64,000 nt of DNA from Chitinophaga sp. SYP-B3965 (GTDB lineage Bacteria; Bacteroidota; Bacteroidia; Chitinophagales; Chitinophagaceae). Shown in pieces: positions 1 through 64,000 of the stretch. Location: positions 2,728,001-2,792,000 of the forward strand of contig NZ_WJFD01000001.1 in assembly GCF_009647655.1 (NCBI RefSeq), in the 5' to 3' direction. The position numbers and the translations under genes are program-made. The notes under the pieces were generated by a model. It did not search any database and was not told the DNA's origin. It saw nothing but the letters and a program-made list of their open reading frames with translations. How positions within the stretch are numbered: position 1 is the stretch's first letter; every line of letters starts with the position of its first letter.

Positions 1-587
1 ACTCAGACCTCGATCTGAATGAATTTATTGAAGCAGACCTGCTGGCATCCACAGGCCGCGCATATGGTTTGGAACTCTATGTTAAAAAAGATATAGGAAA
101 TACAACAGGCTGGGTAAGTTATACCCTCTCCCGCTCAGAACGTAAAACGCCCGGCATCAGTCAGAGTGAATGGTTCATCAACAGGTATGACCGTACCCAC
201 AATGTGAACGTGGTAGTATCACATGAGTTCACTAAAAGGATCAGCATGGGTGCTAACTGGGTGTTTGCATCCGGTACGCCTGCTACGTTTGCAGATGCAC
301 GTCTTGAATTCCAGGATTGGGATATTCCTTACAACACAACAGAAAAACGTAACAACTACCGCCTGAAACCATTCCACAGACTGGATCTTTCTGTAACCTG
401 GAAAGGCAAACAATTAAAGCGCTGGAAAGGAGAATGGGTGTTCTCACTGTATAACGTATATGCCCGCAGGAATGCCTACACCGTGTATTTCAGGCAGAAC
501 GAGGATGATCCCAATAAGAAAGAAGCAGTACGCCTTTCTATCATTGGATCTATCATTCCCGGCATTACCTACAACTTCAAGTTTTAA
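1..587 (+). CDS. TonB-dependent receptor, C-terminal end (partial)
   Basis: The reading frame is open from base 3, so this is the 3' end of a gene that starts left of the window. About 195 residues remain. They show alternating hydrophobic and charged strands rich in aromatic residues, as in the last beta-strands of an outer-membrane barrel, and the protein ends in YNFKF with a terminal aromatic residue. The receptor identity is supported by the DUF4249 lipoprotein gene 23 bp downstream, a standard Bacteroidota pairing. The first in-frame start (TTG at 69) is internal and not a real start. The ligand cannot be told because the plug and N-terminal domains are outside the window. Confidence 0.8.
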   Translation, partial: SDLDLNEFIEADLLASTGRAYGLELYVKKDIGNTTGWVSYTLSRSERKTPGISQSEWFINRYDRTHNVNVVVSHEFTKRISMGANWVFASGTPATFADARLEFQDWDIPYNTTEKRNNYRLKPFHRLDLSVTWKGKQLKRWKGEWVFSLYNVYARRNAYTVYFRQNEDDPNKKEAVRLSIIGSIIPGITYNFKF

Positions 588-610
588 CCATTCGCAAAGC
601 ATTTAATAAT

Positions 611-1483
611 ATGAAAAGGATCATCAACATATTCGCCATCCTGGTAACAGCAGCAGCAGGCTTCACTTCGTGTGAAGACGTGATAGACCTGGATATTCCC
701 AACGGGAAAACATTCGCTGTAGTAGATGCATGGATCACCAATGAAGCAGGTAAACAGAGCATCCGCATCACGGAATCTGTTCCCTACACTGCTACAGGCG
801 CTGCTCCGGCTATCAGTGATGCAGTAGTGGTATTAACAGACCTCACAGACAACAAGACTTATCCATTCACCTTTGCCAATGGCGTGTATAGTCACGATCC
901 GGGTTTAGATAAAAGCATCGGTGTATTGAATCATGCTTACAAACTGAGGATAGAACTGAAAACAGAAGTGTTTGAAGCCATCGACACCATTAAAAGAGTG
1001 CCGGAGATAGATTCCATCTCCTACGAATTCAAAACAGAAGAAAATTCAGCAAGCAATGAAGAAGGATATTATGCACGTTTCTGGGGCCGCGACCTGGCAG
1101 GCGCATCTGATTATTACTGGGTGAGGAGTTACCGTAACACAAAGGAAAATCGTGTGGGAGATGCATTTGCAGTAGACGGTTCTTACCAGGAATATGTATC
1201 AGACAGTGCTATTTTCATCGTTCCCATTAGTGAAAGCATCACCGATTGGGATAAACCTTTTCAGCTGAATGAAACGGTGATCGTACGCCTCGCTTCCCTC
1301 ACCAAAAGCAGCCATACCTTCCTCACCCATGTGGAATCACAGCTGAACAATGGTGGTCTCTTCGCAAAGATCCTGGAGAATGTAAAGAGCAATATCAAAA
1401 ATACAAACGCTTCCAGCGAAACCAGGGTACTCGGCTGGTTCGGTACCTCAGCCGTAAAGTTTAAGGAAAGAGTAATTCGTTAA
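611..1483 (+). CDS. DUF4249 family lipoprotein
   Basis: A 290-residue protein with a lipoprotein signal peptide: a hydrophobic stretch followed by FTSC, where the cysteine would be lipidated. The mature part starts EDVIDLDIP and has the DUF4249 pattern of a beta-rich domain after a short linker. Family knowledge: DUF4249 proteins are encoded next to TonB receptors in Bacteroidota and are thought to sit on the outer membrane as accessory proteins. Here it lies 23 bp after the receptor gene and 18 bp before the next gene, so the three probably share a transcript. Biochemical function is unknown. Confidence 0.85.
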   Translation: MKRIINIFAILVTAAAGFTSCEDVIDLDIPNGKTFAVVDAWITNEAGKQSIRITESVPYTATGAAPAISDAVVVLTDLTDNKTYPFTFANGVYSHDPGLDKSIGVLNHAYKLRIELKTEVFEAIDTIKRVPEIDSISYEFKTEENSASNEEGYYARFWGRDLAGASDYYWVRSYRNTKENRVGDAFAVDGSYQEYVSDSAIFIVPISESITDWDKPFQLNETVIVRLASLTKSSHTFLTHVESQLNNGGLFAKILENVKSNIKNTNASSETRVLGWFGTSAVKFKERVIR

Positions 1484-1501
1484 ATATAAAATTCCATTTG
1501 T

Positions 1502-2125
1502 ATGAAAACAACGAAAATAGTTTTAGTACTTATCACCATGCTGGCAGCGCAATTGAGCTTTGCACAGGATAGTAAGATAGAATCACTGGCAGGTGGAGGA
1601 AAAGGCAAGATCAGGGTAGGCGGCTTTGGTGCACCTACCATCAAGTTCACCACATTTGATGACCAACTGGGCATCCTGATGGGCGGTTATGCCGGCGTGA
1701 TGCTGAACAGCAAACTGATGCTGGGAGCAGGTGCATATGCCCTGGTGAATAATATTGAAGCAGCCCGTACCAATGCAGCAGATCCTACCTTATACTGGAA
1801 CATGTGGTACACTGGATTTGTACCAGAGTATACCTTCAAATCCAATAAACTCTTCCATGCTGCCGTAAGCGCCCTCATCGGTGGTGGCGGCGTGATGAAG
1901 AACGAACGTTATAAAGGTTTTGATGAGGATAGCGACAACCTGGATTACAGCGGCTTTTTCGTTGCGGAACCACAAGTGAATTTTGAAATGAACATCACCT
2001 CCTACCTGCGTGTAGCTATCGGCGGCTCTTACCGTTTCGTGAGTGGATCCAGCACCCAGGGTATTACGGATGACAAACTGAGCGGCCCTGCTGCCCACTT
2101 TACCATCAAGGCAGGACGGTTTTAA
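1502..2125 (+). CDS. Putative outer-membrane beta-barrel protein
   Basis: A 207-residue protein with a clear Sec signal peptide, probably cleaved after LSFAQ. The mature chain is rich in Gly, Tyr and Phe in alternating patterns, with turns such as GGGGVMKNERY and a C-terminal FTIKAGRF ending in an aromatic residue, as expected for a small barrel. It follows the DUF4249 gene by 18 bp and is probably the last gene of the receptor operon. No specific family was recognised. The barrel call is inferred from pattern only. Confidence 0.65.
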   Translation: MKTTKIVLVLITMLAAQLSFAQDSKIESLAGGGKGKIRVGGFGAPTIKFTTFDDQLGILMGGYAGVMLNSKLMLGAGAYALVNNIEAARTNAADPTLYWNMWYTGFVPEYTFKSNKLFHAAVSALIGGGGVMKNERYKGFDEDSDNLDYSGFFVAEPQVNFEMNITSYLRVAIGGSYRFVSGSSTQGITDDKLSGPAAHFTIKAGRF

Positions 2126-2248
2126 TTAATTATGGATTGTCAGTTACGAATTACGAATGAGGAGTTACAATTAGGCAAAAAATTGGTAACTTTTGGTAGA
2201 AAGAATATACATTTCATTCGTTTTCGTAATTGACAATCTGTAATTGAT
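2126..2248. repeat. Imperfect inverted repeat, MITE- or REP-like
   Basis: The left arm (2136-2160) and the reverse complement of the right arm (2214-2237) match at about 22 of 25 positions, with the core ATTGTCAnTTACGAA. Weaker complementarity continues outward on both sides, and a second small hairpin (2163-2172 with 2181-2191) lies inside. The AT-rich element fills almost the whole gap between two unrelated genes. A related word, AATTACGAATTA, occurs near 21691. It could be a small non-autonomous mobile element or a transcript-end structure. Confidence 0.55.
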
Positions 2249-2252
2249 CCTC

Positions 2253-3146
2253 ATGCCTGACCTGATCCATTATGCCATTCCCGGGTTTGTGTTACTGCTC
2301 ACGGCAGAAGTGATCTTTTCGGCCTGGGACAAACGGGGCCTGTATGAAACCAAAGATGCAGCAAGTAGCATTGCCATGGGGCTCGGGAATGTTTTCATTG
2401 GTTTACTTACCAAAGGTGTTATCTACCTCATCTATACACTCATTTACCAGTTCAGGATCTTCACCCTCGATGCCAGCCTTTGGTGGGTATGGGTTTTATG
2501 TTTCTTTGCAGATGATCTCTCCTATTATTGGTTCCACCGGCTCAGTCATAATATCCGCTTCTTCTGGGCATCGCATGTAGTACATCATTCTTCCCAAAAG
2601 TATAACCTCTCTACTGCGCTGCGCCAAAACTGGACCGGCAACCTGACCGGCACCTTTGCTTTCTGGCTCTGGATGCCATTCCTGGGTTTTCATCCCGCTA
2701 TGGTAATGACCATGCAGGCCATCAGCCTGATCTACCAGTTCTGGATCCATACGGAAGCCATCCATAAACTGCCCCGCCCCATTGAATTCATCTTTAATAC
2801 CCCTTCCCATCATAGAGTACACCATGCCTCAGACCTGAAGTACCTGGACAAGAACCATGCAGGCGTACTGATCATATGGGACCGGATGTTTGGTACCTTC
2901 CAGCCGGAACAGGAAAGGCCGGTATTTGGGCTTACCCGTAATATTCAAACCTATAATCCTTTAAAGATAGCCACCCATGAATGGGCAGAGATAGGTAAAG
3001 ACCTTCGTAAAGCGCGTACCTGGCGTGATGCCTGGCATTATTTATTTGCACCGCCGGGCTGGAGCCATGACGGTAGTAAGAAAACCACCAGCCAGCTAAA
3101 GGCTGATGCTGCTTCCACTCCTCCTTCCCCATCGCCATCCATATAA
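2253..3146 (+). CDS. Sterol desaturase/fatty acid hydroxylase family, alkylglycerol monooxygenase-like
   Basis: An integral membrane di-iron oxygenase of 297 residues. The three histidine clusters of the family are present: HRLSH, HVVHH and HRVHH. The C-terminal half (FNTPSHHRVHH, then DKNHAGVLIIWDRMFGTF, then GLTRNIQTYNPLK) resembles alkylglycerol monooxygenase more than plain C-5 sterol desaturases. Several hydrophobic segments occur in the first 180 residues. The ATG at 2253 is preferred to an upstream TTG at 2244. The Pro/Ser-rich tail is unconserved. The likely role is hydroxylation of a lipid, but the substrate is not shown by the sequence. Confidence 0.85.
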   Translation: MPDLIHYAIPGFVLLLTAEVIFSAWDKRGLYETKDAASSIAMGLGNVFIGLLTKGVIYLIYTLIYQFRIFTLDASLWWVWVLCFFADDLSYYWFHRLSHNIRFFWASHVVHHSSQKYNLSTALRQNWTGNLTGTFAFWLWMPFLGFHPAMVMTMQAISLIYQFWIHTEAIHKLPRPIEFIFNTPSHHRVHHASDLKYLDKNHAGVLIIWDRMFGTFQPEQERPVFGLTRNIQTYNPLKIATHEWAEIGKDLRKARTWRDAWHYLFAPPGWSHDGSKKTTSQLKADAASTPPSPSPSI

Positions 3147-3170
3147 ATATTATGGGGGGTATTTTGTAAT

Positions 3171-3210
3171 TACGAAAAGTATCGTACATTTGATTACGAA
3201 GATATTCGTA
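3171..3210. promoter_or_regulatory. Paired dyad operators upstream of blaI
   Basis: Two 16-bp dyads of the form TACGAA-N4-TTCGTA lie just before the BlaI-type repressor. The one at 3195-3210 is perfect (TACGAAGATATTCGTA). The one at 3171-3186 has one mismatched pair (TACGAAAAGTATCGTA). Their centres are 24 bp apart. BlaI/MecI repressors bind such dyads as dimers and usually repress their own operon, so these are the probable autoregulatory sites. I saw no other intergenic copy in the window. Confidence 0.7.
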
Positions 3211-3227
3211 CAACACAAATAACCGAT

Positions 3228-3611
3228 ATGAACAAGCATATAAAACCGACGGAAAGTGAATTGGAGATCCTTGGGATCCTTTGGGAGCGTGGGGCCAGTA
3301 CTGTCAGAGAAGTACATGAGATCCTGGAACAAAGTAAAGAGGCCGGTTATACCACTACCCTCAAGCTCATGCAGATCATGCATGAAAAAGGGATCCTCAC
3401 CAGGGATGCAAGTGCCAAGACGCATATATATGAAGCCAATGTTTCCCGTGAGCGCACGCAGCAACAGTTATTAAATAAGATGATCGATACCGTGTATAAT
3501 GGTTCCGCTACACAATTGGTGATGCAGGCGCTCGGCCACCATCGTTCTTCACAGGAAGAACTGGATCAGATCCGTCAATACCTTAACGAAATGGAAAAAA
3601 AGCAGAAATAA
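3228..3611 (+). CDS. BlaI/MecI/CopY family transcriptional repressor
   Basis: A 127-residue winged-helix repressor with the typical BlaI opening: TESELEILGILWERG, then TVREVHEIL, then GYTTTLKLMQIMHEKG. The C-terminal helical region (residues 75-127) fits the dimerisation domain and the site cut on induction. The gene lies 10 bp upstream of an M56 BlaR1-type membrane protease, the standard sensor-repressor pairing, and directly after two matching dyads (3171-3210). The pair is therefore probably autoregulated. No beta-lactamase gene is adjacent, so the signal and wider regulon are open. Confidence 0.93.
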   Translation: MNKHIKPTESELEILGILWERGASTVREVHEILEQSKEAGYTTTLKLMQIMHEKGILTRDASAKTHIYEANVSRERTQQQLLNKMIDTVYNGSATQLVMQALGHHRSSQEELDQIRQYLNEMEKKQK

Positions 3612-3621
3612 AACTTTTGCC

Positions 3622-6219
3622 ATGAACTCGTTGCTTCCTTTTACCACAGACATTATCCGTGCATTCGGCTGGACGCTCCTGCACTCCTTCTGGCAAGCAT
3701 TTTTCGTATATGCCTGTCTCCGGATCGTACTACGGATATGGCCCATGGCCAGCGCCGCTATCAAGTATCATTTGTCCTTCCTTTCCCTGGCCGGGATTGC
3801 AGGATGGTTCCTGGTTACCTTTTACAACCAGTTAAACGCCATCAAAGAAGTTCAGAAGATACAGGAAATGGCAATGACCTGGGATACTGCTACCATTGCT
3901 GCAGCGATGGAGCAACTCCCGAAGCAAAGCAACGGGCTGCAGGCAATGCTTCCTGGAATGGAATCGTACTTCCCCTTCCTCGTAGCTGTTTATATCATAG
4001 GTGTTACCCTTATGACCATCAAATTGTGCCTGGATCTGGCACAACTGCGCCAGATGCGGCAGGAAGGCATCTCCGCAATGGGCGTAACCTGGGATGAACA
4101 TCTGTTAAAACTGGCTGTTAGCATGGGCGTTACCCGTAAGGTACAACTGTTCATTTCTCAGCATTTACAGGTTCCGGTCATGATCGGTTTCCTTAAACCG
4201 GTCATTCTGCTTCCGGCAGCCATGGTCAGTAATCTTAGCCCGGAACAATTGGAGACGATCCTCCTTCATGAACTGGCGCACATTAAACGCAATGATTACC
4301 TGTTGAATATCTTCCAGTCAATTGTAGAAACCATCCTTTTCTTTAACCCGTTTGTTTGGTGGATCTCCAAAAACATCCGCCTGGAAAGGGAGCATTGTTG
4401 TGACGATCTGGTAATTGCCGGAACCGTACAACCGCTACATTATGCAAAAGCGCTGGTTGCGCTGGAAGAATACCGTTTAACAGCAAACCCCATGGCCATG
4501 GCCGCAGCGGATGATAAACATCATTTACTTCACCGCATCAAACGCATCATGGAAATGAAAACTAAAAACCTTAACTATAGCCAACGTGTACTTGCCCTGC
4601 TCATTATTGTGGTAGGCCTGGTATCTATTGCCTGGTTAAATCCGGGAAACAGATCAGAAAAGAAAGAGAAGAAGTCAACCTTTATTGGAATGGCCTCTGA
4701 TACCATTCCCGTTCCTCCACCAACGCCTGCTCCGTTACCTGCTGTAAAAGCGGTACCAGCACCAGCGACACCTCCGGCGGTAACACCACCGTCTCCGGTA
4801 CCGGCCCCGGATGCTCCACCAACACCAGCACCAGCACCCGCTCCGGCTCCATCACCTGCTTTTCAATCATTAACACCGATGGCTCCAATGGCTCCAATGG
4901 CACCGCCAGCCTTGAGTTATTATGTGTCGGCAATGCCTCCAACACCAGCGCCTGTTAGTGTCTATTATGCTCCGTACAATGCTTATTTCGCGAATATTGA
5001 CACCACTACCCCGCGCTCGAGGAAGATCATTGTAAAAGGAGATGATGGCGTGGAAAAAGAATATAACAGCATCGCAGAAATGCCGGAAGCTGATCGTAAG
5101 AAAATGGAAGAAAATTACATCCGTATGCAGCAACAGTATGCAGACATGCAAAAGCAGCCGCAGAGGATGAATTTCAATTATAACAGTTACAATAAGGATT
5201 TCAAGATCAACAAAGCCGAGTTCGAAAAAGCCATGAAAGCGGCAGAAGAAGCCGTTAAGAAAACAGACTGGAGCAAAATGGGAAAAGAGATCGAAGCCAG
5301 TATGAAAAAGATCAACTGGGATAAGATGAACAAGGATGTGCAAGAGAGTCTGAAGAAAATGAAGTTGGATAATAAGATGAGTGAGATCCAGTTCAATAAA
5401 CTGAAAGATGAGATCAAGATCCACTTTAATAAAGCTGATTGGGAAAAGGTCAATAAACAAATGCAGGAAAGCCTGAAAAAAGTAGACTGGGAGAAGATCG
5501 ATAAGCAAATGAAGGAGAGTATGGAAAAGATGAAGATGAACTTTGATTCATCCAGGAACTTCCATTACAACCGGGATGGCTCCTATAACCGGGATGAAGA
5601 TCATTCCAGGGAAATGGAGGAGCTGCAGGTCACTCAGAAAGAAGCTTTTCGTGAAGCTTATCATGCACAGGCAGATGCGAGAAGGGTTACAGCAGAGCAA
5701 CGGGCTGAAGTTGCCCGCGTTCATGCAGAACAACGTGCACAAAACGACAGGATACAGACTGAACAACGTGCAGAGAATGCCAGGATACAGTCCGAACAGC
5801 GCGGGCAAAATAACCGGATAGTGGCTGAACAGGTTGCGCGAAATAAAAGTATTCAGTCAGAACAGCTTGCACAGAATGACAGGATCCGTTCAGAACAACG
5901 TGCAGAAAATGACAGGATCCGTTCAGAACAACGCAAAGTAGCAGGTGAAATACGCCAGGTGGCTTCCGAAAAACGCGCCAGGGAAGCTGAAGCCCGTCAT
6001 AAAGCTTTAAATGAAATGCTCGATGGTATGCAAAAGGATAACCTGCTGGATCGTGAAAAAGACTTCGAAATCGAGAAGAAAGGAGATGACCTTTATATCA
6101 ATGGGAAAAAGCAACCAGATGAAGTAAATAAGAAATATGAACAATATCTTAAAAACAAGAACGTTACTATAAAGAAAAGTAAAGATAATTTTCATATGAA
6201 TACCCAGGATAACCGTTAA
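3622..6219 (+). CDS. BlaR1-type M56 membrane metallopeptidase with long Pro-rich and coiled-coil tail
   Basis: An 865-residue protein. The first 340 residues are the M56 domain, with membrane segments near the N terminus, around residues 45-65, 115-140 and 230-255, and after residue 325. The zinc site HELAH lies at residues 216-220. Family knowledge: on signal the protease inactivates the BlaI repressor encoded 10 bp upstream. The rest is unusual: a Pro/Ala-rich linker (about 359-456), then Lys/Glu-rich repeats built around DWEK and KKM, then seven 11-residue repeats of EQRAxNDRIxS type (residues 692-768). There is no penicillin-binding domain. The tail probably lies in the periplasm as an extended coiled coil. 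A terminator follows at 6279. Confidence 0.9.
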   Translation: MNSLLPFTTDIIRAFGWTLLHSFWQAFFVYACLRIVLRIWPMASAAIKYHLSFLSLAGIAGWFLVTFYNQLNAIKEVQKIQEMAMTWDTATIAAAMEQLPKQSNGLQAMLPGMESYFPFLVAVYIIGVTLMTIKLCLDLAQLRQMRQEGISAMGVTWDEHLLKLAVSMGVTRKVQLFISQHLQVPVMIGFLKPVILLPAAMVSNLSPEQLETILLHELAHIKRNDYLLNIFQSIVETILFFNPFVWWISKNIRLEREHCCDDLVIAGTVQPLHYAKALVALEEYRLTANPMAMAAADDKHHLLHRIKRIMEMKTKNLNYSQRVLALLIIVVGLVSIAWLNPGNRSEKKEKKSTFIGMASDTIPVPPPTPAPLPAVKAVPAPATPPAVTPPSPVPAPDAPPTPAPAPAPAPSPAFQSLTPMAPMAPMAPPALSYYVSAMPPTPAPVSVYYAPYNAYFANIDTTTPRSRKIIVKGDDGVEKEYNSIAEMPEADRKKMEENYIRMQQQYADMQKQPQRMNFNYNSYNKDFKINKAEFEKAMKAAEEAVKKTDWSKMGKEIEASMKKINWDKMNKDVQESLKKMKLDNKMSEIQFNKLKDEIKIHFNKADWEKVNKQMQESLKKVDWEKIDKQMKESMEKMKMNFDSSRNFHYNRDGSYNRDEDHSREMEELQVTQKEAFREAYHAQADARRVTAEQRAEVARVHAEQRAQNDRIQTEQRAENARIQSEQRGQNNRIVAEQVARNKSIQSEQLAQNDRIRSEQRAENDRIRSEQRKVAGEIRQVASEKRAREAEARHKALNEMLDGMQKDNLLDREKDFEIEKKGDDLYINGKKQPDEVNKKYEQYLKNKNVTIKKSKDNFHMNTQDNR
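5695..5925 (+). repeat. Seven in-frame 33-bp repeats in the blaR1-like gene
   Basis: The DNA encodes seven consecutive 11-residue units, each starting EQ and most following EQRAxNDRIxS. The last two units are nearly identical in DNA as well as protein, which suggests recent unit duplication. The repeats predict a continuous charged alpha-helical coiled coil. Confidence 0.85.
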
Positions 6220-6278
6220 AAAGCCCGGCTCTTTAACCTTCCATGCTAACCAATTCGCCGCCATTCTATCAACATAAA

Positions 6279-6309
6279 GCTGCTACCTGTATGGGTAGCA
6301 GCTTTTTTT
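6279..6309 (+). terminator. Rho-independent terminator after the blaI-blaR1 operon
   Basis: A 9-bp perfect stem (GCTGCTACC with GGTAGCAGC) around a 6-base loop is followed by seven T. It lies 60 bp after the M56 stop codon. Confidence 0.92.
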
Positions 6310-6311
6310 AT

Positions 6312-6319
6312 TATATTTG
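6312..6319 (+). promoter_or_regulatory. -7 promoter box for yajQ
   Basis: TATATTTG matches the Bacteroidota TAnnTTTG box. It lies 33 bp before the yajQ ATG and directly after the previous terminator. No clear TTTG was found at the -33 position. Confidence 0.55.
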
Positions 6320-6352
6320 CCCTTCGTTTATTCACCATTAAAAAACCCGTTT

Positions 6353-6844
6353 ATGCCGTCTTTCGACATCGTGAGCAAAGTAGACCACCAAACGCTGGAT
6401 AACGCTATCAATACCGTAAAGAAGGAAATAACCACCCGTTACGACTTCAAGGGTTCTCATGTTAGTATCGAGCTGGATAAAAAAGAATTGATCCTGAAAC
6501 TGGAAGTGGAAAGTGATATGAAGCTGGAACAGGTAATTGAAGTATTGATCAGCAGAACCATGCGCCAGGGCCTTGATGCTTCCATCTATGACCTGAGCAA
6601 AGAGCCCTACCAGAGCGGGAAAGTGTATAAAAAGGATGTGCCGGTGCGGAATGGGATCAAGCAGGAGGACGCCAAGAAGATCGTAAAAATGATCAAAGAT
6701 GCCGGTTTGAAGGTGCAAGCCGCCATCATGGACGATATTGTACGGGTTACAGCTAAGAAAATAGATGATTTACAGGAAGTTATACAAAAAGCCAAGGAAG
6801 CCAACCTGGGTATACCTTTACAGTATGTAAATATGAAAAGCTAG
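6353..6844 (+). CDS. yajQ: YajQ family nucleotide-binding protein
   Basis: A 163-residue protein, the usual YajQ length. It begins MPSFDIVSKVD and shows family signatures including NTVKKEITTRYDFKG and KDAGLKVQAAI. YajQ has two ferredoxin-like domains. Family members bind nucleotides, and some are reported cyclic di-GMP effectors in other bacteria; whether that holds here is unknown. The ATG at 6353 matches the family N terminus and is preferred to an upstream TTG at 6317. The gene appears to stand alone, with its own -7 box. Confidence 0.95.
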   Translation: MPSFDIVSKVDHQTLDNAINTVKKEITTRYDFKGSHVSIELDKKELILKLEVESDMKLEQVIEVLISRTMRQGLDASIYDLSKEPYQSGKVYKKDVPVRNGIKQEDAKKIVKMIKDAGLKVQAAIMDDIVRVTAKKIDDLQEVIQKAKEANLGIPLQYVNMKS

Positions 6845-6851
6845 AATTTTC

Positions 6852-6882
6852 TTTGCTATTTTAAATATATCAGTTACCTTTG
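6852..6882 (+). promoter_or_regulatory. Consensus promoter of rpmE2
   Basis: TTTG at 6852-6855 and TACCTTTG at 6875-6882 are separated by exactly 19 bp, a full match to the Bacteroidota housekeeping promoter. The ATG lies 27 bp further on. It is one of the two strongest promoters in the window and supports the phylum assignment. Confidence 0.85.
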
Positions 6883-6909
6883 CGTTCTGATTTTATTAAC
6901 TTATTTGAT

Positions 6910-7164
6910 ATGAAACAGGGAATTCATCCGGAAAATTATAGATTCGTAGTGTTTAAAGATATGTCAAATGGCGAAAGCTTTTTGAGCCGTTCCACCACCA
7001 ATTCTCGCGAAACCGTGAAATGGGAAGATGGCAACGAGTATCCGTTGATCAAACTTGAGATCTCCAATACTTCACATCCTTTCTACACAGGAAAGAATGT
7101 AATGTTGGATACCGCTGGTCGTATCGACAAGTTCAACAAACGTTACAAGAAAGACGCTAAATAA
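6910..7164 (+). CDS. rpmE2: 50S ribosomal protein L31, type B
   Basis: An 84-residue protein beginning [20 protein letters not shown], typical of type B L31. It lacks the zinc-binding CxxC motifs of type A, so it is the zinc-independent form. The [12 protein letters not shown] and HPFYTGK segments match the family. The ATG at 6910 is preferred to a start 30 bases earlier, which would place coding sequence just after the -7 box. It sits between a consensus promoter and a terminator, so it is a single-gene unit. Confidence 0.97.
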
Positions 7165-7187
7165 GCTTCTTTGTAAATATTTTAACG

Positions 7188-7217
7188 ATCCCGCCGGTTA
7201 ATATCGGCGGGATTTCT
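7188..7217 (+). terminator. Terminator after rpmE2
   Basis: A 9-bp perfect stem (ATCCCGCCG with CGGCGGGAT) with an 8-base loop is followed by a T-rich stretch (ttcttta). Confidence 0.88.
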
Positions 7218-7232
7218 TTATTTTAGCCGGTT

Positions 7233-8399
7233 ATGAACCCGCACTACATCCTGTTTGATACGCCTGAGCGCGACCAGTTGTTTCCCTTTACGCATACCCG
7301 CGCGGTAGCGGCCTGTAAAACAGGTTTGCTCACCATCCGGGAGAAATGGGAAAGATGGTTGCAAACCTCCCCCATCAGTTATATTACGATGGATTACCTG
7401 GAGGCAAAATATCCTCTGATCAAAGCCCCTAAAAATGCCGTAAATGTATTGGTGAACGGTCACCTCCTACCCTCCGCCGCACTTTTAAAGACCATCCGTA
7501 AAATGGTAGCCGGCCAGGAATTATATAAAAATGGACGATTACTGGTTAAAGTTGTGAGCGGGGACGATTTCTTCATGCCGCCCAGCCAGAGCAGGATAGA
7601 TTTTGAAGGCGAAGTACTGCGTATTGATCAGCCATGGCAGATCACACAATATAACGACAGGGCCATCCGCGATGATTTTGAATTACTTACAAAAGGACGT
7701 ACTTCAGCCCCCATTTCCCCCACCAACCAGGTTTTCAACGCAGAACAAATTTTCATAGAACCGGGAGCATCTGTAGAATGCAGTGTGCTGAATGCTGTGA
7801 ACGGTCCCATTTACATAGGAAAAAACGCATTGATCATGGAAGGCTGCCTGATCCGCGGCCCTTTTGGTATCGGAGAAAACTCCGTGCTTAAGATGGGCAC
7901 CAGGATCTATGGCGCCACATCTATTGGTGACCATTGTGTAGTAGGTGGCGAAGTAAAGAACACCGTGTTCTTCGACAATACCAATAAAAGTCATGATGGC
8001 TACCTGGGTGATGCCGTGATAGGTGAATGGTGTAACCTTGGCGCACATACCTGCTGTTCCAACATGAAGAACAACGCCCGGGAAGTAAGGGTATGGATGG
8101 AAGCCAAGAACGAAGCCTGGTCTGCCGGCAACAAATGCGGTGTGCTAATGGGAGATTACAGCAGATGTGGTATAAACACGATGTTCAATACTGGAACTGT
8201 AGTGGGTGTATCCTCCAATGTATTTGGCGGCAATTTCCCGCCCAAATTCGTGCCTTCTTTCAGTTGGGGAGGCACAGATACCCAGGAGCGTTACCGGCTC
8301 AATGAAGCCCTCCGTGATGCGGATTCCTGGATGCAGTTAAAGGGGCAGGAACTTACGCCGGCGGATGAACAAATATTAACACATTTATTTCAAGGGTAA
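7233..8399 (+). CDS. GlmU-like sugar nucleotidyltransferase/acyltransferase family protein
   Basis: A 388-residue protein of the GlmU-like family common in Bacteroidota. The N terminus (ILFDTPERDQLFPFT, then GLLTIREKWERW) is a divergent nucleotidyltransferase-like domain without the LxxGxGTRM loop of true GlmU. From about residue 165 onward there are left-handed beta-helix hexapeptide repeats with IFIEPGASVEC, GPIYIGKNA, GTRIYGATSIG and a metal-binding-like stretch around VGGEVKNTVF. The acyltransferase half is therefore well supported; nucleotidyl transfer is doubtful. It lies 50 bp before tpiA and may share its transcript. The substrate is unknown. Confidence 0.85.
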   Translation: MNPHYILFDTPERDQLFPFTHTRAVAACKTGLLTIREKWERWLQTSPISYITMDYLEAKYPLIKAPKNAVNVLVNGHLLPSAALLKTIRKMVAGQELYKNGRLLVKVVSGDDFFMPPSQSRIDFEGEVLRIDQPWQITQYNDRAIRDDFELLTKGRTSAPISPTNQVFNAEQIFIEPGASVECSVLNAVNGPIYIGKNALIMEGCLIRGPFGIGENSVLKMGTRIYGATSIGDHCVVGGEVKNTVFFDNTNKSHDGYLGDAVIGEWCNLGAHTCCSNMKNNAREVRVWMEAKNEAWSAGNKCGVLMGDYSRCGINTMFNTGTVVGVSSNVFGGNFPPKFVPSFSWGGTDTQERYRLNEALRDADSWMQLKGQELTPADEQILTHLFQG

Positions 8400-8449
8400 T
8401 TGTGTATTTTTCGCGCTTCAAATTACCTGAATCGAAATAATAAATTCAT

Positions 8450-9208
8450 ATGAGAAAGAAGATCGTAGCAGCTAACTGGAAAATGAACCTTACGCTCGCA
8501 CAAGGCGAACAACTGGTGAATGACATCATCGCAGCTGGTATCAAATTATCAGAAGACCAGGAAGTGGTGATAGCACCACCTTTCCCCTACCTGATCAAAG
8601 TAAAGCAACTCATCCGGAACTATCCCGGCATCTACCTGGCCGCACAAAACTGCTACAGCGAAAAATCCGGCGCTTATACCGGTGAAGTATCTGCAGAGAT
8701 GTTACAGTCCATTGGAGTGGATTTCGTGATCATCGGCCACTCTGAGCGCAGAGAGTATTTCTCCGAAAGCAATGCACAACTGGCGAAGAAAATAGACCTG
8801 GCCCTGGCAAATGGTATCAAACCTATCTTCTGCTGCGGAGAGCCCCTGGAAATAAGGAAAGCAGAAACACAGAACACCTATGTGGCACAGCAATTACAGG
8901 AAAGCCTCTATCACCTGGATGCAGCAGCACTGAAAAATGTTGTGATCGCTTATGAACCTATCTGGGCTATCGGCACAGGCTTAACAGCCAGCGCACAACA
9001 GGCACAGGATATGCATGCTTTTATCAGGTCACAGATCGCAGAGCAATTTGGACGTGAGGCAGCCCTGGGTATTTCTATCCTGTACGGCGGAAGCGCAAAA
9101 CCTTCCAATGCCAAAGAACTCTTTGCTTCTCCTGATGTGGATGGCGGCCTGATTGGCGGCGCATCGCTGGTGGCAGCAGACTTTACAGCTATTGTTCAAA
9201 GCTTTTAA
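8450..9208 (+). CDS. tpiA: Triosephosphate isomerase
   Basis: A 252-residue TIM barrel that interconverts dihydroxyacetone phosphate and glyceraldehyde 3-phosphate in cytosolic glycolysis. Catalytic residues are visible: N9 and K11 in AANWKMN, H97 in IIGHSERR and E169 in AYEPIWAIGTG. The phosphate-binding ILYGGS and GGLIGGASL loops are near the C terminus. The length is normal. A weak -7 match (TATTTTTC) lies at 8405-8412, and a strong terminator follows at 9220. Confidence 0.98.
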   Translation: MRKKIVAANWKMNLTLAQGEQLVNDIIAAGIKLSEDQEVVIAPPFPYLIKVKQLIRNYPGIYLAAQNCYSEKSGAYTGEVSAEMLQSIGVDFVIIGHSERREYFSESNAQLAKKIDLALANGIKPIFCCGEPLEIRKAETQNTYVAQQLQESLYHLDAAALKNVVIAYEPIWAIGTGLTASAQQAQDMHAFIRSQIAEQFGREAALGISILYGGSAKPSNAKELFASPDVDGGLIGGASLVAADFTAIVQSF

Positions 9209-9219
9209 TAAAATACCAG

Positions 9220-9266
9220 GGCCTGCATCAGTGTAATAACACCTTTGATGCAGGCCCATTTTTTTT
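9220..9266 (+). terminator. Terminator after tpiA
   Basis: A 12-bp perfect stem (GGGCCTGCATCA with TGATGCAGGCCC) is followed by a seven-T run. Confidence 0.92.
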
Positions 9267-9401
9267 AGTATATTTTGCTAAAATTATTAGTATTTCCAAA
9301 AATGTTAGTATATTCGTGTTGTGAAAGAAAGGATGGATTATTCATTATTGCTGTTAATGATTAAGATCCGATCAAATTGATGATTGCACAATCGTAATGA
9401 C

Positions 9402-10013
9402 ATGGAACAAGAAGTATTATATGACTACATGTTGGTAATACATCCTGATGCACAAACGGTGCAGGATGTGAGTATGTTCAAGCACCTGATCGCGGAGGAA
9501 CTAGGGCCCTTCAACGGTGCTTTTACACAGGCACATATCTCTTTATTCCGATCGGAATTCCCGGACAGGTATGAAGCGGATTTTATCCAGATGCTGGAAA
9601 CACTGGCAACGGACCTCTCCGCTTTTACCGTGTATACTTCCAGGATCGACCATTGCAGGCAGGAAGAGTCAAGGCACACGTTATATGTGAACGTAGCTAA
9701 CCCAAAGCCGGTAGAAGACCTGCACAAGAAGATCTTGCACACGTTTGAGCTGAAAACCAGTTCTTACAAACCGCACATTGCATTGGCCAGGTCCATTAAC
9801 ACCCAACAGTTCAATCAGCTGGCGCCTTATTTTTCCAATAAGATGTTCGTACGCAGTTTTCACTGTCACAGCTTCAGCCTTTTAAGGAAACCTTCCCGGG
9901 GAGGCAGATACGAAGTAATACGTGAATTCCAGTTTGGAAAAGATCAGTCAGCAGATCAGTCATTATTTCAACATACCCAGGCAGTGGAACGCCGCCTTGC
10001 AGTAAGAGCATAA
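9402..10013 (+). CDS. 2H phosphoesterase (LigT / 2'-5' RNA ligase-like)
   Basis: A 203-residue protein with the two H-h-S/A-L motifs of the 2H superfamily: AHISLFRSEF near residue 47 and PHIALARSI near residue 129. These enzymes act on 2',3'-cyclic or 2'-5' phosphodiesters in RNA; the precise substrate is not evident. The ATG at 9402 is preferred to an upstream ATT. Three TTAGTAT words occur in the leader (9265-9311), and a TATATTCG at 9309-9316 is a possible -7 box. Confidence 0.85.
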   Translation: MEQEVLYDYMLVIHPDAQTVQDVSMFKHLIAEELGPFNGAFTQAHISLFRSEFPDRYEADFIQMLETLATDLSAFTVYTSRIDHCRQEESRHTLYVNVANPKPVEDLHKKILHTFELKTSSYKPHIALARSINTQQFNQLAPYFSNKMFVRSFHCHSFSLLRKPSRGGRYEVIREFQFGKDQSADQSLFQHTQAVERRLAVRA

Positions 10014-10348
10014 AACATACTTCTTCCGCCTTTCAAGAGTCAGTATCAATATCCCTCTAACGGGTCGGGCGTTCGTCTCCCGGCCCCTCCTCTACTTACG
10101 ACCCAACAAATTTACCAAACATACCTAACGCGCCCGCATGAGCTGTAATAAGAGCCTGTTCTCCATCTGCTGTACCCCACGGTTACAGCGCAGGTAGAGC
10201 AGTACTTCTTTTCAGCTTGTATAGTGCATACTTAGACGTGAGATTATTCATCGGAGATGATGATAATGATCAGTTATGCGCATAGAAATATGCCCTGCTG
10301 GCTTAATGCCCTGCATCCATGATGCTTCTTCTCCGTAAATTTAAATAC
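10014..10348. other. Gene-free gap with two small hairpins
   Basis: No convincing gene was found. An 8-bp GC-rich stem (10062-10069 with 10079-10086, one G-U pair, 9-base loop) lies in otherwise AT-rich sequence, and a second stem (GCTGTA 10169-10174 with TACAGC 10184-10189) follows. Neither has a T-run, so these are not obvious terminators. A decayed gene or an undescribed structured RNA are both possible. Confidence 0.4.
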
Positions 10349-10666
10349 ATGGAATGGGTTTCAATTAAACCATGCTACCAGGATGGGAAAATGCAATACA
10401 CTGAAGAACAAGCTGTATTTTCTCTTCTTACGAAAGCAGGCTTTCAACTGGAACACATGAGGAGAGCGGTTTTCCCTTCAGTTATTGAATATTTTTATTT
10501 TCATCCATCTTTACATATACAGGTGCATGAAGTGCAGGGTTCAGACACAGAGGCATCTCAATTCTTTATTTTTTATCCCGGCGGCAGCACCGCATTTGCA
10601 AAGGGCTTTGATCAGCTACAGCAAAGGTTTGCCGCCGGGACAACAGGTAACTTTATTATTTATTAA
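10349..10666 (+). CDS. Hypothetical small protein
   Basis: About 105 residues from ATG 10349; an alternative ATG at 10319 adds ten residues. No family was recognised. The protein looks globular, with no signal peptide, and has an aromatic stretch IEYFYFHPSLHIQVHEVQG and a Phe/Gly-rich C-terminal third. It lies 30 bp before the acylphosphatase gene in the same direction and may be co-transcribed with it. The codon pattern looks like real coding sequence, but there is no functional clue. Confidence 0.5.
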   Translation: MEWVSIKPCYQDGKMQYTEEQAVFSLLTKAGFQLEHMRRAVFPSVIEYFYFHPSLHIQVHEVQGSDTEASQFFIFYPGGSTAFAKGFDQLQQRFAAGTTGNFIIY

Positions 10667-10695
10667 TAGCTTTGCTATCATAATTCACTCAGCAC

Positions 10696-10968
10696 ATGAT
10701 TCATAAAGAAATAGTAGTAATAGGAAAAGTGCAGGGAGTTTACTTCAGGGCCACCGCCAAATCAGTAGCAGATAGAATGGGCATACGTGGTGCTGTTAAA
10801 AATCTTCCCGATGGCAATGTATGGATAACGGCAGAAGGTAATCCCGAAGCTGTAGAGGAATTTATTGACTGGTGCAGATACGGCCCCTCTGGTGCTAAAG
10901 TGACCAGTCTTGATATAACGGACCGTCCATTGCAATACTTTAAAGATTTTGATATCCTGCACACATAA
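10696..10968 (+). CDS. acyP: Acylphosphatase
   Basis: A 90-residue enzyme that hydrolyses acyl phosphates. The signature GKVQGVYFRA carries the catalytic arginine (R18), and the catalytic asparagine is N36 in VKNLPDG. The second family signature (GNVWITAEG) follows. The length is normal for the family. It probably shares a transcript with the small gene upstream. Confidence 0.95.
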   Translation: MIHKEIVVIGKVQGVYFRATAKSVADRMGIRGAVKNLPDGNVWITAEGNPEAVEEFIDWCRYGPSGAKVTSLDITDRPLQYFKDFDILHT

Positions 10969-11143
10969 AAAGTGCAGGATATTTTAAATTATTTCATTGC
11001 TACAGCTGTGTTATTACCCACTCACAACCCTTTACCAGCTTACGTTACAAGATGTCTCTAAAAAATAAATTAAGAGGTGGGGTTACTACCCAGCACTTAA
11101 TCGAAATAATTCAGCCAATTTAGATGCTTAAGATAGACTACTA

Positions 11144-11368
11144 ATGCCTCCAGCCCCGGATATATTAATCTTATTCGGGACAAATCTCCGCAGGATTCGA
11201 AAAGATAAAGGTTTCAGCCAGCGGGAATTGTCCTCCCGCTGCAATATTGATAATGCAGACATTTCCCGCATGGAGAATGGCACAATTAATATTACGCTTC
11301 AAACATTGCAGCAGTTAGCCGAAGCAATGGACATTGCTGTATGGGAGTTACTGGTTCCCAGGATATAA
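11144..11368 (+). CDS. XRE-family helix-turn-helix regulator (paralogue 1)
   Basis: A 74-residue protein that is almost entirely one Cro/CI-type HTH domain: NLRRIRKDKGFSQRELSSR, then DNADISRMENG, then TLQQLAEAMDI. There is no extra sensory or enzymatic domain. A second, related XRE gene begins 136 bp downstream in the same direction. No toxin, restriction or phage gene is adjacent, so the target is unknown. Confidence 0.9.
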   Translation: MPPAPDILILFGTNLRRIRKDKGFSQRELSSRCNIDNADISRMENGTINITLQTLQQLAEAMDIAVWELLVPRI

Positions 11369-11504
11369 AAGACTTGAAATTATTGGGTTCTCCAATTTAG
11401 CTTTTATTATTTCTATTAATAAAAAAACTACAAAGCTGCTGGCTAATCTTCCAGAAGATCTCTTGGGCAATTTAACTAAAATGCTACCTTACGACAAAAT
11501 ATGA

Positions 11505-11771
11505 ATGTCTATGGAAAAACTGAAAATTGTACTTTTATTCGCTGCAAATCTTCGGAGGATCCGAGGAGAGAAAGACTATTCTCTGAGGGAACTGGCAGCT
11601 CGTTGTGAGAAAATTGATCATGCGGATCTATCCCGATATGAACATGCAGACACAAATATTTCACTTGGAACACTGGATGAAATAGCAAAGGCATTAGGCG
11701 TTATTGCATCAGAATTAACCCTTCCTCCAGGTTATGTTATAAATAAAATCACTCCCTCTCCCCAGGCATAA
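11505..11771 (+). CDS. XRE-family helix-turn-helix regulator (paralogue 2)
   Basis: An 88-residue single-domain HTH protein aligning closely with the gene before it: NLRRIRGEKDYSLRELAAR, then DHADLSRYEHA, then TLDEIAKALGV. It has one extra residue in the turn and a longer C-terminal tail. The two genes look like a tandem duplication that has since diverged. A second ATG at 11511 is also possible. A bidirectional terminator follows directly. Confidence 0.9.
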   Translation: MSMEKLKIVLLFAANLRRIRGEKDYSLRELAARCEKIDHADLSRYEHADTNISLGTLDEIAKALGVIASELTLPPGYVINKITPSPQA

Positions 11772-11795
11772 AAAAAGCGAGGCTTACGCCTCGCT
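11770..11795. terminator. Bidirectional terminator between XRE and C1 peptidase genes
   Basis: An 8-bp perfect stem (AGCGAGGC with GCCTCGCT) with a 4-base loop has an A-run on its left. The A-run serves as the U-tract for the minus-strand peptidase transcript; on the plus strand the tail (ctaat) is weak. Confidence 0.75.
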
Positions 11796-11815
11796 CTAAT
11801 ATCATAAACATCGTT

Positions 11816-12973
11816 CTAGTTAATTTTCAACTTCTTCAGCAACGCTTTATCCAGCGAAGCTTTCGGCACAATCACATTAATGGTATTTACAGCAAAGTAA
11901 GGCTCCGAAACATATACATATCCTCCAAAAGGAGAAGATGTTGTGCCCCAGGAATTCTTTACAATAAAGAAAGGTTTCCCTTTCTTGCTTTTACCAATGC
12001 CGGTAATATGCATAAGGTGATCATCCTGCGTAACCAGGTTCTCAAACAGGCCCTGGCGATAGGCCGGTGTTACATTAACCTCTGCCAGATCCGGATCAGG
12101 ATGTGTTTTGTCAGGCACCGTATCATGCTCCGGTGAAAAAGCATAACCATACTTTGAAACAAAACCCTTGTTACTTACATCCGCATCCCACATTACAGTA
12201 TATCCGCCCTGCACAGCTGCTTTGGTAGCCCCTATCAGCTCTTCCAGCGTTACATTATAGAAACTGCCGTTAGCATGATTATCAGGCACCTCCAGCACAA
12301 AAGAACTATAGAAGGGATGATGTGTGAAAGAAGTAAGACTAACATAATCATCAGGGTTAAACTTCACCACCTCTTTTGCATACTTCTCCGGCGTATATGT
12401 TTTGCCTTTGTAGTCAAAAGTAGCAGGTGGTGTTTGCCCCATGTATTCGTCCAGGATAGCAGCATAACGTACTTCCCAATTGTTGGGAACAGGGCGTGTT
12501 TTCAGAATGCTGTCCAGATAGGTCTTTAACGCTTTCTCCATATCATTGTGGTTAAAGCGCTTCTCCCCTTCTTTCAATCCGCTAAAGGCAGATTCAGGCA
12601 TCAGTCCATATTTGCCGGCAGCGTTCAAAACATCATGCCCCAGGCCACCTTGTCCAAAACGGGAATCCCCCTGCCGCAGCACATAGTTACGTGCTTTGTA
12701 CAAATAAGTATTCCTAACCGTATACATTTCAGAAATATCAGGCTTTTCAGCGCCTGTACGCAAACATTCGCTTTCAATCAGCGATATAGTGGCAAAACAC
12801 CAGCAGGTGCCGGTGTTTCCCTGATCTTTCACCGCAGTGGCGGCATTATTCTTCAGGATGGAGAAACCATTGTTATCAGTACTTTGAATACTAACAGGGC
12901 TTTCCTGCGCAGCAGCCTGGAAACCAATTGCCAGGCTGAGCAGCAACGTCATCTCAAATCTCATAAGCGGCAT
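11816..12973 (-). CDS. Papain-fold (C1) cysteine peptidase, bleomycin hydrolase/PepC-like
   Basis: A 385-residue secreted protein. The N terminus is a signal peptide ending near FQAAAQ. The catalytic cysteine is C57 in QGNTGTCWCFA, a histidine occurs in DDHLMHITGIG and the catalytic asparagine in IVKNSWG. Long insertions between these motifs fit the bleomycin hydrolase (C1B) group rather than classic papain. A start at 12964 is also possible. A TATATTTG box at 12992-12985 suggests its own promoter, although the gene follows the envelope operon by only 29 bp. The export signal suggests a periplasmic or outer-membrane lipid-free location. Substrate unknown. Confidence 0.9.
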   Translation of the reverse strand: MPLMRFEMTLLLSLAIGFQAAAQESPVSIQSTDNNGFSILKNNAATAVKDQGNTGTCWCFATISLIESECLRTGAEKPDISEMYTVRNTYLYKARNYVLRQGDSRFGQGGLGHDVLNAAGKYGLMPESAFSGLKEGEKRFNHNDMEKALKTYLDSILKTRPVPNNWEVRYAAILDEYMGQTPPATFDYKGKTYTPEKYAKEVVKFNPDDYVSLTSFTHHPFYSSFVLEVPDNHANGSFYNVTLEELIGATKAAVQGGYTVMWDADVSNKGFVSKYGYAFSPEHDTVPDKTHPDPDLAEVNVTPAYRQGLFENLVTQDDHLMHITGIGKSKKGKPFFIVKNSWGTTSSPFGGYVYVSEPYFAVNTINVIVPKASLDKALLKKLKIN

Positions 12974-12984
12974 ATATTTGATCC

Positions 12985-12992
12985 CAAATATA
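12985..12992 (-). promoter_or_regulatory. -7 box for the C1 peptidase gene
   Basis: On the minus strand the sequence reads TATATTTG, matching TAnnTTTG, 11 bp before the longer start codon. No TTTG occurs 19 bp upstream, so the call rests on the -7 box alone. Confidence 0.45.
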
Positions 12993-13002
12993 CGAAACCC
13001 GA

Positions 13003-13719
13003 TTAGTTTTCGTGCTCTACCCTGCCATTTCCGGCAACAGCCTGTTCCGTGATAGCAGATCCTTTATATTTCACTTTCCCATTACCTGAAATAGCGATCT
13101 CCAGTTTCTTTTCTACATTCACATGGGCATTACCATTACCGGAAATATTTATCTCCATGTTCTGGGATTTCATGTCAGGGGCCACAAATTCTCCGCTACC
13201 GGAAATATTTACTTCCACTTTTGTAACACTACCGGCTAATTTCACCATCCCGGAACCTGAAACAGCCAGTTCGAGGCCAGAATAATTAAGGGAAAGGTCT
13301 ACATCCGCTTTGCCACTCAGTGATATTTCCAGCTTATCTCCTTTCAAAGACCCCTCTCCGGAAAAACTGGAAGAGCCGCTTGATTGCAGGGAGGACAGCT
13401 TGGGCAATGTGATGTAAACAACGATCGTGGCCGTAGGCTTTACGTTATACCCTTTCTTTGAATGCACCTGCAGTTCAGCTCCATCTACATTTGTTTCAAT
13501 ATAGGGTAACAGATTTTCATCTGCCTCCACTTCAATTGAAGTGGTACTCCCCTGCCTGAACAATACTTTGTAACGGCCGGAAACCTGTATTTCATCAAAC
13601 GAGCCACTGGCATTTCGTTTTTCTTTTTTGATCTTCCCGTTACCGGAAATGGTTTCCTGGGACTGGGCACTCACAGCCAGGCTGAGGGAAAGGAAAAATA
13701 GGACGAGAAAGGATTTCAT
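13003..13719 (-). CDS. DUF2807 (GIN-type adhesin-like) envelope protein
   Basis: A 238-residue secreted protein with a signal peptide ending near AVSAQ. The mature part is a run of beta-strands with recurring ISGNG, VSGSG and ISGSG turns, the hallmark of the DUF2807 right-handed beta-helix fold. The opening ASGSFDEIQVSGRYKVLFRQG matches the family. It lies 27 bp after another beta-repeat envelope protein in the ECF sigma operon. Family function is poorly defined; an envelope location is a firm inference, adhesion is not. Confidence 0.88.
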   Translation of the reverse strand: MKSFLVLFFLSLSLAVSAQSQETISGNGKIKKEKRNASGSFDEIQVSGRYKVLFRQGSTTSIEVEADENLLPYIETNVDGAELQVHSKKGYNVKPTATIVVYITLPKLSSLQSSGSSSFSGEGSLKGDKLEISLSGKADVDLSLNYSGLELAVSGSGMVKLAGSVTKVEVNISGSGEFVAPDMKSQNMEINISGNGNAHVNVEKKLEIAISGNGKVKYKGSAITEQAVAGNGRVEHEN

Positions 13720-13746
13720 GTGCTTTAGATTTTTTTAGGTTTTAGA

Positions 13747-14826
13747 TTATTCTCCTGCCAATTTTACATCGCTGTACGATCCATTAATTTTAATGACCGG
13801 AGAAGCATCTGTACCATTGGCTGTTATGGCGGACAAGGAGAGACTATTGTTCTTTTTGATGTTATTGAAGTTCTTCCATTCAAAGCCCTTGGCCTGGAAG
13901 TCACCGTATTGCAGGTTAGCGATCACCCTGAAAGCTGTTTTGAAACTTAGGCCGATCTTAACATCTGAATTCGTTGAACTGATGTTGATAGCGTCAAAGG
14001 AATTAGATAAATGGCGGATCAGTACATCTGAATAAGTGATCCTGAAATCCCCGGCAGTCTTCAAACCGTTCAGCTTTATATCCGAGTAATTAGAAGAATA
14101 TTTAAGCGTAATGCTCTCATCAATCTTATAATCATCATAATTACAATCGATGATCAGGTTATCGATCTTATTAAATACATAGCTGCTGTAGTTTGAATTA
14201 AGTTTCATGTTTTCCACATCCTCTGCCCGCAGGGAAGAATAGTTTGCATTCACGATCAGCGCATCCGCTTTACCGATACGGGCCTTATCTGTATAATTCA
14301 TATTCACCTTTAGCCCTTTATCAGATTTGCCAATATCAAAGAAGCCGTAGTTGATGGAAATATCTGTATAGAAAGGAAGTTCCCGGGCAAGGATATCGCC
14401 AAAACTATTATTCAGTGAAAGGCCTTCCAGGTTACGTGGCACATATAATACATAGTTCACCTGCACATGATCTTTTGAATCCTTTTTGCCCAGATTGAAC
14501 CATTTTTTTCCGGATGGGCTATACCTCGTTTCTATTTTTACATTATCCGGCGAAGCGGCGCCAATATTGATCTCCACCATCTCAGCCATTTTACGGGCCT
14601 GCTCTTCTGAATTACCAAAGCCGGTGATCTCTATCTCCGCTTTACATTCCATTTTATCCCAGGTATTAACAACGATCTTTCCATATTTATTGGCAATGGT
14701 TACCCGCGCTTGGGGGTTAAGTTTTATTTCTTTAGTGAGACGGATCTTATGCTCTTCATCTCCCTTTGCAGCGAATGCGGCAAACGGTAAGAGCAAAAAC
14801 AATACAAGAGTAGATTTAGAGAACAT
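13747..14826 (-). CDS. Secreted beta-repeat envelope protein, DUF4097-like
   Basis: A 359-residue protein with signal peptide MFSKSTLVLFLLLPFAAFA. The mature chain shows short repeating strands such as KVNMNYTDKARIG, IVNANYSSLRAED, LNSNYSSYVF and IDCNYDDYKID, forming a predicted beta-helix. The pattern is like DUF4097 proteins, which appear in envelope-stress operons in other phyla. It overlaps the upstream gene by 11 bp, so the two are translationally linked in the ECF sigma operon. The family assignment is by pattern, not certain. Confidence 0.7.
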   Translation of the reverse strand: MFSKSTLVLFLLLPFAAFAAKGDEEHKIRLTKEIKLNPQARVTIANKYGKIVVNTWDKMECKAEIEITGFGNSEEQARKMAEMVEINIGAASPDNVKIETRYSPSGKKWFNLGKKDSKDHVQVNYVLYVPRNLEGLSLNNSFGDILARELPFYTDISINYGFFDIGKSDKGLKVNMNYTDKARIGKADALIVNANYSSLRAEDVENMKLNSNYSSYVFNKIDNLIIDCNYDDYKIDESITLKYSSNYSDIKLNGLKTAGDFRITYSDVLIRHLSNSFDAINISSTNSDVKIGLSFKTAFRVIANLQYGDFQAKGFEWKNFNNIKKNNSLSLSAITANGTDASPVIKINGSYSDVKLAGE

Positions 14827-15343
14827 CTTTTTTAGTTGAAGGTGAGCTAGTATGTTTTTCCTGTTCAGAAAGGATCTTATCCAATAGGTCCAGTTTCATT
14901 TGGTAATACCTTACCATGGCAGAGCGGATCCTTTCATTCCCGGGATTTTCTGTCAATTCCTTTTCCAGCAGCAGATATGTTTCATTACGTAATTCCAGTT
15001 CAGCGCGGGTAGTGCTGTCCAGCCCTAACTGATCCGCTGGTATGGCTTTCAGCTCATCCAGCTTCTGCTCAATTTTGGATGTATAATAAAGTTCCATTTC
15101 TTCCATTTCAGGGATCACCACTGCTACGTCCTGTTTGGTATTTGCATATTTCACCAGTAAACCAGCATTGGCAATTAGTGCAATAAGGATGGCAGCCTTC
15201 CACCAGTGTTTTGCCATCATTCGCACCACGGATGTTTTTTGGCGGACAGGCAGCTCTTTTTCAAGACGGGCCCAAAGGCCTGGCCCCGGTCCCTCCTCCT
15301 CAAAGGAATCTCTGTGCTGCTTTATAAAATCCTCCAGTTTCAT
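14816..15343 (-). CDS. Single-pass membrane protein, putative anti-sigma factor
   Basis: About 175 residues from ATG 15343; a GTG at 15349 would overlap the sigma factor stop as GTGA. The first 45 residues are polar and cytoplasmic, one membrane helix (AAILIALIANAGLLVKYA) follows, and a helical, Glu-rich domain would be periplasmic. A membrane protein directly after an ECF sigma gene, with coupled translation, is the standard anti-sigma arrangement. No HXXXCXXC zinc anti-sigma motif is present, so the role rests on position and topology. Confidence 0.65.
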   Translation of the reverse strand: MKLEDFIKQHRDSFEEEGPGPGLWARLEKELPVRQKTSVVRMMAKHWWKAAILIALIANAGLLVKYANTKQDVAVVIPEMEEMELYYTSKIEQKLDELKAIPADQLGLDSTTRAELELRNETYLLLEKELTENPGNERIRSAMVRYYQMKLDLLDKILSEQEKHTSSPSTKKDVL

Positions 15344-15345
15344 AC

Positions 15346-15906
15346 TCACGTTGTTTTAAGTTTTACGAGTTGTCTCACTTTCTCTTTCGCCCGCATAAAC
15401 TGTGTTTTGGCGGTAGATTCCGAGATCCCCAGCATACCTGCTATCTCCCGGTGAGAATACTCTTCAAAAATATAAAGGTTCAATACTGTCCGGTAACCAT
15501 CCGGTAATTGTCCTATCGCATCTTTTACAGCGGATACGGTCATCGCATAATGTGTTTCATCCACTGCTGTTTCTTCTGCCGTATCAGACTCTCCTACTTC
15601 TTCAAAATATACTTTCTTCTTTCGCAGATAACTCAGGCAATGATTCACCACGATCCTTTTGATCCAGGCGGTGAGGCTGCTGTCTGAAGTCAGTTTGTCC
15701 AGGTTTTTAAAGACCTGTATAAAAGCTTCCTGCAACACATCTTCCGCATCACTGGCATGCCCCGTCATCCTTAAGCAGATATTGTACATCGCTTTGGAAT
15801 AAGCCTCATACAATTCATGGAAAGCCCGAACGTCGCCCTTGCGGCAACGCACCACGATTTGATCTGTTACAGGCGTTCTTTCCAAATTGCTAGATGATAT
15901 ACTCAT
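15346..15906 (-). CDS. ECF-type RNA polymerase sigma factor
   Basis: A 186-residue group 4 sigma-70 factor. Region 2 shows DAEDVLQEAFIQVFKNLDKL and a DNA-melting stretch, and region 4 shows QLPDGYRTVLNLYIFEEYSHREIAGMLGISESTAKTQ as its HTH. There is no extra C-terminal domain. It heads a tightly packed minus-strand operon with a putative anti-sigma factor and two secreted beta-repeat proteins, so it probably controls an envelope response and perhaps its own operon. No promoter with the housekeeping consensus is visible directly upstream. Confidence 0.95.
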   Translation of the reverse strand: MSISSSNLERTPVTDQIVVRCRKGDVRAFHELYEAYSKAMYNICLRMTGHASDAEDVLQEAFIQVFKNLDKLTSDSSLTAWIKRIVVNHCLSYLRKKKVYFEEVGESDTAEETAVDETHYAMTVSAVKDAIGQLPDGYRTVLNLYIFEEYSHREIAGMLGISESTAKTQFMRAKEKVRQLVKLKTT

Positions 15907-16002
15907 ATTAAAGACGGTGGCTAAGGGTTATGGTTGCATATAGGGTTTACTTTTATTTCAATTTACGATTAACAAGTATGAAAATCAAGTGATTAAGCTT
16001 AT

Positions 16003-16037
16003 AAAAAACAGAACGCGACCTGCAAGAGGCCGCGTTC
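16003..16037 (-). terminator. Terminator after the TonB-receptor-like gene
   Basis: A 7-bp stem (GAACGCG with CGCGTTC) lies beside a six-A run that becomes the U-tract on the minus strand, 46 bp past the stop codon of the 822-residue receptor. Confidence 0.75.
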
Positions 16038-16082
16038 CTTCCATCCTTATATACCTAAAACATGATTAGGTACTCATTTGTA

Positions 16083-18551
16083 CTACTTCACCCGGTTCAG
16101 TTCATCCTCAAGGCCGGTTTTACGGTTACGGGCCTCTTTTACATTGGAATTACCAAACCTATAGGAGAAGGAGGCGCGGAATTGGCGGCTATCCCAGCGA
16201 TTCGCCAAACTCACAGCCCGGTTAGTGGTGTTATACGTACCACTAAAACGTTGTGTATTGAATATATCGTTTACGTTGAAACGAATTGTACCCTTCTTTT
16301 TCAGTACCTGTTTGGATATACCACCGTTGAAAGCATACATCGCATTCATTCTGAATAGCCCTTCCTGGGATATCTGGGGAGAAGTGTAGAAAAAAGATAA
16401 CTCTGAAGAAATCCCTTTACCCAACGTGAAAGTGTGCTGCGTCTGACCAAAGAAGCCCCCGGAAGCACGTTTGATCTGCTCTTTATTCACCACCGTTTCA
16501 AAAGCATTGTAGAATACAGATACTGTTGTAAAGGAATTCCACCATTTTGTGATAGGGAACGGCGCTGATATATTCAGGTTCACATTATCCTTCGTGGCCA
16601 CGTTCATGTATTTATACACCAGGATCGTTGTGTCGCCGGTTTTAGGGTCCACACCTGGTTCCAGTATCCGGGAAAGCATATCCGTAGTATGGCTGTAACC
16701 GATAGCCGTGGTCAGGAATGATTTGAAAGTATGTGTGAGGTCAAAGTTGCTGGAATACTGCGGGCGAAGATTTGGATTACCGCCGCCTTTCGTATAACGG
16801 TCCAGGTAGAACTCAAATGGATTCAGGTCATCATAGCTGGGGCGTTGCAGCCTGCGGCTATAAGATAATCCCCATTGGTGATTCTTATTGGCATTATAGC
16901 TCAGGAACACACTTGGGAAAAAGTTCAGGTAAGTGGTATCATTGATCTGGTTCAGGGTTAAAGAATTACCCTTTACATGTGTTTGTTCCGCACGTAAACC
17001 AGCCTGGATACCGAATTTCTTAAATTGTTTGCTATAGTTCAGGTAAGCGGCATTTACATTTTCTTTGTACAGGAAGTGATTAGAACGATTGATATCATAC
17101 TCCCAGTTAGATCCCTTCAGCGTATCAAAGCGGGAATCATTATCGGAATCCACAAAGCTGAGTTTTATCCCGGCTTCGATCTTCGCATCTTTTTTCAGGG
17201 GATGCGTATAATCGATCTTGATGGTTTTTATATTGATAGTGGAAGGCTGCAAACTGCGGGTGGTATCTCCGCGGAAATGGATCTTGCCACTGGCGTCCCT
17301 GAAGGAAGAATACAGATTGTTCTCCTGGTCTTCATTGTTGCGGGAATAATCCAGGTCAATATTGATCTCTCTGCCGGCGCTATCCAGTTTTCCTTTATAG
17401 TTCACATTATAAGACTGGCGGTTCCAATTGGAAGTATTGATACCACGGGTTTTCAGGCTGGAGTCTATATTCTCCCCATTCCCTATCCAGGTAGTTGATT
17501 CACTGATCCCTTTCCAGTCGCTTTTGCCGAGGTTCACCATAAAACCAATGGTATGGTTCTTATTGATGAAATAATCTATCCCGGCTTTGCCACCATGATA
17601 ATGGGAAGTTTTATCCATATAGGTGTTCTGGTCAAAAACCATCCGGCCTTTGCTTTCTATGTTATCCCTTAAAATATCCAGGTTCTCAAATTGCCTGTTG
17701 TAGTTATAGTTATAGGAACCATACAGGTTGATATTTTTATTACGATGGTTCAAATTGAGGCCCCCATTCAATTTTGGCAATTTCCCCTGGGCTCCGCCGA
17801 TATTAACGGAGCCATTGGTCCCAAAATTCTGGTTCTTTTTCAGTTTGATGTTGATGATCCCGGCGTTGCCAGCTGCATCGTATTTGGCGGAAGGATTGGC
17901 AATCAGTTCTATCTGGTCTACGTTAGAACTGGGCATATTTTTTAGCAGCTGGGCAACATCCTGGGGAGACATGTTCGTGGGTTTACCGTCGATCATAATG
18001 ATCACACCGTTCTTGCCACGCATGGATATATTATCGTCTTTGTCAACTTGTACTCCGGGTGATTGTTGTAATACTTCCATGGCAGTGCCACCAGCAGCTA
18101 CGATGCTGTTTTCCACATTCACTACCATTTTATCTGCTTTTTGCTCAATGAACGGGCGCTTGCCGGTTACATTCACTTCTTTCAGATTGCGGGAATCTTC
18201 TCCCAAAACAAGAGCAGGTACTTTAACAGGACTGCCATTCACGGTGAACTGAGCACTGAAACTCTTTTTCATTCCCATGTTTACAGCAGCTATCAGGTAC
18301 TTCCCCTCCCTGATCCCTTCAAATTCATATTTCCCTGTTACGTCTGCAATGGCACCCTTAACCAGGGTAGAATCTTTGGCTTTGAGGAGTGTTACGGTTG
18401 CAAATTCAACCGGTTTACTGTCTGTACGGGTTACGATCCCATTGATCTTTCCTTTTTCATTACTATGCCCATTGGAGGACTGGGCTTGAGCCATGTAGCT
18501 ACTACTTATGAGTAACATGCTCAGGGTCAATAATTTACTAATTGCTTTCAT
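16083..18551 (-). CDS. TonB-dependent receptor-like outer-membrane protein with carboxypeptidase-regulatory domain
   Basis: An 822-residue outer-membrane protein. After a signal peptide ending near YMAQAQ comes a CarboxypepD-regulatory beta-sandwich (about 30-115: INGIVTRTDSKPVEFATVTLL), then a TonB plug-like region (about 125-215: PGVQVDKDDNISMRGKNGV, IDGKPTNMS, QIELIANPSAKYDAAG), then a barrel of about 600 residues of the OMP_b-brl_3 type. Such proteins are often annotated as TonB-dependent receptors though the substrate is unknown. No TonB box is clear. It is monocistronic, with a terminator at 16003. There is no SusD gene nearby. Confidence 0.88.
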   Translation of the reverse strand: MKAISKLLTLSMLLISSSYMAQAQSSNGHSNEKGKINGIVTRTDSKPVEFATVTLLKAKDSTLVKGAIADVTGKYEFEGIREGKYLIAAVNMGMKKSFSAQFTVNGSPVKVPALVLGEDSRNLKEVNVTGKRPFIEQKADKMVVNVENSIVAAGGTAMEVLQQSPGVQVDKDDNISMRGKNGVIIMIDGKPTNMSPQDVAQLLKNMPSSNVDQIELIANPSAKYDAAGNAGIINIKLKKNQNFGTNGSVNIGGAQGKLPKLNGGLNLNHRNKNINLYGSYNYNYNRQFENLDILRDNIESKGRMVFDQNTYMDKTSHYHGGKAGIDYFINKNHTIGFMVNLGKSDWKGISESTTWIGNGENIDSSLKTRGINTSNWNRQSYNVNYKGKLDSAGREINIDLDYSRNNEDQENNLYSSFRDASGKIHFRGDTTRSLQPSTINIKTIKIDYTHPLKKDAKIEAGIKLSFVDSDNDSRFDTLKGSNWEYDINRSNHFLYKENVNAAYLNYSKQFKKFGIQAGLRAEQTHVKGNSLTLNQINDTTYLNFFPSVFLSYNANKNHQWGLSYSRRLQRPSYDDLNPFEFYLDRYTKGGGNPNLRPQYSSNFDLTHTFKSFLTTAIGYSHTTDMLSRILEPGVDPKTGDTTILVYKYMNVATKDNVNLNISAPFPITKWWNSFTTVSVFYNAFETVVNKEQIKRASGGFFGQTQHTFTLGKGISSELSFFYTSPQISQEGLFRMNAMYAFNGGISKQVLKKKGTIRFNVNDIFNTQRFSGTYNTTNRAVSLANRWDSRQFRASFSYRFGNSNVKEARNRKTGLEDELNRVK

Positions 18552-18868
18552 ATAAGGCGGATGATGTTAGGTTATAACGATTTAGACGATTTTATGATTC
18601 ATACAGTTCCTTCCTTTAACAAGAACAGTGTAAAGGTAGGTATTATGCTTAGTATAGTACTTAACTTTACACAAATGGTCGTTATTTGGTGACGATTGGT
18701 AAAAACTGATGAATTGAATGGGGCAGGCTTGCATAAAACAAAGACGCTTGTCAAATTAGTTTGTTACAGGATTTCCGGGAAAGAGGGATTAACGGGAATA
18801 AGAGGGGTTAAACGAAAAATGGCGCGGAGGATACACCTCCGCGCCATTATATAATAATATATACCTTA
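18552..18868. other. Intergenic region upstream of the receptor gene
   Basis: No gene was found in these 317 bases. The left part must hold the promoter of the 16083-18551 gene; a TACCTTTA (minus strand, near 18638) is one mismatch from the -7 consensus but lacks a -33 partner. The right end holds the terminator at 18816-18848. Confidence 0.4.
18816..18848 (-). terminator. Terminator after the DUF2167 gene
   Basis: A 13-bp perfect stem (AATGGCGCGGAGG with CCTCCGCGCCATT) with a 5-base loop is followed on the minus strand by a T-rich tail, 20 bp past the stop codon. Confidence 0.88.
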
Positions 18869-19861
18869 TCAGGATGCAGGTTGCTCCGGCTCATTAATTT
18901 CTGCTATGGGGGCTTCTTCCGGAACGGCCTCCTCTTCTTCTTTCCTTCTTCTGCGGCCGGTAATGAATTTCCATACAGCTGCACCGGCACCGATCAATCC
19001 GAATACGATCACCTTACCGAATTTAAGGATGATAGCAAAGAAGCCTACTTTGGCCAATACCTTGCCCGCTACAAGCCCGCCTATCGTAACGGCTGCTATT
19101 TCATCGGCATTGGAATCAAAATCAGCATAAGCGTGCCCTTCACTGAAAGTGGCGCTTTGCAGGATTGCCGGAATATTTTGTTTGATCACACCCAGGTGGG
19201 TCATATCACCAATAGCATTCAGGGACAATACTCCTTTCCTTCCCAGTATCCTTACATTGTAATTGAGTGTATGTTCAGGAGAACCGCCGAATTCTAATTC
19301 CCGCGCCCAGTGTAATGTTTTATTGGCCTTATCATAATAAGGTTTAGCTGCCCAGCCAACAAATTCAATAGCCGGGTACCCTTGTTTTAGGCGATCCGGA
19401 TTTCTTTCTTTCGTTTCTTTCTGCAGATCCTTAAGCAGTTCATCATAATCGATCTTATCTGCATCTTCATCCTTTACATATCCCATTTTTTCAAAAGCGA
19501 TATCAAATGCATAACAGGTAGGATCAGCCGGACCAAGACTATCCGGGAGCAGCATGCCTAAAGTTTCAGAACCAGGAGGGTTTCCCCATACTTCTTCCAG
19601 CAAACGGTGACTTTGGGCCGGGTCCAGGTAACGGAAACCTTTTGGCACATTTAATACGGCACCGTCGCCCAATTCAATTTTACCTGTTTTGTAAGTAAAG
19701 GAAGCATTAATAGAATCGGAGTACTGTTTTAGTGCTGCCGGAGAAAGGTCTTCTTCTTCAGCAACCAGTTCATCAGCCTTCAGGCTGCTGGTATCCAGCT
19801 TTTGTGCCTTAGCCATAAAGATAAAGCCCATCAGGAGGGCCATCAGAGACAATGATTTCAT
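18869..19861 (-). CDS. DUF2167 domain membrane protein
   Basis: A 330-residue protein with a signal peptide (cleaved near FMAKAQ), a globular region and C-terminal membrane segments (FFAIILKFGKVIVFGLIGAGAA) followed by an Arg-rich then Glu-rich tail. Motifs such as GAVLNVPKGFRYLDPAQ, VWGNPPG, FVGWAAKPYYDKANKTLHWA and LGRKGVLSLNAIG are characteristic of DUF2167. The family has no firmly established function. It lies 24 bp after the hemerythrin gene and is probably the last gene of an lgt-led operon. Confidence 0.9.
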   Translation of the reverse strand: MKSLSLMALLMGFIFMAKAQKLDTSSLKADELVAEEEDLSPAALKQYSDSINASFTYKTGKIELGDGAVLNVPKGFRYLDPAQSHRLLEEVWGNPPGSETLGMLLPDSLGPADPTCYAFDIAFEKMGYVKDEDADKIDYDELLKDLQKETKERNPDRLKQGYPAIEFVGWAAKPYYDKANKTLHWARELEFGGSPEHTLNYNVRILGRKGVLSLNAIGDMTHLGVIKQNIPAILQSATFSEGHAYADFDSNADEIAAVTIGGLVAGKVLAKVGFFAIILKFGKVIVFGLIGAGAAVWKFITGRRRRKEEEEAVPEEAPIAEINEPEQPAS

Positions 19862-19885
19862 TTAGGTATAGGTTTTAGGAATAAA

Positions 19886-20317
19886 CTACTGGTTATCGAA
19901 GTTGATCTGCCCAATTACTTCCGGCAGCAACTCCTGTAATTTCTCAAACACCACCCTCTCCTCTTTCCTGATATGTTCCTCAAGGCTGCAAGCCAGTGCA
20001 TCCATATCTTTTACTACATCCACACTATCTACTAACGCGCTGTACATACCTGAAATGGTCCGGTGTTCTTCCAGCAGCTCGTCCAGCATAATATCTATAT
20101 CTGCATGGTAACCGCGGCATAGTTCAAACAGGTAATCTTCTTTCTGAATATGCGGCACCATCACTTCCTGAAATATTTTTACCATATACTCCAGCTTGGC
20201 CTGTGTTTCCAGGGGGAAGCCTTCATAGGGTGCGGCATTGATCTTTAGATACCTGCAAACAAAAAGCAGGCGTTTGTGCTCATGTGATAATGGTACCAGA
20301 TTTGGGTGACGCTGCAT
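19886..20317 (-). CDS. Hemerythrin-like domain protein
   Basis: A 143-residue all-helical protein with the di-iron ligand pattern of the hemerythrin family: PLSHEHKRLL, then HIQKEDYLFE, then EEHRTISG, then EEHIRKEERVVFEKLQ. Such proteins bind O2 or NO, or act in iron or redox handling; the role here is not shown. It follows lgt by 8 bp and precedes DUF2167 by 24 bp, so it is probably co-transcribed with both, with no obvious functional link. Confidence 0.88.
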   Translation of the reverse strand: MQRHPNLVPLSHEHKRLLFVCRYLKINAAPYEGFPLETQAKLEYMVKIFQEVMVPHIQKEDYLFELCRGYHADIDIMLDELLEEHRTISGMYSALVDSVDVVKDMDALACSLEEHIRKEERVVFEKLQELLPEVIGQINFDNQ

Positions 20318-20325
20318 ATCTTTTA

Positions 20326-21606
20326 CTACGCTGTTTTTGCCGGATTTGTTTTACGGGCATACCATATAAGGATAGCACCACCAATTACCAGCAGGCTTGC
20401 AATGATCTCAGCCTGTGTAGGATGAAATCCAAATATATCGTACTTCGTGTTTACTCTTATTTTTTCAACAAAGAACCGTTCTGCCCCATTCATGATCAGG
20501 TAGATCCCGAAGATCACGCCAGGCGTGGTTACTTTATTACGAATGGCTATTAATATAATAAAGAACAATCCGCAAACCAGGATCTCATATAACGGGGTTG
20601 GATATACGCCAACAGGTAATGCACTGCAGTACTCTCCATTACAGCCTTGCAGCTGAATGCCATCGTTCACCACATTATGCGGATAACTGTAGGCGAAAAA
20701 GAAATCTGGTAAAAAACTCAATGATGCCGGCTTCTCAAAGTTCCGGTGCGGAACATTTTCCAAACTACCAAACTGGCGAACGAAGTAAGCCGAGTCCCTA
20801 TGCAATATTTCCTGGTATTGCGCAGTAGTGATCTTTTCAACTTTACCGGTTGGGTTGGTGCCGTAAGCACTATTATTAATACCCCAATCTCCGTCTCCGG
20901 AAAACTGGCAGCCCATCCGGCCAACTGCATAAGCCAGCATTAAAGCAGGCCCAGCGCTATCTACCATATGTTTCCAGTGGATCTGCTTTTTATTGGCATA
21001 ACGGATGATCACATAAGCCGCTACGATCAGGCCACCATAAAAGGTAAGCCCACTGGCGGAAAATATGGAACCCCATGGATCTTTTACGAATTCACCCCAG
21101 TTCTCCAGGTTATGGAAAACCTTGGCGCCTATCAGACCGGCTACTGCAGCCATGATCGTAAAATCTGGCACCCGCTGATGCGGCCATACCTTTACTTTTT
21201 CTTCTGTAGGTTTATCCTTTGCTGTTTTCTTTTTGGAATAGTATTTCCAGAAAGCCATTGCTGCTGCCCCGAGCACCCCACCTATCATACTTCCCTGCCC
21301 CGATAACAGGTAATCACGGAATTCAGTGGTGTTGCCGAAAAGGCCCAATAATTTAAAGCCGAGGATAAAACCAATAATAGCACTAACCAAGAGGTCTGTA
21401 ACAGAAGCCTGTTGGCCGGTGATCACTGTTTCTTCCACCGGGCCTAATAATCCCAGTTTTTCCCTGCGGCGCAATTCAGCAGTTAATACATACGCAGCAG
21501 CTAAAAATGCAATAGCTACAAAGAAGCCGAACGTCTGTAAAACCTTTAATGCTGGTATTTCGATCCCAAAGAGATCCTTAAATGCGTAATATAAATTCGG
21601 ATACAT
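20326..21606 (-). CDS. lgt: Prolipoprotein diacylglyceryl transferase
   Basis: A 426-residue inner-membrane enzyme that transfers diacylglycerol from phosphatidylglycerol to the lipobox cysteine of prolipoproteins. The conserved YAVGRMGCQFSGDGDWG stretch corresponds to the Lgt signature, and several membrane segments are present (for example FLVAIAFLAAAYVLTA-like near the N terminus and IYLIMNGAERFFVEKIR near the C terminus). It is longer than the roughly 290-residue enterobacterial form. This fits a genome with many lipoproteins; at least six lie in this window. It leads a probable operon with the hemerythrin and DUF2167 genes. Confidence 0.93.
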   Translation of the reverse strand: MYPNLYYAFKDLFGIEIPALKVLQTFGFFVAIAFLAAAYVLTAELRRREKLGLLGPVEETVITGQQASVTDLLVSAIIGFILGFKLLGLFGNTTEFRDYLLSGQGSMIGGVLGAAAMAFWKYYSKKKTAKDKPTEEKVKVWPHQRVPDFTIMAAVAGLIGAKVFHNLENWGEFVKDPWGSIFSASGLTFYGGLIVAAYVIIRYANKKQIHWKHMVDSAGPALMLAYAVGRMGCQFSGDGDWGINNSAYGTNPTGKVEKITTAQYQEILHRDSAYFVRQFGSLENVPHRNFEKPASLSFLPDFFFAYSYPHNVVNDGIQLQGCNGEYCSALPVGVYPTPLYEILVCGLFFIILIAIRNKVTTPGVIFGIYLIMNGAERFFVEKIRVNTKYDIFGFHPTQAEIIASLLVIGGAILIWYARKTNPAKTA

Positions 21607-21732
21607 AGGCGTAAAAAAATGGTGATCTGAATTTTCCTATGAACAAAGCCGAATTATATCAAGAGGAAAATCAAACCACCAAGTTAGCTTTTCAATTACG
21701 AATTATCAATTCCCGTTCATAAAAGATAATAT

Positions 21733-21744
21733 CCTTTATAAAGG
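21733..21744. other. 12-bp perfect palindrome between lgt and bacilliredoxin genes
   Basis: CCTTTATAAAGG is a perfect palindrome with no loop, in a 164-bp AT-rich gap that also contains AATTACGAATTA. It may be a protein-binding site for lgt transcription or chance in AT-rich DNA. Confidence 0.3.
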
Positions 21745-21770
21745 TTGATAATCGAAAAAGCACAATTGAA

Positions 21771-22184
21771 TTAACAATACTCGTCAAATGCAGCCAATAA
21801 ATTGGTTGCGATCAATTGTGCTGAACGTCCTTCAATCATGTGACGTTCTATGAAATGCACCAGTTGTCCGTCTTTAAACAATGCTATAGCAGGTGAAGAG
21901 GGAGGATAAGGCAACAGGTGAGAACGGATCTGCTTAACAGCATCACCATCAAAACCGGCAAAGCTGGTAGTCAGCCTATCTGGTTTCTTTTCACTGGTAG
22001 CCACAGCCATCAAAACACCAGGGCGGGCAGTACCCGCTGAGCAACCACATACAGAGTTGATCATCACCAGGGTGGTGCCTTCCTTAGATATGGTTTCATC
22101 CACCTTTGCAGGTGTCAGCAATTCTTCAAAACCATTATCTGTTAATTCTGCCTTCATCGGCATCACGAGTTCCGCAGGGTACAT
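21771..22184 (-). CDS. Bacilliredoxin (BrxA/BrxB family)
   Basis: A 137-residue thioredoxin-like protein beginning MYPAELVMPMKAELT, the typical family start, so the ATG at 22184 is chosen over longer options. The active site is the CGC motif (C46-G47-C48 in SVCGCSAG), which removes bacillithiol from mixed disulfides in Firmicutes. The family is also widespread in Bacteroidota. The gene is divergent from hsp20, and the shared region carries two identical 18-bp sites (22241-22289). A TAACTTTG box lies at 22207-22200. Confidence 0.95.
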   Translation of the reverse strand: MYPAELVMPMKAELTDNGFEELLTPAKVDETISKEGTTLVMINSVCGCSAGTARPGVLMAVATSEKKPDRLTTSFAGFDGDAVKQIRSHLLPYPPSSPAIALFKDGQLVHFIERHMIEGRSAQLIATNLLAAFDEYC

Positions 22185-22199
22185 AATATTCCTTTTTTG

Positions 22200-22207
22200 C
22201 AAAGTTA
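22200..22207 (-). promoter_or_regulatory. -7 box for the bacilliredoxin gene
   Basis: The minus strand reads TAACTTTG, matching TAnnTTTG, 15 bp before the ATG, with a Shine-Dalgarno-like AAAAAAGG between. The -33 position reads ATTT rather than TTTG. Confidence 0.55.
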
Positions 22208-22240
22208 ATAATATATCGACAAACATAAATAAATAATAAG

Positions 22241-22289
22241 AAAACGACATTATGTCTTGCAACAATTACTAAAAACGACATTATGTCTT
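22241..22289. promoter_or_regulatory. Two identical 18-bp palindromic operators between bacilliredoxin and hsp20
   Basis: AAAACGACATTATGTCTT occurs exactly twice, at 22241-22258 and 22272-22289. Each copy contains the inverted repeat GACAT-T-ATGTC. The copies are offset by 31 bp, close to three helical turns, so two dimers would bind the same DNA face. The site lies 34 bp upstream of the bacilliredoxin -7 box and 118 bp before hsp20, so a regulator could control both divergent genes. Confidence 0.75.
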
Positions 22290-22406
22290 ATTCAAACAGC
22301 ACTTGCCTAACAAAATAGCAGCTTTCTGGCATTGGTATTCCGTTTGATCTACTCCCTGCGTGACCGATAAACTTAAAATGGTTTCACTTAAAAAATTATA
22401 AAGACT

Positions 22407-22847
22407 ATGACACTCGTAAAATTCAATCAACAACCGGTTAAGACCCTGAGCGGTATTATGGACGATATTTTCAATGGCAAGTTCATTAATAAGGACTTCG
22501 CTACTTCGGATTTTTTCGGTGCACACGCACCCGTGAACATCCGAGAAACAAAAGATGCTTATGTGTTGGATGTTGTAGCGCCTGGTTTCGAGAAAGGTGA
22601 TTTTAAGATCAACCTGGATGGCCAGACCCTGACGATCAGTTCTGAAAAGAAAACAGAACAGAAAGTGGAGAATGAAAAACAGATCCGCAGGGAATTCAGC
22701 TTCCGCTCCTTCTCCAGGTCATTTACCCTGGATGAAAATGTGGATGCAGAGAAGATCAATGCTAAATACGACAACGGCGTCCTGAAACTGACCCTGCCTA
22801 AAAAAGAGGCAAAACAGGAAACCGCAAAAGAAATTATAGTTGCATAG
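22407..22847 (+). CDS. Hsp20/alpha-crystallin small heat-shock protein
   Basis: A 146-residue ATP-independent chaperone that holds unfolding proteins. The alpha-crystallin domain (about 40-135) contains APVNIRETKDAYVLDVVAPGF, then the FSRSFTLDENVD and NGVLKLTLPKKE signature. The N-terminal arm is short. It is divergent from bacilliredoxin across two identical operator-like sites and is followed by a terminator at 22887. The pairing of a thiol-repair enzyme with a chaperone suggests stress control. Confidence 0.95.
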   Translation: MTLVKFNQQPVKTLSGIMDDIFNGKFINKDFATSDFFGAHAPVNIRETKDAYVLDVVAPGFEKGDFKINLDGQTLTISSEKKTEQKVENEKQIRREFSFRSFSRSFTLDENVDAEKINAKYDNGVLKLTLPKKEAKQETAKEIIVA

Positions 22848-22886
22848 GGTTAGGAATAGTTGTGATTTGATCTCAGATTCGACTTA

Positions 22887-22921
22887 CAAAGAGCTGCTCC
22901 CCTGGAGCGGCTCTTTTTTTG
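22887..22921 (+). terminator. Terminator after hsp20
   Basis: An 11-bp stem (AGAGCTGCTCC with GGAGCGGCTCT, one G-U pair) with a short loop is followed by a seven-T run. Confidence 0.88.
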
Positions 22922-23013
22922 TGCCCGTCAAATTACCACTAACGTTTAATGTGCAGGATAGCAGATCAGAGTACCTTGCTGGTAGAACTACTAAACTGTT
23001 TACGCCTCTTTCC

Positions 23014-23850
23014 ATGTTAACAACCATCAGGAGTCTTCGTGTTTTAGCCAATAATATATATGGAAGTGCCGAAAGAACGGTAACAGCTAAGCTTATCCAG
23101 CGCACAACCAATTCACTTGAACAGGCACGCATCAAGATGCTGTTCGACTTTATCTTCTTCTACTGTCTTTTGATAAGTCCGGTATTCTTCACTTTAATAT
23201 ATGTGCAGGATTATACTAACCTGATGGTGAACGGAACCTTCTATGCTATTTTTGCACTTTGCCTTATCCTGATGAGGTCCGGTGTTTCTGTTCCCGTAGT
23301 AGGAACTATTGCAGCATTGAATACGATGATCATTCCCATGCTTTCCTCTTTTGCCAACGATCTGGATGTATCCCCCTTATATGCTATACCCTGGTTGATG
23401 TCCTGCCTGCTGGGTTATTTTGTTGTCAATCTTCGTACGGCGCTGGCGCTGGGTACTATTTTGTTCCTATACCTTGTGCTGGTAGCATTTATGAAAATAC
23501 AGAACATCCCGGTATTGCTTCCCCCTACTTATTCCGTTACTGATAAATACCTGGCCACCCCTTTTTACATGACGGCCTTCCTGATACTATGCCTGAGGGT
23601 ATGGGGTGTTTATTACAGGAACATTGCCCGGCTGGAGCAGCAACGGGCTATGGAGGAACAGCAACAGTTCTCTGCCCTGATCAATCAAAACCTCACCAAA
23701 CAGTTCCTGTTGGTAAAAGGCCTCTCCCGCTCCGGAAAGAGTGAATACCTGGAAGGGAATATTGAATTACTGGATGCCTGCTTTTCAGAGATTGAAAAAC
23801 AGTGCGATACTGCTATCCATTACCTGGATGGCCCCAAAGCAGAAAAATAA
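23014..23850 (+). CDS. Polytopic membrane protein with short C-terminal helical domain
   Basis: A 278-residue protein from ATG 23014; an upstream in-frame extension would run through the hsp20 terminator and is rejected. About six membrane helices occupy residues 45-210. The last 65 residues are cytoplasmic and helical (RLEQQRAMEEQQQFSALINQ then SEYLEGNIELLDACFSEIEK). This resembles the sensor half of a histidine kinase, but no H-box, N, G1 or G2 ATP-binding motif follows. It may be a degenerate or partner-dependent sensor. No family was named with confidence. Confidence 0.6.
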   Translation: MLTTIRSLRVLANNIYGSAERTVTAKLIQRTTNSLEQARIKMLFDFIFFYCLLISPVFFTLIYVQDYTNLMVNGTFYAIFALCLILMRSGVSVPVVGTIAALNTMIIPMLSSFANDLDVSPLYAIPWLMSCLLGYFVVNLRTALALGTILFLYLVLVAFMKIQNIPVLLPPTYSVTDKYLATPFYMTAFLILCLRVWGVYYRNIARLEQQRAMEEQQQFSALINQNLTKQFLLVKGLSRSGKSEYLEGNIELLDACFSEIEKQCDTAIHYLDGPKAEK

Positions 23851-23851
23851 C

Positions 23852-24313
23852 TTACAGGCACTTATCTTTTCGGCGGGTATCTACCAGGTAGATGATCTTC
23901 CAGCCCGTTCCTGTTTTATATAACTGAAAAGAATTGACCCCGCAATGGGAAAACTGGTCGTTGAGGAAAAAACGATAAGGAGTCCATACACTTGCTAACG
24001 ATCCGTCGATCAATATCTTGTCAAACGTAATCCGCTCATCCCACACGTCCGTGTGAGGCGTACCAACCGCCACCAAAAATTGTGCTAACGTTAGCGCCCC
24101 AATGGTTGTTGTACTATCTTTTTTATTCTGGATGGTATGCAAAACAGCCCTTTCTGCAAACACAGCCTTTACCATTGCGCTATCGCCCTTCTTCATGCCG
24201 TCAAAGAGTTGCTGAATGGCACTTTTTACCGCAACCTCCTCGGAAGACTGTGCCAGTACTGGATAAGAACATATAAGCAATAAAATGAAGAGGATCGCAT
24301 AATAACGTTTCAT
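23852..24313 (-). CDS. Secreted NTF2-like (SnoaL/DUF4440-type) protein
   Basis: A 153-residue protein with signal peptide MKRYYAILFILLLICSYPVLAQ. The mature part begins VAVKSAIQQLFDGMKKGDSAMVKAVF, the usual NTF2-like helix pair, followed by beta-strands ending in GTGWKIIYLVDTRRK. These domains are used as small-molecule pockets or enzymes; nothing here fixes the function. It converges tail-to-tail with the membrane protein gene with a 1-bp gap. Confidence 0.8.
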   Translation of the reverse strand: MKRYYAILFILLLICSYPVLAQSSEEVAVKSAIQQLFDGMKKGDSAMVKAVFAERAVLHTIQNKKDSTTTIGALTLAQFLVAVGTPHTDVWDERITFDKILIDGSLASVWTPYRFFLNDQFSHCGVNSFQLYKTGTGWKIIYLVDTRRKDKCL

Positions 24314-24487
24314 AAATATTGATATTATTTAATTTAAAATCGATTATTATGTTTGGAAATTGTTAGCAACGTTTTTTCCGTTAATAAGTTGTAAAAAGAT
24401 ACAACTAAATGGTATTTGCAATCGATCTTTCTCCAACTACATTTGTCCTATCATAACCTATTGACCATATGCCTATTATTCCTATTG

Positions 24488-24595
24488 CTCTGTACCTGAA
24501 TTATTTTCCCTTTTACTCTATGCCTTGAAGTTTTCCTTTTTACTCTGTACCGTGAAGTTTTCTTATTTCTCTATGCCTTGAGTTTCATTTGTCCC
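24488..24595. repeat. Four degenerate tandem repeats of about 27 bp
   Basis: Copies start at 24488, 24516, 24543 and 24569 (spacings 28, 27 and 26). Each begins CTCT(G/A)T(A/G)CC or a close variant and runs through TGAAGTTTTC-like sequence into a T-rich end. Spacer and repeat are not distinct, so it is not a CRISPR array. Confidence 0.55.
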
Positions 24596-24635
24596 TTGCT
24601 ATGAATGTTGGATCGATCTATCCTATGAAATTTTG

Positions 24636-24664
24636 AATGCTCTCCCCCAAGGAGAGCATTTTCA
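24636..24664. terminator. Hairpin with short T-run in the 24.3-24.8 kb gap
   Basis: A 10-bp perfect stem (AATGCTCTCC with GGAGAGCATT), 5-base loop, is followed by TTTC on the plus strand. No plus-strand gene lies directly upstream, so its transcript is unclear; it could be a backup terminator for the decarboxylase on the minus strand. Confidence 0.45.
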
Positions 24665-24747
24665 ATTATGGTCATTAAGGTACTACTTGCAATTTAGGAG
24701 AAAGCGGGAATTCGTATAAACGGTTATTCTTATATATGAATTTATAC

Positions 24748-24782
24748 AAAAAAGAAACCCCTCGGAGAACCGAGGGGTTTTT
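24748..24782. terminator. Bidirectional terminator after the decarboxylase gene
   Basis: An 11-bp perfect stem (AAACCCCTCGG with CCGAGGGGTTT) has an A-run on the left and a T-run on the right. It lies 23 bp past the stop codon of the minus-strand decarboxylase gene. Confidence 0.88.
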
Positions 24783-24805
24783 AAGTGGATTACTAACCCA
24801 TTTTT

Positions 24806-26203
24806 TTAATAACCCAAAATCTTTAACATGCTCTGGGAGGTTTGCTCCTTGGCATATAACCAATCTTTTAATTGTCCGTTTTTGTCCGTGCCTACGATCA
24901 CATGTTTCGGGGAAGGGATCAGGCAGTGCTTGATACCTCCATACCCACTTAACTGATCCTGGTAGGCGCCGGTGTGGAAGAAACCTATATACAATGGTTC
25001 CCCGTTTGTCAGCTTGGGAAGGAACACGGCATTAATGTGTTCTTCCGAGGTGTAGAAGTCGTAACCGTCACAGGTCAGCCCTCCAAGATGCACCTCCTGG
25101 TATTCCTGGTCCCATTTATTAATGGGCAGCATCAGGAACTTCTCCCCGATACCCCAGGTGTCTGGCAAAGTAGTAATGAAAGAACTATCGATCATGTACC
25201 AGTTCTCCCGGTCGTTCTGTTGCTTTTCGCCCAGTACGCTGTAGATAACGGCACCACTCTCTCCCACTGTGAAGGACCCGAACTCGGTGTAAATATCCGG
25301 TGTGGGTACCTTGTTCTTTTTACAAACACTCTTGATGTTGGCTACGATCTCGTTTACGATGTAAGCGTAATCGTAATCAAAACCCAGGGAGTGTTTGATC
25401 GGGAAACCACCACCGAGGTTGATACTCTCCAATTCCGGACAGATCTTCTTCAGCTGACAATAAAGGTTTAATACTTTATTGAACTGGCTCCAGTAAAAGA
25501 TATCGTCTTTGATCCCCTTGTTCATAAAGAAGTGGAGCATTTTCAGCTCAAACTTCGGATTCCCCTTCAGCTTGTCCACGTAAAATTCGAGGATGTCCCT
25601 GGAGGCGATTCCCAAACGGGAGGTATAAAAGTCAAACGTTGGTTCCTCTTCCGCTGCGATCCTGATCCCCAGTTTAACCGGGTTTTTGGATCTGACGAAT
25701 TTGGAGTAGTCCTCCAGCTCCTCTTTATTGTCTAATACCGGCAGTACGTTGGTAAAACCGCTATTGATCAATTTGGCGATACTACGGGTATAAGTCTTTG
25801 TCTTATATCCGTTGCAGATCACAAACACATCTTTCGTGATCTTCTTCCGTTCATACAACTTGGTCACAATGTCCAGGTCGTAAGCAAAGGAAGTTTCGAT
25901 GTGCACCTGATGCTTCAGGGTCTCCTCCATTATAAAGGAGAAGTGGGAACTTTTAGTACAATAGCAGTAATAATAATTGCCTTCATACTTATTCTTCTTA
26001 ATTGCGTCCTGGAACATCTTTTTTGCCCGGTTGATCTGCATTCCGATTTTTGGAAGGTAGGTCAACTTGAACGGTGTTCCGTATTTGTCAATCAAGGCCC
26101 GGATATCCAACCCGTTAAATTCGAGATTGTTATCCTTCACTTCGAAACCCTCTTGCGGGAATTCAAAGGTTTGGTGAACGAGGTCCGTGTAGGTGTTGTT
26201 CAT
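24806..26203 (-). CDS. PLP-dependent Orn/Lys/Arg decarboxylase family 2 (arginine decarboxylase-like)
   Basis: A 465-residue alanine-racemase-fold enzyme. The PLP lysine is K84 in YCYCTKSSHF. A Gly-rich phosphate site appears as SINLGGGFPIKHS, and the C-terminal LTCDGYD carries the CDxxD-like residues that face the partner active site. Bacteroidota homologues of this length are usually annotated as arginine decarboxylase, but the sequence alone does not separate arginine from ornithine or diaminopimelate. It probably feeds polyamine synthesis. A TAGATTTG box at 26328-26321 implies a leader of about 115 bases. Confidence 0.82.
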   Translation of the reverse strand: MNNTYTDLVHQTFEFPQEGFEVKDNNLEFNGLDIRALIDKYGTPFKLTYLPKIGMQINRAKKMFQDAIKKNKYEGNYYYCYCTKSSHFSFIMEETLKHQVHIETSFAYDLDIVTKLYERKKITKDVFVICNGYKTKTYTRSIAKLINSGFTNVLPVLDNKEELEDYSKFVRSKNPVKLGIRIAAEEEPTFDFYTSRLGIASRDILEFYVDKLKGNPKFELKMLHFFMNKGIKDDIFYWSQFNKVLNLYCQLKKICPELESINLGGGFPIKHSLGFDYDYAYIVNEIVANIKSVCKKNKVPTPDIYTEFGSFTVGESGAVIYSVLGEKQQNDRENWYMIDSSFITTLPDTWGIGEKFLMLPINKWDQEYQEVHLGGLTCDGYDFYTSEEHINAVFLPKLTNGEPLYIGFFHTGAYQDQLSGYGGIKHCLIPSPKHVIVGTDKNGQLKDWLYAKEQTSQSMLKILGY

Positions 26204-26320
26204 TTAACGCTGTGAATGAATTTTAAGGATTAGTTAGTAAAACTTAAACCACATTTTAAATGAGCTGGAAACTTCTGGTTTATACACCTACGTAAGTCGT
26301 TTGACCAGCAAAATTGGATG

Positions 26321-26328
26321 CAAATCTA
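26321..26328 (-). promoter_or_regulatory. -7 box for the decarboxylase gene
   Basis: The minus strand reads TAGATTTG, matching TAnnTTTG. It lies about 117 bp before the ATG, which would give a long untranslated leader. No TTTG was found 19 bp upstream. Confidence 0.4.
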
Positions 26329-26497
26329 CAATTTTGTTCCAATGCATTTCCAAAAAAAATTTATCTTTTTTATGAAAGGTTTTATATCTAACTATATAAT
26401 TGATTTACAGCAATTTAATTGCTTTTATATCAAATATAAATACTAAACAATTGAGGTACTAGCCTCTTAACCCTTGAAAAGTACAACCCCTTCATAA

Positions 26498-27127
26498 TCA
26501 CTTCAGTAGTTCCAATCCCCTCTTTCCTTCACAGAATAACAGATCAAGGATGCTAAGGTTCGGGAAGAAACCGGTCCGCTCACCAAAAACCTGGTTATAG
26601 GTTGGAAGGTTATCCCCGCTTTCGCCAGGTACGAAATGATCCCTTTTATCCAGGATGCCGGTGCCGGCATCGTATGACTTTTCAAACTGGTCGGTCAGGG
26701 TTACGGCTTTTGAAATACCCAGCACCTTGTTGGCCCATTCGAGGCAGGCCATATTCCAATCCAGGAGGAAATCGAATTTTTGCTCATATAACCCCTCGAG
26801 GTCATTTTCAAAATATTCAAACCAGGGGGACCGGCGATAAGCAGAAGTTAAAGTCTTCCAATGGAGCCCCTGCCAATTTTCCTCATTACTGATCCGGACG
26901 TCCTTCATAATTGTCCGTTGATTTTTTCCCTTCGATAGGGGAACGCTTAAAAGGATCTTTCCATTGGGTCCGGCAACATAACAACGATTGCGGTAACTGA
27001 CCTTTTGGTAGTGTTCATATCTCTCTATCTTTAATATATCTGCTTCAATTAAAGTTTTATAAAAACAAATTGGCGGAAAGTATTGAGATTCAATAAGTAA
27101 AGTTTTGTTTCCGGACTGTTCTGTCAT
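26498..27127 (-). CDS. WbqC family protein
   Basis: A 209-residue protein with WbqC family features: LLIESQYFPPICFYKTLIEAD at the start, then YRNRCYVAGPNGKILLSVPL and WKTLTSAYRRSPWFEYFE. WbqC-like proteins occur in surface-polysaccharide clusters and as orphans, as here; their biochemical role is not established. The ATG at 27127 gives the family-typical start and is preferred to 27163. The gene is flanked by long AT-rich gaps on both sides. Confidence 0.85.
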   Translation of the reverse strand: MTEQSGNKTLLIESQYFPPICFYKTLIEADILKIERYEHYQKVSYRNRCYVAGPNGKILLSVPLSKGKNQRTIMKDVRISNEENWQGLHWKTLTSAYRRSPWFEYFENDLEGLYEQKFDFLLDWNMACLEWANKVLGISKAVTLTDQFEKSYDAGTGILDKRDHFVPGESGDNLPTYNQVFGERTGFFPNLSILDLLFCEGKRGLELLK

Positions 27128-27469
27128 ATAGTCACAATTAAAAGTTTCAAGGTGTAAAATCAATCATTTTGCGCTGCCTACAATTAAATGTTAAGCTACA
27201 GTTATAACAACATAATTTATTGAATAACAGTTCATAGAACTATATTAAATATGCTATTAGCTTTAGCAAAGTTTTACTTTAAGCAGAAGTTTAAAAGTCA
27301 ACAAATTTACTAAAGTTATTAGTCTTAAAAATGATTGATTTTGACCACTTTTTACTTAAAGTGAAATGCGAAGTACAGGGGTCGCTCCCAGCCTTCCGGT
27401 TTTAAATCTTAACTTCTTATTAAGGGGGAGTTTTGTACGTTTGGGGAATTTTACGCTAATCCATCATTC
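27128..27469. other. AT-rich gap between WbqC and LEA-2 genes
   Basis: No gene was found in these 342 bases. They are divergent upstream sequence for both neighbours. On the plus strand TACGTTTG (27436-27443) is a -7 match 26 bp before the LEA-2 gene. On the minus strand TAAATTTG (27309-27302) is a possible but distant -7 box for wbqC. Confidence 0.4.
27436..27443 (+). promoter_or_regulatory. -7 box for the LEA-2 lipoprotein gene
   Basis: TACGTTTG matches TAnnTTTG and lies 26 bp before the ATG. The -33 position reads CTTC rather than TTTG. Confidence 0.5.
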
Positions 27470-27925
27470 ATGAAAAGGTTTCAATGGGGCATCCTGGTCC
27501 TCTTACTTTGGGGGTCGATCAGTTCTTGTGGCAAGATGAAAGACCTGGAATTTCTCCGGGTAGCCAGCTTTAATTTCGACAATCTGGGGTTCTCAAAAAG
27601 TACCGTTAAGATGGAATTGGCCTATTATAACCCAAACAATTTTTCGCTCCGTTTGAAGGATGCGGAGTTCGATATTTTCCTCGATGACACAAAAGTGGGT
27701 CACTCCCTCCAGGATACCCTGATCGAAATTCCTGCCCGGGATACGTTCTATTTTCCAGTAAAACTGGAGGTGGATATGGGGCATGTTTTTCAAAATTTAC
27801 TCGGTGCATTGACCAATAAAGAGGTCACAATTAAGGCAGCCGGAAATTGCAAAGTGGGTAAAAAAGGTATTTTTTTACCCTTCCCGATCAAATGTGAAAC
27901 GAAGCAAAAAATTGACTTTTTCTGA
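27470..27925 (+). CDS. LEA type 2 domain lipoprotein
   Basis: A 151-residue lipoprotein: a hydrophobic signal is followed by lipobox SSCG. The mature domain begins LEFLRVASFNFDNLG and continues with VKMELAYYNPNNFSLRLKDAEFDIFLDD and ARDTFYFPVKLEV, the pattern of LEA-2/WHy domains. The fold is an immunoglobulin-like sandwich whose bacterial role is unclear. The gene ends 15-20 bases before a 98-bp tandem repeat array, with no ordinary terminator between. Confidence 0.88.
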   Translation: MKRFQWGILVLLLWGSISSCGKMKDLEFLRVASFNFDNLGFSKSTVKMELAYYNPNNFSLRLKDAEFDIFLDDTKVGHSLQDTLIEIPARDTFYFPVKLEVDMGHVFQNLLGALTNKEVTIKAAGNCKVGKKGIFLPFPIKCETKQKIDFF

Positions 27926-27939
27926 TTTTTGAGAAGTGA

Positions 27940-28475
27940 GAGGCGTTTTTTGGGTGACTCCAGGAAGAGGGATTTTCTCCTTTTTTGAGGGTTGAAGGTG
28001 GTGATTTTTTCACTTTTTGAGATGCTGGTTAAGGGATGAATTTCTCATTTCCGGGTGATCGGATTGGGGTATTTTTTGCGTTTTTGAGCGTCTGAGGAAG
28101 GTGGATTTTTCACTTTTGAAATACTGGCTAAGGGATGGATTTCTCATTTTGGGGGTGATGGACCTGGTTGATTTTTGCATTTTTGAGCGTTCAGGAAGGT
28201 GGGTTTTTCACTTTTGAGATACCGGTTAAGGGATGGATTTCTCTTTTTTGGGGTGATGAACTCGGTTGATTTTTGCATTTCTCAATGTTCGGGAAGGTGG
28301 ATTTTTCACTTTTGAGATACCGGCTAAGGGATGGATTTCTCTTTTTTTGGGGTGATGAAATTGGGGTGATCTTGCATTTTTCGAGTGTTCGAAAAGGTTG
28401 ATTTTTCGCTTTTCGAGATGTCAATAAGGGGATAAATTTCTCTTTTTGGATAACCAGATTTGGTTGTTTTCTACT
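27940..28475. repeat. Tandem array of a roughly 98-bp repeat, about five and a half copies
   Basis: The landmark AAGGGATGGATTTCTC or a close variant starts at 28031, 28130, 28228, 28326 and 28426, a spacing of 98-100 bp. A partial copy precedes it from about 27940. The unit also contains GGTGGATTTTTCACTTTTGAGAT and a GATTTTTGCATTTTTGAGCG stretch. The plus strand is strongly G/T-rich with little C. The middle two or three copies are most alike and the outer ones are diverged. Repeat and spacer are not distinct. Confidence 0.9.
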
Positions 28476-28495
28476 TCCTACCCTCCCATCCAAAG

Positions 28496-28529
28496 CAAAA
28501 AAAAGCCCCCCGGAAATCACCGGGAGGCT
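28496..28529 (-). terminator. Terminator after the HMA-domain gene
   Basis: A 10-bp stem with one mismatch (AGCCCCCCGG with CCGGGAGGCT) has an eight-A run on its left, giving a U-tract on the minus strand 25 bp past the stop. Confidence 0.8.
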
Positions 28530-28553
28530 AAAAGATCTTTATAAAAGAAGAAA

Positions 28554-28934
28554 CTATCCTTTCTTTTTCGGATTCAACGGACCACCACCATCTTCCGGTT
28601 TCTTGCAACACTTAGGCAGATCATTGTAAGAATCAGGATTAGCCGTTACATCATCCGCATCATATCCTGCGTTAGCAATCCCCGTTTTAATGTTCTCGAT
28701 GTTGGTGCGGTCTGTATAATATTTAACAGTCGCTTCTTTCTTCTTCACATCCACTACCATCGATTTCACACCTTCCTCTTTCAGGAAATAACGCTGAATA
28801 GCGTCTTTGCACATGTTACACTGAACAGTGGGTGTTTTTATCTTAGCAGTCACCAGCGTGCCTTTCTTCACCTGGGCCATTGAAACTCCTGCCCCAGTGA
28901 GCAAAAGCACGATCACTAATTTAATAATACGCAT
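28554..28934 (-). CDS. Secreted heavy-metal-associated (HMA) domain protein
   Basis: A 126-residue protein with a signal peptide cleaved near VSMAQ. One HMA ferredoxin-like domain follows, with the metal-binding CNMC at residues 39-42 and the GVKSMVVDVKKKEATVKY strand pattern. The C terminus carries a Cys pair and a Gly/Pro/Lys-rich tail (KCCKKPEDGGG). Family knowledge suggests binding of copper or another soft metal in the periplasm. There is no adjacent P-type ATPase, so it stands alone. Confidence 0.88.
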   Translation of the reverse strand: MRIIKLVIVLLLTGAGVSMAQVKKGTLVTAKIKTPTVQCNMCKDAIQRYFLKEEGVKSMVVDVKKKEATVKYYTDRTNIENIKTGIANAGYDADDVTANPDSYNDLPKCCKKPEDGGGPLNPKKKG

Positions 28935-28988
28935 AGCATGATTTTTTTTATCTATTCACAATATACAAAAATTCCTCAATATATACCA

Positions 28989-29624
28989 TTATTTCCCCCA
29001 TACATCGGGCGCAGCACGCCAGGCTTGCAATGTTTCCTGCTCTGTAGCAGAAACCAGGCCTTTTTCCACAGCGAGTTCTATTAAAGCACTGTAGTTACTG
29101 AGTGATTTATAGGTAACGCCGGCTGCTTCAAATGCTTTCACCGCGATATCAAAACCATAATTAAAGATAGAAACCATCCCTATCACTTCTCCTCCTGCTG
29201 CACGGATAGCCTGTACCGCTTCCAGGCTACTTTTGCCGGTAGAGATCAGGTCTTCTATTACTACAACCGGTTGGCCGGGTTGTAATACACCTTCGATCTG
29301 GTTGCCCATTCCATGTTCTTTTGGTTTGGAACGCACATAGATAAAAGGAAGTTTCAGCTGATCCGCCACCAGGGCACCATGTGGGATACCTGCTGTGGCT
29401 ACGCCTGCAATCACCGCTGCATCCGGGAAACTTTCAAATACGGTATTAGATAATTCCGACTTGATATAGTCACGGATATACGGGAAGGACAATACCGTAC
29501 GATTGTCGCAGTAGATGGGAGATTTCCATCCGGATGCCCAGGTGAAAGGCTTTGCCGGGCTTAGCTTAACGGCCTGAATCTGAAGTAGTTTCTCTGCTAC
29601 CTGTTTTTCGCTGATCTTGTTCAT
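28989..29624 (-). CDS. pyrE: Orotate phosphoribosyltransferase
   Basis: A 211-residue cytosolic enzyme that makes OMP from orotate and PRPP in pyrimidine synthesis. The PRPP-binding loop is VVVIEDLISTGKSS, and FIYVRSKPKEHG is the mobile catalytic loop. The start at ATG 29624 is preferred to 29642, which would lie inside the promoter. It is divergent from a NUDIX gene, with overlapping control sequence. The -7 box ends only 7 bp before the ATG. Confidence 0.97.
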   Translation of the reverse strand: MNKISEKQVAEKLLQIQAVKLSPAKPFTWASGWKSPIYCDNRTVLSFPYIRDYIKSELSNTVFESFPDAAVIAGVATAGIPHGALVADQLKLPFIYVRSKPKEHGMGNQIEGVLQPGQPVVVIEDLISTGKSSLEAVQAIRAAGGEVIGMVSIFNYGFDIAVKAFEAAGVTYKSLSNYSALIELAVEKGLVSATEQETLQAWRAAPDVWGK

Positions 29625-29631
29625 AACGCGG

Positions 29632-29639
29632 CAAAAGTA
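29632..29639 (-). promoter_or_regulatory. -7 box for pyrE
   Basis: The minus strand reads TACTTTTG, a full match to TAnnTTTG, 7 bp before the pyrE ATG. Transcription would start at or within a few bases of the start codon. Confidence 0.6.
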
Positions 29640-29650
29640 CAATAATACCC

Positions 29651-29658
29651 TAATTTTG
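29651..29658 (+). promoter_or_regulatory. -7 box for the NUDIX gene
   Basis: TAATTTTG matches TAnnTTTG and ends 4 bp before the ATG at 29663. Transcription would start at about the ATG, giving a leaderless or nearly leaderless mRNA. Confidence 0.6.
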
Positions 29659-29662
29659 CAGC

Positions 29663-30289
29663 ATGGAAATACCCGTTACCATCTATATAAACGAAAGGCC
29701 CATCGTCATTGCGGGCACTCAGACTAAGCTGGATCCCAAATACATCGGTGCTCCCACCCTTTTTTCCCCAACGGAAAAAGAAATTGAGCAGTCCATTACC
29801 CTGCTGGATAAGAATGAATTGCCGATGGCAGTATTTCGCCATGCTGCCCCGGATACAGTGGTTGAAAAGATAAAAGCGCAGTTCACAGTATATGAAGCAG
29901 CCGGTGGTTTGATCACAAATCCGGAGAATGAAGTATTATTGATGTTCAGAAGAGGAAAGTGGGACCTTCCGAAAGGCAAATGGGATGATGGCGAAACACT
30001 GGAAGAGTGTGCTCTGCGGGAAGTTCACGAGGAAACCGGCTTACATACCATTAAACTGGGGCATAAGATCACGGAAACCTTCCACTATTATCCCCTCAAA
30101 CAAAAGAAGATCCTGAAACACAGCCACTGGTACCGGATGTATTTTACGGGAACAGAATTAACGGTGGGTCAGATCGAAGAAGATATCCTGGATATTCAAT
30201 GGATCCGCCCGGAGAACCTGGGCAAATACATGCAATACTCCTACCAGAATATCATTGATGTGCTACTGAAAGCAGGCTATAAACTATAA
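29663..30289 (+). CDS. NUDIX hydrolase
   Basis: A 208-residue protein. The C-terminal two thirds is a NUDIX domain with a complete Nudix box: GKWDDGETLEECALREVHEE followed by TGL, matching GX5EX7REUXEEXGU. The first 75 residues are a separate small domain. NUDIX enzymes cleave nucleoside diphosphates linked to another group; the substrate cannot be told. The gene is 2 bp upstream of a methyltransferase gene and so probably co-transcribed, and it is divergent from pyrE. Confidence 0.93.
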   Translation: MEIPVTIYINERPIVIAGTQTKLDPKYIGAPTLFSPTEKEIEQSITLLDKNELPMAVFRHAAPDTVVEKIKAQFTVYEAAGGLITNPENEVLLMFRRGKWDLPKGKWDDGETLEECALREVHEETGLHTIKLGHKITETFHYYPLKQKKILKHSHWYRMYFTGTELTVGQIEEDILDIQWIRPENLGKYMQYSYQNIIDVLLKAGYKL

Positions 30290-30291
30290 CT

Positions 30292-31017
30292 ATGAGCGTA
30301 CAATCCCATTACGACAATCACCTGGCAGCCTTCTATGCCTGGATGACCGGTAATTTCGAAACAAAGCAAAAAGAACAGGAAGCCTACTTCGTCAGCAAGC
30401 AAATAGCGCCTTTCGCCAACCATGCAGCCATTGACCTGGGTGCAGGACATGGACTGCAAACCGTTTCCCTTGCCAACCTTGGATACACGGTATACGCGGT
30501 GGATTTCAACCAGCACCTGCTGTCTGAACTCAATGCCCAAACAAAAGGCCGCTCCGTAAGGACCATCCTGGCTAATATCACCAACACCAATCAGTATTCC
30601 ATGGAAACGGAACTGATAACGTGTATGGGTGATACACTCACACACCTGGAAAGTGCGGAAGTTGTATCTACATTAATAAAGGAGTGGTACAATATGCTGT
30701 TGCCCAATGGTAAACTGGTGCTTTCTTTCCGTGATCTTACGCAGGCTTTGGAAAATGAAGAAAGATTTGTACCCGTTAAAGCAGATGACGAAAGGATCCA
30801 TACCTGCTTCCTGGAATATTTCCCCGGTTTTGTAAGAGTGTTTGATATGTTGCTGGAAAAGCAGAACGGGCAGTGGATACAGAAGGTAAGCAGTTATCAG
30901 AAACTGCGTTTGGGAGTTGAACAGGTAAAAATGATGCTAACTAATGCCGGGTTCCTGGTACACGATCATGAAGTGATCATGCGGATGCATTATCTCGTAG
31001 CACAAAAGCGGAACTAA
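30292..31017 (+). CDS. Class I SAM-dependent methyltransferase
   Basis: A 241-residue Rossmann-fold methyltransferase. Motif I is AIDLGAGHGLQTVSLA, with the acidic strand-2 end in YAVDFN and motif IV near ITCMGDTLTHL. The N-terminal 40 residues (YDNHLAAFYAWMTG) are helical. The substrate is unknown. It follows the NUDIX gene by 2 bp, suggesting coupled translation. Its stop overlaps the convergent thioesterase gene by four bases. Confidence 0.9.
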   Translation: MSVQSHYDNHLAAFYAWMTGNFETKQKEQEAYFVSKQIAPFANHAAIDLGAGHGLQTVSLANLGYTVYAVDFNQHLLSELNAQTKGRSVRTILANITNTNQYSMETELITCMGDTLTHLESAEVVSTLIKEWYNMLLPNGKLVLSFRDLTQALENEERFVPVKADDERIHTCFLEYFPGFVRVFDMLLEKQNGQWIQKVSSYQKLRLGVEQVKMMLTNAGFLVHDHEVIMRMHYLVAQKRN

Positions 31018-31454
31018 ACAGCAGGCCGCTTAGGCAAAATAGCTACCGTCAATCTGCTCACACATACCAGCTTATGATGATCATCTGTAATGCGGATGTC
31101 CCAAACATGGGTAGAACCCCCAATGTGTAAGGGTTTCACCAACGCATGCACATACCCTTCTTTGATCCCGCGGATATGATTAGCGTTGATCTCCAGCCCG
31201 ACACAGATCTGTTTTTCAGGATCTATGATCAGCGCAGAAGCAACACTGCCAACGGTTTCAGCCAGCGCAGCAGAAGCACCACCATGTAACAAACCATAAG
31301 GTTGTTTGGTACGATGATCTACCGGCATCATGGCACGCAGGCAATCCGGGCCTATCTCCGTAAATTCCATCCCCAGCAAAGCGGCCATGGTATCCTTGCC
31401 CATTTCGTTGAGCTGATCCAATGATATGTCCAGCGAGAACCAGATAGATTTCAT
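31014..31454 (-). CDS. Hotdog-fold acyl-CoA thioesterase (PaaI family)
   Basis: A 146-residue hotdog enzyme of the PaaI/YdiI group. The signature YGLLHGGASAALAETVGS carries the conserved HGG, and the central strand GLEINANHIRGIKEG follows. These enzymes hydrolyse aromatic or short acyl-CoA esters, and in menaquinone users the YdiI group releases 1,4-dihydroxy-2-naphthoate; that assignment is inference here. It overlaps coaD by four bases and is probably co-transcribed with it. Confidence 0.9.
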   Translation of the reverse strand: MKSIWFSLDISLDQLNEMGKDTMAALLGMEFTEIGPDCLRAMMPVDHRTKQPYGLLHGGASAALAETVGSVASALIIDPEKQICVGLEINANHIRGIKEGYVHALVKPLHIGGSTHVWDIRITDDHHKLVCVSRLTVAILPKRPAV

Positions 31455-31936
31455 ATAGAAGAAGGTTTGAGCTTGATCGCATTCGCTACAACATCCGGCA
31501 GGAATTGTGCGGCGTCTCCCTTATACCTGATCACATCGCGCACCAATGTGGAAGCGATGGTTGAATATTCAGGAGAACAGGTGAGGAAGATGGTTTCTAC
31601 TTCATGATCCATTTTACGATTGATATCCGCAATGGCTTTTTCATATTCAAAATCACTCACGTAACGGATACCGCGTAAGATGAACTGGGCATTGATCTCT
31701 TTACAGAAATTCACGGTAAGCCCTTCGTAGGAAGCCACTTTGATCTTAGGTTCATGCTTATAGATCTCCCGGATCCATTCCACCCGCTGCTCCACAGTGA
31801 ACATGGGCACCTTGCTGGAATTGATACCAATACCTATCACCAGTTCATCAAATAAAGGCAGTGCACGATCAATAATATCGGTATGACCAAGGGTAACGGG
31901 ATCAAAGGTTCCTGGGAATAAGCAGATACGTTGCAT
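31451..31936 (-). CDS. coaD: Phosphopantetheine adenylyltransferase
   Basis: A 161-residue cytosolic enzyme for the penultimate step of coenzyme A synthesis. The nucleotidyltransferase motif TLGH is at residues 15-18 in PGTFDPVTLGHTDII, and the C-terminal STIASTLVRDV segment matches the ISSTxVR motif. It lies between rsmD (10 bp upstream) and the thioesterase. The rsmD-coaD linkage is common across bacteria. The last CoA enzyme, CoaE, is encoded at 55684-56268. Confidence 0.97.
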   Translation of the reverse strand: MQRICLFPGTFDPVTLGHTDIIDRALPLFDELVIGIGINSSKVPMFTVEQRVEWIREIYKHEPKIKVASYEGLTVNFCKEINAQFILRGIRYVSDFEYEKAIADINRKMDHEVETIFLTCSPEYSTIASTLVRDVIRYKGDAAQFLPDVVANAIKLKPSSI

Positions 31937-31946
31937 ATGGTAAATA

Positions 31947-32513
31947 TTATTCGCCGGCCGAGGGTTTCCTCAGTTCTTCCCGGTTAATGAATATGGAAAA
32001 TATGGTGGTTCCGTAATTTCTTTTTGAGCGGAAATAGCTAAACTGCTCGTAATTATTGCGTGGTGTATGTTCTATCACAAACCATCCTTCCGGTTTCAGT
32101 AATTGCCTTTCAAAAATGATCTTCGGCAGATCATCAATGTTAGTGAGCTGATAAGGAGGGCCGGCAAAAATGAAATCGAACTGCTCGGTACATTGCTGCA
32201 GGTATTTGAATACATCCATCCGCACCAGTTTCAATTTCACATCCAGCATCTCTGCTGTTTTGGCGATAAAATCCGCCATGGCATTATCCTTTTCCACAAT
32301 CGTCTGATCTGTTGCGCCGCGGGATGCCAGTTCATAACTGATAGCACCTGTACCACCAAAGATGTCCAGCGTTTTGAGCGCGGAAATATCCAGGTTGTTT
32401 TCGATAATATTGAACAGGCCGCCCTTCGCAAGGTCCGTTGTTGGACGGGTATGCGGCATATTGGCAGGAGGGCTGATCTTCCTGCCACCCATTGCTCCTC
32501 CTACTATACGCAT
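31947..32513 (-). CDS. rsmD: RsmD family 16S rRNA (guanine-N2) methyltransferase
   Basis: A 188-residue SAM-dependent methyltransferase expected to modify G966 of 16S rRNA. The N terminus MRIVGGAMGGRKI and PTTDLAKGGLFNI are RsmD signatures, and motif I is TLDIFGGTGAISYELASRG. Motif IV reads FIFAGPPYQ, so Gly stands where the family has Asp or Asn in (D/N)PPY. The codon is ggc. The gene overlaps the DUF3822 gene by about 10 bp and precedes coaD by 10 bp. Confidence 0.92.
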   Translation of the reverse strand: MRIVGGAMGGRKISPPANMPHTRPTTDLAKGGLFNIIENNLDISALKTLDIFGGTGAISYELASRGATDQTIVEKDNAMADFIAKTAEMLDVKLKLVRMDVFKYLQQCTEQFDFIFAGPPYQLTNIDDLPKIIFERQLLKPEGWFVIEHTPRNNYEQFSYFRSKRNYGTTIFSIFINREELRKPSAGE

Positions 32514-33379
32514 AAGGCCAATGCATAAAGATTGTGAAAATGATGTGCAGGTACTTCATTCATCTTGCCGATGTAGAGGAACCCTTCCGGCTTATTCACC
32601 CAGTCCAGCCGTGGTAAAAAACGGTTCAGTTCCTGGTACACCTGGGAGTCTTTTGTGAGCGCGCCACCCAGTTTTATTTTTGCCTGCAGTTCCGTGAGGT
32701 CCAGCTGGCGGAGAGAATTAACGATGTAGTATACAATATCCAATCCACTCCGGTAAGGCAGCTGCTGTTGCAGCAATAATTTACCGGCGGCATAGATGGT
32801 TAGCGCAAATTGCTGCTGTTGTACCTCAATGAACACCACCCCGTCTGAGAACATGATATCGCGATCCTGTTTGTAAGACTTCAGCAATGCAGAGTGGGCA
32901 TGTACCACCCGGTCTGAAGAAAACTCCTTCCGCAGAAAACCCAGGATATCTTTATCCGTAGCATATACATTCACCATACCCAGTTCCGGCAAACTGTCTG
33001 ATAGTACCGCTTCCTGGATCCTTTCCAGGTGTGCCACATGGAGGTAATCCTTTTTCAACTGACCCGCAAATAATGGTTCCGGCACTAAGGTATTATCCGG
33101 AGAATCAAAGCCCAGTAGTACTTCTTTGAAAGCGGTAAACAGTAATTTATCTGCATCAAAGATCTGTTCTATCATTTCCAGATCAGCCACAGCCAAGGTT
33201 TTAGGCTGATAGCTATAACTTTTCAGGGCCAGGAATTTGCGGGTGGTGGGCGCCAGTACAGCATAACTGAAGGTGCCGCTGCCGATCAGCACCAGCAGGG
33301 TGCAGATCGTCAGATCCGTTTCCAGCAAAGTGGCATCGTCTATCGCGTAAGTCGGTTGTATCGTATAAGCCACAGGCAT
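32504..33379 (-). CDS. DUF3822 family protein
   Basis: A 291-residue cytosolic protein of the Bacteroidota-specific DUF3822 family. It has an LLVLIGSGTFSYAVLAPTTRKFLALK opening, and a GVVFIEVQQQQFALTIY strand pair further on. The overall pattern resembles two actin-like half domains, but no function is established. The ATG at 33379 is preferred to 33403. It overlaps rsmD by about 10 bp and heads the DUF3822-rsmD-coaD-thioesterase operon, a layout often seen in the phylum. Confidence 0.85.
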   Translation of the reverse strand: MPVAYTIQPTYAIDDATLLETDLTICTLLVLIGSGTFSYAVLAPTTRKFLALKSYSYQPKTLAVADLEMIEQIFDADKLLFTAFKEVLLGFDSPDNTLVPEPLFAGQLKKDYLHVAHLERIQEAVLSDSLPELGMVNVYATDKDILGFLRKEFSSDRVVHAHSALLKSYKQDRDIMFSDGVVFIEVQQQQFALTIYAAGKLLLQQQLPYRSGLDIVYYIVNSLRQLDLTELQAKIKLGGALTKDSQVYQELNRFLPRLDWVNKPEGFLYIGKMNEVPAHHFHNLYALALCV

Positions 33380-33446
33380 GCGTTTCAGTATTGTAAGGCA
33401 CAATAATAATCAAAATAAATGAGAGTTAAGGATGGCTTAAAGGCCG

Positions 33447-33454
33447 TATTTTTG
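33447..33454 (+). promoter_or_regulatory. -7 box for the MATE gene
   Basis: TATTTTTG matches TAnnTTTG and lies 29 bp before the ATG. The -33 position has no TTTG. Confidence 0.5.
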
Positions 33455-33483
33455 CATCGCCCAACGGAAACCCGGGGAAAAGC

Positions 33484-34818
33484 ATGCAAGTAGACGTATC
33501 CAATAAACAGATCCTGAAGATTGCTGGCCCTATCTGCCTGGCCCTGATCCTGCCCCAGATCAATCACATGACCAATGCCGCCTTTTTGGGTCACCTGGGG
33601 GAATTCCCTTTTGCCGTGAACGGCATTGCCGGTATCTATTACCTGGTCATGTACATGATCGCTTATGGATTGAACAGTGGTTTGCAGGTCCTTTTTGCCC
33701 GGAGGGCGGGAGAATTGAATTATGCAGGTATGGGCCGTTACTTTTCCAATGGCATTCTGCTGGCCCTCCTCTTTTCTGCCATCGCTATCGTGATCACTTA
33801 TGCACTGGCGCCTTACTTTTTTGCGCACAGCCTGCACGACCCCAATATCCGGGATGCTGCCACTTCGTTCACCCGTATCCGTATCTGGGGTTTGCCTTTC
33901 CTGATGCTGATGGGGTTATGCAATGCATTTTATACCGGCACCGGTAATACACGTCTGCTGGCTATTACTTCTCTTTTCCAGGAAGCCGTGAACATTGGTT
34001 TGGATTATGGACTGATCTTTGGCAAAATGGGCTTGCCGGCATTGGGTTTGAATGGCGCTGCTTATGCATCTATTATTGCGGAGTTCGTGGGGTTTGTGGT
34101 GGCATTTTGTTTGTTACTCGGCTTTAAGTTCCACATAAAATTCCACCTGTTCACCTGGCTTAAACCGGACTGGACATCCATCCGTAATATCCTTACCATT
34201 TCTGCGCCCCTGATCGTACAATTCCTCTTCAGCATCGGCAGCTGGCTGATCTTCTTTATATTTATAGAACACCTGGGGCAAAGACCACTGGCTATTTCCA
34301 ATATGATGCGGAGCATCTTTGGGCTCTTTGGTATTTTCACCTGGGCATTGGCCTCAACCTGTAATACGATGGTCAGTAATCTTATCGGGCAGGGGCGGGA
34401 AAATGAAGTGGTGAGCGTAGTAAAGAAGATCGGTGGATTTGCGCTGCTTTGCGCGATGGTAGTAAGTTTGCTGATCAACATCTTTCCTTATCAGTTGCTG
34501 CATATCTACACAGCAGATACCGCTATGATCACGGAAGCACTTCCCTCTATCCATGTATGCACACTAGTCACCTTGCTTTCTTCTATCACGGCGATCGTAT
34601 TTAATGGTGTTACCGGCACGGGTAATACACGCATCAATTTATTCATTGAGTTTGCGGCAGTTACGGTATACCTGATCTATTGTTTTGTGGTAATAGAACG
34701 CTGGCAGAGCCCGTTGCATTGGGCCTGGGGAGCTGAATTCGTGTATTGGACCACGATGTTCTCGCTGGCGTTATGGTACTTAAGGAGTGGAAGATGGAAA
34801 GGGAAAACTATTGCATAG
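33484..34818 (+). CDS. MATE family efflux transporter
   Basis: A 444-residue inner-membrane transporter with about 12 membrane helices in two related halves. Family features include LPQINHMTNAAFLGHLGEFP near the N terminus and the FYTGTGNTRLLAITSLFQEAVNIGLDYGLIFG stretch. MATE pumps export drugs or metabolites with Na+ or H+ exchange; the substrate is unknown. It converges with the TPR gene with an 11-bp overlap at the 3' ends. Confidence 0.92.
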   Translation: MQVDVSNKQILKIAGPICLALILPQINHMTNAAFLGHLGEFPFAVNGIAGIYYLVMYMIAYGLNSGLQVLFARRAGELNYAGMGRYFSNGILLALLFSAIAIVITYALAPYFFAHSLHDPNIRDAATSFTRIRIWGLPFLMLMGLCNAFYTGTGNTRLLAITSLFQEAVNIGLDYGLIFGKMGLPALGLNGAAYASIIAEFVGFVVAFCLLLGFKFHIKFHLFTWLKPDWTSIRNILTISAPLIVQFLFSIGSWLIFFIFIEHLGQRPLAISNMMRSIFGLFGIFTWALASTCNTMVSNLIGQGRENEVVSVVKKIGGFALLCAMVVSLLINIFPYQLLHIYTADTAMITEALPSIHVCTLVTLLSSITAIVFNGVTGTGNTRINLFIEFAAVTVYLIYCFVVIERWQSPLHWAWGAEFVYWTTMFSLALWYLRSGRWKGKTIA

Positions 34819-35563
34819 CGTCCAGCATCTTCTTCATTTCCATCTTATAACCCTGATCATCCGATAAAATAGGACGGAGCCGCAGGCCTTTATTCAGGAT
34901 TTCCATGGCCTGTGTTTCCTTGTTACTATGCCGGAAAGCAATGGCCAGATCAAGATAGTTCTGTATGATGCTGGCTTTTAGCTGGTTGCATTTTTCATAA
35001 CTGGCAATCGCTTCTTCTATGGTACCGGGTGGCACTCCACCGAACAATACTTTTGCAGCTGCCTTTTCAATACCACTCAGGTTGGAAAGATCATAATTCC
35101 ATTTTCCCAGGAGATGATATACTTCTGCATAATCCGGTTTGAACTTAATGGCCAGGTCTGCATACTTTTTCGTTTCTGAGAAAGCAGCTACTTTTTCCTT
35201 TGCACCGGATATCGATCCGATATATGCCCAGGTCATGGCCATGGCGTAATTGGCAGTGGGATTTTCCGGCTCTACTTTTAAAGCCTCGAAAGCATAGATC
35301 TTTGCGTTATTGAAAAACTCCAGCTTCTGCGCTTTGTCTTTCTGCCTGCCCCCTTCTCTTCCGCAGATGAGGCTGGCCTGGCTAAAGGAAGCAACATGAC
35401 CGGGAGACACCTGTAATACTTCTTTGTATTTCGCGAGTGCTTCGCCGTCTTTCATTTGTTTTTCAAGCATTTGTGCCTGAGCAAACAATTCTTCAACAGA
35501 TTGCGCTTGCAGGGAAAGAGAAACCCAGCAGGTTAGAAAAAGTAAAATGGTTTTCTTAAGCAT
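34808..35563 (-). CDS. Secreted TPR protein resembling eukaryotic RMDN/FAM82
   Basis: A 251-residue protein with signal peptide MLKKTILLFLTCWVSLSLQAQ, then helical TPR-like repeats. The central LLGKWNYDLSNLSGIEKAAA followed by KVLFGGVPPGTIEEAIASYEK resembles the conserved segment of regulator of microtubule dynamics (RMDN/FAM82) proteins, which contain GRWCY, LS, EK, LFG, PP and EEAL in the same order. This is from memory, not a search. The signal peptide indicates an exported protein. The function is unknown in bacteria. Confidence 0.75.
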   Translation of the reverse strand: MLKKTILLFLTCWVSLSLQAQSVEELFAQAQMLEKQMKDGEALAKYKEVLQVSPGHVASFSQASLICGREGGRQKDKAQKLEFFNNAKIYAFEALKVEPENPTANYAMAMTWAYIGSISGAKEKVAAFSETKKYADLAIKFKPDYAEVYHLLGKWNYDLSNLSGIEKAAAKVLFGGVPPGTIEEAIASYEKCNQLKASIIQNYLDLAIAFRHSNKETQAMEILNKGLRLRPILSDDQGYKMEMKKMLDAMQ

Positions 35564-35601
35564 AGGACTTTATTGAATTTACGGGTACCTAAAAATAAAG
35601 A

Positions 35602-35952
35602 TTAATATTGTTTTTCCAGCGTTACCACGGAAAAAGAGAGGTCTCCACCAAAGGGTGGTGCTTGTTTTTTCAGTATTACTCTGGAACGGCTCACTGCGGG
35701 GAAAGTACTTTTGATGGTAACCGAGATATCATGTACTACCTGTTCCAGCAAGGGTTGCGGCGTTTGCATGATGCGTTTGGCGATGGAATGCAGGATTTCG
35801 TAGTTAACAGATTCAATAAGAGAGGATGGGTGTTGTGGTTCCGGAATACTTACTTCAATATCCAGTATGAAATAATTGCCAATTACCTGTTCTTCCGGGT
35901 AAAGGCCATGATAAGCGTAGAATTTAAGTCCCTCCAGTGCAATAGATAGCAT
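35602..35952 (-). CDS. folB: Dihydroneopterin aldolase
   Basis: A 116-residue enzyme of folate synthesis that converts dihydroneopterin to 6-hydroxymethyl-dihydropterin. The opening IALEGLKFYAYHGLYPEEQVIG is the family signature with the conserved YHG. VNYEILHSIAKRIM and LEQVVHDISVTIK follow, and the C-terminal VILKKQAPPFGG carries the conserved lysine-proline pattern. The ATG at 35952 fits family length better than 35985. It lies just past a strong hairpin that follows trxB. Confidence 0.95.
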   Translation of the reverse strand: MLSIALEGLKFYAYHGLYPEEQVIGNYFILDIEVSIPEPQHPSSLIESVNYEILHSIAKRIMQTPQPLLEQVVHDISVTIKSTFPAVSRSRVILKKQAPPFGGDLSFSVVTLEKQY

Positions 35953-35964
35953 AGTATAAAATAT

Positions 35965-35995
35965 CGAAGGATCAATGTAAAGCATTGATCCTTCG
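35965..35995 (-). terminator. Hairpin terminator after trxB
   Basis: A 13-bp perfect stem (CGAAGGATCAATG with CATTGATCCTTCG) with a 5-base loop. On the minus strand an AT-rich tail follows, but the T-run is weak. It lies just past the trxB stop at 36004. Confidence 0.7.
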
Positions 35996-36003
35996 TGATG
36001 AAA

Positions 36004-36951
36004 TTAATGTCCTTTTGCAGAGAGGTATCTTTCCGCATCCAGTGCAGCCATACAACCGCTACCGGCAGCAGTTACCGCCTGGCGGTATACTTTATCCTGT
36101 ACGTCTCCACAGGCAAAAACGCCTTCCACACTGGTTCTGCTGGTGCCGGGGATGGTTTTGATATATCCCTGCTCGTCCATATCCAGTTTGGATTTGAAGA
36201 TATCAGAATTAGGCTGGTGACCAATGGCCACGAAGAAAGCGCTCACCGGAATGGTTTGTTCTTCTTTGGTTACAAGGTTCTGAATACGAACACCTTCTAC
36301 TTTATTTTCACCGGTCACTTCCAATGTTTCGGAATTCCAGTACACCATAATGTTGGAGGTTTTCAGTACACGGTCCTGCATTACTTTAGATGCTCTCATT
36401 TCATGACGGCGAACCAGCATGTGTACATTAGAGCAGATCTTGGAAAGATACAGTGCTTCTTCCGCTGCGGTATCTCCTGCACCCACGATGGCTGCTTCTT
36501 TCCCTCTGAAAAAGAATCCGTCGCAAACAGCGCAGGCGGAAACGCCGCTGCCGTTCAGGCGTTGTTCTGAAGGAAGGCCCAGCCATTTGGCGGAAGCCCC
36601 TGTTGCTATAATAATGGCATCTGCCGTGATCGTTTTTTCTTCGTCTATTTCCACTTTATAAGGCTGGGAGGAAAAATCCACGGCGGTAGCCAATCCATAA
36701 CGGATATCAGCACCCATGCGGCTCGCCTGCTTTTCAAAATCCACCATCATTTCAGGCCCCTGTATGCCTTCCGGATATCCCGGGTAGTTCTCAACTTCAG
36801 TAGTGATGGTCAATTGACCGCCGGGTTGAATGCCCTGATACAATACGGGTTTCAGGTTAGCACGGGCAGCATAGATCGCTGCGGTATACCCTGCCGGGCC
36901 TGATCCGATGATCAGTACATGTACATGTTCTTGTGGAGTGTTGTTTTCCAT
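36004..36951 (-). CDS. trxB: Thioredoxin-disulfide reductase
   Basis: A 315-residue flavoprotein that reduces thioredoxin with NADPH. The FAD motif GSGPAG is at residues 16-21, the redox pair is C140-A-V-C143 in SACAVCDG, the NADPH motif GAGDTAAEEALYL follows, and the FAD-binding VFACGDV is near the C terminus. All key residues are present. It lies between a DUF4249 gene and folB on the minus strand. Confidence 0.97.
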   Translation of the reverse strand: MENNTPQEHVHVLIIGSGPAGYTAAIYAARANLKPVLYQGIQPGGQLTITTEVENYPGYPEGIQGPEMMVDFEKQASRMGADIRYGLATAVDFSSQPYKVEIDEEKTITADAIIIATGASAKWLGLPSEQRLNGSGVSACAVCDGFFFRGKEAAIVGAGDTAAEEALYLSKICSNVHMLVRRHEMRASKVMQDRVLKTSNIMVYWNSETLEVTGENKVEGVRIQNLVTKEEQTIPVSAFFVAIGHQPNSDIFKSKLDMDEQGYIKTIPGTSRTSVEGVFACGDVQDKVYRQAVTAAGSGCMAALDAERYLSAKGH

Positions 36952-36978
36952 GCTGTTGTTGCTGTTGATTGGTTTTGA

Positions 36979-37842
36979 TTATTTTGGTATAGTAATGGTC
37001 TTGTAAGAAACACAGTATCCGCCCCAGTTACCTAATGCGCCCTGCACATTGCCGATCGCGCGGTTAGGTTTTAACGGACTGCCTGTAGTGTTATATGCCA
37101 GATCAAGGGTACGCCAGAAATCATAGGTACCATGATCTACGTTACAGAACTTGAGTGCTACCGTATCCCCTCTTTTAAAGAATTGATGTTCACCCGTTTC
37201 CGTTGTTTTATTCTTATCAACACCTGCATCCAGTGGTATTTCAAAAGTAGTGCCGTTCACTGCTTTGTCATCAAATACTGAATTCAGGCCTGCCATAAAG
37301 TCCTCTTTGTTACGAGCGGTAAAGTATCGGACATAATTACCTCTTTCAGGCGCGTCTGTTACTTTTACAAACAGGCGTACTTTGGTAACATCCGGGCCTT
37401 CCACTCTTTTCCATCCTATGGAATCCAGGGAAAACCTGCCTTCCGGAATGGTAGTAATGGAAGAGAGCACCTTATCGCCAACTTCTATGCGCAGTGTATA
37501 GCTGGCGCCTCTTTCCCCCACAAAAGCGTTACTCATGTCAGCCGTATCCACGGTATAAAAGCAGGTGGTGTCTGAGCTGTACTCACGCAACTGATGCGTT
37601 TGTGCGCCATTGGACACGGTGATCTTTGCACCATGTACAAAGGAAGCCAGTAATTGCTCCGGTTCAATTTTAGAAAAATAGTCAAGACTGCGGCTCAACG
37701 TTACCGTTGGAAACCTGCCATCCTCAATCATCCCTTCCACCACCAGCTGCTCTCCTTTATCCCGGAGATCAACTGAGTTCCCTTTTTGGCAAGCCGTACC
37801 CGACACAATTGTCAGTACAAGTAGAATAGGTGCATTTCGCAT
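36979..37842 (-). CDS. DUF4249 family lipoprotein (second copy)
   Basis: A 287-residue lipoprotein. The N terminus MRNAPILLVLTIVSGTAC is a lipoprotein signal, with the cysteine of the GTAC lipobox. The mature domain has LVVEGMIEDGRFPTVTLSRS and SYTLRIEVGDKVLSSITTIPE, matching the family and the first copy at 611-1483. Unlike that copy it has no adjacent TonB receptor. The ATG at 37842 is chosen because it gives the signal peptide and lies 7 bp after a TATTTTTG box; an upstream ATG would run through that promoter. Confidence 0.82.
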   Translation of the reverse strand: MRNAPILLVLTIVSGTACQKGNSVDLRDKGEQLVVEGMIEDGRFPTVTLSRSLDYFSKIEPEQLLASFVHGAKITVSNGAQTHQLREYSSDTTCFYTVDTADMSNAFVGERGASYTLRIEVGDKVLSSITTIPEGRFSLDSIGWKRVEGPDVTKVRLFVKVTDAPERGNYVRYFTARNKEDFMAGLNSVFDDKAVNGTTFEIPLDAGVDKNKTTETGEHQFFKRGDTVALKFCNVDHGTYDFWRTLDLAYNTTGSPLKPNRAIGNVQGALGNWGGYCVSYKTITIPK

Positions 37843-37849
37843 AAGAGTG

Positions 37850-37857
37850 CAAAAATA
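37850..37857 (-). promoter_or_regulatory. -7 box for the second DUF4249 gene
   Basis: The minus strand reads TATTTTTG, matching TAnnTTTG, 7 bp before the chosen ATG. This again places the transcript start close to the start codon. Confidence 0.55.
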
Positions 37858-37932
37858 ACGGGTTGGGAGGAGAAAATCGAATCGGGTAGTACGAAAGGTA
37901 TCTATATGGGTATAATCCCCCTTTATGGGCAC

Positions 37933-37973
37933 AAAAAAAGCATCCCGCCATTTGTATAGGCGGGATGCTTTTA
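37933..37973 (-). terminator. Terminator after rpoD
   Basis: A 13-bp perfect stem (AAAGCATCCCGCC with GGCGGGATGCTTT) has an A-run on its left, giving a U-tract on the minus strand. It lies 32 bp past the rpoD stop. Confidence 0.9.
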
Positions 37974-38004
37974 TCCCAGATTCGAAGATTAATATTTAAA
38001 CCAA

Positions 38005-38862
38005 TTATCCCAGATAGGATTTAAGTGCGCCGCTGTAGCGGGCCTTTTGAAGCCTTTTAATAGCTCTTTCTTTGATTTGGCGGATACGTTCCTTTGTCAA
38101 ATCGTACTTCTGTCCTATTTGTTCAATCGTTGCGCCGTTTTCACCATCCAGACCAAAATAAGCGTTCACAATTTCCGCTTCGCGGGGGCTCAGGGACTTG
38201 AGCACGCGACGGATCTCTTCTCTCAAAGAATCCTGCATGACATCATCGTCGGTTACAGCGCCACCTTCCAGCAGATCGCCCATCGCTACATCTTCCGCTT
38301 CGTGCACAGGTGCATCGAGGGACATGTGGCGGGTATTGCTCTGGAAGATATTGTTGATCTCCGATTCAGACATTTCCAGGATCTCAGCCAGCTCTTCTGT
38401 AGAAGGCTCACGTTCGTTTTCCTGTTCAAATGCCATGTAGGCTTTATTCGCTTTATTATAAGTGCCAATTTTATTCTGCGGCAGACGAACAAGACGACCT
38501 TGTTCAGCCAGCGCCTGCAAAATGGATTGACGAATCCACCATACAGCGTAAGAGATGAATTTGAAACCTTTTGTTTCATCGAAACGTTGTGCTGCCTTGA
38601 TCAACCCTAAGTTGCCCTCATTGATGAGGTCAGAAAGGCTTAAGCCCTGGTGTTGATATTGTTTGGCCACAGAAACAACGAAACGAAGGTTTCCTGTAGT
38701 TAATCTTTCTAGAGCCCTTTGGTCCCCCATTTTGATACGTTGGGCCAATGTGGTCTCCTCTTCTGGAGTTAACAATGGGATCTTCGAGATTTCCTGCAGG
38801 TACTTTTCTACCGCCTGCGAATCACGATTGGTGATCTGGGTGGCAATTTTAAGTTGCCTCAT
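38005..38862 (-). CDS. rpoD: Primary RNA polymerase sigma factor (RpoD/SigA family)
   Basis: A 285-residue sigma-70 factor. Regions 1.2, 2, 3 and 4 are all present: DSQAVEKYLQEISKIPLLTPEEE, then region 2 with LSLSDLINEGNLGLIKAAQRFD and FISYAVWWIRQSI, then region 4 with the HTH GATIEQIGQKYDLTKERIRQIK. Region 1.1 is missing and the non-conserved insert is absent, giving the short form known for Bacteroidota primary sigma factors. It would recognise the TTTG/TAnnTTTG promoters found throughout the window. A 416-bp gene-free region lies upstream. Confidence 0.95.
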   Translation of the reverse strand: MRQLKIATQITNRDSQAVEKYLQEISKIPLLTPEEETTLAQRIKMGDQRALERLTTGNLRFVVSVAKQYQHQGLSLSDLINEGNLGLIKAAQRFDETKGFKFISYAVWWIRQSILQALAEQGRLVRLPQNKIGTYNKANKAYMAFEQENEREPSTEELAEILEMSESEINNIFQSNTRHMSLDAPVHEAEDVAMGDLLEGGAVTDDDVMQDSLREEIRRVLKSLSPREAEIVNAYFGLDGENGATIEQIGQKYDLTKERIRQIKERAIKRLQKARYSGALKSYLG

Positions 38863-39278
38863 ATTTTAAAATTTGGTTTACGAATAATTTGAGAGCGCTT
38901 GCACATAAATTCTAACGTTATAACACCGGAAAGATATTTTTTGTTGTAACATTTAAATGTGATATCTTACACAGTTGCGAAATTAGCGTGCAAAGATCGT
39001 GCTAATCCCCCACTCTTCCAAATAACTTGATATGGCATATAAATGGGTTACGATTTGCGGGGTAACTTCAGCGTTACGTGTTCATTGTCAACTGTTCAAC
39101 GTTTTTCAATTAAGCCTCTATGTCTCAATAGTATAACAAAGTACACGATATAAACGTATTTTTATAGCGTTTTAGTCACTATTTGAGGGGGTTTAATTAA
39201 ATTTTAACAATTGAAAATAAATCTCATTCAAATTAAGATTTTCTCTAATTTACCATAATACTCATTGCAAAATTTTCA
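38863..39278. other. Large AT-rich gap between rpoD and threonine aldolase
   Basis: These 416 bases separate divergent genes and contain both promoter regions. No full TTTG-N19-TAnnTTTG was found on either strand. TAATTTAC near 39247 is an imperfect -7 match for the aldolase. No ORF of note. The length suggests regulation of rpoD, but nothing specific was seen. Confidence 0.4.
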
Positions 39279-40292
39279 ATGGACTACAGAAGCGACACTT
39301 TTACAAAACCCGGCAAAGGCATGCTGAATGCCATGATTGAAGCAAACACAGGAGATGACGTTTTCGGAGAAGATCCTACCGTGAACAAACTGGAAGCCAT
39401 GATGTCAGAACTTTTTGGCATGGAGGCAGCCCTTTACTGCCCTTCCGGCACAATGAGTAACCAGATCGCCATTAAAGTACACACCCTCCCCGGCGATGAA
39501 GTCATTTGCAGCACCCTGGCGCACGTTTATATCTATGAAGGAGGAGGCATTGCCTTCAACGCCGGCGCACAGGTCAGGGCCCTGGAAGGGGACCGTGGCA
39601 TGATCACCGCCGCAGATGTGGAAGCTGCCATCAACCCGGATGATATTCATAAAGCCCGAACTTCTCTTGTATGCCTGGAAAATACTTCCAACAGAGGCGG
39701 CGGATGCTGTTATGAATGGGAACAGATCGAACAGATCCGGGAAGTTTGTAACAGACATGGTTTAAAACTACACCTGGATGGCGCCCGCCTTTTCAATGCA
39801 TTACTGGCCACCGGCCAAACCGCAGCACAATTCGGCGCCACTTTCGATAGTATCTCCGTTTGCTTAAATAAAGGCATGGGCTGCCCCATGGGCTCCATAT
39901 TATTAGGTTCCGCTGCTTTCATAAAAGAAGCCCGCCGCGTACGTAAAAAACTGGGTGGCGGTATGCGCCAGGCTGGTTATATGGCTGCTACCGGGGTTTA
40001 TGCATTGGAAAACAATGTGGAACGCCTCGCAGAAGATCACCAGCACGCCAAGAAGATTGCAGGTGCTTTGCTGGAAAGAGAGTTCACCGGTCACATGCTG
40101 CCCGTGGAAACCAATATCCTCATCTTTGAAGTGAAACATCCCTGGACGCCCATCACCTTCCGGGATTTCATGCAGCAACAGGATATTCGCGTGATGGCCA
40201 TTTCTCCAACACAGGTACGCATGGTGCTCCACCTGGATATTACACCGGAAATGGTGGATAGGACCATTGCCGTGATCCGCAGTATGGAGTGA
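39279..40292 (+). CDS. ltaE: Low-specificity L-threonine aldolase
   Basis: A 337-residue PLP enzyme that splits threonine to glycine and acetaldehyde. The opening DYRSDTFTKPGKGML is the family start. The PLP lysine is K198 in SVCLNKGMGCPMGS, and HLDGARLFNA carries the PLP-binding aspartate. All motifs are intact and the length is normal. It stands alone, with a large inverted repeat directly after it. Confidence 0.93.
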   Translation: MDYRSDTFTKPGKGMLNAMIEANTGDDVFGEDPTVNKLEAMMSELFGMEAALYCPSGTMSNQIAIKVHTLPGDEVICSTLAHVYIYEGGGIAFNAGAQVRALEGDRGMITAADVEAAINPDDIHKARTSLVCLENTSNRGGGCCYEWEQIEQIREVCNRHGLKLHLDGARLFNALLATGQTAAQFGATFDSISVCLNKGMGCPMGSILLGSAAFIKEARRVRKKLGGGMRQAGYMAATGVYALENNVERLAEDHQHAKKIAGALLEREFTGHMLPVETNILIFEVKHPWTPITFRDFMQQQDIRVMAISPTQVRMVLHLDITPEMVDRTIAVIRSME

Positions 40293-40333
40293 TTTCCTTC
40301 ACATTATTGTGCAAATATGATCTGATATTTGTC

Positions 40334-40425
40334 TAATGGTTGTATAATCCTTGCTTCATCCAAGCTTCATCCTTGTGCAAACCTGCTCCAGGCAAGCAGA
40401 TGAAGCTTGGATGAAGCAACCATTA
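40334..40425. repeat. Large perfect inverted repeat with GATGAAGC modules
   Basis: Left arm 40351-40371 and right arm 40399-40419 form a perfect 21-bp stem (starting TTGCTTCATCC and ending GGATGAAGCAA). A further TAATGG (40334-40339) pairs with CCATTA (40420-40425) if eleven left-arm bases bulge out. The loop is 27 bases. GGATGAAGCAAGG repeats again at 40431-40443, so at least four GATGAAGC/GCTTCATC words occur in 95 bp. It lies between ltaE and the valS promoter and is followed by no T-run. Confidence 0.85.
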
Positions 40426-40490
40426 AGCAAGGATGAAGCAAGGTTGGAGCATAATTATGGCCCATAATTCGGAATCCATCCGATATTCAA

Positions 40491-40498
40491 TATTTTTG
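40491..40498 (+). promoter_or_regulatory. -7 box for valS
   Basis: TATTTTTG matches TAnnTTTG. TTCG lies at 40468-40471, 19 bp upstream, one base off TTTG. The ATG is 29 bp downstream. The upstream hairpin (40334-40425) lies outside the predicted transcript. Confidence 0.6.
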
Positions 40499-40527
40499 CA
40501 TGCTCAAAAACAGGCTTAATCAAGAAA

Positions 40528-43164
40528 ATGGAACTTTCGAAGAATTATATCCCTGCCTCGGCAGAAGACAAGTGGTACAAATACTGGATGGACAAACAAT
40601 ACTTCCGTTCAGTACCTGATGAACGTCCTCCTTTTACGATCGTGATCCCCCCGCCGAATGTAACAGGTGTGTTACACATGGGGCATACGCTAAATGAGAC
40701 CGTACAGGATATCCTTGTCCGCCACGCCCGTATGAGCGGTTTTAACGCTTGCTGGGTGCCGGGATCTGATCACGCTTCCATTGCCACCGAATCCAAGGTG
40801 GTGAATATGCTGAAAGAAGAAAAAGGCATCGAGAAAAGCCAGCTGAGCCGGGAAGAGTTCCTGAAATACGCCTACGAATGGAAAGATAAATATGGCGGTA
40901 TCATCTACCACCAGATCAAAAAACTGGGCTGCTCTGTAGATTGGGACAGGGTGAGCTTCACCATGGACGATCATTATTATAAAGCGGTGATCCGTGTGTT
41001 TGTAGACCTTTATGGTAAAGGGCTCATCTACCGCGGCGCCCGTATGATCAACTGGGACCCGAAAGCCAAAACTGCCCTCAGCGATGAGGAAGTAGAATAC
41101 AAAGAACTGAATGGTAAACTCTACCATGTTAAATATGCGATTGTAAATGGAGATGGCAAACCTACCGGCGAATTCATCACCATTGCCACACAACGCCCTG
41201 AAACCATTATGGGGGATACTGCCATCTGCGTAAATCCGGAAGATGAGCGGTATGCACACCTGAATGGCCACTTTGCCGTAGTGCCTTTAGTGAACCGGAA
41301 AGTGCCCATCATTTATGATACATATGTAGATAAAGAATTTGGAACAGGTGCCCTGAAAGTAACCCCTGCCCATGATATCAATGACTATAATCTCGGTCTG
41401 AAACACAACCTGGAGATCGTTGATACCCTCAATGATGATGGTACCTTAAGCGCTGCAGCAGAAGTATTTGTTGGGGAAGACCGCTTCCGTGCAAGAAAGA
41501 AAGTAGTAGCTGCCTTAACAGAACAAGGCCTCATGGTGAAGGAAGAAGAATACGCCACCCGCTTAGGTTACAGTCAGCGTAATCCGGATACAGTAGTGGA
41601 ACCACGCATCTCTACACAATGGTTCGTGAAGATGGCAGACATGGCGCAACCCGCCCTGGATGCAGTAGTGAGTGGCGATGTAAAGATCCATCCCGGCGAT
41701 CGTTTCCTGGCTACTTACAAATACTGGATGGAAAATGTGAAGGACTGGTGTATCTCCCGCCAATTGTGGTGGGGTCAGCAGATCCCCGCCTGGTACGATG
41801 ATAACGGTCAGTTTGTAGTAGCAGAAACACATGATGCCGCACTGAAATTATATGCAGAAAAGTTCGGCAAACAAGCCACAAAATTAAAGCAGGACGAAGA
41901 CTGCCTCGATACCTGGTTCTCTTCCTGGCTCTGGCCCATGGAGGTTTTTTCCGGTATCAGCGAACCTGATAATGCAGATATCAATTACTACTACCCTACT
42001 TCTGTATTGGTAACAGGGCAGGATATCATTTTCTTCTGGGTGGCCCGTATGATCATGGCCGGCCTGGAATACAAGCAGGTAAAGCCCTTCAGCGATGTGT
42101 ACTTCACCGGTATGGTGCGTGACAAGCTGGGCCGTAAAATGAGCAAACAATTAGGCAACTCACCTGATCTGCTGGAGCTGATTGAAAAGTATGGCGCAGA
42201 TGCCGTACGTTTCGGTATCATGATCTCCTCACCTGCCGGTAACGATCTGTTGTTTGACGGTAACAGCTGCGAACAAGGCCGCTTCTTCAACAACAAAATG
42301 TGGAACGCCCTGAAACTCGTGAAGATGTGGAAGACTGTTGAAAATACCGGCGCGCCTGTTCCCACGTTTGCAGTAGAGTGGATGGAAAATCGCCTCAACG
42401 AAGTACATGCAGAAGTAGAAAAACTCTTTAAGGACTTCCGTTTGAGCGAAGCCCTCAAAGCTATATACAGCCTTATCTGGGACGATTTCTGCAGCTGGTA
42501 CTTAGAATGGATCAAACCGGGTTTTGAACAACCTATTGATGCGGGTGTGTACGAAAAGACCATCGGTTTCTTTGAGCGCCTCATGCAATTGCTGCATCCG
42601 TTCATGCCATTTGTAACAGAAGAATTATACCACCTGCTCCGCGAACGCAAAGCAGGAGATGATGTGGTGATCCGCCAGTTCACCAGCCCTGCAGCTACAA
42701 ACAACGCCGTACTGGTTGAAGGCGCATTGGCAAAAGAAGTGATCAGCAGTATCCGCGATGCCCGTAACAAGAATCAGTTCAAACCTAAAGACGAGATCGA
42801 ACTGCATATTGAAACACATCACGAGAATGCCTTTAAACGGATAGAGAGCATTATTGCCAAACAGGTGAACGCCAACGTGGTAGCTTATACGAAAGAATCC
42901 ATTCCGGGTGCTATTGCGCTTGTGATCGGAAAAGATAAGTTCTACCTGGTTACAGAAAGAGAAGTAGATCCGGCTGCACAGCGGGAACAACTGCTCAAAG
43001 ACCTGGAATACCAGCAGGATTTTCTTCGGAAAACGGAACAAAAGTTATCTAATGAAAGATTCGTGGCAAATGCCAAACCGGAAGTGGTGGAAGCAGAACG
43101 AAAGAAACTGGCAGATTGCACCGCCAAGATCCAGGCAATTGAAGAAAGTTTGAAATCACTATAA
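40528..43164 (+). CDS. valS: Valyl-tRNA synthetase
   Basis: An 878-residue class I aminoacyl-tRNA synthetase. The HIGH motif appears as HMGH at residues 50-53 (PPPNVTGVLHMGHT), and KMSKS as KMSKQ from residue 537 (GRKMSKQLGNSPDLL). A normal editing domain lies between them and a C-terminal coiled coil at about 800-878. The length is typical. A terminator follows at 43173. Confidence 0.98.
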   Translation: MELSKNYIPASAEDKWYKYWMDKQYFRSVPDERPPFTIVIPPPNVTGVLHMGHTLNETVQDILVRHARMSGFNACWVPGSDHASIATESKVVNMLKEEKGIEKSQLSREEFLKYAYEWKDKYGGIIYHQIKKLGCSVDWDRVSFTMDDHYYKAVIRVFVDLYGKGLIYRGARMINWDPKAKTALSDEEVEYKELNGKLYHVKYAIVNGDGKPTGEFITIATQRPETIMGDTAICVNPEDERYAHLNGHFAVVPLVNRKVPIIYDTYVDKEFGTGALKVTPAHDINDYNLGLKHNLEIVDTLNDDGTLSAAAEVFVGEDRFRARKKVVAALTEQGLMVKEEEYATRLGYSQRNPDTVVEPRISTQWFVKMADMAQPALDAVVSGDVKIHPGDRFLATYKYWMENVKDWCISRQLWWGQQIPAWYDDNGQFVVAETHDAALKLYAEKFGKQATKLKQDEDCLDTWFSSWLWPMEVFSGISEPDNADINYYYPTSVLVTGQDIIFFWVARMIMAGLEYKQVKPFSDVYFTGMVRDKLGRKMSKQLGNSPDLLELIEKYGADAVRFGIMISSPAGNDLLFDGNSCEQGRFFNNKMWNALKLVKMWKTVENTGAPVPTFAVEWMENRLNEVHAEVEKLFKDFRLSEALKAIYSLIWDDFCSWYLEWIKPGFEQPIDAGVYEKTIGFFERLMQLLHPFMPFVTEELYHLLRERKAGDDVVIRQFTSPAATNNAVLVEGALAKEVISSIRDARNKNQFKPKDEIELHIETHHENAFKRIESIIAKQVNANVVAYTKESIPGAIALVIGKDKFYLVTEREVDPAAQREQLLKDLEYQQDFLRKTEQKLSNERFVANAKPEVVEAERKKLADCTAKIQAIEESLKSL

Positions 43165-43172
43165 TTTTAAAG

Positions 43173-43208
43173 ATCGTCCGGCGTTCAATAACCGGACGAT
43201 TCTTTTTA
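43173..43208 (+). terminator. Terminator after valS
   Basis: A 9-bp perfect stem (ATCGTCCGG with CCGGACGAT), 10-base loop, followed by TTCTTTTT. Confidence 0.88.
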
Positions 43209-43215
43209 GCACCCT

Positions 43216-43698
43216 ATGGCAAAGAAATTCCTTCATACTGTCACCTTTATCTGTTGTTGCGTACTTGGAGCAACTGCCCAGAGCAAACCAGCGGTTAAAA
43301 AACCAGCTGCTACACAGCCTGCTGCGCAGAAACCACTACGCTTCCGCACTACCTGGGGTATTTTCCTCAGCGATACCCTCCCCCGTCCGGAAGTATTGAA
43401 ATTGCTGGATTCCGCCCTGATCGTAAGGGATGGCAGCAACCAGAAATTCCCGGTTGTTTCTTTTGATTTCACCTATGAAAAGAAGGAACCTTTTTTGAAC
43501 GACACCACCAATGAAGTGAGTATCTATACAGAATACGTGGGTGATTCTTTTAAATCGGATAAGATCTCCACTCCCTGGAGCAGCCGGTTGAAAGAAAGTA
43601 TTCAGAAAGGCGAAGTATTGTTCTTCAATAATATTGTGATCAGGTACACAGGAGATAAGCTCTACCGCGCACCGGAACTGAAGATCATCGTAAAGTAA
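43216..43698 (+). CDS. Hypothetical secreted protein
   Basis: A 160-residue protein with a signal peptide cleaved near LGATAQ, then a short Pro/Ala/Lys-rich linker (KPAVKKPAATQPAAQKP), then a globular beta-rich domain with FDFTYEKKEPF and ISTPWSSRLKE. No family was recognised. The ATG is only 8 bp past the valS terminator, so its own promoter would have to overlap that structure, or it is transcribed by read-through. It converges with the AI-2E gene. Confidence 0.65.
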   Translation: MAKKFLHTVTFICCCVLGATAQSKPAVKKPAATQPAAQKPLRFRTTWGIFLSDTLPRPEVLKLLDSALIVRDGSNQKFPVVSFDFTYEKKEPFLNDTTNEVSIYTEYVGDSFKSDKISTPWSSRLKESIQKGEVLFFNNIVIRYTGDKLYRAPELKIIVK

Positions 43699-43704
43699 AA
43701 ATAG

Positions 43705-44766
43705 TTATTCTCCCGAGCCCATTAAGATCCCCCAGGGCTTCATGTTCGGTATCCTGTCAAAGATAATTTTGAGCAATGCCATTGCTGGTATGGAAATGAA
43801 CATCCCCGCAATCCCCCATATCATACTGCCCACAAATACACCCAGTAAAGTGATCATGGCATTAATAGATACTTTGGATCCAACGATCCGCGGCAATAAT
43901 ATATTCGCATCCACTAGGTGAATACCAAACAGGGAAAGTGCTGCCCAGAGGGCCAATGCAGGTGTGCCGGTAGTTAAGGTCACTACCAGTGTGATGATAA
44001 CTGTTACTATCATTCCCAGGTAAGGAATAATGTTGAAGATAGCGCCGAGCGTACCCAACAGCACAGCATATTTTACCCCCAGCAATAACAGCGCAGAGAT
44101 GTTCAGCACGGCCACTACCACCATTTCAATGAACAATCCTACCACATAACTTTTTATAACAACACGCCCATGTGCTATCACTTCATGTACTTCCTCCGCA
44201 TGATCACGATGGAACAGCTTCAACAGGAAACGCATCAGCAGCTTGCGATAGAACAGCAGGAAGAAAGTATACATCGGGATGAAGATGAGGAAAATGAGGA
44301 TGGAAGAAACAGACGATACCGCATTCATCGCAAATGCAGAAACAGTAGTGATGCTCTTTGCAGCCGTTTCATTGATCCAGGCTATCTGCTGATCAGAGTC
44401 GATCTGAAATTTCTGATCTATCCAGAGCGTTAATTCATTCGCCTGCACCATTAATCGTTTTTCCAGTAAAGGCAGATCCGTTAAGAACGAAGTAGTTTGC
44501 CAGGAGATGAAATACAACAATCCCAACAGCAACAGGATGAATACTATGACAGCTACAGTAGCAGCCAGCGCACGTGAGAATTTGATCCGCTCCAGGCCTT
44601 GTGCCACCGGCAATAAAAGGATGGCGAATATAAACCCGAAAGCTACCGGCGCCAGTATCTCTTTCATCGTACGCAGGATGATCACGATCAACACCAGGCT
44701 TAACAGGGTATGACTAAGTCTGATGTAGAAAGGTTGTGAATTCTGTAGCGGTCTCATGTTTGGCAT
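43705..44766 (-). CDS. AI-2E family (TqsA/YdgG-like) membrane transporter
   Basis: A 353-residue polytopic protein with about seven membrane helices. Family features include the N-terminal hairpin LVLIVIILRTMKEILAPVAFGFIFAILLLPVAQGLERIKFSR and the GLFIEMVVVAVLNISALLLLGVKYAVLLG region. AI-2E proteins were named for autoinducer-2 export, but many move other solutes or ions, so the substrate is not assigned. The start codon directly abuts the stop of the upstream peptidase gene, indicating co-transcription. Confidence 0.9.
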   Translation of the reverse strand: MPNMRPLQNSQPFYIRLSHTLLSLVLIVIILRTMKEILAPVAFGFIFAILLLPVAQGLERIKFSRALAATVAVIVFILLLLGLLYFISWQTTSFLTDLPLLEKRLMVQANELTLWIDQKFQIDSDQQIAWINETAAKSITTVSAFAMNAVSSVSSILIFLIFIPMYTFFLLFYRKLLMRFLLKLFHRDHAEEVHEVIAHGRVVIKSYVVGLFIEMVVVAVLNISALLLLGVKYAVLLGTLGAIFNIIPYLGMIVTVIITLVVTLTTGTPALALWAALSLFGIHLVDANILLPRIVGSKVSINAMITLLGVFVGSMIWGIAGMFISIPAMALLKIIFDRIPNMKPWGILMGSGE

Positions 44767-47547
44767 TTAATAGCTGAATAATTGCTGCAAAGGAACGATC
44801 ACTTCAAATCTTTCTTTCCGCAGCGGATCGCCCGGGTTGGTATTCAGCAGATGGCTGTACCTCACACCAAACGTAAACGGTAATACATTCCCCAGTTTTG
44901 TATCGAAGAACAATTCTGCTCCTGTAGATGCATATGTAACATCCAGCTTCGTCCTAAAGTTGTAAGCTACGCTGTGATCGTAAAAGATATTTCCTCTCAG
45001 GCGGTTGAAGAAGAGGATATTGGCAAATCCCCAATCCGGGTAAGCAATAGGGAAATGATAGTTGGCCCCCAGTTTATACATGTGTTCATAGAACGGTTTG
45101 TTATACCCTCTGGCATACACAAAATAATCTGTAAACGCATAACGAAGGCTGGTATCCTTTTGCTGGAATGAACCTTGCAGCACAATACTATGATTTGCTG
45201 AGAAGCCCGGCAGGTAAAGGTCTAAACGGCCATACAGTTGTTCTGCCGGAATACCATTTAATGATTTATTATAACGGAACTGTAAGGATTGTGCAAAATG
45301 GGAATTGATATTCTGTACCGCTTTGATCCGTTGATTGGTGAAACTACCATTCAGATCCAGGTACTGGACATTATCATCGCGGAAAACATATTTGGAATTG
45401 CCGCTGCGCGCACGGGTCACCTGGTGGTAATTACCGTTCAGTGTGAGGTAGCGATAATATTTCCCTGAAGTGAAATTCAGCGGGATGCTCAAACCACCAT
45501 ACCAGTCCAGCTCATTCCACTGAAGCGAGATCGTATCATTCACATTTAAAAACCGTTGCATCCGGTAATCCGCTCCCAACCGCAGATAAGGGAACCAGGC
45601 ACCATACAGCAATGATGCACTCACACTGGGGCTCTCTTCATTGTAGTTATATCTTACCCCCACCCTGCTCTGTAAAGTACCCAGCACATTCTCCCCCTGC
45701 AGGAACAAACCGTACTCGGGATCATCTATCTCCGGTATCCAGCTATGGAAGTTGAAAATTCGATGTGTTTTAGGGTATTTACGGGCTTTATAATCTCCGG
45801 CAGGGATTTTATCGAGGATATTCCCTCCTTCGCCAAAATCAGGTTCTAACCACGCGCTGTGTTTATTTACGAAGCTATTGGCGGAGAGATCTGTTTTTAA
45901 TAACTTATAACCATCTGCAGTGAATTCGCTGAATACGATATGATCTCCTGCAACAGCCATATGCTGCACACCATTGGGCCGGTTTGTGACCTGTTTAACT
46001 TCATTACTGTTTAAAGCGTATACATTATCAGCATCTTTGAAAGCTGCGGTGAAGTAAATAGTTTCTTTTTCTATCAAAGGGATTCCTATCGTCTGTACAC
46101 CAAACGGCACCAATACCTTCACACTGCCATCTGCCACTGCCTGCTGAATGAGGCCCATCCTGCCTTCCTGGTCACGTACTGCACTGATGATATACTGATC
46201 GTCCGCCGTGAATTTGGGATAGGTATAATACCAGTTCTCCGTATTCGGAAAAGTATGCACCACTGCCCCTGTTTGCGCATCCAGCAATTTAAGCTGGTAT
46301 TGCTGTTCTGGCGTAATCGTCACTACCGCTATCTTCTTTCCGTCAAAAGAAAGATCAGGAGAAAAACACCGGCGTTCCAATCCCAGTGTCTGCATCTGCC
46401 CGTTGCTGCGGTCATATACTTTCACCACGGAATTATCTTTCCAGCCCCAGCGTGCATCAAACCGGCTTTCCGTCCATAACAGTTTATTATTACGGTAGCT
46501 GAAATAATCATCAAAGCCAATACCTGGCCTTACGATCAGGGTTTCATTCCCTGCTGCATCCAGTTCATAAAAGCCTGTGATCTTTTTATAAGAGCCTTTG
46601 GAAACAACATAACTGCTATCTCCCAGCGCATAAACGTATTTGTAATTGGTAACCGTTTTCGTAGCGGGCGTTAAAGTATCCGCTGCTGGCTTTTCCGCTG
46701 CATTCCAGGCTGCTGCATATTCATCCAGCGAAGCTTTAAAGAAAGCAGCCGCATTTTTGCCGGTACGGTGTTTCAGGCTTTGCGAGAAAGGATAGAATAC
46801 ACCGCGGTACCGCACCGCATCATCCGTTACATCTTTCCAGAACGTTTGCCCGTAGTTCTTTCTGCCATAACTCGTCATCAAATACCCCGTAGCATAATGG
46901 TCCGGTATAAAATTGCGGTAAGATCCATTGCGGATCTGCATGAAAGAATACTTTTTATTGGCCAGCGTTAAAGCCCTGAAATCATTGAAGAATGCCGGTA
47001 ACCGGCCCCTGCCCTGTAAACTGAGTGCGGTTTCCATCACCACGGCATCACCTTCCCAAAACCAGTTAGGCACCGCAATATTGGTGATCGCAGCCTGCCC
47101 CAGTTCTCCGCCCAGGTAATAAAACACCTTACTGAGCCCTTTCCGGAAATTGTTGTTTTGCAGCACATGGCGGTACTCATGGAGGGCCAGCTGATCTACC
47201 CAGTTCACAGAACCCACATCATTACTGGAAGGCGGTGGCGTGAGGAAGAATTCAGAACGGAAAGGTCCCAGCTGTACATATCCGTTGGATTGCATGGTTT
47301 GGGATTGCAGCAGAATGCTCACCTTGTGTTGCAAGGGACCAATGCTGTTCCGGTGATAACGGCTGATCTGCTGTACGATATCCGCCACCCGCTTACCCTG
47401 GGTCTCCATTCCTTTCGGAAAGATCACCCGCACCGTATCCGTATTGATCTGTTGCCATTTGAGAGAGGGCGGATTGCCGCCAAATTGTTGGGCTGTAACC
47501 TGCTGCACCAGCACTACAGCTATTGCAAGGCATAGAAGTCTGCGCAT
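44767..47547 (-). CDS. Peptidase MA-like metalloprotease fused to beta-propeller and outer-membrane barrel
   Basis: A 926-residue exported protein. A signal peptide ends near VTAQQ. Residues 30-300 are a gluzincin-type domain: zinc site HEYRH at 123-127 and the likely third ligand E165 in WFWEGDAVV. The middle third is a WD40/TolB-like beta-propeller (SFDGKKIAVVTI, FTADDQYIISAVRD, GDHIVFSEFTADG). The last 330 residues are barrel-like (LNGNYHQVTRARS, LQFRYNKSLNG, FGVRYSHLLN). The ATG at 47547 gives the signal. This suggests a surface or periplasmic protease anchored in the outer membrane. Substrate unknown. Confidence 0.82.
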   Translation of the reverse strand: MRRLLCLAIAVVLVQQVTAQQFGGNPPSLKWQQINTDTVRVIFPKGMETQGKRVADIVQQISRYHRNSIGPLQHKVSILLQSQTMQSNGYVQLGPFRSEFFLTPPPSSNDVGSVNWVDQLALHEYRHVLQNNNFRKGLSKVFYYLGGELGQAAITNIAVPNWFWEGDAVVMETALSLQGRGRLPAFFNDFRALTLANKKYSFMQIRNGSYRNFIPDHYATGYLMTSYGRKNYGQTFWKDVTDDAVRYRGVFYPFSQSLKHRTGKNAAAFFKASLDEYAAAWNAAEKPAADTLTPATKTVTNYKYVYALGDSSYVVSKGSYKKITGFYELDAAGNETLIVRPGIGFDDYFSYRNNKLLWTESRFDARWGWKDNSVVKVYDRSNGQMQTLGLERRCFSPDLSFDGKKIAVVTITPEQQYQLKLLDAQTGAVVHTFPNTENWYYTYPKFTADDQYIISAVRDQEGRMGLIQQAVADGSVKVLVPFGVQTIGIPLIEKETIYFTAAFKDADNVYALNSNEVKQVTNRPNGVQHMAVAGDHIVFSEFTADGYKLLKTDLSANSFVNKHSAWLEPDFGEGGNILDKIPAGDYKARKYPKTHRIFNFHSWIPEIDDPEYGLFLQGENVLGTLQSRVGVRYNYNEESPSVSASLLYGAWFPYLRLGADYRMQRFLNVNDTISLQWNELDWYGGLSIPLNFTSGKYYRYLTLNGNYHQVTRARSGNSKYVFRDDNVQYLDLNGSFTNQRIKAVQNINSHFAQSLQFRYNKSLNGIPAEQLYGRLDLYLPGFSANHSIVLQGSFQQKDTSLRYAFTDYFVYARGYNKPFYEHMYKLGANYHFPIAYPDWGFANILFFNRLRGNIFYDHSVAYNFRTKLDVTYASTGAELFFDTKLGNVLPFTFGVRYSHLLNTNPGDPLRKERFEVIVPLQQLFSY

Positions 47548-47646
47548 ATTGGGAAACAAATTACATACAATTTCGAAGTATGCCTATTAAATTTCATATC
47601 TACAGGCCTGACACCAGTGTGACAACGCACATTCTGCATTTTTCCG

Positions 47647-47654
47647 TATTTTTG
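47647..47654 (+). promoter_or_regulatory. -7 box for the IscA-type gene
   Basis: TATTTTTG matches TAnnTTTG, 11 bp before the ATG. The -33 position has no TTTG. Confidence 0.5.
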
Positions 47655-47665
47655 TAGTCTATAAA

Positions 47666-48022
47666 ATGAATGATACGATGGAAACATTAGCACCCTCACC
47701 CATAAAATTGACCACCGGCGCCGTTCAGGAGCTCAACCGCATCAGAAAGGAAGATGGCTTCGACGCTACACAATACCTCCGTATTGGTGTTAAAGGCGGT
47801 GGCTGTTCAGGACTTTCTTACGTTTTGGGCTTTGATGCCAAAATGGAAGACGATGACATCTATGAACTGGAAGGTATTCCGGTAGTGATGAAGAAAGCAC
47901 ATGGCATCTATCTCCTGGGAATGGAAATAGATTTCCAGAATGGCCTGAATGCCCGCGGATTTACTTTTACCAATCCAAATGCAAGTTCCAGCTGCGGCTG
48001 CGGTACTTCTTTTGCGGTGTAA
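47666..48022 (+). CDS. HesB/IscA-type iron-sulfur cluster assembly protein
   Basis: A 118-residue A-type carrier. The three conserved cysteines are C47 (GGGCSG), C110 and C112 (SSSCGCG), which bind the transferred Fe-S cluster. The length and the final SCGCGTSF are typical. A second ATG at 47678 is also possible. It stands alone rather than in a suf or isc operon. A terminator follows at 48040. Confidence 0.95.
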   Translation: MNDTMETLAPSPIKLTTGAVQELNRIRKEDGFDATQYLRIGVKGGGCSGLSYVLGFDAKMEDDDIYELEGIPVVMKKAHGIYLLGMEIDFQNGLNARGFTFTNPNASSSCGCGTSFAV

Positions 48023-48039
48023 TAATATTCACTAACAGG

Positions 48040-48071
48040 AACCGGCTTCTCTAAAGGAGGCCGGTTTTTTT
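48040..48071 (+). terminator. Terminator after the IscA-type gene
   Basis: A stem of at least 7 bp (AACCGGC with GCCGGTT) is followed by a seven-T run. Confidence 0.85.
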
Positions 48072-48154
48072 ATGCCCAATATTTCCTGTTAACATGTAAT
48101 TACAAATTTGTTTTGATCCGTATCCTCAATATTGCATATCAACTAAATAATTGT

Positions 48155-48889
48155 ATGAAGTATTGTCTATACATGGATGAGAGTGGCAACCATGGGCTTA
48201 CTCAGGTGGATGAAAGCTTCCCGGTTTTCCTTTTATGTAGTGTATTAATTGCAGAATCAGATTATGATACTATAAGAAATAGTATAAACGAAGTAAAACA
48301 TCAGTTCTGGAATAGCATAAATGTGATCTTTCATTCCCGTGATATCAGAAAATGTGACAAGGAGTTTGCAGTATTATTTGATCTGGAAAAGAAAGCACAA
48401 TTCTATGAAGGGATTAACAGGATCGTGGGGGGGAATAATTATACTATTATAGCATCCGCCATAAGAAAAGATGAATACATAAAACGATTTGGCCGCCTGG
48501 CAAATGATGTATACGAGATCGCGCTGTCCTTCATTATTGAAAGAGCTATTTTTCTGCTGGATGACATCAGAGATCCCCATAAGGAGCTGGAAATCATTAT
48601 TGAAAAACGGGGCGCCAAAGAGGACAAGCAACTCCATGAGCATTTTCAGCGGTTAATGGCACGGGGAACCGGCTACGTTTCTGCAGAACGGCTAAGAGCA
48701 TACAATCTTTCCATCATCTTTAAAAGTAAAAGAGAGAATATAAACGGCCTGCAGCTGGCAGACCTTGTTGCCTACCCTATCGCCCGTTATGTGATAGACA
48801 GGGATAGACCTAATCCCTCATATGATGCAATTAAAGATAAGATCTATTCAAAAAGAGGCCGTATCTATGGTCTTAAGGTATATCCATAA
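48155..48889 (+). CDS. DUF3800 domain protein
   Basis: A 244-residue protein. It opens MKYCLYMDESGNHG, the D-E-S-G signature of DUF3800, and ends with a family-type LQLADLVAYPIARYV segment, where the aspartate probably completes the acidic site. The fold is RNase H-like, and family members occur in some mobile or defence contexts, but activity is not shown. Codons look AT-richer than neighbours, with many ATA and AGA. It is alone between two strong hairpins, with no partner gene, which fits acquisition by transfer. Confidence 0.88.
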   Translation: MKYCLYMDESGNHGLTQVDESFPVFLLCSVLIAESDYDTIRNSINEVKHQFWNSINVIFHSRDIRKCDKEFAVLFDLEKKAQFYEGINRIVGGNNYTIIASAIRKDEYIKRFGRLANDVYEIALSFIIERAIFLLDDIRDPHKELEIIIEKRGAKEDKQLHEHFQRLMARGTGYVSAERLRAYNLSIIFKSKRENINGLQLADLVAYPIARYVIDRDRPNPSYDAIKDKIYSKRGRIYGLKVYP

Positions 48890-48891
48890 AA

Positions 48892-48923
48892 GCATAAAGC
48901 CAGGCTCTCGCCTGGCTTTATGC
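48892..48923. terminator. Long hairpin after the DUF3800 gene
   Basis: A 14-bp perfect stem (GCATAAAGCCAGGC with GCCTGGCTTTATGC) with a 4-base loop lies directly after the stop codon. T-runs are short on both sides, so termination efficiency is uncertain. Confidence 0.75.
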
Positions 48924-49039
48924 CGATCGGGGACACCCCAGTCCAAAAATTTTAAGGGGAACCTTATTATAGGTCCAAGGCAAAAGTAACGCTTTTATTG
49001 AGAATAATTTCATCATAATGACTGAACCTTTGTCAAAAC

Positions 49040-49072
49040 AACAACGGCCGCCTCATTGCTGAGCCGGCCGTT
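49040..49072 (-). terminator. Terminator after secDF
   Basis: An 8-bp outer stem (AACGGCCG with CGGCCGTT) plus an inner CTCA/TGAG pair, 25 bp past the secDF stop. The minus-strand tail is T-rich (ttgttgtttt). Confidence 0.75.
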
Positions 49073-49096
49073 CTGATATGTAAGATAAGTAAAAGC

Positions 49097-52000
49097 TTAT
49101 TTGCCGCTTACTAACGGAGGAGCCTTCTGTACTACTACAGCTTCTTTCTCGTTAGAAAGTGTATTCTTCTTATCGAAGTCCACCAGTACAGGTGCAGCTA
49201 CGAAGATAGAAGAGTAAGCACCCGTGATCACACCGATCAGCATCGCAAACGCGAAACCACGGGTTACTTCACCACCAAAGATGAAGAGGATCAGGATGGT
49301 CAGGAACACCGTTACAGAGGTCATGATCGTACGGCTCAATGTATCATTGATCGCGCGGTTGATCACTGTTTTGGTATCTGCACCCTTCAGCAGGCGGAAG
49401 TTCTCACGGATCCGGTCAAACACGATCACCGTATCGTTCATCGAGAACCCGATCACCGTTAGGATCGCCGCAATAAAGTGCTGGTCAATCTCCAGGGAGA
49501 ATGGCACCCAGGTGCGGCAGAATGAGAACACTGCCAGTGTTACCAATACGTCGTGCAGCAGCGAGAAGATAGTACCGATAGAGTACTGCCATTTCGAGAA
49601 GCGCAACAGGATGTACAGGAAGATCACGATCAGGGAAAGGATGGTAGCTTTCACCGCACCTGCCCTTAAGTCATCAGAGATGGTAGGCAATACGGTTTGA
49701 GAACCAACAATGTATTTATTGAGGAACGTTTGTTCGTCGATGTTACCGGCGTATTGACCTTTCAGCCCTTCATACAGCTTAGCTTTCACCTCTGCTACTG
49801 CTGCATCAGAGTTGTCGTCTATCTTATAAGGAGTGGTGATGTTCAGCTGATCTTTACCACCGATGGTTTTTACGAAAGTTTCTGAACCATAGATATCGCT
49901 CAGTTTCTTACGCACTTCTTCTGCATTCACCGGTTTCTCAAAACGCACCGTATAGCTGCGTCCACCGCTGAAATCCACACCGTGGTCAAAACCATGGAAG
50001 AAGGAACCGATACCCAGGATCAATACGATACCAGAGATCACGTAGGTGTACTTACGCATGCCCACGAAGTTGTAGTTGGCATGTTTGAAGATCCTGCGGG
50101 AAATAGGTGTGAAGTATTCCAGGTGTCTTTTCTTGTTCGTCCACCAGTCAGTGATCATACGGGATACCAGGATACCGCAGAACAGGGACAATAAGATACC
50201 GATGATCTGTGTGGTCGCAAAACCCAATACAGGGCCTAAACCAAAGTAGAACAGGATACAGGCGGTGAGCAGGGAAGTGATGTGACCATCCAGTACCGGC
50301 GCGTAAGAACGTTTGTAACCGTCTTCCACAGCCTGCTGGTAAGTTTTACCACGACTCAGTTCATCCTTGATCCTTTCAAATATGATTACGTTCGTATCCA
50401 CAGCCATACCAATGGTCAGTACCAGACCGGCGATACCAGGCATCGTGAGCGTTGCGCCCAGTGAAGCAAGGATACCTACGGTGAACAGCAGGTTGAGGAT
50501 CAGTGCGATATTCGCAACCCATCCGCCTGTGTTGAAGTACACCAGCATCAGGATGAAGATCACGATGAAAGAGATGATGAAAGATTTAGCGCCTGCCTGG
50601 ATGGATTCCTGCCCGAGGGTAGGTCCAACTACTTGCTCCTGCACAATCTTGGCGGGGGCAGGCATTCTACCGGAAACCAGGATATTGGCAAGGTCAGTTG
50701 CTTCTTCCAGGCTAAAGCTTCCGCTGATGGAAGAGTTACCGTTAGGAATTTCTGAATTGATAGAAGGTGCAGAGTATACTACGTTATCCAGTACGATCGC
50801 TACATAGTTCAATGTGCGCGGATCTTGCGGATTGCTTGGTTTCAGTGCGCGGGTCAGGTTACGCCAGTCACGTGTACCAACGTTATCCATGCTCATGCTC
50901 ACTTCCACTTCGTGGTTCTGTCCGAAATCAGCTTTAGCTGCAGTCACCCTTTCACCGGTGATCCTTGCCTGCGGATTGGCCGGATTTACTTTGATACCAT
51001 ATACAGGCAGTGGTTGTGTACGGTCTTCACGTTTGGTTGGACCATATACAAACACGAGGTCTTTTGGCAGAATGGCTTTCACACCCGGCGTTTCTATATA
51101 CCTGCGGAAAGTAGCCGTATCCTTTGGAAAGATACGTCCAAGCATAGAGCTTGGCATGATCTGATTCTGATCATTTACGTTAGGTATGAAGATAGCGAAC
51201 AGCGGATTTTGCTTAACCTGCTCAGCACGCAAAGCATCCATTTGCTTGGCGGAGTCACCACCCAGTTTAGAAAGACCGGAGTCCTTAGCCAGCAGGCTGG
51301 TAAGGCTGGCGGCAGAATCTTTAGCTGGTGCCGCAGCGGCAGTAGCAGCAGAATCTGTTGCGGTAACAGGAGCAGCAGAATCTTTCTTAGCAGCGATACC
51401 CTGAGAGATCTTAATCGCCTCGTTCATGGGTTGCAATACTGTTAAGTAGAATTCTTCACCACTTTTATATGTTTCACGGAATTCCAGGTTGGCGCTGGCT
51501 TGCAGGTACTTGCGTACACGATCTGCATCATCCACACCGGCCAGTTCCACGGAAATGATACCGCGGTTCTCATCCAGGTTGATAGATGGAGAAGCTACCC
51601 CGAACTTGTCTATCCGGTTTTGTAACACTTTATAAGTGTTCTTGATGGCTGCTTTAGATTCATTACGGATCACATTCAGCACCTGATCGTTGGTACTGTT
51701 GAAAGTGATCTGTTTTTGTTGCGCATTGGCGAAAATAGAAGCGAGCTTGCCATTTGGTGCTTCCTGTTTGTAGGCTTCACCAAACAGGGTCACGAAATCT
51801 GACTGGCTGTTCTTCTTAAGCTCAATGGCTTTTTTGATGGCATTGTTGAATGCCGGGTCCTTGGAGTGACCGGAGAGGGAGCGTACTACGTCTTCTACAC
51901 TAACTTCCAACACCACATTCATACCGCCCTGCAAGTCCAAACCGAGGTTCAGTTGCTTTTCTTTCGCTGAGGTATAGGTGGTAAACCAGGGAAATCCCGC

Positions 52001-52264
52001 AATCTGCTTGCCACTGGCGCTGTCCAGCATCTGTTCTGTCCTTTCCTTGATCAGGTCGTTCAGCGTGTCGGCATAAAGGGCTTGCGCTTCTTTATTACCG
52101 GCATGCTTCTGTTCAGCGGTAGGATATTGGCCGGCCACAAAGGCTTCGGCGGCGGTCTTTATCTTTTTCTCATAGTTCCGTACCACGAACGTGAAGGACA
52201 ATTGATACAAAGAGATAAGGATCAGTGCGACAGCAAAAAATCTAACCAGTCCTTTTAGTTGCAT
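49097..52264 (-). CDS. secDF: Protein translocase subunit SecDF (fused)
   Basis: A 1055-residue fusion of SecD and SecF, as usual in Bacteroidota. The first half has the DLQGGMNVVLEVS motif, a large periplasmic domain and SecD membrane helices with IGMAVDTNVIIFERIKDEL. The second half is SecF with VDFSGGRSYTVRFE and IGFSMNDTVIVFDRIREN. It pulls translocating proteins across the inner membrane using the proton-motive force. An Ala/Ser/Asp-rich low-complexity insert lies near residue 300-345. A TATCTTTG box is at 52310-52303. Confidence 0.97.
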   Translation of the reverse strand: MQLKGLVRFFAVALILISLYQLSFTFVVRNYEKKIKTAAEAFVAGQYPTAEQKHAGNKEAQALYADTLNDLIKERTEQMLDSASGKQIAGFPWFTTYTSAKEKQLNLGLDLQGGMNVVLEVSVEDVVRSLSGHSKDPAFNNAIKKAIELKKNSQSDFVTLFGEAYKQEAPNGKLASIFANAQQKQITFNSTNDQVLNVIRNESKAAIKNTYKVLQNRIDKFGVASPSINLDENRGIISVELAGVDDADRVRKYLQASANLEFRETYKSGEEFYLTVLQPMNEAIKISQGIAAKKDSAAPVTATDSAATAAAAPAKDSAASLTSLLAKDSGLSKLGGDSAKQMDALRAEQVKQNPLFAIFIPNVNDQNQIMPSSMLGRIFPKDTATFRRYIETPGVKAILPKDLVFVYGPTKREDRTQPLPVYGIKVNPANPQARITGERVTAAKADFGQNHEVEVSMSMDNVGTRDWRNLTRALKPSNPQDPRTLNYVAIVLDNVVYSAPSINSEIPNGNSSISGSFSLEEATDLANILVSGRMPAPAKIVQEQVVGPTLGQESIQAGAKSFIISFIVIFILMLVYFNTGGWVANIALILNLLFTVGILASLGATLTMPGIAGLVLTIGMAVDTNVIIFERIKDELSRGKTYQQAVEDGYKRSYAPVLDGHITSLLTACILFYFGLGPVLGFATTQIIGILLSLFCGILVSRMITDWWTNKKRHLEYFTPISRRIFKHANYNFVGMRKYTYVISGIVLILGIGSFFHGFDHGVDFSGGRSYTVRFEKPVNAEEVRKKLSDIYGSETFVKTIGGKDQLNITTPYKIDDNSDAAVAEVKAKLYEGLKGQYAGNIDEQTFLNKYIVGSQTVLPTISDDLRAGAVKATILSLIVIFLYILLRFSKWQYSIGTIFSLLHDVLVTLAVFSFCRTWVPFSLEIDQHFIAAILTVIGFSMNDTVIVFDRIRENFRLLKGADTKTVINRAINDTLSRTIMTSVTVFLTILILFIFGGEVTRGFAFAMLIGVITGAYSSIFVAAPVLVDFDKKNTLSNEKEAVVVQKAPPLVSGK

Positions 52265-52302
52265 TTTGTTTCGGATTATTAATATAAATTTTTTAAGAGT
52301 TG

Positions 52303-52310
52303 CAAAGATA
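52303..52310 (-). promoter_or_regulatory. -7 box for secDF
   Basis: The minus strand reads TATCTTTG, matching TAnnTTTG, 38 bp before the ATG. The -33 position reads CTTT, close to but not the consensus. Confidence 0.6.
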
Positions 52311-52405
52311 GAATTTAAATTGATATATTAAAGCCCGGTTCAAAACAGTTAGTAATCCACTATCCGATTGGTTTTGAACGAGATTTTGGCCAAAAATTTC
52401 CTTCT

Positions 52406-53683
52406 ATGATGCAACGCATTTTTACGGCAGGTGCAATATTGGTTTTTTTTACGAACTGCCAAACATCCCGGACAATTAATTCTGCCGCTATGCACAATTT
52501 AACATCCGCTTACCTGGATACCCTGCTGCAAGCCCGCAGTGCCCGGCTGGGCCCTGTTATGGACAACCCAAAGGAGTACCGCCTGCAGGTCATTTACACC
52601 CGGATAGACCGTAAAGCTGGTAACCAGCCTGTATTTACGGACTTTTACTACCATCTTTCCCCGGACCAATATTTCTACCCTGCCTCCACGGTAAAAATGC
52701 CCGCAGCCTTCCTGGCGCTGGAGAAACTGAACCGCCTGAAAGTGGATAAATATACCCCGATGTACACAGATAGCCTGGCAGGCATCACTACGGCTGTTAC
52801 GGAAGACACTTCCGCCGAAAACGCACAACCCTCTGTAGCTCATTATATTAAGAAGATCTTCCTGGTCAGTGACAATGATTCTTTTAACCGACTGTATGAG
52901 TTCATCGGTCAGGAAGAATTCAACCAGGCCCTCTGGGATAAAGGTTACCCTGCCTCCCAGATCCGCCACCGGCTGGATATTGCCCTTCCTCCGGACAGTA
53001 ACCGCCACACCAATGCCATCCGGTTTGAAAAGGAGGGCAAGGTGATCTATCAGCAAAAAGACCAGGTGAGCACCCTCTCCTTTGCCCCCAGGCAGGATTC
53101 CGTGGGTAATGCACATTACAAAGGTTCCACACTCATTAATGCCCCTTTCGACTTCTCGCTGAAGAACCGCCTGTTGCTGGCAGACCTGCATAATATGCTG
53201 AAAAGCGTAATTTTTCCGGAAAGTGTAACATCTGCGTCTGCTTTTCGTTTAACAGAAGACGATTACCGGTTTTTATACCGGTATATGTCTCAATTGCCAA
53301 CGGAAACACGCCATCCGGCCTACGATACGGCCGAATTCCATCATAATTATGTAAAATACCTGATGGGCGGCGCAGACGGAAATGCACAATTACCGGCAGG
53401 TTTGCGGATCTTTAACAAACCAGGCTGGGCTTATGGCTTTTTGACAGATGTAGCATATTTTGTGGATTTTGACCATGGCGTGGAGTTCCTGCTCTCTGCC
53501 ACTTTGTATGCCAACAAAGACGGCGTGATAGGAGATGACAAATATGACTTCGAAACAACAGGAAAACCTTTCCTGAAAGCACTCGGTGAGATCATCTATG
53601 AAGAAGAATTAAAAAGATCAAGGAAATACAAACCAGATCTGAAGCGTTATAAAATTGACTACAATGGCATTCAACAACTGTAA
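52406..53683 (+). CDS. Serine hydrolase of the class A beta-lactamase-like family
   Basis: A 425-residue exported protein, probably a lipoprotein (FFTNC, cysteine at 18). The nucleophile motif SxxK is S94-T-V-K97, an SDN motif occurs near residue 155 (LVSDNDSFNRL), and NKPGWAYGF stands where KTG would be. It is longer than the classic 290-residue enzymes, so activity on beta-lactams is uncertain; a cell-wall hydrolase or esterase is equally possible. No BlaI-type dyad was found upstream. It runs 31 bp before a DUF4397 gene. Confidence 0.85.
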   Translation: MMQRIFTAGAILVFFTNCQTSRTINSAAMHNLTSAYLDTLLQARSARLGPVMDNPKEYRLQVIYTRIDRKAGNQPVFTDFYYHLSPDQYFYPASTVKMPAAFLALEKLNRLKVDKYTPMYTDSLAGITTAVTEDTSAENAQPSVAHYIKKIFLVSDNDSFNRLYEFIGQEEFNQALWDKGYPASQIRHRLDIALPPDSNRHTNAIRFEKEGKVIYQQKDQVSTLSFAPRQDSVGNAHYKGSTLINAPFDFSLKNRLLLADLHNMLKSVIFPESVTSASAFRLTEDDYRFLYRYMSQLPTETRHPAYDTAEFHHNYVKYLMGGADGNAQLPAGLRIFNKPGWAYGFLTDVAYFVDFDHGVEFLLSATLYANKDGVIGDDKYDFETTGKPFLKALGEIIYEEELKRSRKYKPDLKRYKIDYNGIQQL

Positions 53684-53714
53684 AATAAATAGTAATCAAC
53701 AAAAATTTGAGAGC

Positions 53715-54395
53715 ATGGTAACAATGAAAAACCGATTCGTAGCACTGTTGGCAATGGTTGCAGTGATCACAGGCCTGTCTTCCTGTCTGAAGAATAACGT
53801 GACGCCTGACGCGCCCAGCACGGTGATATACTTTATAAACGGATCACCCGCTTTTGGAATGGACCTCATTTTCAATTCCAAAAAAGCAAACTCCGCTCCT
53901 TTTACATTTGGCGCCTCTGCCGGCGATCAGTTTGCTCCGGCCAACATCAAGATCGATTTTACCAAAACAGGTACAGATAGTCTGCTGACAAGTGTTACAG
54001 CAAACTTCGACACTTTGCAATACAATACTATCTTCCTGTATGGCAATTCGATGGTAAAATCATATAGAGTGAGGGAAGACTTTTCTACGATCTCCCGTGA
54101 AAAAGCCAACGTGCGTTTTATGAATTTCGTGGAAAGTGCCACCCCGGTAGATTTCTACATTAACGCCAATAAGGTTTCTTCCGGCCGTTATTTTGAAGAT
54201 TTCCTGGGAGATGTGAGCCTCCAGGCGCAAGATGCAGCTACAGTGACCGTTACGGTGAAAGACCAGGCCGGTACAGAACTGGCTACTTTACCTAATGTGA
54301 ACCTGCTTGCCTCCAACGCTTACACCATTGCCTACATGGGTATTCCAGGACAAACAGGCGATAAGAAACCAGTGATCAACGTATATCGTCAATAA
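53715..54395 (+). CDS. DUF4397 domain lipoprotein
   Basis: A 226-residue lipoprotein from ATG 53715, with 53724 also possible. The signal is followed by the lipobox LSSC. The mature part has FINGSPAFGMDLIFNSK and FMNFVESATPVDFYINANKVSSG, which are DUF4397 features, organised as beta-sandwich repeats. The family occurs on bacterial surfaces with no defined function. It is 31 bp after the serine hydrolase gene and is followed by a strong terminator at 54416. Confidence 0.8.
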   Translation: MVTMKNRFVALLAMVAVITGLSSCLKNNVTPDAPSTVIYFINGSPAFGMDLIFNSKKANSAPFTFGASAGDQFAPANIKIDFTKTGTDSLLTSVTANFDTLQYNTIFLYGNSMVKSYRVREDFSTISREKANVRFMNFVESATPVDFYINANKVSSGRYFEDFLGDVSLQAQDAATVTVTVKDQAGTELATLPNVNLLASNAYTIAYMGIPGQTGDKKPVINVYRQ

Positions 54396-54415
54396 TAGCA
54401 TACAATAATATTTGT

Positions 54416-54455
54416 GAAACGTCCCGGGTTATAAAGACCCGGGACGTTTCTTTTT
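54416..54455 (+). terminator. Terminator after the DUF4397 gene
   Basis: A 14-bp perfect stem (GAAACGTCCCGGGT with ACCCGGGACGTTTC) is followed by five T. Confidence 0.92.
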
Positions 54456-54473
54456 ATGCTCATCTTTTTGCAG

Positions 54474-54481
54474 TAGGTTTG
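54474..54481 (+). promoter_or_regulatory. -7 box for the aminotransferase gene
   Basis: TAGGTTTG matches TAnnTTTG. TTTT lies at the -33 position exactly 19 bp upstream (54451-54454), one base off TTTG. The ATG is 29 bp downstream. Confidence 0.65.
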
Positions 54482-54510
54482 CGGCGGTCAACCTAAAAAA
54501 ATAATTCCAT

Positions 54511-55701
54511 ATGCCATTAGCAGAAAGATTATCACGCATCTCTGTACCGCAAACCATCAGAATGGCTAAACTCAGCCGTGAGCTGAAAGCCCAGGGAATT
54601 GACATCGTAGATCTCAGCATCGGGGAACCCGATTTTGACACGCCGGTGCATATACGGGACGCTGCCAAAAAAGCCATTGACGAAGGATATACACATTACA
54701 CGCCCGTTGCAGGTTATGCAGACCTCAAACAGGCCGTGGCCTATAAATTAAAAAGAGATAATGGCCTTGAATACAGCCCGGAACAGATCGTTGTATCTAC
54801 CGGTGCTAAACAAAGCATTGCCAATACTGTACTCAGCCTGGTAAACCCGGGAGAAGAAGTGATCATCCCCACCCCCTACTGGGTCACTTATTCAGAGCTG
54901 GTGAAATTATGCCAGGGTGTGGTGAAATTTGTACCCTGCCCTATAGAGCAAAATTACAAGATCACGCCGCAGCAACTGGAAGCCGCCATCACACCAAAAA
55001 CAAAACTGTTCATGTTCTCCTCCCCCTGTAATCCTACAGGTTCTGTTTATTCAAGAGAAGAACTGGAAGGCCTGGCAGCTGTGTTTGAAAAACACCCGGA
55101 GATCTACATCATTTCTGATGAGATCTATGAATATATTAATTATGTGGGTGAACATGTGAGCATTGCCAGCTTCGGCACCTTAAAAGAACGCACCATCATC
55201 ATTAACGGTCTCAGTAAAGGATTTGCCATGACCGGCTGGCGCCTTGGCTACCTGGCCGCACCACTGGAAATTGCCAAAGCTGCGGACATGGTACAAAGCC
55301 AGTTCACTTCTGCCACCAGTTCCATCACCCAACGTGCCGCTATTACTGCGTTACGCGGAGAACTGGATACCGCTAAAGAAATGGTAGCTGCCTTCAGAGA
55401 ACGCAGGGCTTTCATCTTTTCTGCACTCAAAAATATACCCGGGTTAAAAGTAAATGAACCAGACGGTGCATTTTACATGTTCCCTAACGTCAGCAGTTTC
55501 TTCGGTAAGTCTTTTGAAGACAGCCAGATCAATAATGCAGACGATCTTTGCATGTACCTCCTGCATAAAGCCAATGTAACCGTAGTATCAGGCCGCGCAT
55601 TTGAACAACCGGATTGTATACGTATTTCTTATGCCACCGGCATGGATCGTATAGAAGAAGGAATGAAGCGGATGAAAGAATGGTTAGGTAAGCTGAAATA
55701 G
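54511..55701 (+). CDS. PLP-dependent class I/II aminotransferase (aspartate aminotransferase-like)
   Basis: A 396-residue fold type I aminotransferase. The PLP lysine lies in NGLSKGFAMTGWRLGY. FSSPCNPTGSVYSREEL and IISDEIYEYI carry the conserved N and D residues, and SIGEPDFDTP is the N-terminal signature. This subgroup (I-beta) is usually aspartate aminotransferase but also uses other amino acids. It converges with coaE with overlapping 3' ends (18 bp). Confidence 0.93.
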   Translation: MPLAERLSRISVPQTIRMAKLSRELKAQGIDIVDLSIGEPDFDTPVHIRDAAKKAIDEGYTHYTPVAGYADLKQAVAYKLKRDNGLEYSPEQIVVSTGAKQSIANTVLSLVNPGEEVIIPTPYWVTYSELVKLCQGVVKFVPCPIEQNYKITPQQLEAAITPKTKLFMFSSPCNPTGSVYSREELEGLAAVFEKHPEIYIISDEIYEYINYVGEHVSIASFGTLKERTIIINGLSKGFAMTGWRLGYLAAPLEIAKAADMVQSQFTSATSSITQRAAITALRGELDTAKEMVAAFRERRAFIFSALKNIPGLKVNEPDGAFYMFPNVSSFFGKSFEDSQINNADDLCMYLLHKANVTVVSGRAFEQPDCIRISYATGMDRIEEGMKRMKEWLGKLK

Positions 55702-56268
55702 CTTGTGTAGCGCCAGTACCTGGGGGATCACCATCTGTTGCTCATCATTGTAGATCACATGATCAGATAACTTCATTTTGATGCGGTCATCGATCTGCTT
55801 GTGCATTCTTGCCAGCACATCGTTACGGCTTACGCCGTCCCTTTTCATCACACGCAGGATGCGTAAGGATTCTGGCGCATACACACCTATTACTTTGTCT
55901 ACATGATGAAAAGATTCCGTTTCAAATAGCAGCGCTGCTTCCTTGATCACGTAAGGGGATCTCTGCCGTTGTGCCCAGGCTTCTGAGTCACGGATCGTAG
56001 CGGGATGTACAATGGAGTTGAGTTTCTCCAGTTGCGACTTATCGTTGAATACGATATTAGAAATGAATTTCCGGTTGAGGCTGCCATCCGGCAGATAAGC
56101 CTCCGCACCAAAATGATCTTTGATCTGCCCGATCAGGAGCTGATCCTTTACCATGATCTCCTTTGCAGCATCATCTGCAGAGTAAACGGGTATGCCGAGT
56201 AGTCCGAAGATCCTTGCCACTGTACTTTTTCCTGATCCTATTCCGCCGGTAATGCCGATGATTTGCAT
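55684..56268 (-). CDS. coaE: Dephospho-CoA kinase
   Basis: A 194-residue P-loop kinase for the last step of CoA synthesis. The Walker A motif GGIGSGKS is at residues 8-15. The opening MQIIGITGG and the LNSIVHPATIRD segment are family hallmarks. The ATG at 56268 is preferred to 56334. It is the last gene of the nusB-DUF1573-yajC-coaE operon, and pairs functionally with coaD at 31451-31936. Confidence 0.97.
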   Translation of the reverse strand: MQIIGITGGIGSGKSTVARIFGLLGIPVYSADDAAKEIMVKDQLLIGQIKDHFGAEAYLPDGSLNRKFISNIVFNDKSQLEKLNSIVHPATIRDSEAWAQRQRSPYVIKEAALLFETESFHHVDKVIGVYAPESLRILRVMKRDGVSRNDVLARMHKQIDDRIKMKLSDHVIYNDEQQMVIPQVLALHKLFQLT

Positions 56269-56335
56269 GCCACCAAAATATAAAAAAAAAGGGAAAGAAG
56301 CGGACTTCTCTCCCTTTAAACGTCTTAAAGACAAT

Positions 56336-56689
56336 TTATTTAACCTCAGTAGCTTTGTTTACTGCGCTGGTATATTCCATACTTACAGCAGAACGCTCTA
56401 CTGTCAGGAAAGTACCAGGGCTAACTTCTATCTGTAAAGTATTATTCTCGTTGTTGATCTTTTTCACTTTACCGTGAATACCTGCGATAGTAACAATTTT
56501 ATCACCTTCTTTCAGGCCTTCGATAAATTGCTTTTGCAGTTTGGCTTTTTTGGTTTGAGGACGGATCATGAACAACCACATCACCAGGATCATACCACCA
56601 AAGAAGAGCAGGGAGCCCATTCCGCCAAAACCACCGGAACCACCACCCGCTGGTGGCGTCATTAAGAAAACATTTAATAAGTTGTACAT
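56336..56689 (-). CDS. yajC: Preprotein translocase accessory subunit YajC
   Basis: A 117-residue single-span membrane protein that associates with SecDF. One helix (about residues 25-43: SLLFFGGMILVMWLFMIRPQ) is preceded by a Gly-rich N terminus. RPQTKKAKLQKQFIEGLKEGDKIVTIAGIHGKV is the family signature. It is encoded apart from secDF but on the same strand. The operon partner upstream is DUF1573. Confidence 0.95.
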   Translation of the reverse strand: MYNLLNVFLMTPPAGGGSGGFGGMGSLLFFGGMILVMWLFMIRPQTKKAKLQKQFIEGLKEGDKIVTIAGIHGKVKKINNENNTLQIEVSPGTFLTVERSAVSMEYTSAVNKATEVK

Positions 56690-56725
56690 CGTATGTTGTT
56701 TGTTGATTTGAAGCTGTTAAAGGTA

Positions 56726-57166
56726 CTATTTCTTTACGATCATGCATTGGATCCTTGGACCGTTGATCATAGGAGGATTTGTGTTGGCCTGAATATACAA
56801 TTCTTTTTCAGTATGTCCTTCCGGCCGCCCCTTGCTGTCAAACTTCACCTTCATGTACCCGCTTTCCCCTGGTTTAATAGGTTCTTTAGGCCATTCCGGC
56901 ACTGTGCAGCCGCAACTTGCTTCCGCTTTATTGATCAGCAGGTCTCTTTCCCCTGTATTGGTGAATTTGAAAGAATATTCCACCACTTCTCCCTCTGTAA
57001 CATTGCCAAAGTCGTGCAATTCCTTTTCAAAGGTAATAGCCGGGTAATGGCCGCCAGCAGTATCCTGGGCATTGGTAGTGGTACTCTTCTCAGATTTTGC
57101 ACCCTGGTTATTGCAGGCTGTAACAGCCAGCATGGCAGCAAAAAAAGTAAATAAAAGCGCTTTCAT
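56726..57166 (-). CDS. DUF1573 domain lipoprotein
   Basis: A 146-residue lipoprotein (AVTAC lipobox) followed by a DUF1573 immunoglobulin-like domain: HDFGNVTEGEVVEYSFKFTN and the signature ASCGCTVPEWPKEPIKPGESG. The family is widespread in Bacteroidota, with no clear function. It lies 11 bp after nusB and 36 bp before yajC, so these genes are probably one transcript. Confidence 0.92.
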   Translation of the reverse strand: MKALLFTFFAAMLAVTACNNQGAKSEKSTTTNAQDTAGGHYPAITFEKELHDFGNVTEGEVVEYSFKFTNTGERDLLINKAEASCGCTVPEWPKEPIKPGESGYMKVKFDSKGRPEGHTEKELYIQANTNPPMINGPRIQCMIVKK

Positions 57167-57177
57167 CCTTTATTTTT

Positions 57178-58107
57178 TTATTTCCGGTTACGGTCTGTTT
57201 TCTGGATCAGGTCTGCCTGTACCAGGTCTTTCAGGATATTATCCAGGATCCCGTTCACAAACTGGCCGCTTTGCGGTGTGCTGTAAGCTTTTGCCAGGTC
57301 TATGTATTCGTTGATCGTTACTTTGGTAGGGATGGTGGAGAAGTAGAGGAATTCACAAACCCCCATTTCCATCAGGAGCATATCCACAGAAGCGATACGT
57401 TCCGGATCCCAGTTCTGCAGTTTAGGTTTGATGAGCTCCAGAGTGTATTCCTTCTTATCCAGTACCGTGAGGAGTAATTCCTTGGCATATTCCAGTTTCT
57501 CCCGGCTGATGAGCTGAAGGAAATTGAACAGCTGTGGTTTGGAGAAGAAATTACCGACCAGGATGGTCATCATTTCTTCATCGTCCCCCCAGTGAATAAA
57601 GCTATCCTCCATGTGCTGGCGGAATAGTTCATTCTTTTCAAGGATCTCTTTATAGATGTACTCGATAATTTGTTTCTCTGTCACCTTATTCCTGCCTGGT
57701 TCTGCAATGTAGGCCTTGTAGATCGCTGATTCTGCCAGCTGGTTGTACAGCTTGCGGGTCAGTTCGATGTCCTCCAGCCTGCGGAGCTTCCAGTTGTCCA
57801 GGTTCACCTGGAACCCTTTATCCCCCATTACCTGGAAAATAAAGTCGTTCCCTGCTATTTTGGTGTTCACCGCCAGGTCGTTTGCACTGGGCAGGTGTTT
57901 AGAGGCCCTGTTCTGAGCGTCCGTTTCCGCGTATTGTGCTACGCGGGCAACAGAAAACAGCAAATACGTGAATATCTGGCTGGTCTGATCTAACTTTTCA
58001 TTCAGCAAACTTGTTGCAGTACCGGGTTTAACCGTTCCCTGCTCCATGGTGTCCATGGCATACAATGTTTGCATAACTTTTACCCGGATGTTTCTTCTAC
58101 TGATCAT
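57178..58107 (-). CDS. nusB: Transcription antitermination protein NusB (long form)
   Basis: A 309-residue protein. The N-terminal MISRRNIRVKVMQTLYAMD and the C-terminal WDPERIASVDMLLMEMGVCEF and VTINEYIDLAKAYSTPQSGQFVNGILDNI match NusB. It is more than twice the enterobacterial length (about 139), the extra residues being an internal helical region, as is normal for Bacteroidota. It heads the nusB-DUF1573-yajC-coaE operon and is divergent from groES. Confidence 0.93.
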   Translation of the reverse strand: MISRRNIRVKVMQTLYAMDTMEQGTVKPGTATSLLNEKLDQTSQIFTYLLFSVARVAQYAETDAQNRASKHLPSANDLAVNTKIAGNDFIFQVMGDKGFQVNLDNWKLRRLEDIELTRKLYNQLAESAIYKAYIAEPGRNKVTEKQIIEYIYKEILEKNELFRQHMEDSFIHWGDDEEMMTILVGNFFSKPQLFNFLQLISREKLEYAKELLLTVLDKKEYTLELIKPKLQNWDPERIASVDMLLMEMGVCEFLYFSTIPTKVTINEYIDLAKAYSTPQSGQFVNGILDNILKDLVQADLIQKTDRNRK

Positions 58108-58259
58108 ACGTACGCTTAGGAAAATGGCGGCAAAGCTACTGTTTTACAGGGACTTTTTAAAATATAGTTCCGGGGAGCCGGAAGCCGCATTCCGGGAAAC
58201 GGGCTGCGGCACTGCCATCCACCTTCTGACTGACAGGCAAAAATGAAAAAATGTCATAT

Positions 58260-58290
58260 CTTGACAGTCCCCCGGGAATATGTATCTTTG
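58260..58290 (+). promoter_or_regulatory. Consensus promoter of groES-groEL
   Basis: TTG (58261-58263) and TATCTTTG (58283-58290) are separated by exactly 19 bp, matching the Bacteroidota consensus. The leader is about 90 bases. No CIRCE-type inverted repeat was found between here and groES, so HrcA control is not supported. Confidence 0.75.
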
Positions 58291-58386
58291 CATCCTGAAA
58301 ATTTGACCCGAATACGTGGTTGGCATAATCTTCGTGCGGGTGGTTCCACTAACTTTTCAACTCATCTCTTTAAAAATAGAATAACA

Positions 58387-58668
58387 ATGGCTAAAAAATT
58401 AACTATTAAACCTCTGGCAGACAGGGTGATCGTAAAACCCGCAGCAGCAGAAGAAAAAACCTCTGGTGGCATCATCATCCCGGATACCGCTAAAGAAAAA
58501 CCTCAGCGTGGAACTGTAGTTGCAGCTGGTCCTGGTAAAAAAGATGAGCCAGTTACTGTGAAAGTTGGCGATACTGTACTGTACGGTAAATATTCCGGCC
58601 AGGAAATTCCATTTGAAGGAGAAGAATACCTGATCATGCGTGAATCTGATATCCTGGCTATTATCTAA
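58387..58668 (+). CDS. groES: Co-chaperonin GroES
   Basis: A 93-residue co-chaperonin that caps GroEL. The opening [15 protein letters not shown] and the mobile loop [18 protein letters not shown] are typical. The ATG at 58387 is preferred to longer starts. It lies 58 bp before groEL, the standard operon order, under a full consensus promoter. Confidence 0.98.
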
Positions 58669-58675
58669 GCCCTGA

Positions 58676-60364
<1,689 letters not shown>

Positions 60365-60387
60365 TCCTGTTCACATCAACAGATACC

Positions 60388-60422
60388 ATCCCGCCCAGGT
60401 CTTTCCCGGGCGGGATTTTTTT
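60388..60422 (+). terminator. Terminator after groEL
   Basis: A 9-bp perfect stem (ATCCCGCCC with GGGCGGGAT) is followed by seven T. Confidence 0.9.
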
Positions 60423-60462
60423 ATATTGTAACTTTCTGTCGCTTTAGCCCGTTTAACTATTG

Positions 60463-60470
60463 TATTTTTG
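60463..60470 (+). promoter_or_regulatory. -7 box for the first FKBP gene
   Basis: TATTTTTG matches TAnnTTTG, 20 bp before the ATG. The -33 position lacks TTTG. Confidence 0.5.
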
Positions 60471-60490
60471 ACAAATTTTGGAGAACAGGC

Positions 60491-61003
60491 ATGATTAAGA
60501 AACATTTCTTTCACTTACACCTTCTGCTCACCTGCTGCCTCGTGCTGCTGCTCAGTTCGTGTGCCAAAAAGTATAACTCCACAGACCTGCTTGGTGATTC
60601 GATCGACAGGGAAAATACCTATATCAGGGACTATCTCAGGAGTATAGGGCGGGATTCCGGTCTTATGTTCCACCCCAGCGGTATTTGTTACAAGATCATT
60701 TTACCCGGAAACGGCGTAGATACCATCCGGTCCAATAGCATTCCATCCATCGTATACACCACGAAAATACTCGCGGGTGATAAATTAATCGAATCCTCCC
60801 AGAACCTTCCCACTTCATTCGACAATCGTCCTATAAGGGACCATATCCTGGGATGGCAGATCGGTCTTACACTCATCACCAAAGGAGGCAGGATCATACT
60901 TTACATTCCTTCCAGCTTTGCCTATGGTCATCTTGGTGTTCCTCCCAATATTCCGCCCAATGCTATTCTTGAATCGGATATCACCCTGGTGGACTTTAAA
61001 TAA
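60491..61003 (+). CDS. FKBP-type peptidyl-prolyl isomerase lipoprotein (copy 1)
   Basis: A 170-residue lipoprotein (LLSSC lipobox) with an FKBP domain in the second half: GWQIGLTLITKGGRIILYIPSSFAYG followed by PPNAILESDITLVDF, the family end motif. The first half is a linker plus a divergent strand region. It would isomerise proline bonds in the periplasm. A paralogue follows 23 bp downstream. It sits just after groEL but has its own promoter and a terminator lies between, so it is a separate unit. Confidence 0.9.
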   Translation: MIKKHFFHLHLLLTCCLVLLLSSCAKKYNSTDLLGDSIDRENTYIRDYLRSIGRDSGLMFHPSGICYKIILPGNGVDTIRSNSIPSIVYTTKILAGDKLIESSQNLPTSFDNRPIRDHILGWQIGLTLITKGGRIILYIPSSFAYGHLGVPPNIPPNAILESDITLVDFK

Positions 61004-61026
61004 TCTGTAAATTTTTAAATAAGTAT

Positions 61027-61521
61027 ATGAAGAGACACTACTTTTGGCTCCTGAGCCTGTTAGCGATCACTGCTTTTGCGGCGTGTAATAAGAAAGACAA
61101 TACACCTCCTTACGATCCCGTACAACAGGCTGCTACTGATGAAAGGCTGATCACAGAATTCATTGCGGCTAATAATATCACCGGTGTTATAAAGGATGAT
61201 ACCACTGCTTTGCATTACAAGATCCTGGAAAATGCCCCTGCAGGAGATACCATCAAGCTGAACGACAGGATGAATATCACCTACGAAGGAAAATTACTGA
61301 ACGGTAACGTATTTGATGATGGAGATAAAACTACTTTGAACGACTACCGTTTACAGGAATTGATAGAAGGCTGGCAAATAGGCCTGCGGAAGATCTCCAA
61401 AGGCGGCAAGATCCAGTTATTTGTTCCTTCCGCCATGGGTTATAAGAACTACCCTACCGGAAGTATCCCTGCCAACTCCGTACTCGTTTTCGTCATCACC
61501 CTGCATAACTTCTATTATTAA
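61027..61521 (+). CDS. FKBP-type peptidyl-prolyl isomerase lipoprotein (copy 2)
   Basis: A 164-residue lipoprotein (FAAC lipobox) and paralogue of the gene before it. The FKBP domain shows GWQIGLRKISKGGKIQLFVPSAMGYKNY and IPANSVLVFVITLHNF. The flap region has NITYEGKLLNGNVFDDGDKTT, closer to the standard FKBP than copy 1. The gap of 23 bp suggests co-transcription. A terminator follows at 61552. Confidence 0.92.
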   Translation: MKRHYFWLLSLLAITAFAACNKKDNTPPYDPVQQAATDERLITEFIAANNITGVIKDDTTALHYKILENAPAGDTIKLNDRMNITYEGKLLNGNVFDDGDKTTLNDYRLQELIEGWQIGLRKISKGGKIQLFVPSAMGYKNYPTGSIPANSVLVFVITLHNFYY

Positions 61522-61551
61522 GGCGGATTATCATCCGACTATCATATTGAG

Positions 61552-61583
61552 TCCCGCCGGTTAGCCGGCGGGATTTGTTTTTT
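61552..61583 (+). terminator. Terminator after the FKBP pair
   Basis: A 9-bp perfect stem (TCCCGCCGG with CCGGCGGGA) with a short loop is followed by TTTGTTTTTT. Confidence 0.88.
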
Positions 61584-61589
61584 CTACCT

Positions 61590-61597
61590 TACCTTTG
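61590..61597 (+). promoter_or_regulatory. -7 box for sdaA
   Basis: TACCTTTG matches TAnnTTTG, 19 bp before the GTG start. The -33 position lies inside the terminator stem and is not TTTG. Confidence 0.5.
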
Positions 61598-61616
61598 AAC
61601 ACTAAACCTGAACACC

Positions 61617-63047
61617 GTGCCACACGAGTGCATATCCGTATTTGATATTTTTAAGATCGGCGTAGGACCTTCCAGCTCACATACCTTAGGCCCATGGCGC
61701 GCAGCCATGCGTTTTGTGGATGATCTGCAAACCGCAGGCAAACTGCCGCAGGTAAAGAACCTGGCCATCCTGTTATATGGTTCACTGGCCAAAACTGGCC
61801 ATGGGCATGGCACAGACATTGCCGTACAATTAGGTCTTTCCGGAGATGATCCCGTTACTTTCGACGTGAATCAGATCGAATCCAAAATAGATGGTATCCG
61901 CCGCCACCGCAAACTGCAACTGGCAGGCCGGTACGAAATAGATTTTGATCCGTTAAATGATATTGAATTCCTCTACGACGAATCCCTTCCCTTCCATCCC
62001 AATGCACTTACCTTTTTGGTAACACTGGAAAATGGAGATCAGACGGCCACTACTTTTTATTCCATCGGCGGTGGTTTTGTAGTGAAAGAAGGAGAAGAAA
62101 AAGGCGCAGGTTATGGTGGTGTAGAACTTCCTTTTCCTATTGATACCGCCCGGCAGCTTTTACAGTTCTGTATCAAAACCGGCTTCTCTATTTCAGAGAT
62201 CGTGATGGAGAATGAACAGGCCTGGCGCAGTGAAGCAGCCACAAAAGAAGGCATCCTCAAAATATGGCAGGTGATGCAGGAATGCACTTACCGCGGTGTG
62301 CATACATCCGGCGAATTACCCGGCGGATTAAAAGTGGGCAGAAGAGCCGCCGCACTGAATAAGAAATTACTGCAAGGCAGAACATACACAGATTATAATT
62401 CCTGGATAGAAGCCATCCGCGCTGGCGGCAATCATTTCTCCTACACGCTGGACTGGGTAAGTTGTTTTGCGCTGGCCGTAAATGAAGAGAATGCCTCTTT
62501 TGGCAGGGTGGTAACAGCTCCCACAAATGGCGCCGCAGGTGTAATACCCGCTGTATTGCAATACTACATTGCTTTCTGCGACGGATTGCATCCGGAAAAG
62601 ATCATCCAGTTCGTACTCACCGCTTCTGAAGTAGGCAGCATCTTTAAAAAGCGTTCTACCATTTCAGCAGCCATGGGTGGCTGCCAGGCTGAGATCGGCG
62701 TATCATCTGCCATGGCCGCCGCCGCCCTCACAGAATGTATGGGCGGCTCCCAAAGGCAGGTACTGATGGCTGCAGAAATAGCCATGGAACATCATCTTGG
62801 TCTTACCTGCGATCCCATTGGCGGGCTGGTACAGATCCCCTGTATTGAACGGAACACCATGGGGGCCATCAAAGCCATCACGGCTTCCCAGCTGGCCCTG
62901 CAAAGCAATCCCGAACTGGCAAAAGTATCCCTGGACGCCGTGGTAAAAACCATGTGGGAAACTGCCCTGGATATGAATTCCAAATACAAAGAGACCTCCG
63001 ATGGCGGCCTGGCGGTGAATATACCCATCAGCTTGCCGGAGTGCTGA
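61617..63047 (+). CDS. sdaA: L-serine ammonia-lyase (iron-sulfur type)
   Basis: A 476-residue single-chain serine dehydratase converting L-serine to pyruvate and ammonia. The opening [20 protein letters not shown] is the family signature. Conserved cysteines for the 4Fe-4S cluster occur in [14 protein letters not shown] and IPCIERN. The beta domain is followed by the catalytic alpha domain. The start is GTG at 61617, which matches the family N terminus; no ATG fits. It follows the FKBP terminator. Confidence 0.95.
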
Positions 63048-63068
63048 TCTCCCAATAAAACATTGTGT

Positions 63069-63100
63069 AATAGCGTTTCGTACATAACGGGACGCTATTT
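63069..63100 (+). terminator. Terminator after sdaA
   Basis: An 8-bp stem (AATAGCGT with ACGCTATT) with a 15-base loop is followed by a T-rich tail. Confidence 0.65.
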
Positions 63101-63131
63101 TAATTAATAGTTACAAATAATAAATTCCTAT

Positions 63132-63139
63132 TATATTTG
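63132..63139 (+). promoter_or_regulatory. -7 box for the 63162 gene
   Basis: TATATTTG matches TAnnTTTG, 22 bp before the ATG. The -33 position lacks TTTG. Confidence 0.5.
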
Positions 63140-63161
63140 TATTTCTAAAATCTATTCATTT

Positions 63162-63698
63162 ATGCCTACTACCCAGGAATTGCTGTTTATATTTATCATC
63201 GCCGGCGCCGTGGTGCTGGTGATCTGGACGTTGAAGGATACCCTGAAAAAACCCGGAAAGTCAGACGGCAAGTCAAAATCATCCACCCCTTCCTCTGCTG
63301 AGCAGCAATCTGTGATCCTGCCCCTGCAATTACAGGCATATGAGCGGATCGTATTGTTTGTGGAGCGCATTTCTCCCCAAAGTCTGATCAGCCGCATCAA
63401 TCAGCCTGGTTTTACGGTGCTGGATATGCAGATAGGTATGGTATCGAGCATTAAGTCTGAATATGATCATAATGTATCACAGCAGATCTATGTAACGGCA
63501 GCAGCCTGGGAAGCCGTTAAAACCGTAAAGGAACAAACTATCTCCATCATCAACCAGGTGGCATTGAAACTGCCGCCGGATGCAAATGCTATTGAACTGA
63601 ATAAACAATTGCTGGAGTTGTTCATGGCGCAAAAGGAATCTCCCGCAGAGATTGCGGCAGAGATCATCAATGTGGAAGCTAAAAAATTAATGCAGTAA
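63162..63698 (+). CDS. Hypothetical single-span membrane protein
   Basis: A 178-residue protein. One N-terminal membrane helix (about residues 7-24) is followed by a Lys/Ser/Pro-rich linker and a helical cytoplasmic domain (about 50-178) with YERIVLFVERISPQSLISR and EYDHNVSQQIYVTAAAWEAVK. No family was recognised with confidence, although the domain looks conserved in Bacteroidota. A bidirectional terminator lies between it and the M23 gene. Confidence 0.65.
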   Translation: MPTTQELLFIFIIAGAVVLVIWTLKDTLKKPGKSDGKSKSSTPSSAEQQSVILPLQLQAYERIVLFVERISPQSLISRINQPGFTVLDMQIGMVSSIKSEYDHNVSQQIYVTAAAWEAVKTVKEQTISIINQVALKLPPDANAIELNKQLLELFMAQKESPAEIAAEIINVEAKKLMQ

Positions 63699-63706
63699 TA
63701 AAAGAG

Positions 63707-63738
63707 AAAACCGGGAGCTTTCACTCCCGGTTTTTTTT
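63707..63738. terminator. Bidirectional terminator between convergent genes
   Basis: An 11-bp perfect stem (AAAACCGGGAG with CTCCCGGTTTT) is followed by further T on the plus strand. The stop codon of the minus-strand M23 gene overlaps the right T-run. Confidence 0.9.
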
Positions 63739-64000
63739 ATAAGTTCTTTTCCCTGATCACTTCATTGAGCAGGTATCCTTTTCCGTTAAAGTGAATATAA
63801 AGCGGTGTGGATGCATACCAGGCCCTTTGCTCTTTTGCATGCACCTGGATGTGCAGATGCGGTTCCGTACTGAACCCTGAGTTACCGACCCTTGCCAAAG
63901 GCTGCCCCGTTACCACCATATCTCCTTCCTGTACAAATACCCCATCCTTTTTCAGATGGCCCATGAACACATAAAAAGAATCCGTTTCTATCAGCACCAT
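63737..64000 (-). CDS. M23 family metallopeptidase, C-terminal end (partial)
   Basis: The gene runs off the right edge; the 87 visible C-terminal residues include the end of a LytM/M23 domain. VFMGHLKKDG and the HxH zinc motif PHLHIQVH are present, with the GQPLARVGNSG turn typical of the fold. These enzymes cleave peptidoglycan cross-links or act as non-catalytic activators. The Met at 64000 is internal and not a start. The N-terminal part is outside the window. Confidence 0.88.
   Translation of the reverse strand: MVLIETDSFYVFMGHLKKDGVFVQEGDMVVTGQPLARVGNSGFSTEPHLHIQVHAKEQRAWYASTPLYIHFNGKGYLLNEVIREKNL

What the first reader, a model, noticed from the sequence alone, without database searches (positions are those of the whole stretch)
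22241..22289. Two identical 18-bp palindromic sites between divergent bacilliredoxin and hsp20 genes
AAAACGACATTATGTCTT occurs twice without mismatch, each around GACAT-T-ATGTC, with a 31-bp offset (about three helical turns). Two copies in 49 bp of a shared promoter region are unlikely by chance and suggest cooperative binding of a regulator that links thiol repair to chaperone expression. I know of no named regulator for this word.
Basis: partly seen in the sequence, partly recalled or inferred. Interest (0 to 1): 0.62.

Follow-up and report, generated by a model that had tools for sequence, protein, structure and literature searches.

The report
Twin enhancer of σ54 chaperone promoter
The two identical palindromes look like landing sites for an activator protein that switches on a small heat-shock chaperone gene through the alternative sigma factor σ54, and the same arrangement sits in front of other chaperone genes in related bacteria, which points to one untested candidate regulator.

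Summary
Observation confirmed: AAAACGACATTATGTCTT occurs exactly twice, 31 bp apart. The interpretation changes. All 79 genomes searched in the genus have a σ54-type promoter (TGGTAY-N5-TTTG) before hsp20. In 77 the best pair of GnCA-N3-TGnC dyads is 31 bp apart; in 78 dyad 2 starts 55-56 bp before the promoter. Fifteen distant loci (14 labelled Bacteroidota) carry the exact pair at hsp20 with no brx found, so the pair belongs to hsp20. A dyad sits 12-13 bp before the σ54 promoter of grpE in 34 of 36 same-class genomes (strict rule: 31 of 36; 0 on the other strand; 0 in shuffles). Distances cluster near 12, 22, 33 and 44 bp, one helical turn apart. Best reading: binding sites of a σ54 enhancer-binding activator (bEBP) of chaperone genes. 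Best candidate: the receiver-less bEBP of the miaB-bEBP-lptE operon, full-length in 37 of 37 same-class genomes and the only strong bEBP in Prevotella micans; one draft genome with the pair lacks it. σ54 control of chaperones in flavobacteria is published; in what ten literature searches showed me, neither enhancer word nor activator appeared. All evidence is sequence; binding and expression are untested.

The parts
22246..22256 (+). Dyad 1, GACATTATGTC (inside the 18-mer 22241-22258); predicted distal bEBP enhancer site
   Evidence: at this place G in 78 and both C anchors in 79 of 79 genus genomes, the pair having been picked by score on these anchors
22277..22287 (+). Dyad 2, GACATTATGTC (inside the 18-mer 22272-22289); predicted proximal bEBP enhancer site
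   Evidence: offset to dyad 1 is 31 bp here and in 77 of 79 genus genomes
22332..22347 (+). TTGGTATTCCGTTTGA, σ54-type -24/-12 promoter of hsp20 (GG-N10-GA)
   Evidence: only match to TTGGYAYNNNNNTTGM in the window (1 found, 0.49 expected by chance); a match to TGGYAY-N5-TTGN in 79 of 79 genus genomes, near constant distance to the dyads
22407..22847 (+). hsp20, the small heat-shock protein gene that the promoter faces
   Evidence: PF00011, E=6.5e-24
21771..22184 (-). divergent bacilliredoxin-type gene (brx); neighbour, probably not the target
   Evidence: PF06491, E=2.9e-59
22200..22207 (-). TAACTTTG, σA-type -7 box (TAnnTTTG) of brx
   Evidence: position; a TAnnTTTG within 110 bp upstream of brx in 78 of 78 genomes with brx located
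58320..58335 (+). TTGGCATAATCTTCGT, σ54-like promoter element of groES in the same window (GG-N10-GT)
58297..58307 (+). GAAAATTTGAC, imperfect dyad (5 of 6 anchors) 12 bp before the groES element
   Evidence: groES family match at G000:C1:2786405 = window 58405

Best explanation
The pair is the upstream enhancer of a σ54-dependent promoter of hsp20. An NtrC-family bEBP with a Fis-type helix-turn-helix binds each GnCA-N3-TGnC dyad as a dimer. Two dimers three helical turns apart nucleate the AAA+ oligomer on the face of the DNA that contacts σ54-RNA polymerase bound at TTGGTATTCCGTTTGA, and ATP hydrolysis opens the promoter. The same dyad, in the same helical phase, stands before grpE and, less regularly, groES, so this is one node of a chaperone regulon. 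The most likely activator is the stand-alone bEBP of the miaB-bEBP-lptE operon (in this genome C1:251444-252679, outside the window). Shown by sequence: dyads, σ54-type promoter, phasing, conservation, rpoN and the bEBP gene. Inferred: binding, activation, identity of the bEBP, and heat or misfolded protein as the signal. I put the enhancer reading at about 0.85 and this bEBP at about 0.65.
For: Genus: all 79 hsp20 upstream regions have TGGYAY-N5-TTGN; a free search of offsets 20-44 puts the best pair at 31 bp in 77; dyad 2 start to TGG is 56 bp in 69, 55 in 9, and 45 (one turn less) in 1; each dyad keeps at least 5 of 6 anchors in 79 of 79, both keep all 6 in 17. Distant loci: 15 of 81 pair loci of the all-genome scan have an hsp20 gene beside the pair and no brx; pair offsets are 21, 31-32 or 40-42 bp and the best GG-N10 element starts 11-12, 23 or 33 bp after dyad 2 (one search prints these plus one). 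grpE: in 36 same-class genomes other than G000, six anchors plus promoter at gap 10-15 in 31 forward, 0 on the other strand, 0 in 50 shuffle rounds; with 5 of 6 anchors and the gap free (5-59), 34 of 36 fall at 12 or 13. rpoN in 15 of 16 genomes. The candidate bEBP is full-length in 37 of 37 same-class genomes, one with an internal stop; it is the only strong PF00158 protein in Prevotella micans and the only match in a complete 2.0-Mb family member, G348, and lies 2-4 kb from groES on the same strand in 11 of 14 genomes. σ54 promoters at groESL, dnaK, grpE, lon, htpG and clpB are mapped in Flavobacterium psychrophilum (PMC9723704, section 15 part 1).
Against: No binding or expression data. The hsp20 promoter has GA at -13/-12 in 57 of 79, not the usual GC (20 of 79). 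Sites 12-13 bp before the -24 box are closer than I recall for bEBP enhancers. G232, a 2.9-Mb draft genome, has the hsp20 pair and rpoN but no strong bEBP. Outside the class, 0 of 30 grpE loci gave a strict hit, although 4 of those 30 genomes (G253, G307, G321, G365) have a near full-length bEBP match. G348's grpE has a dyad but a poor promoter element; it is the one miss of the relaxed rule. The pattern dyad-N10-17-TTGGCA hit grpE in 4 of 7 genomes, but its reversed control also gave 4 hits, none of them in the three genus genomes. For groES, two of 14 six-anchor dyads lie at 90 and 94 bp, off the whole-turn series. Six of nine paralogous hsp20 genes of the genus have σ54-like promoters without a full dyad before them. 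The word alone is not specific: in a Marinobacter locus it lies between a TetR-type and an HlyD-type gene. This genome has nine strong bEBPs, so the assignment rests on other genomes.
Confidence: 0.78

Rival explanations
1. The pair is the operator of a dedicated redox or thiol regulator that controls brx and hsp20 together.
For: The pair lies between the two divergent genes; brx beside hsp20 was located in 78 of 79 genus genomes.
Against: 15 distant hsp20 loci keep the pair with no brx found; the pair is phased to a promoter that faces hsp20 only; grpE and groES carry related dyads.
Confidence: 0.05
2. The dyads bind a repressor (for example TetR-like) that blocks a σ54 or other promoter until stress.
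For: In a Marinobacter locus the same word lies beside a TetR-type gene; grpE sites lie only 12-13 bp before the -24 box.
Against: A σ54 promoter needs an activator; at hsp20 the distance varies in near-whole helical turns up to 44 bp, which suits an activator better than steric block. No repressor candidate was searched for systematically.
Confidence: 0.08
3. A σ54 enhancer as proposed, but read by another of the nine bEBPs, such as a response-regulator type.
For: G000 has nine strong PF00158 proteins; F. psychrophilum has three and its authors suggest distinct activators for different clusters (PMC9723704); in two planctomycete loci the word lies near a receiver-type bEBP gene.
Against: By these searches Prevotella micans and G348 have only the miaB-lptE type, yet Prevotella micans keeps the hsp20 pair and G348 a grpE dyad, with a poor promoter element.
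Confidence: 0.2
4. Chance repeat or recent local duplication without function.
For: The exact 18-mer pair is found only in G000 and one close relative (G173) among the 79 genus upstream regions.
Against: Offset and promoter distance are kept in 77-79 of 79 genomes and each dyad keeps at least 5 of 6 anchors.
Confidence: 0.01

Closest known systems
σ54 (SM4) promoters of protein quality-control genes in Flavobacterium psychrophilum (PMC9723704; section 15 part 1 and passages read)
   Same: σ54-type promoters at groESL, grpE-dnaJ, dnaK, lon, htpG, clpB; a σ54-regulator-lptE operon is listed there (with an SM5 promoter)
   Different: What I read gives no enhancer word and no activator assignment; the main text does not contain 'hsp20'
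Comparative σ54 regulon study (PMC12316311; passages read)
   Same: Reports σ54 enrichment of GroEL, IbpA (small heat-shock), GroES, GrpE, DnaJ and DnaK in Bacteroidota
   Different: The passages read name no enhancer or bEBP for these genes
NorR and its norVW enhancers (PMC2941729, passages read)
   Same: [quoted passage not shown] dyad shape GTCA-N3-TGAC is recalled, not read
   Different: Three sites and an NO-sensing GAF domain; the candidate here has no N-terminal sensor domain found
E. coli ibpB σ54-dependent promoter (recalled, not read)
   Same: Small heat-shock gene partly under σ54
   Different: Main control there is σ32 (recalled); no link to this dyad is known to me
CIRCE/HrcA
   Same: Inverted repeat before chaperone genes
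   Different: Different sequence; no CIRCE in the window with up to 3 mismatches

Membership tests
σ54-dependent promoter | -24/-12 elements, GG-N10-GC with TGGCAC/TTGC-like context | tested here: met
   TGGYAY-N5-TTGN found in 79 of 79 genus hsp20 upstreams, final base A 57, C 20, T 2; so GG-N10-G is met, the C in a minority. grpE in 35 of 36 same-class genomes by the relaxed rule.
σ54-dependent promoter | rpoN in the genome | tested here: met
   PF04552 in G000 and 14 of 15 others
σ54-dependent promoter | transcription lost in an rpoN mutant; mapped start 12 bp after the -12 element | not testable with these tools
   needs experiment; published start-site mapping in F. psychrophilum covers grpE and groES (PMC9723704)
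bEBP enhancer (upstream activating sequence) | dyad sites, often two or more, upstream and in helical phase with the promoter | tested here: met
   hsp20 and grpE: spacings near 12, 23, 33, 44 bp; groES looser, 12 of 14 six-anchor dyads near 12, 22, 33, 43 or 54 bp
bEBP enhancer (upstream activating sequence) | typical distance of about 80-150 bp from the start site (recalled) | tested here: inconclusive
   hsp20 in the genus: dyads end about 44 and 75 bp before TTGG; grpE only 12-13 bp
bEBP enhancer (upstream activating sequence) | bound by a bEBP | not testable with these tools
   no binding data
bEBP (candidate regulator) | Sigma54_activat AAA+ domain, GAFTGA-type loop, Fis-type HTH | tested here: met
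   PF00158 13-179, PF25601, PF02954 368-408; GSFTGA in the sequence
NorR | N-terminal GAF domain | tested here: not met
   PF00158 begins at residue 13 of 412; no GAF match at E up to 0.001
CIRCE/HrcA operon | TTAGCACTC-N9-GAGTGCTAA | tested here: not met
   0 matches in the window, 3 mismatches allowed

The most novel reading that the evidence does not exclude
A receiver-less bEBP encoded between miaB and lptE, often near groES, is the class-wide master activator of the chaperone response in the class of this genome. It works from promoter-proximal, helically phased GnCA-N3-TGnC dyads as close as 12 bp to the -24 box, and with no recognisable sensor domain of its own it may be held inactive by free chaperones until misfolded proteins draw them away.
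Probability: 0.3. Interest if true: 0.8.

Novelty: new variant of a known kind. Interest (0 to 1): 0.6.

Why it matters
It would name the enhancer and a single testable activator for σ54 control of chaperones in a large bacterial class, where start-site mapping in one species found the σ54 promoters but left the activator open (PMC9723704). The near-promoter, whole-turn spacing would also test how close a bEBP can act.

Tried and rejected
Thiol-repair link: rejected as the main role, because distant hsp20 loci keep the pair with no brx found and brx has its own σA-type box. Third copy of the word in this genome (C14, L003): it falls within an open frame of 386 aa, so I treated it as chance. 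Autoregulation of the bEBP: no GnCA-N3-TGnC word in the up to 400 bp upstream of any of the nine strong bEBPs here (only 30 bp were available for one, and the region upstream of miaB, which may carry the operon promoter, was not examined). Pairs outside Bacteroidota: sampled only, 10 proteins from 8 loci; L037 and L057 lie near a receiver-type bEBP gene and L016 (Marinobacter) between TetR- and HlyD-type genes, so the bare word is not diagnostic. Three Bacteroidota-labelled pair loci (L027, L043, L045) gave no hsp20 match at E up to 1e-4 and were not pursued.

Other classes of the phylum: 30 grpE loci (L282-L311) gave 0 strict hits and 1 loose hit. Four more (L348-L351), not in those counts, show only imperfect dyads (one anchor lost) 23 or 34 bp before a σ54-like element. 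No structure was predicted.

Genus offsets: the two genomes not at 31 bp are L134 (39) and L136 (23); in both the other dyad is weak and a weaker pair at 31 is present (L134) or by eye (L136). The scoring rules and the promoter pattern were set after seeing the first genus regions, so invariance of the pattern's own letters is by construction.

Literature: ten searches used. They returned σ54-chaperone links in Bacteroidota (PMC9723704, PMC12316311) but no enhancer word or activator in the parts I read; supplements and most subscription papers were not seen.

Full report
Observation. The 18-mer is present twice, exactly, at 22241-22258 and 22272-22289; no third copy turns up within 3 mismatches in the window, and 0 of 100 shuffles give two. 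The genome holds GACATTATGTC three times on both strands together, two of them here. The neighbours are a bacilliredoxin-type gene (PF06491) and hsp20 (PF00011).

Conservation in the genus. The searches covered 79 genomes. In 12 of 79 the fetched region upstream of the best hsp20 holds the exact 11-mer GACATWATGTC, and in 2 of 79 the exact 18-mer pair. The exact word is therefore not general, but the 79 upstream regions show a degenerate one. With the pair offset left free between 20 and 44, the best-scoring pair is 31 bp apart in 77 of 79; the others are at 39 and 23. Each dyad keeps at least 5 of the 6 anchors of GnCA-N3-TGnC in 79 of 79; both keep all 6 in 17. In site 1 the A is weak (28 of 79). 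The pair was picked by score on these anchors, so the fixed offset, not the anchors, is the independent result. A match to TGGYAY-N5-TTGN follows in 79 of 79; within it the letters left free are also conserved (T after TGG in 79, TTTG in 79). It starts 56 bp (69 genomes), 55 bp (9) or 45 bp (1) after the start of dyad 2. In this window it is TTGGTATTCCGTTTGA at 22332-22347, the only match to TTGGYAYNNNNNTTGM in 64 kb; that match alone is not significant (0.49 expected). Its weight comes from the conservation.

What the promoter is. TGG-N10-G[A/C] has the shape of the σ54 -24/-12 elements, with A more often than C at the last position (57 against 20 of 79). σ54 (PF04552) is present in this genome and 14 of 15 others examined. 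brx, on the other strand, was located in 78 of 79 and has a σA-type -7 box (TAnnTTTG) within 110 bp in 78 of 78.

Beyond the genus. A scan of one genome per species found the exact pair (gap 6-36) in 81 stretches. In 15 of them tblastn finds an hsp20 gene, and in none of those a brx gene. Fourteen are labelled as Bacteroidota lineages; one is an unclassified marine bacterium (TMED217). Three further Bacteroidota-labelled stretches gave no hsp20. Dyad offsets in the 15 are 21 (1), 31 (1), 32 (8), 40 (2), 41 (1) and 42 (2) bp; the best GG-N10 element starts 11-12 bp (9 loci), 23 bp (3) or 33 bp (3) after dyad 2 (one search prints these plus one). In L083 that element is poor, and L014 and L035 depart from G at -13.

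Other chaperone genes. In 36 genomes of the same class, drawn by the tool and not chosen for the motif (G000 left out), the grpE upstream region carries a dyad and a TTGGCA-N6-TTG type element. Requiring all six anchors, five of six promoter positions and a gap of 10-15 gives 31 of 36, against 0 of 36 on the other strand and 0 in 50 rounds of shuffles; with five anchors it is 35 of 36, 0, and a shuffle mean of 0.26 (largest 2). With the gap free from 5 to 59, 25 fall at 12 bp, 9 at 13, 1 at 58 (tied with one at 13) and 1 has none. For groES in 17 genomes a promoter-like element is present; six-anchor dyads occur in 14 of 17 within 110 bp, at gaps of 12, 21, 22, 32, 33 (three), 42, 43 (two), 44, 53, 90 and 94 bp, so 12 of 14 fit whole turns and two do not. 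G000, G155 and G234 have only imperfect dyads there. groES of this genome lies in the same window (about 58387-58665). The near-whole-turn distances suit an activator that must face the polymerase. The pattern dyad-N10-17-TTGGCA gave 4 hits in 4 of 7 genomes, all beside grpE by coordinates; its reversed control also gave 4 hits, in G225 and G234, none in the three genus genomes, so that scan alone is weak.

Candidate activator. G000 has nine strong bEBPs. One, 412 aa, has AAA+ (from residue 13), lid and Fis-type HTH domains and no receiver or GAF match. It lies in an apparent miaB-bEBP-lptE operon (miaB named from its sequence by recall). It matches over nearly its whole length in 37 of 37 same-class genomes, one with an internal stop, and in 14 of the 16 genomes with hsp20 pairs (G000 plus 15). 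In 11 of those 14, groES lies 2-4 kb away on the same strand. In Prevotella micans it is the only strong PF00158 protein (7.1e-65; the next is 1.6e-9), and in G348 the only match. Its HTH (LGISeRTLYRklK) is fully or nearly conserved in the 13 orthologues aligned. Two genomes do not fit: G237 lacks it but also lacks rpoN, groES and grpE matches (1.1 Mb, probably incomplete). G232 (2.9-Mb draft) has rpoN, groES and grpE but no strong bEBP, which is either an assembly gap or evidence against. Outside the class, four genomes with a near full-length match (G253, G307, G321, G365) show no strict dyad at grpE.

Limits. Six of nine paralogous hsp20 upstreams in the genus have a σ54-like element without a full dyad before it, so σ54 control of hsp20 is not always tied to this dyad. 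The word occurs beside unrelated regulators elsewhere. All scoring rules were mine and were set after seeing genus data; the class-level grpE set is the cleanest test because its genomes were not chosen for the motif.

Known and new. Transcription start mapping in Flavobacterium psychrophilum assigned σ54-type promoters to groESL, lon, dnaK, grpE-dnaJ, htpG and clpB, counted three PF00158 proteins and left the activators open; a σ54-regulator-lptE operon is listed under another motif (PMC9723704, section 15 part 1 read). A comparative study reports σ54 enrichment of GroEL, IbpA, GroES, GrpE, DnaJ and DnaK in Bacteroidota and cites σ54 dependence of grpE in two species (PMC12316311, passages read). 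So σ54 control of chaperones, small heat-shock proteins included, is known or proposed; the enhancer word, its phasing and the candidate activator are what this work adds. Dyad-bound bEBPs are a known kind; sites only 12-13 bp from the -24 box and an activator of chaperone genes without a recognisable sensor domain make it a variant.

Noticed in passing
window 58245-58335: groES upstream in the same window: TGTCA/TGACA half sites and a σ54-like TTGGCATAATCTTCGT.
   Followed up: partly
L037 5246-5296, L057 3175-3225: In two planctomycete contigs (one Scalindua) the GACATWATGTC pair lies near a receiver-type bEBP gene, perhaps a separate use of the same word.
   Followed up: partly
L016 2879-2907 (Marinobacter): GACATAATGTC pair with 18-bp offset between a TetR-type gene and an HlyD-type gene; 16 Marinobacter-labelled loci share the 29-bp span.
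   Followed up: partly
L368-L373: Paralogous hsp20 genes of the genus also have σ54-like TGGCAY-N5-TTG elements, followed in L368-L371 and L373 by a GGTTGGCCAACC palindrome.
   Followed up: no
bEBP residues 260-368 (L189 2942-4180, minus strand): A conserved stretch (eR.iLYK.ffdmk) between lid and HTH domains with no Pfam match; possible signal-input segment.
   Followed up: no
L348-L351: In one other family of the phylum grpE has a TGGCAT-N5-TTTGC element with an imperfect dyad 23 or 34 bp before it.
   Followed up: no
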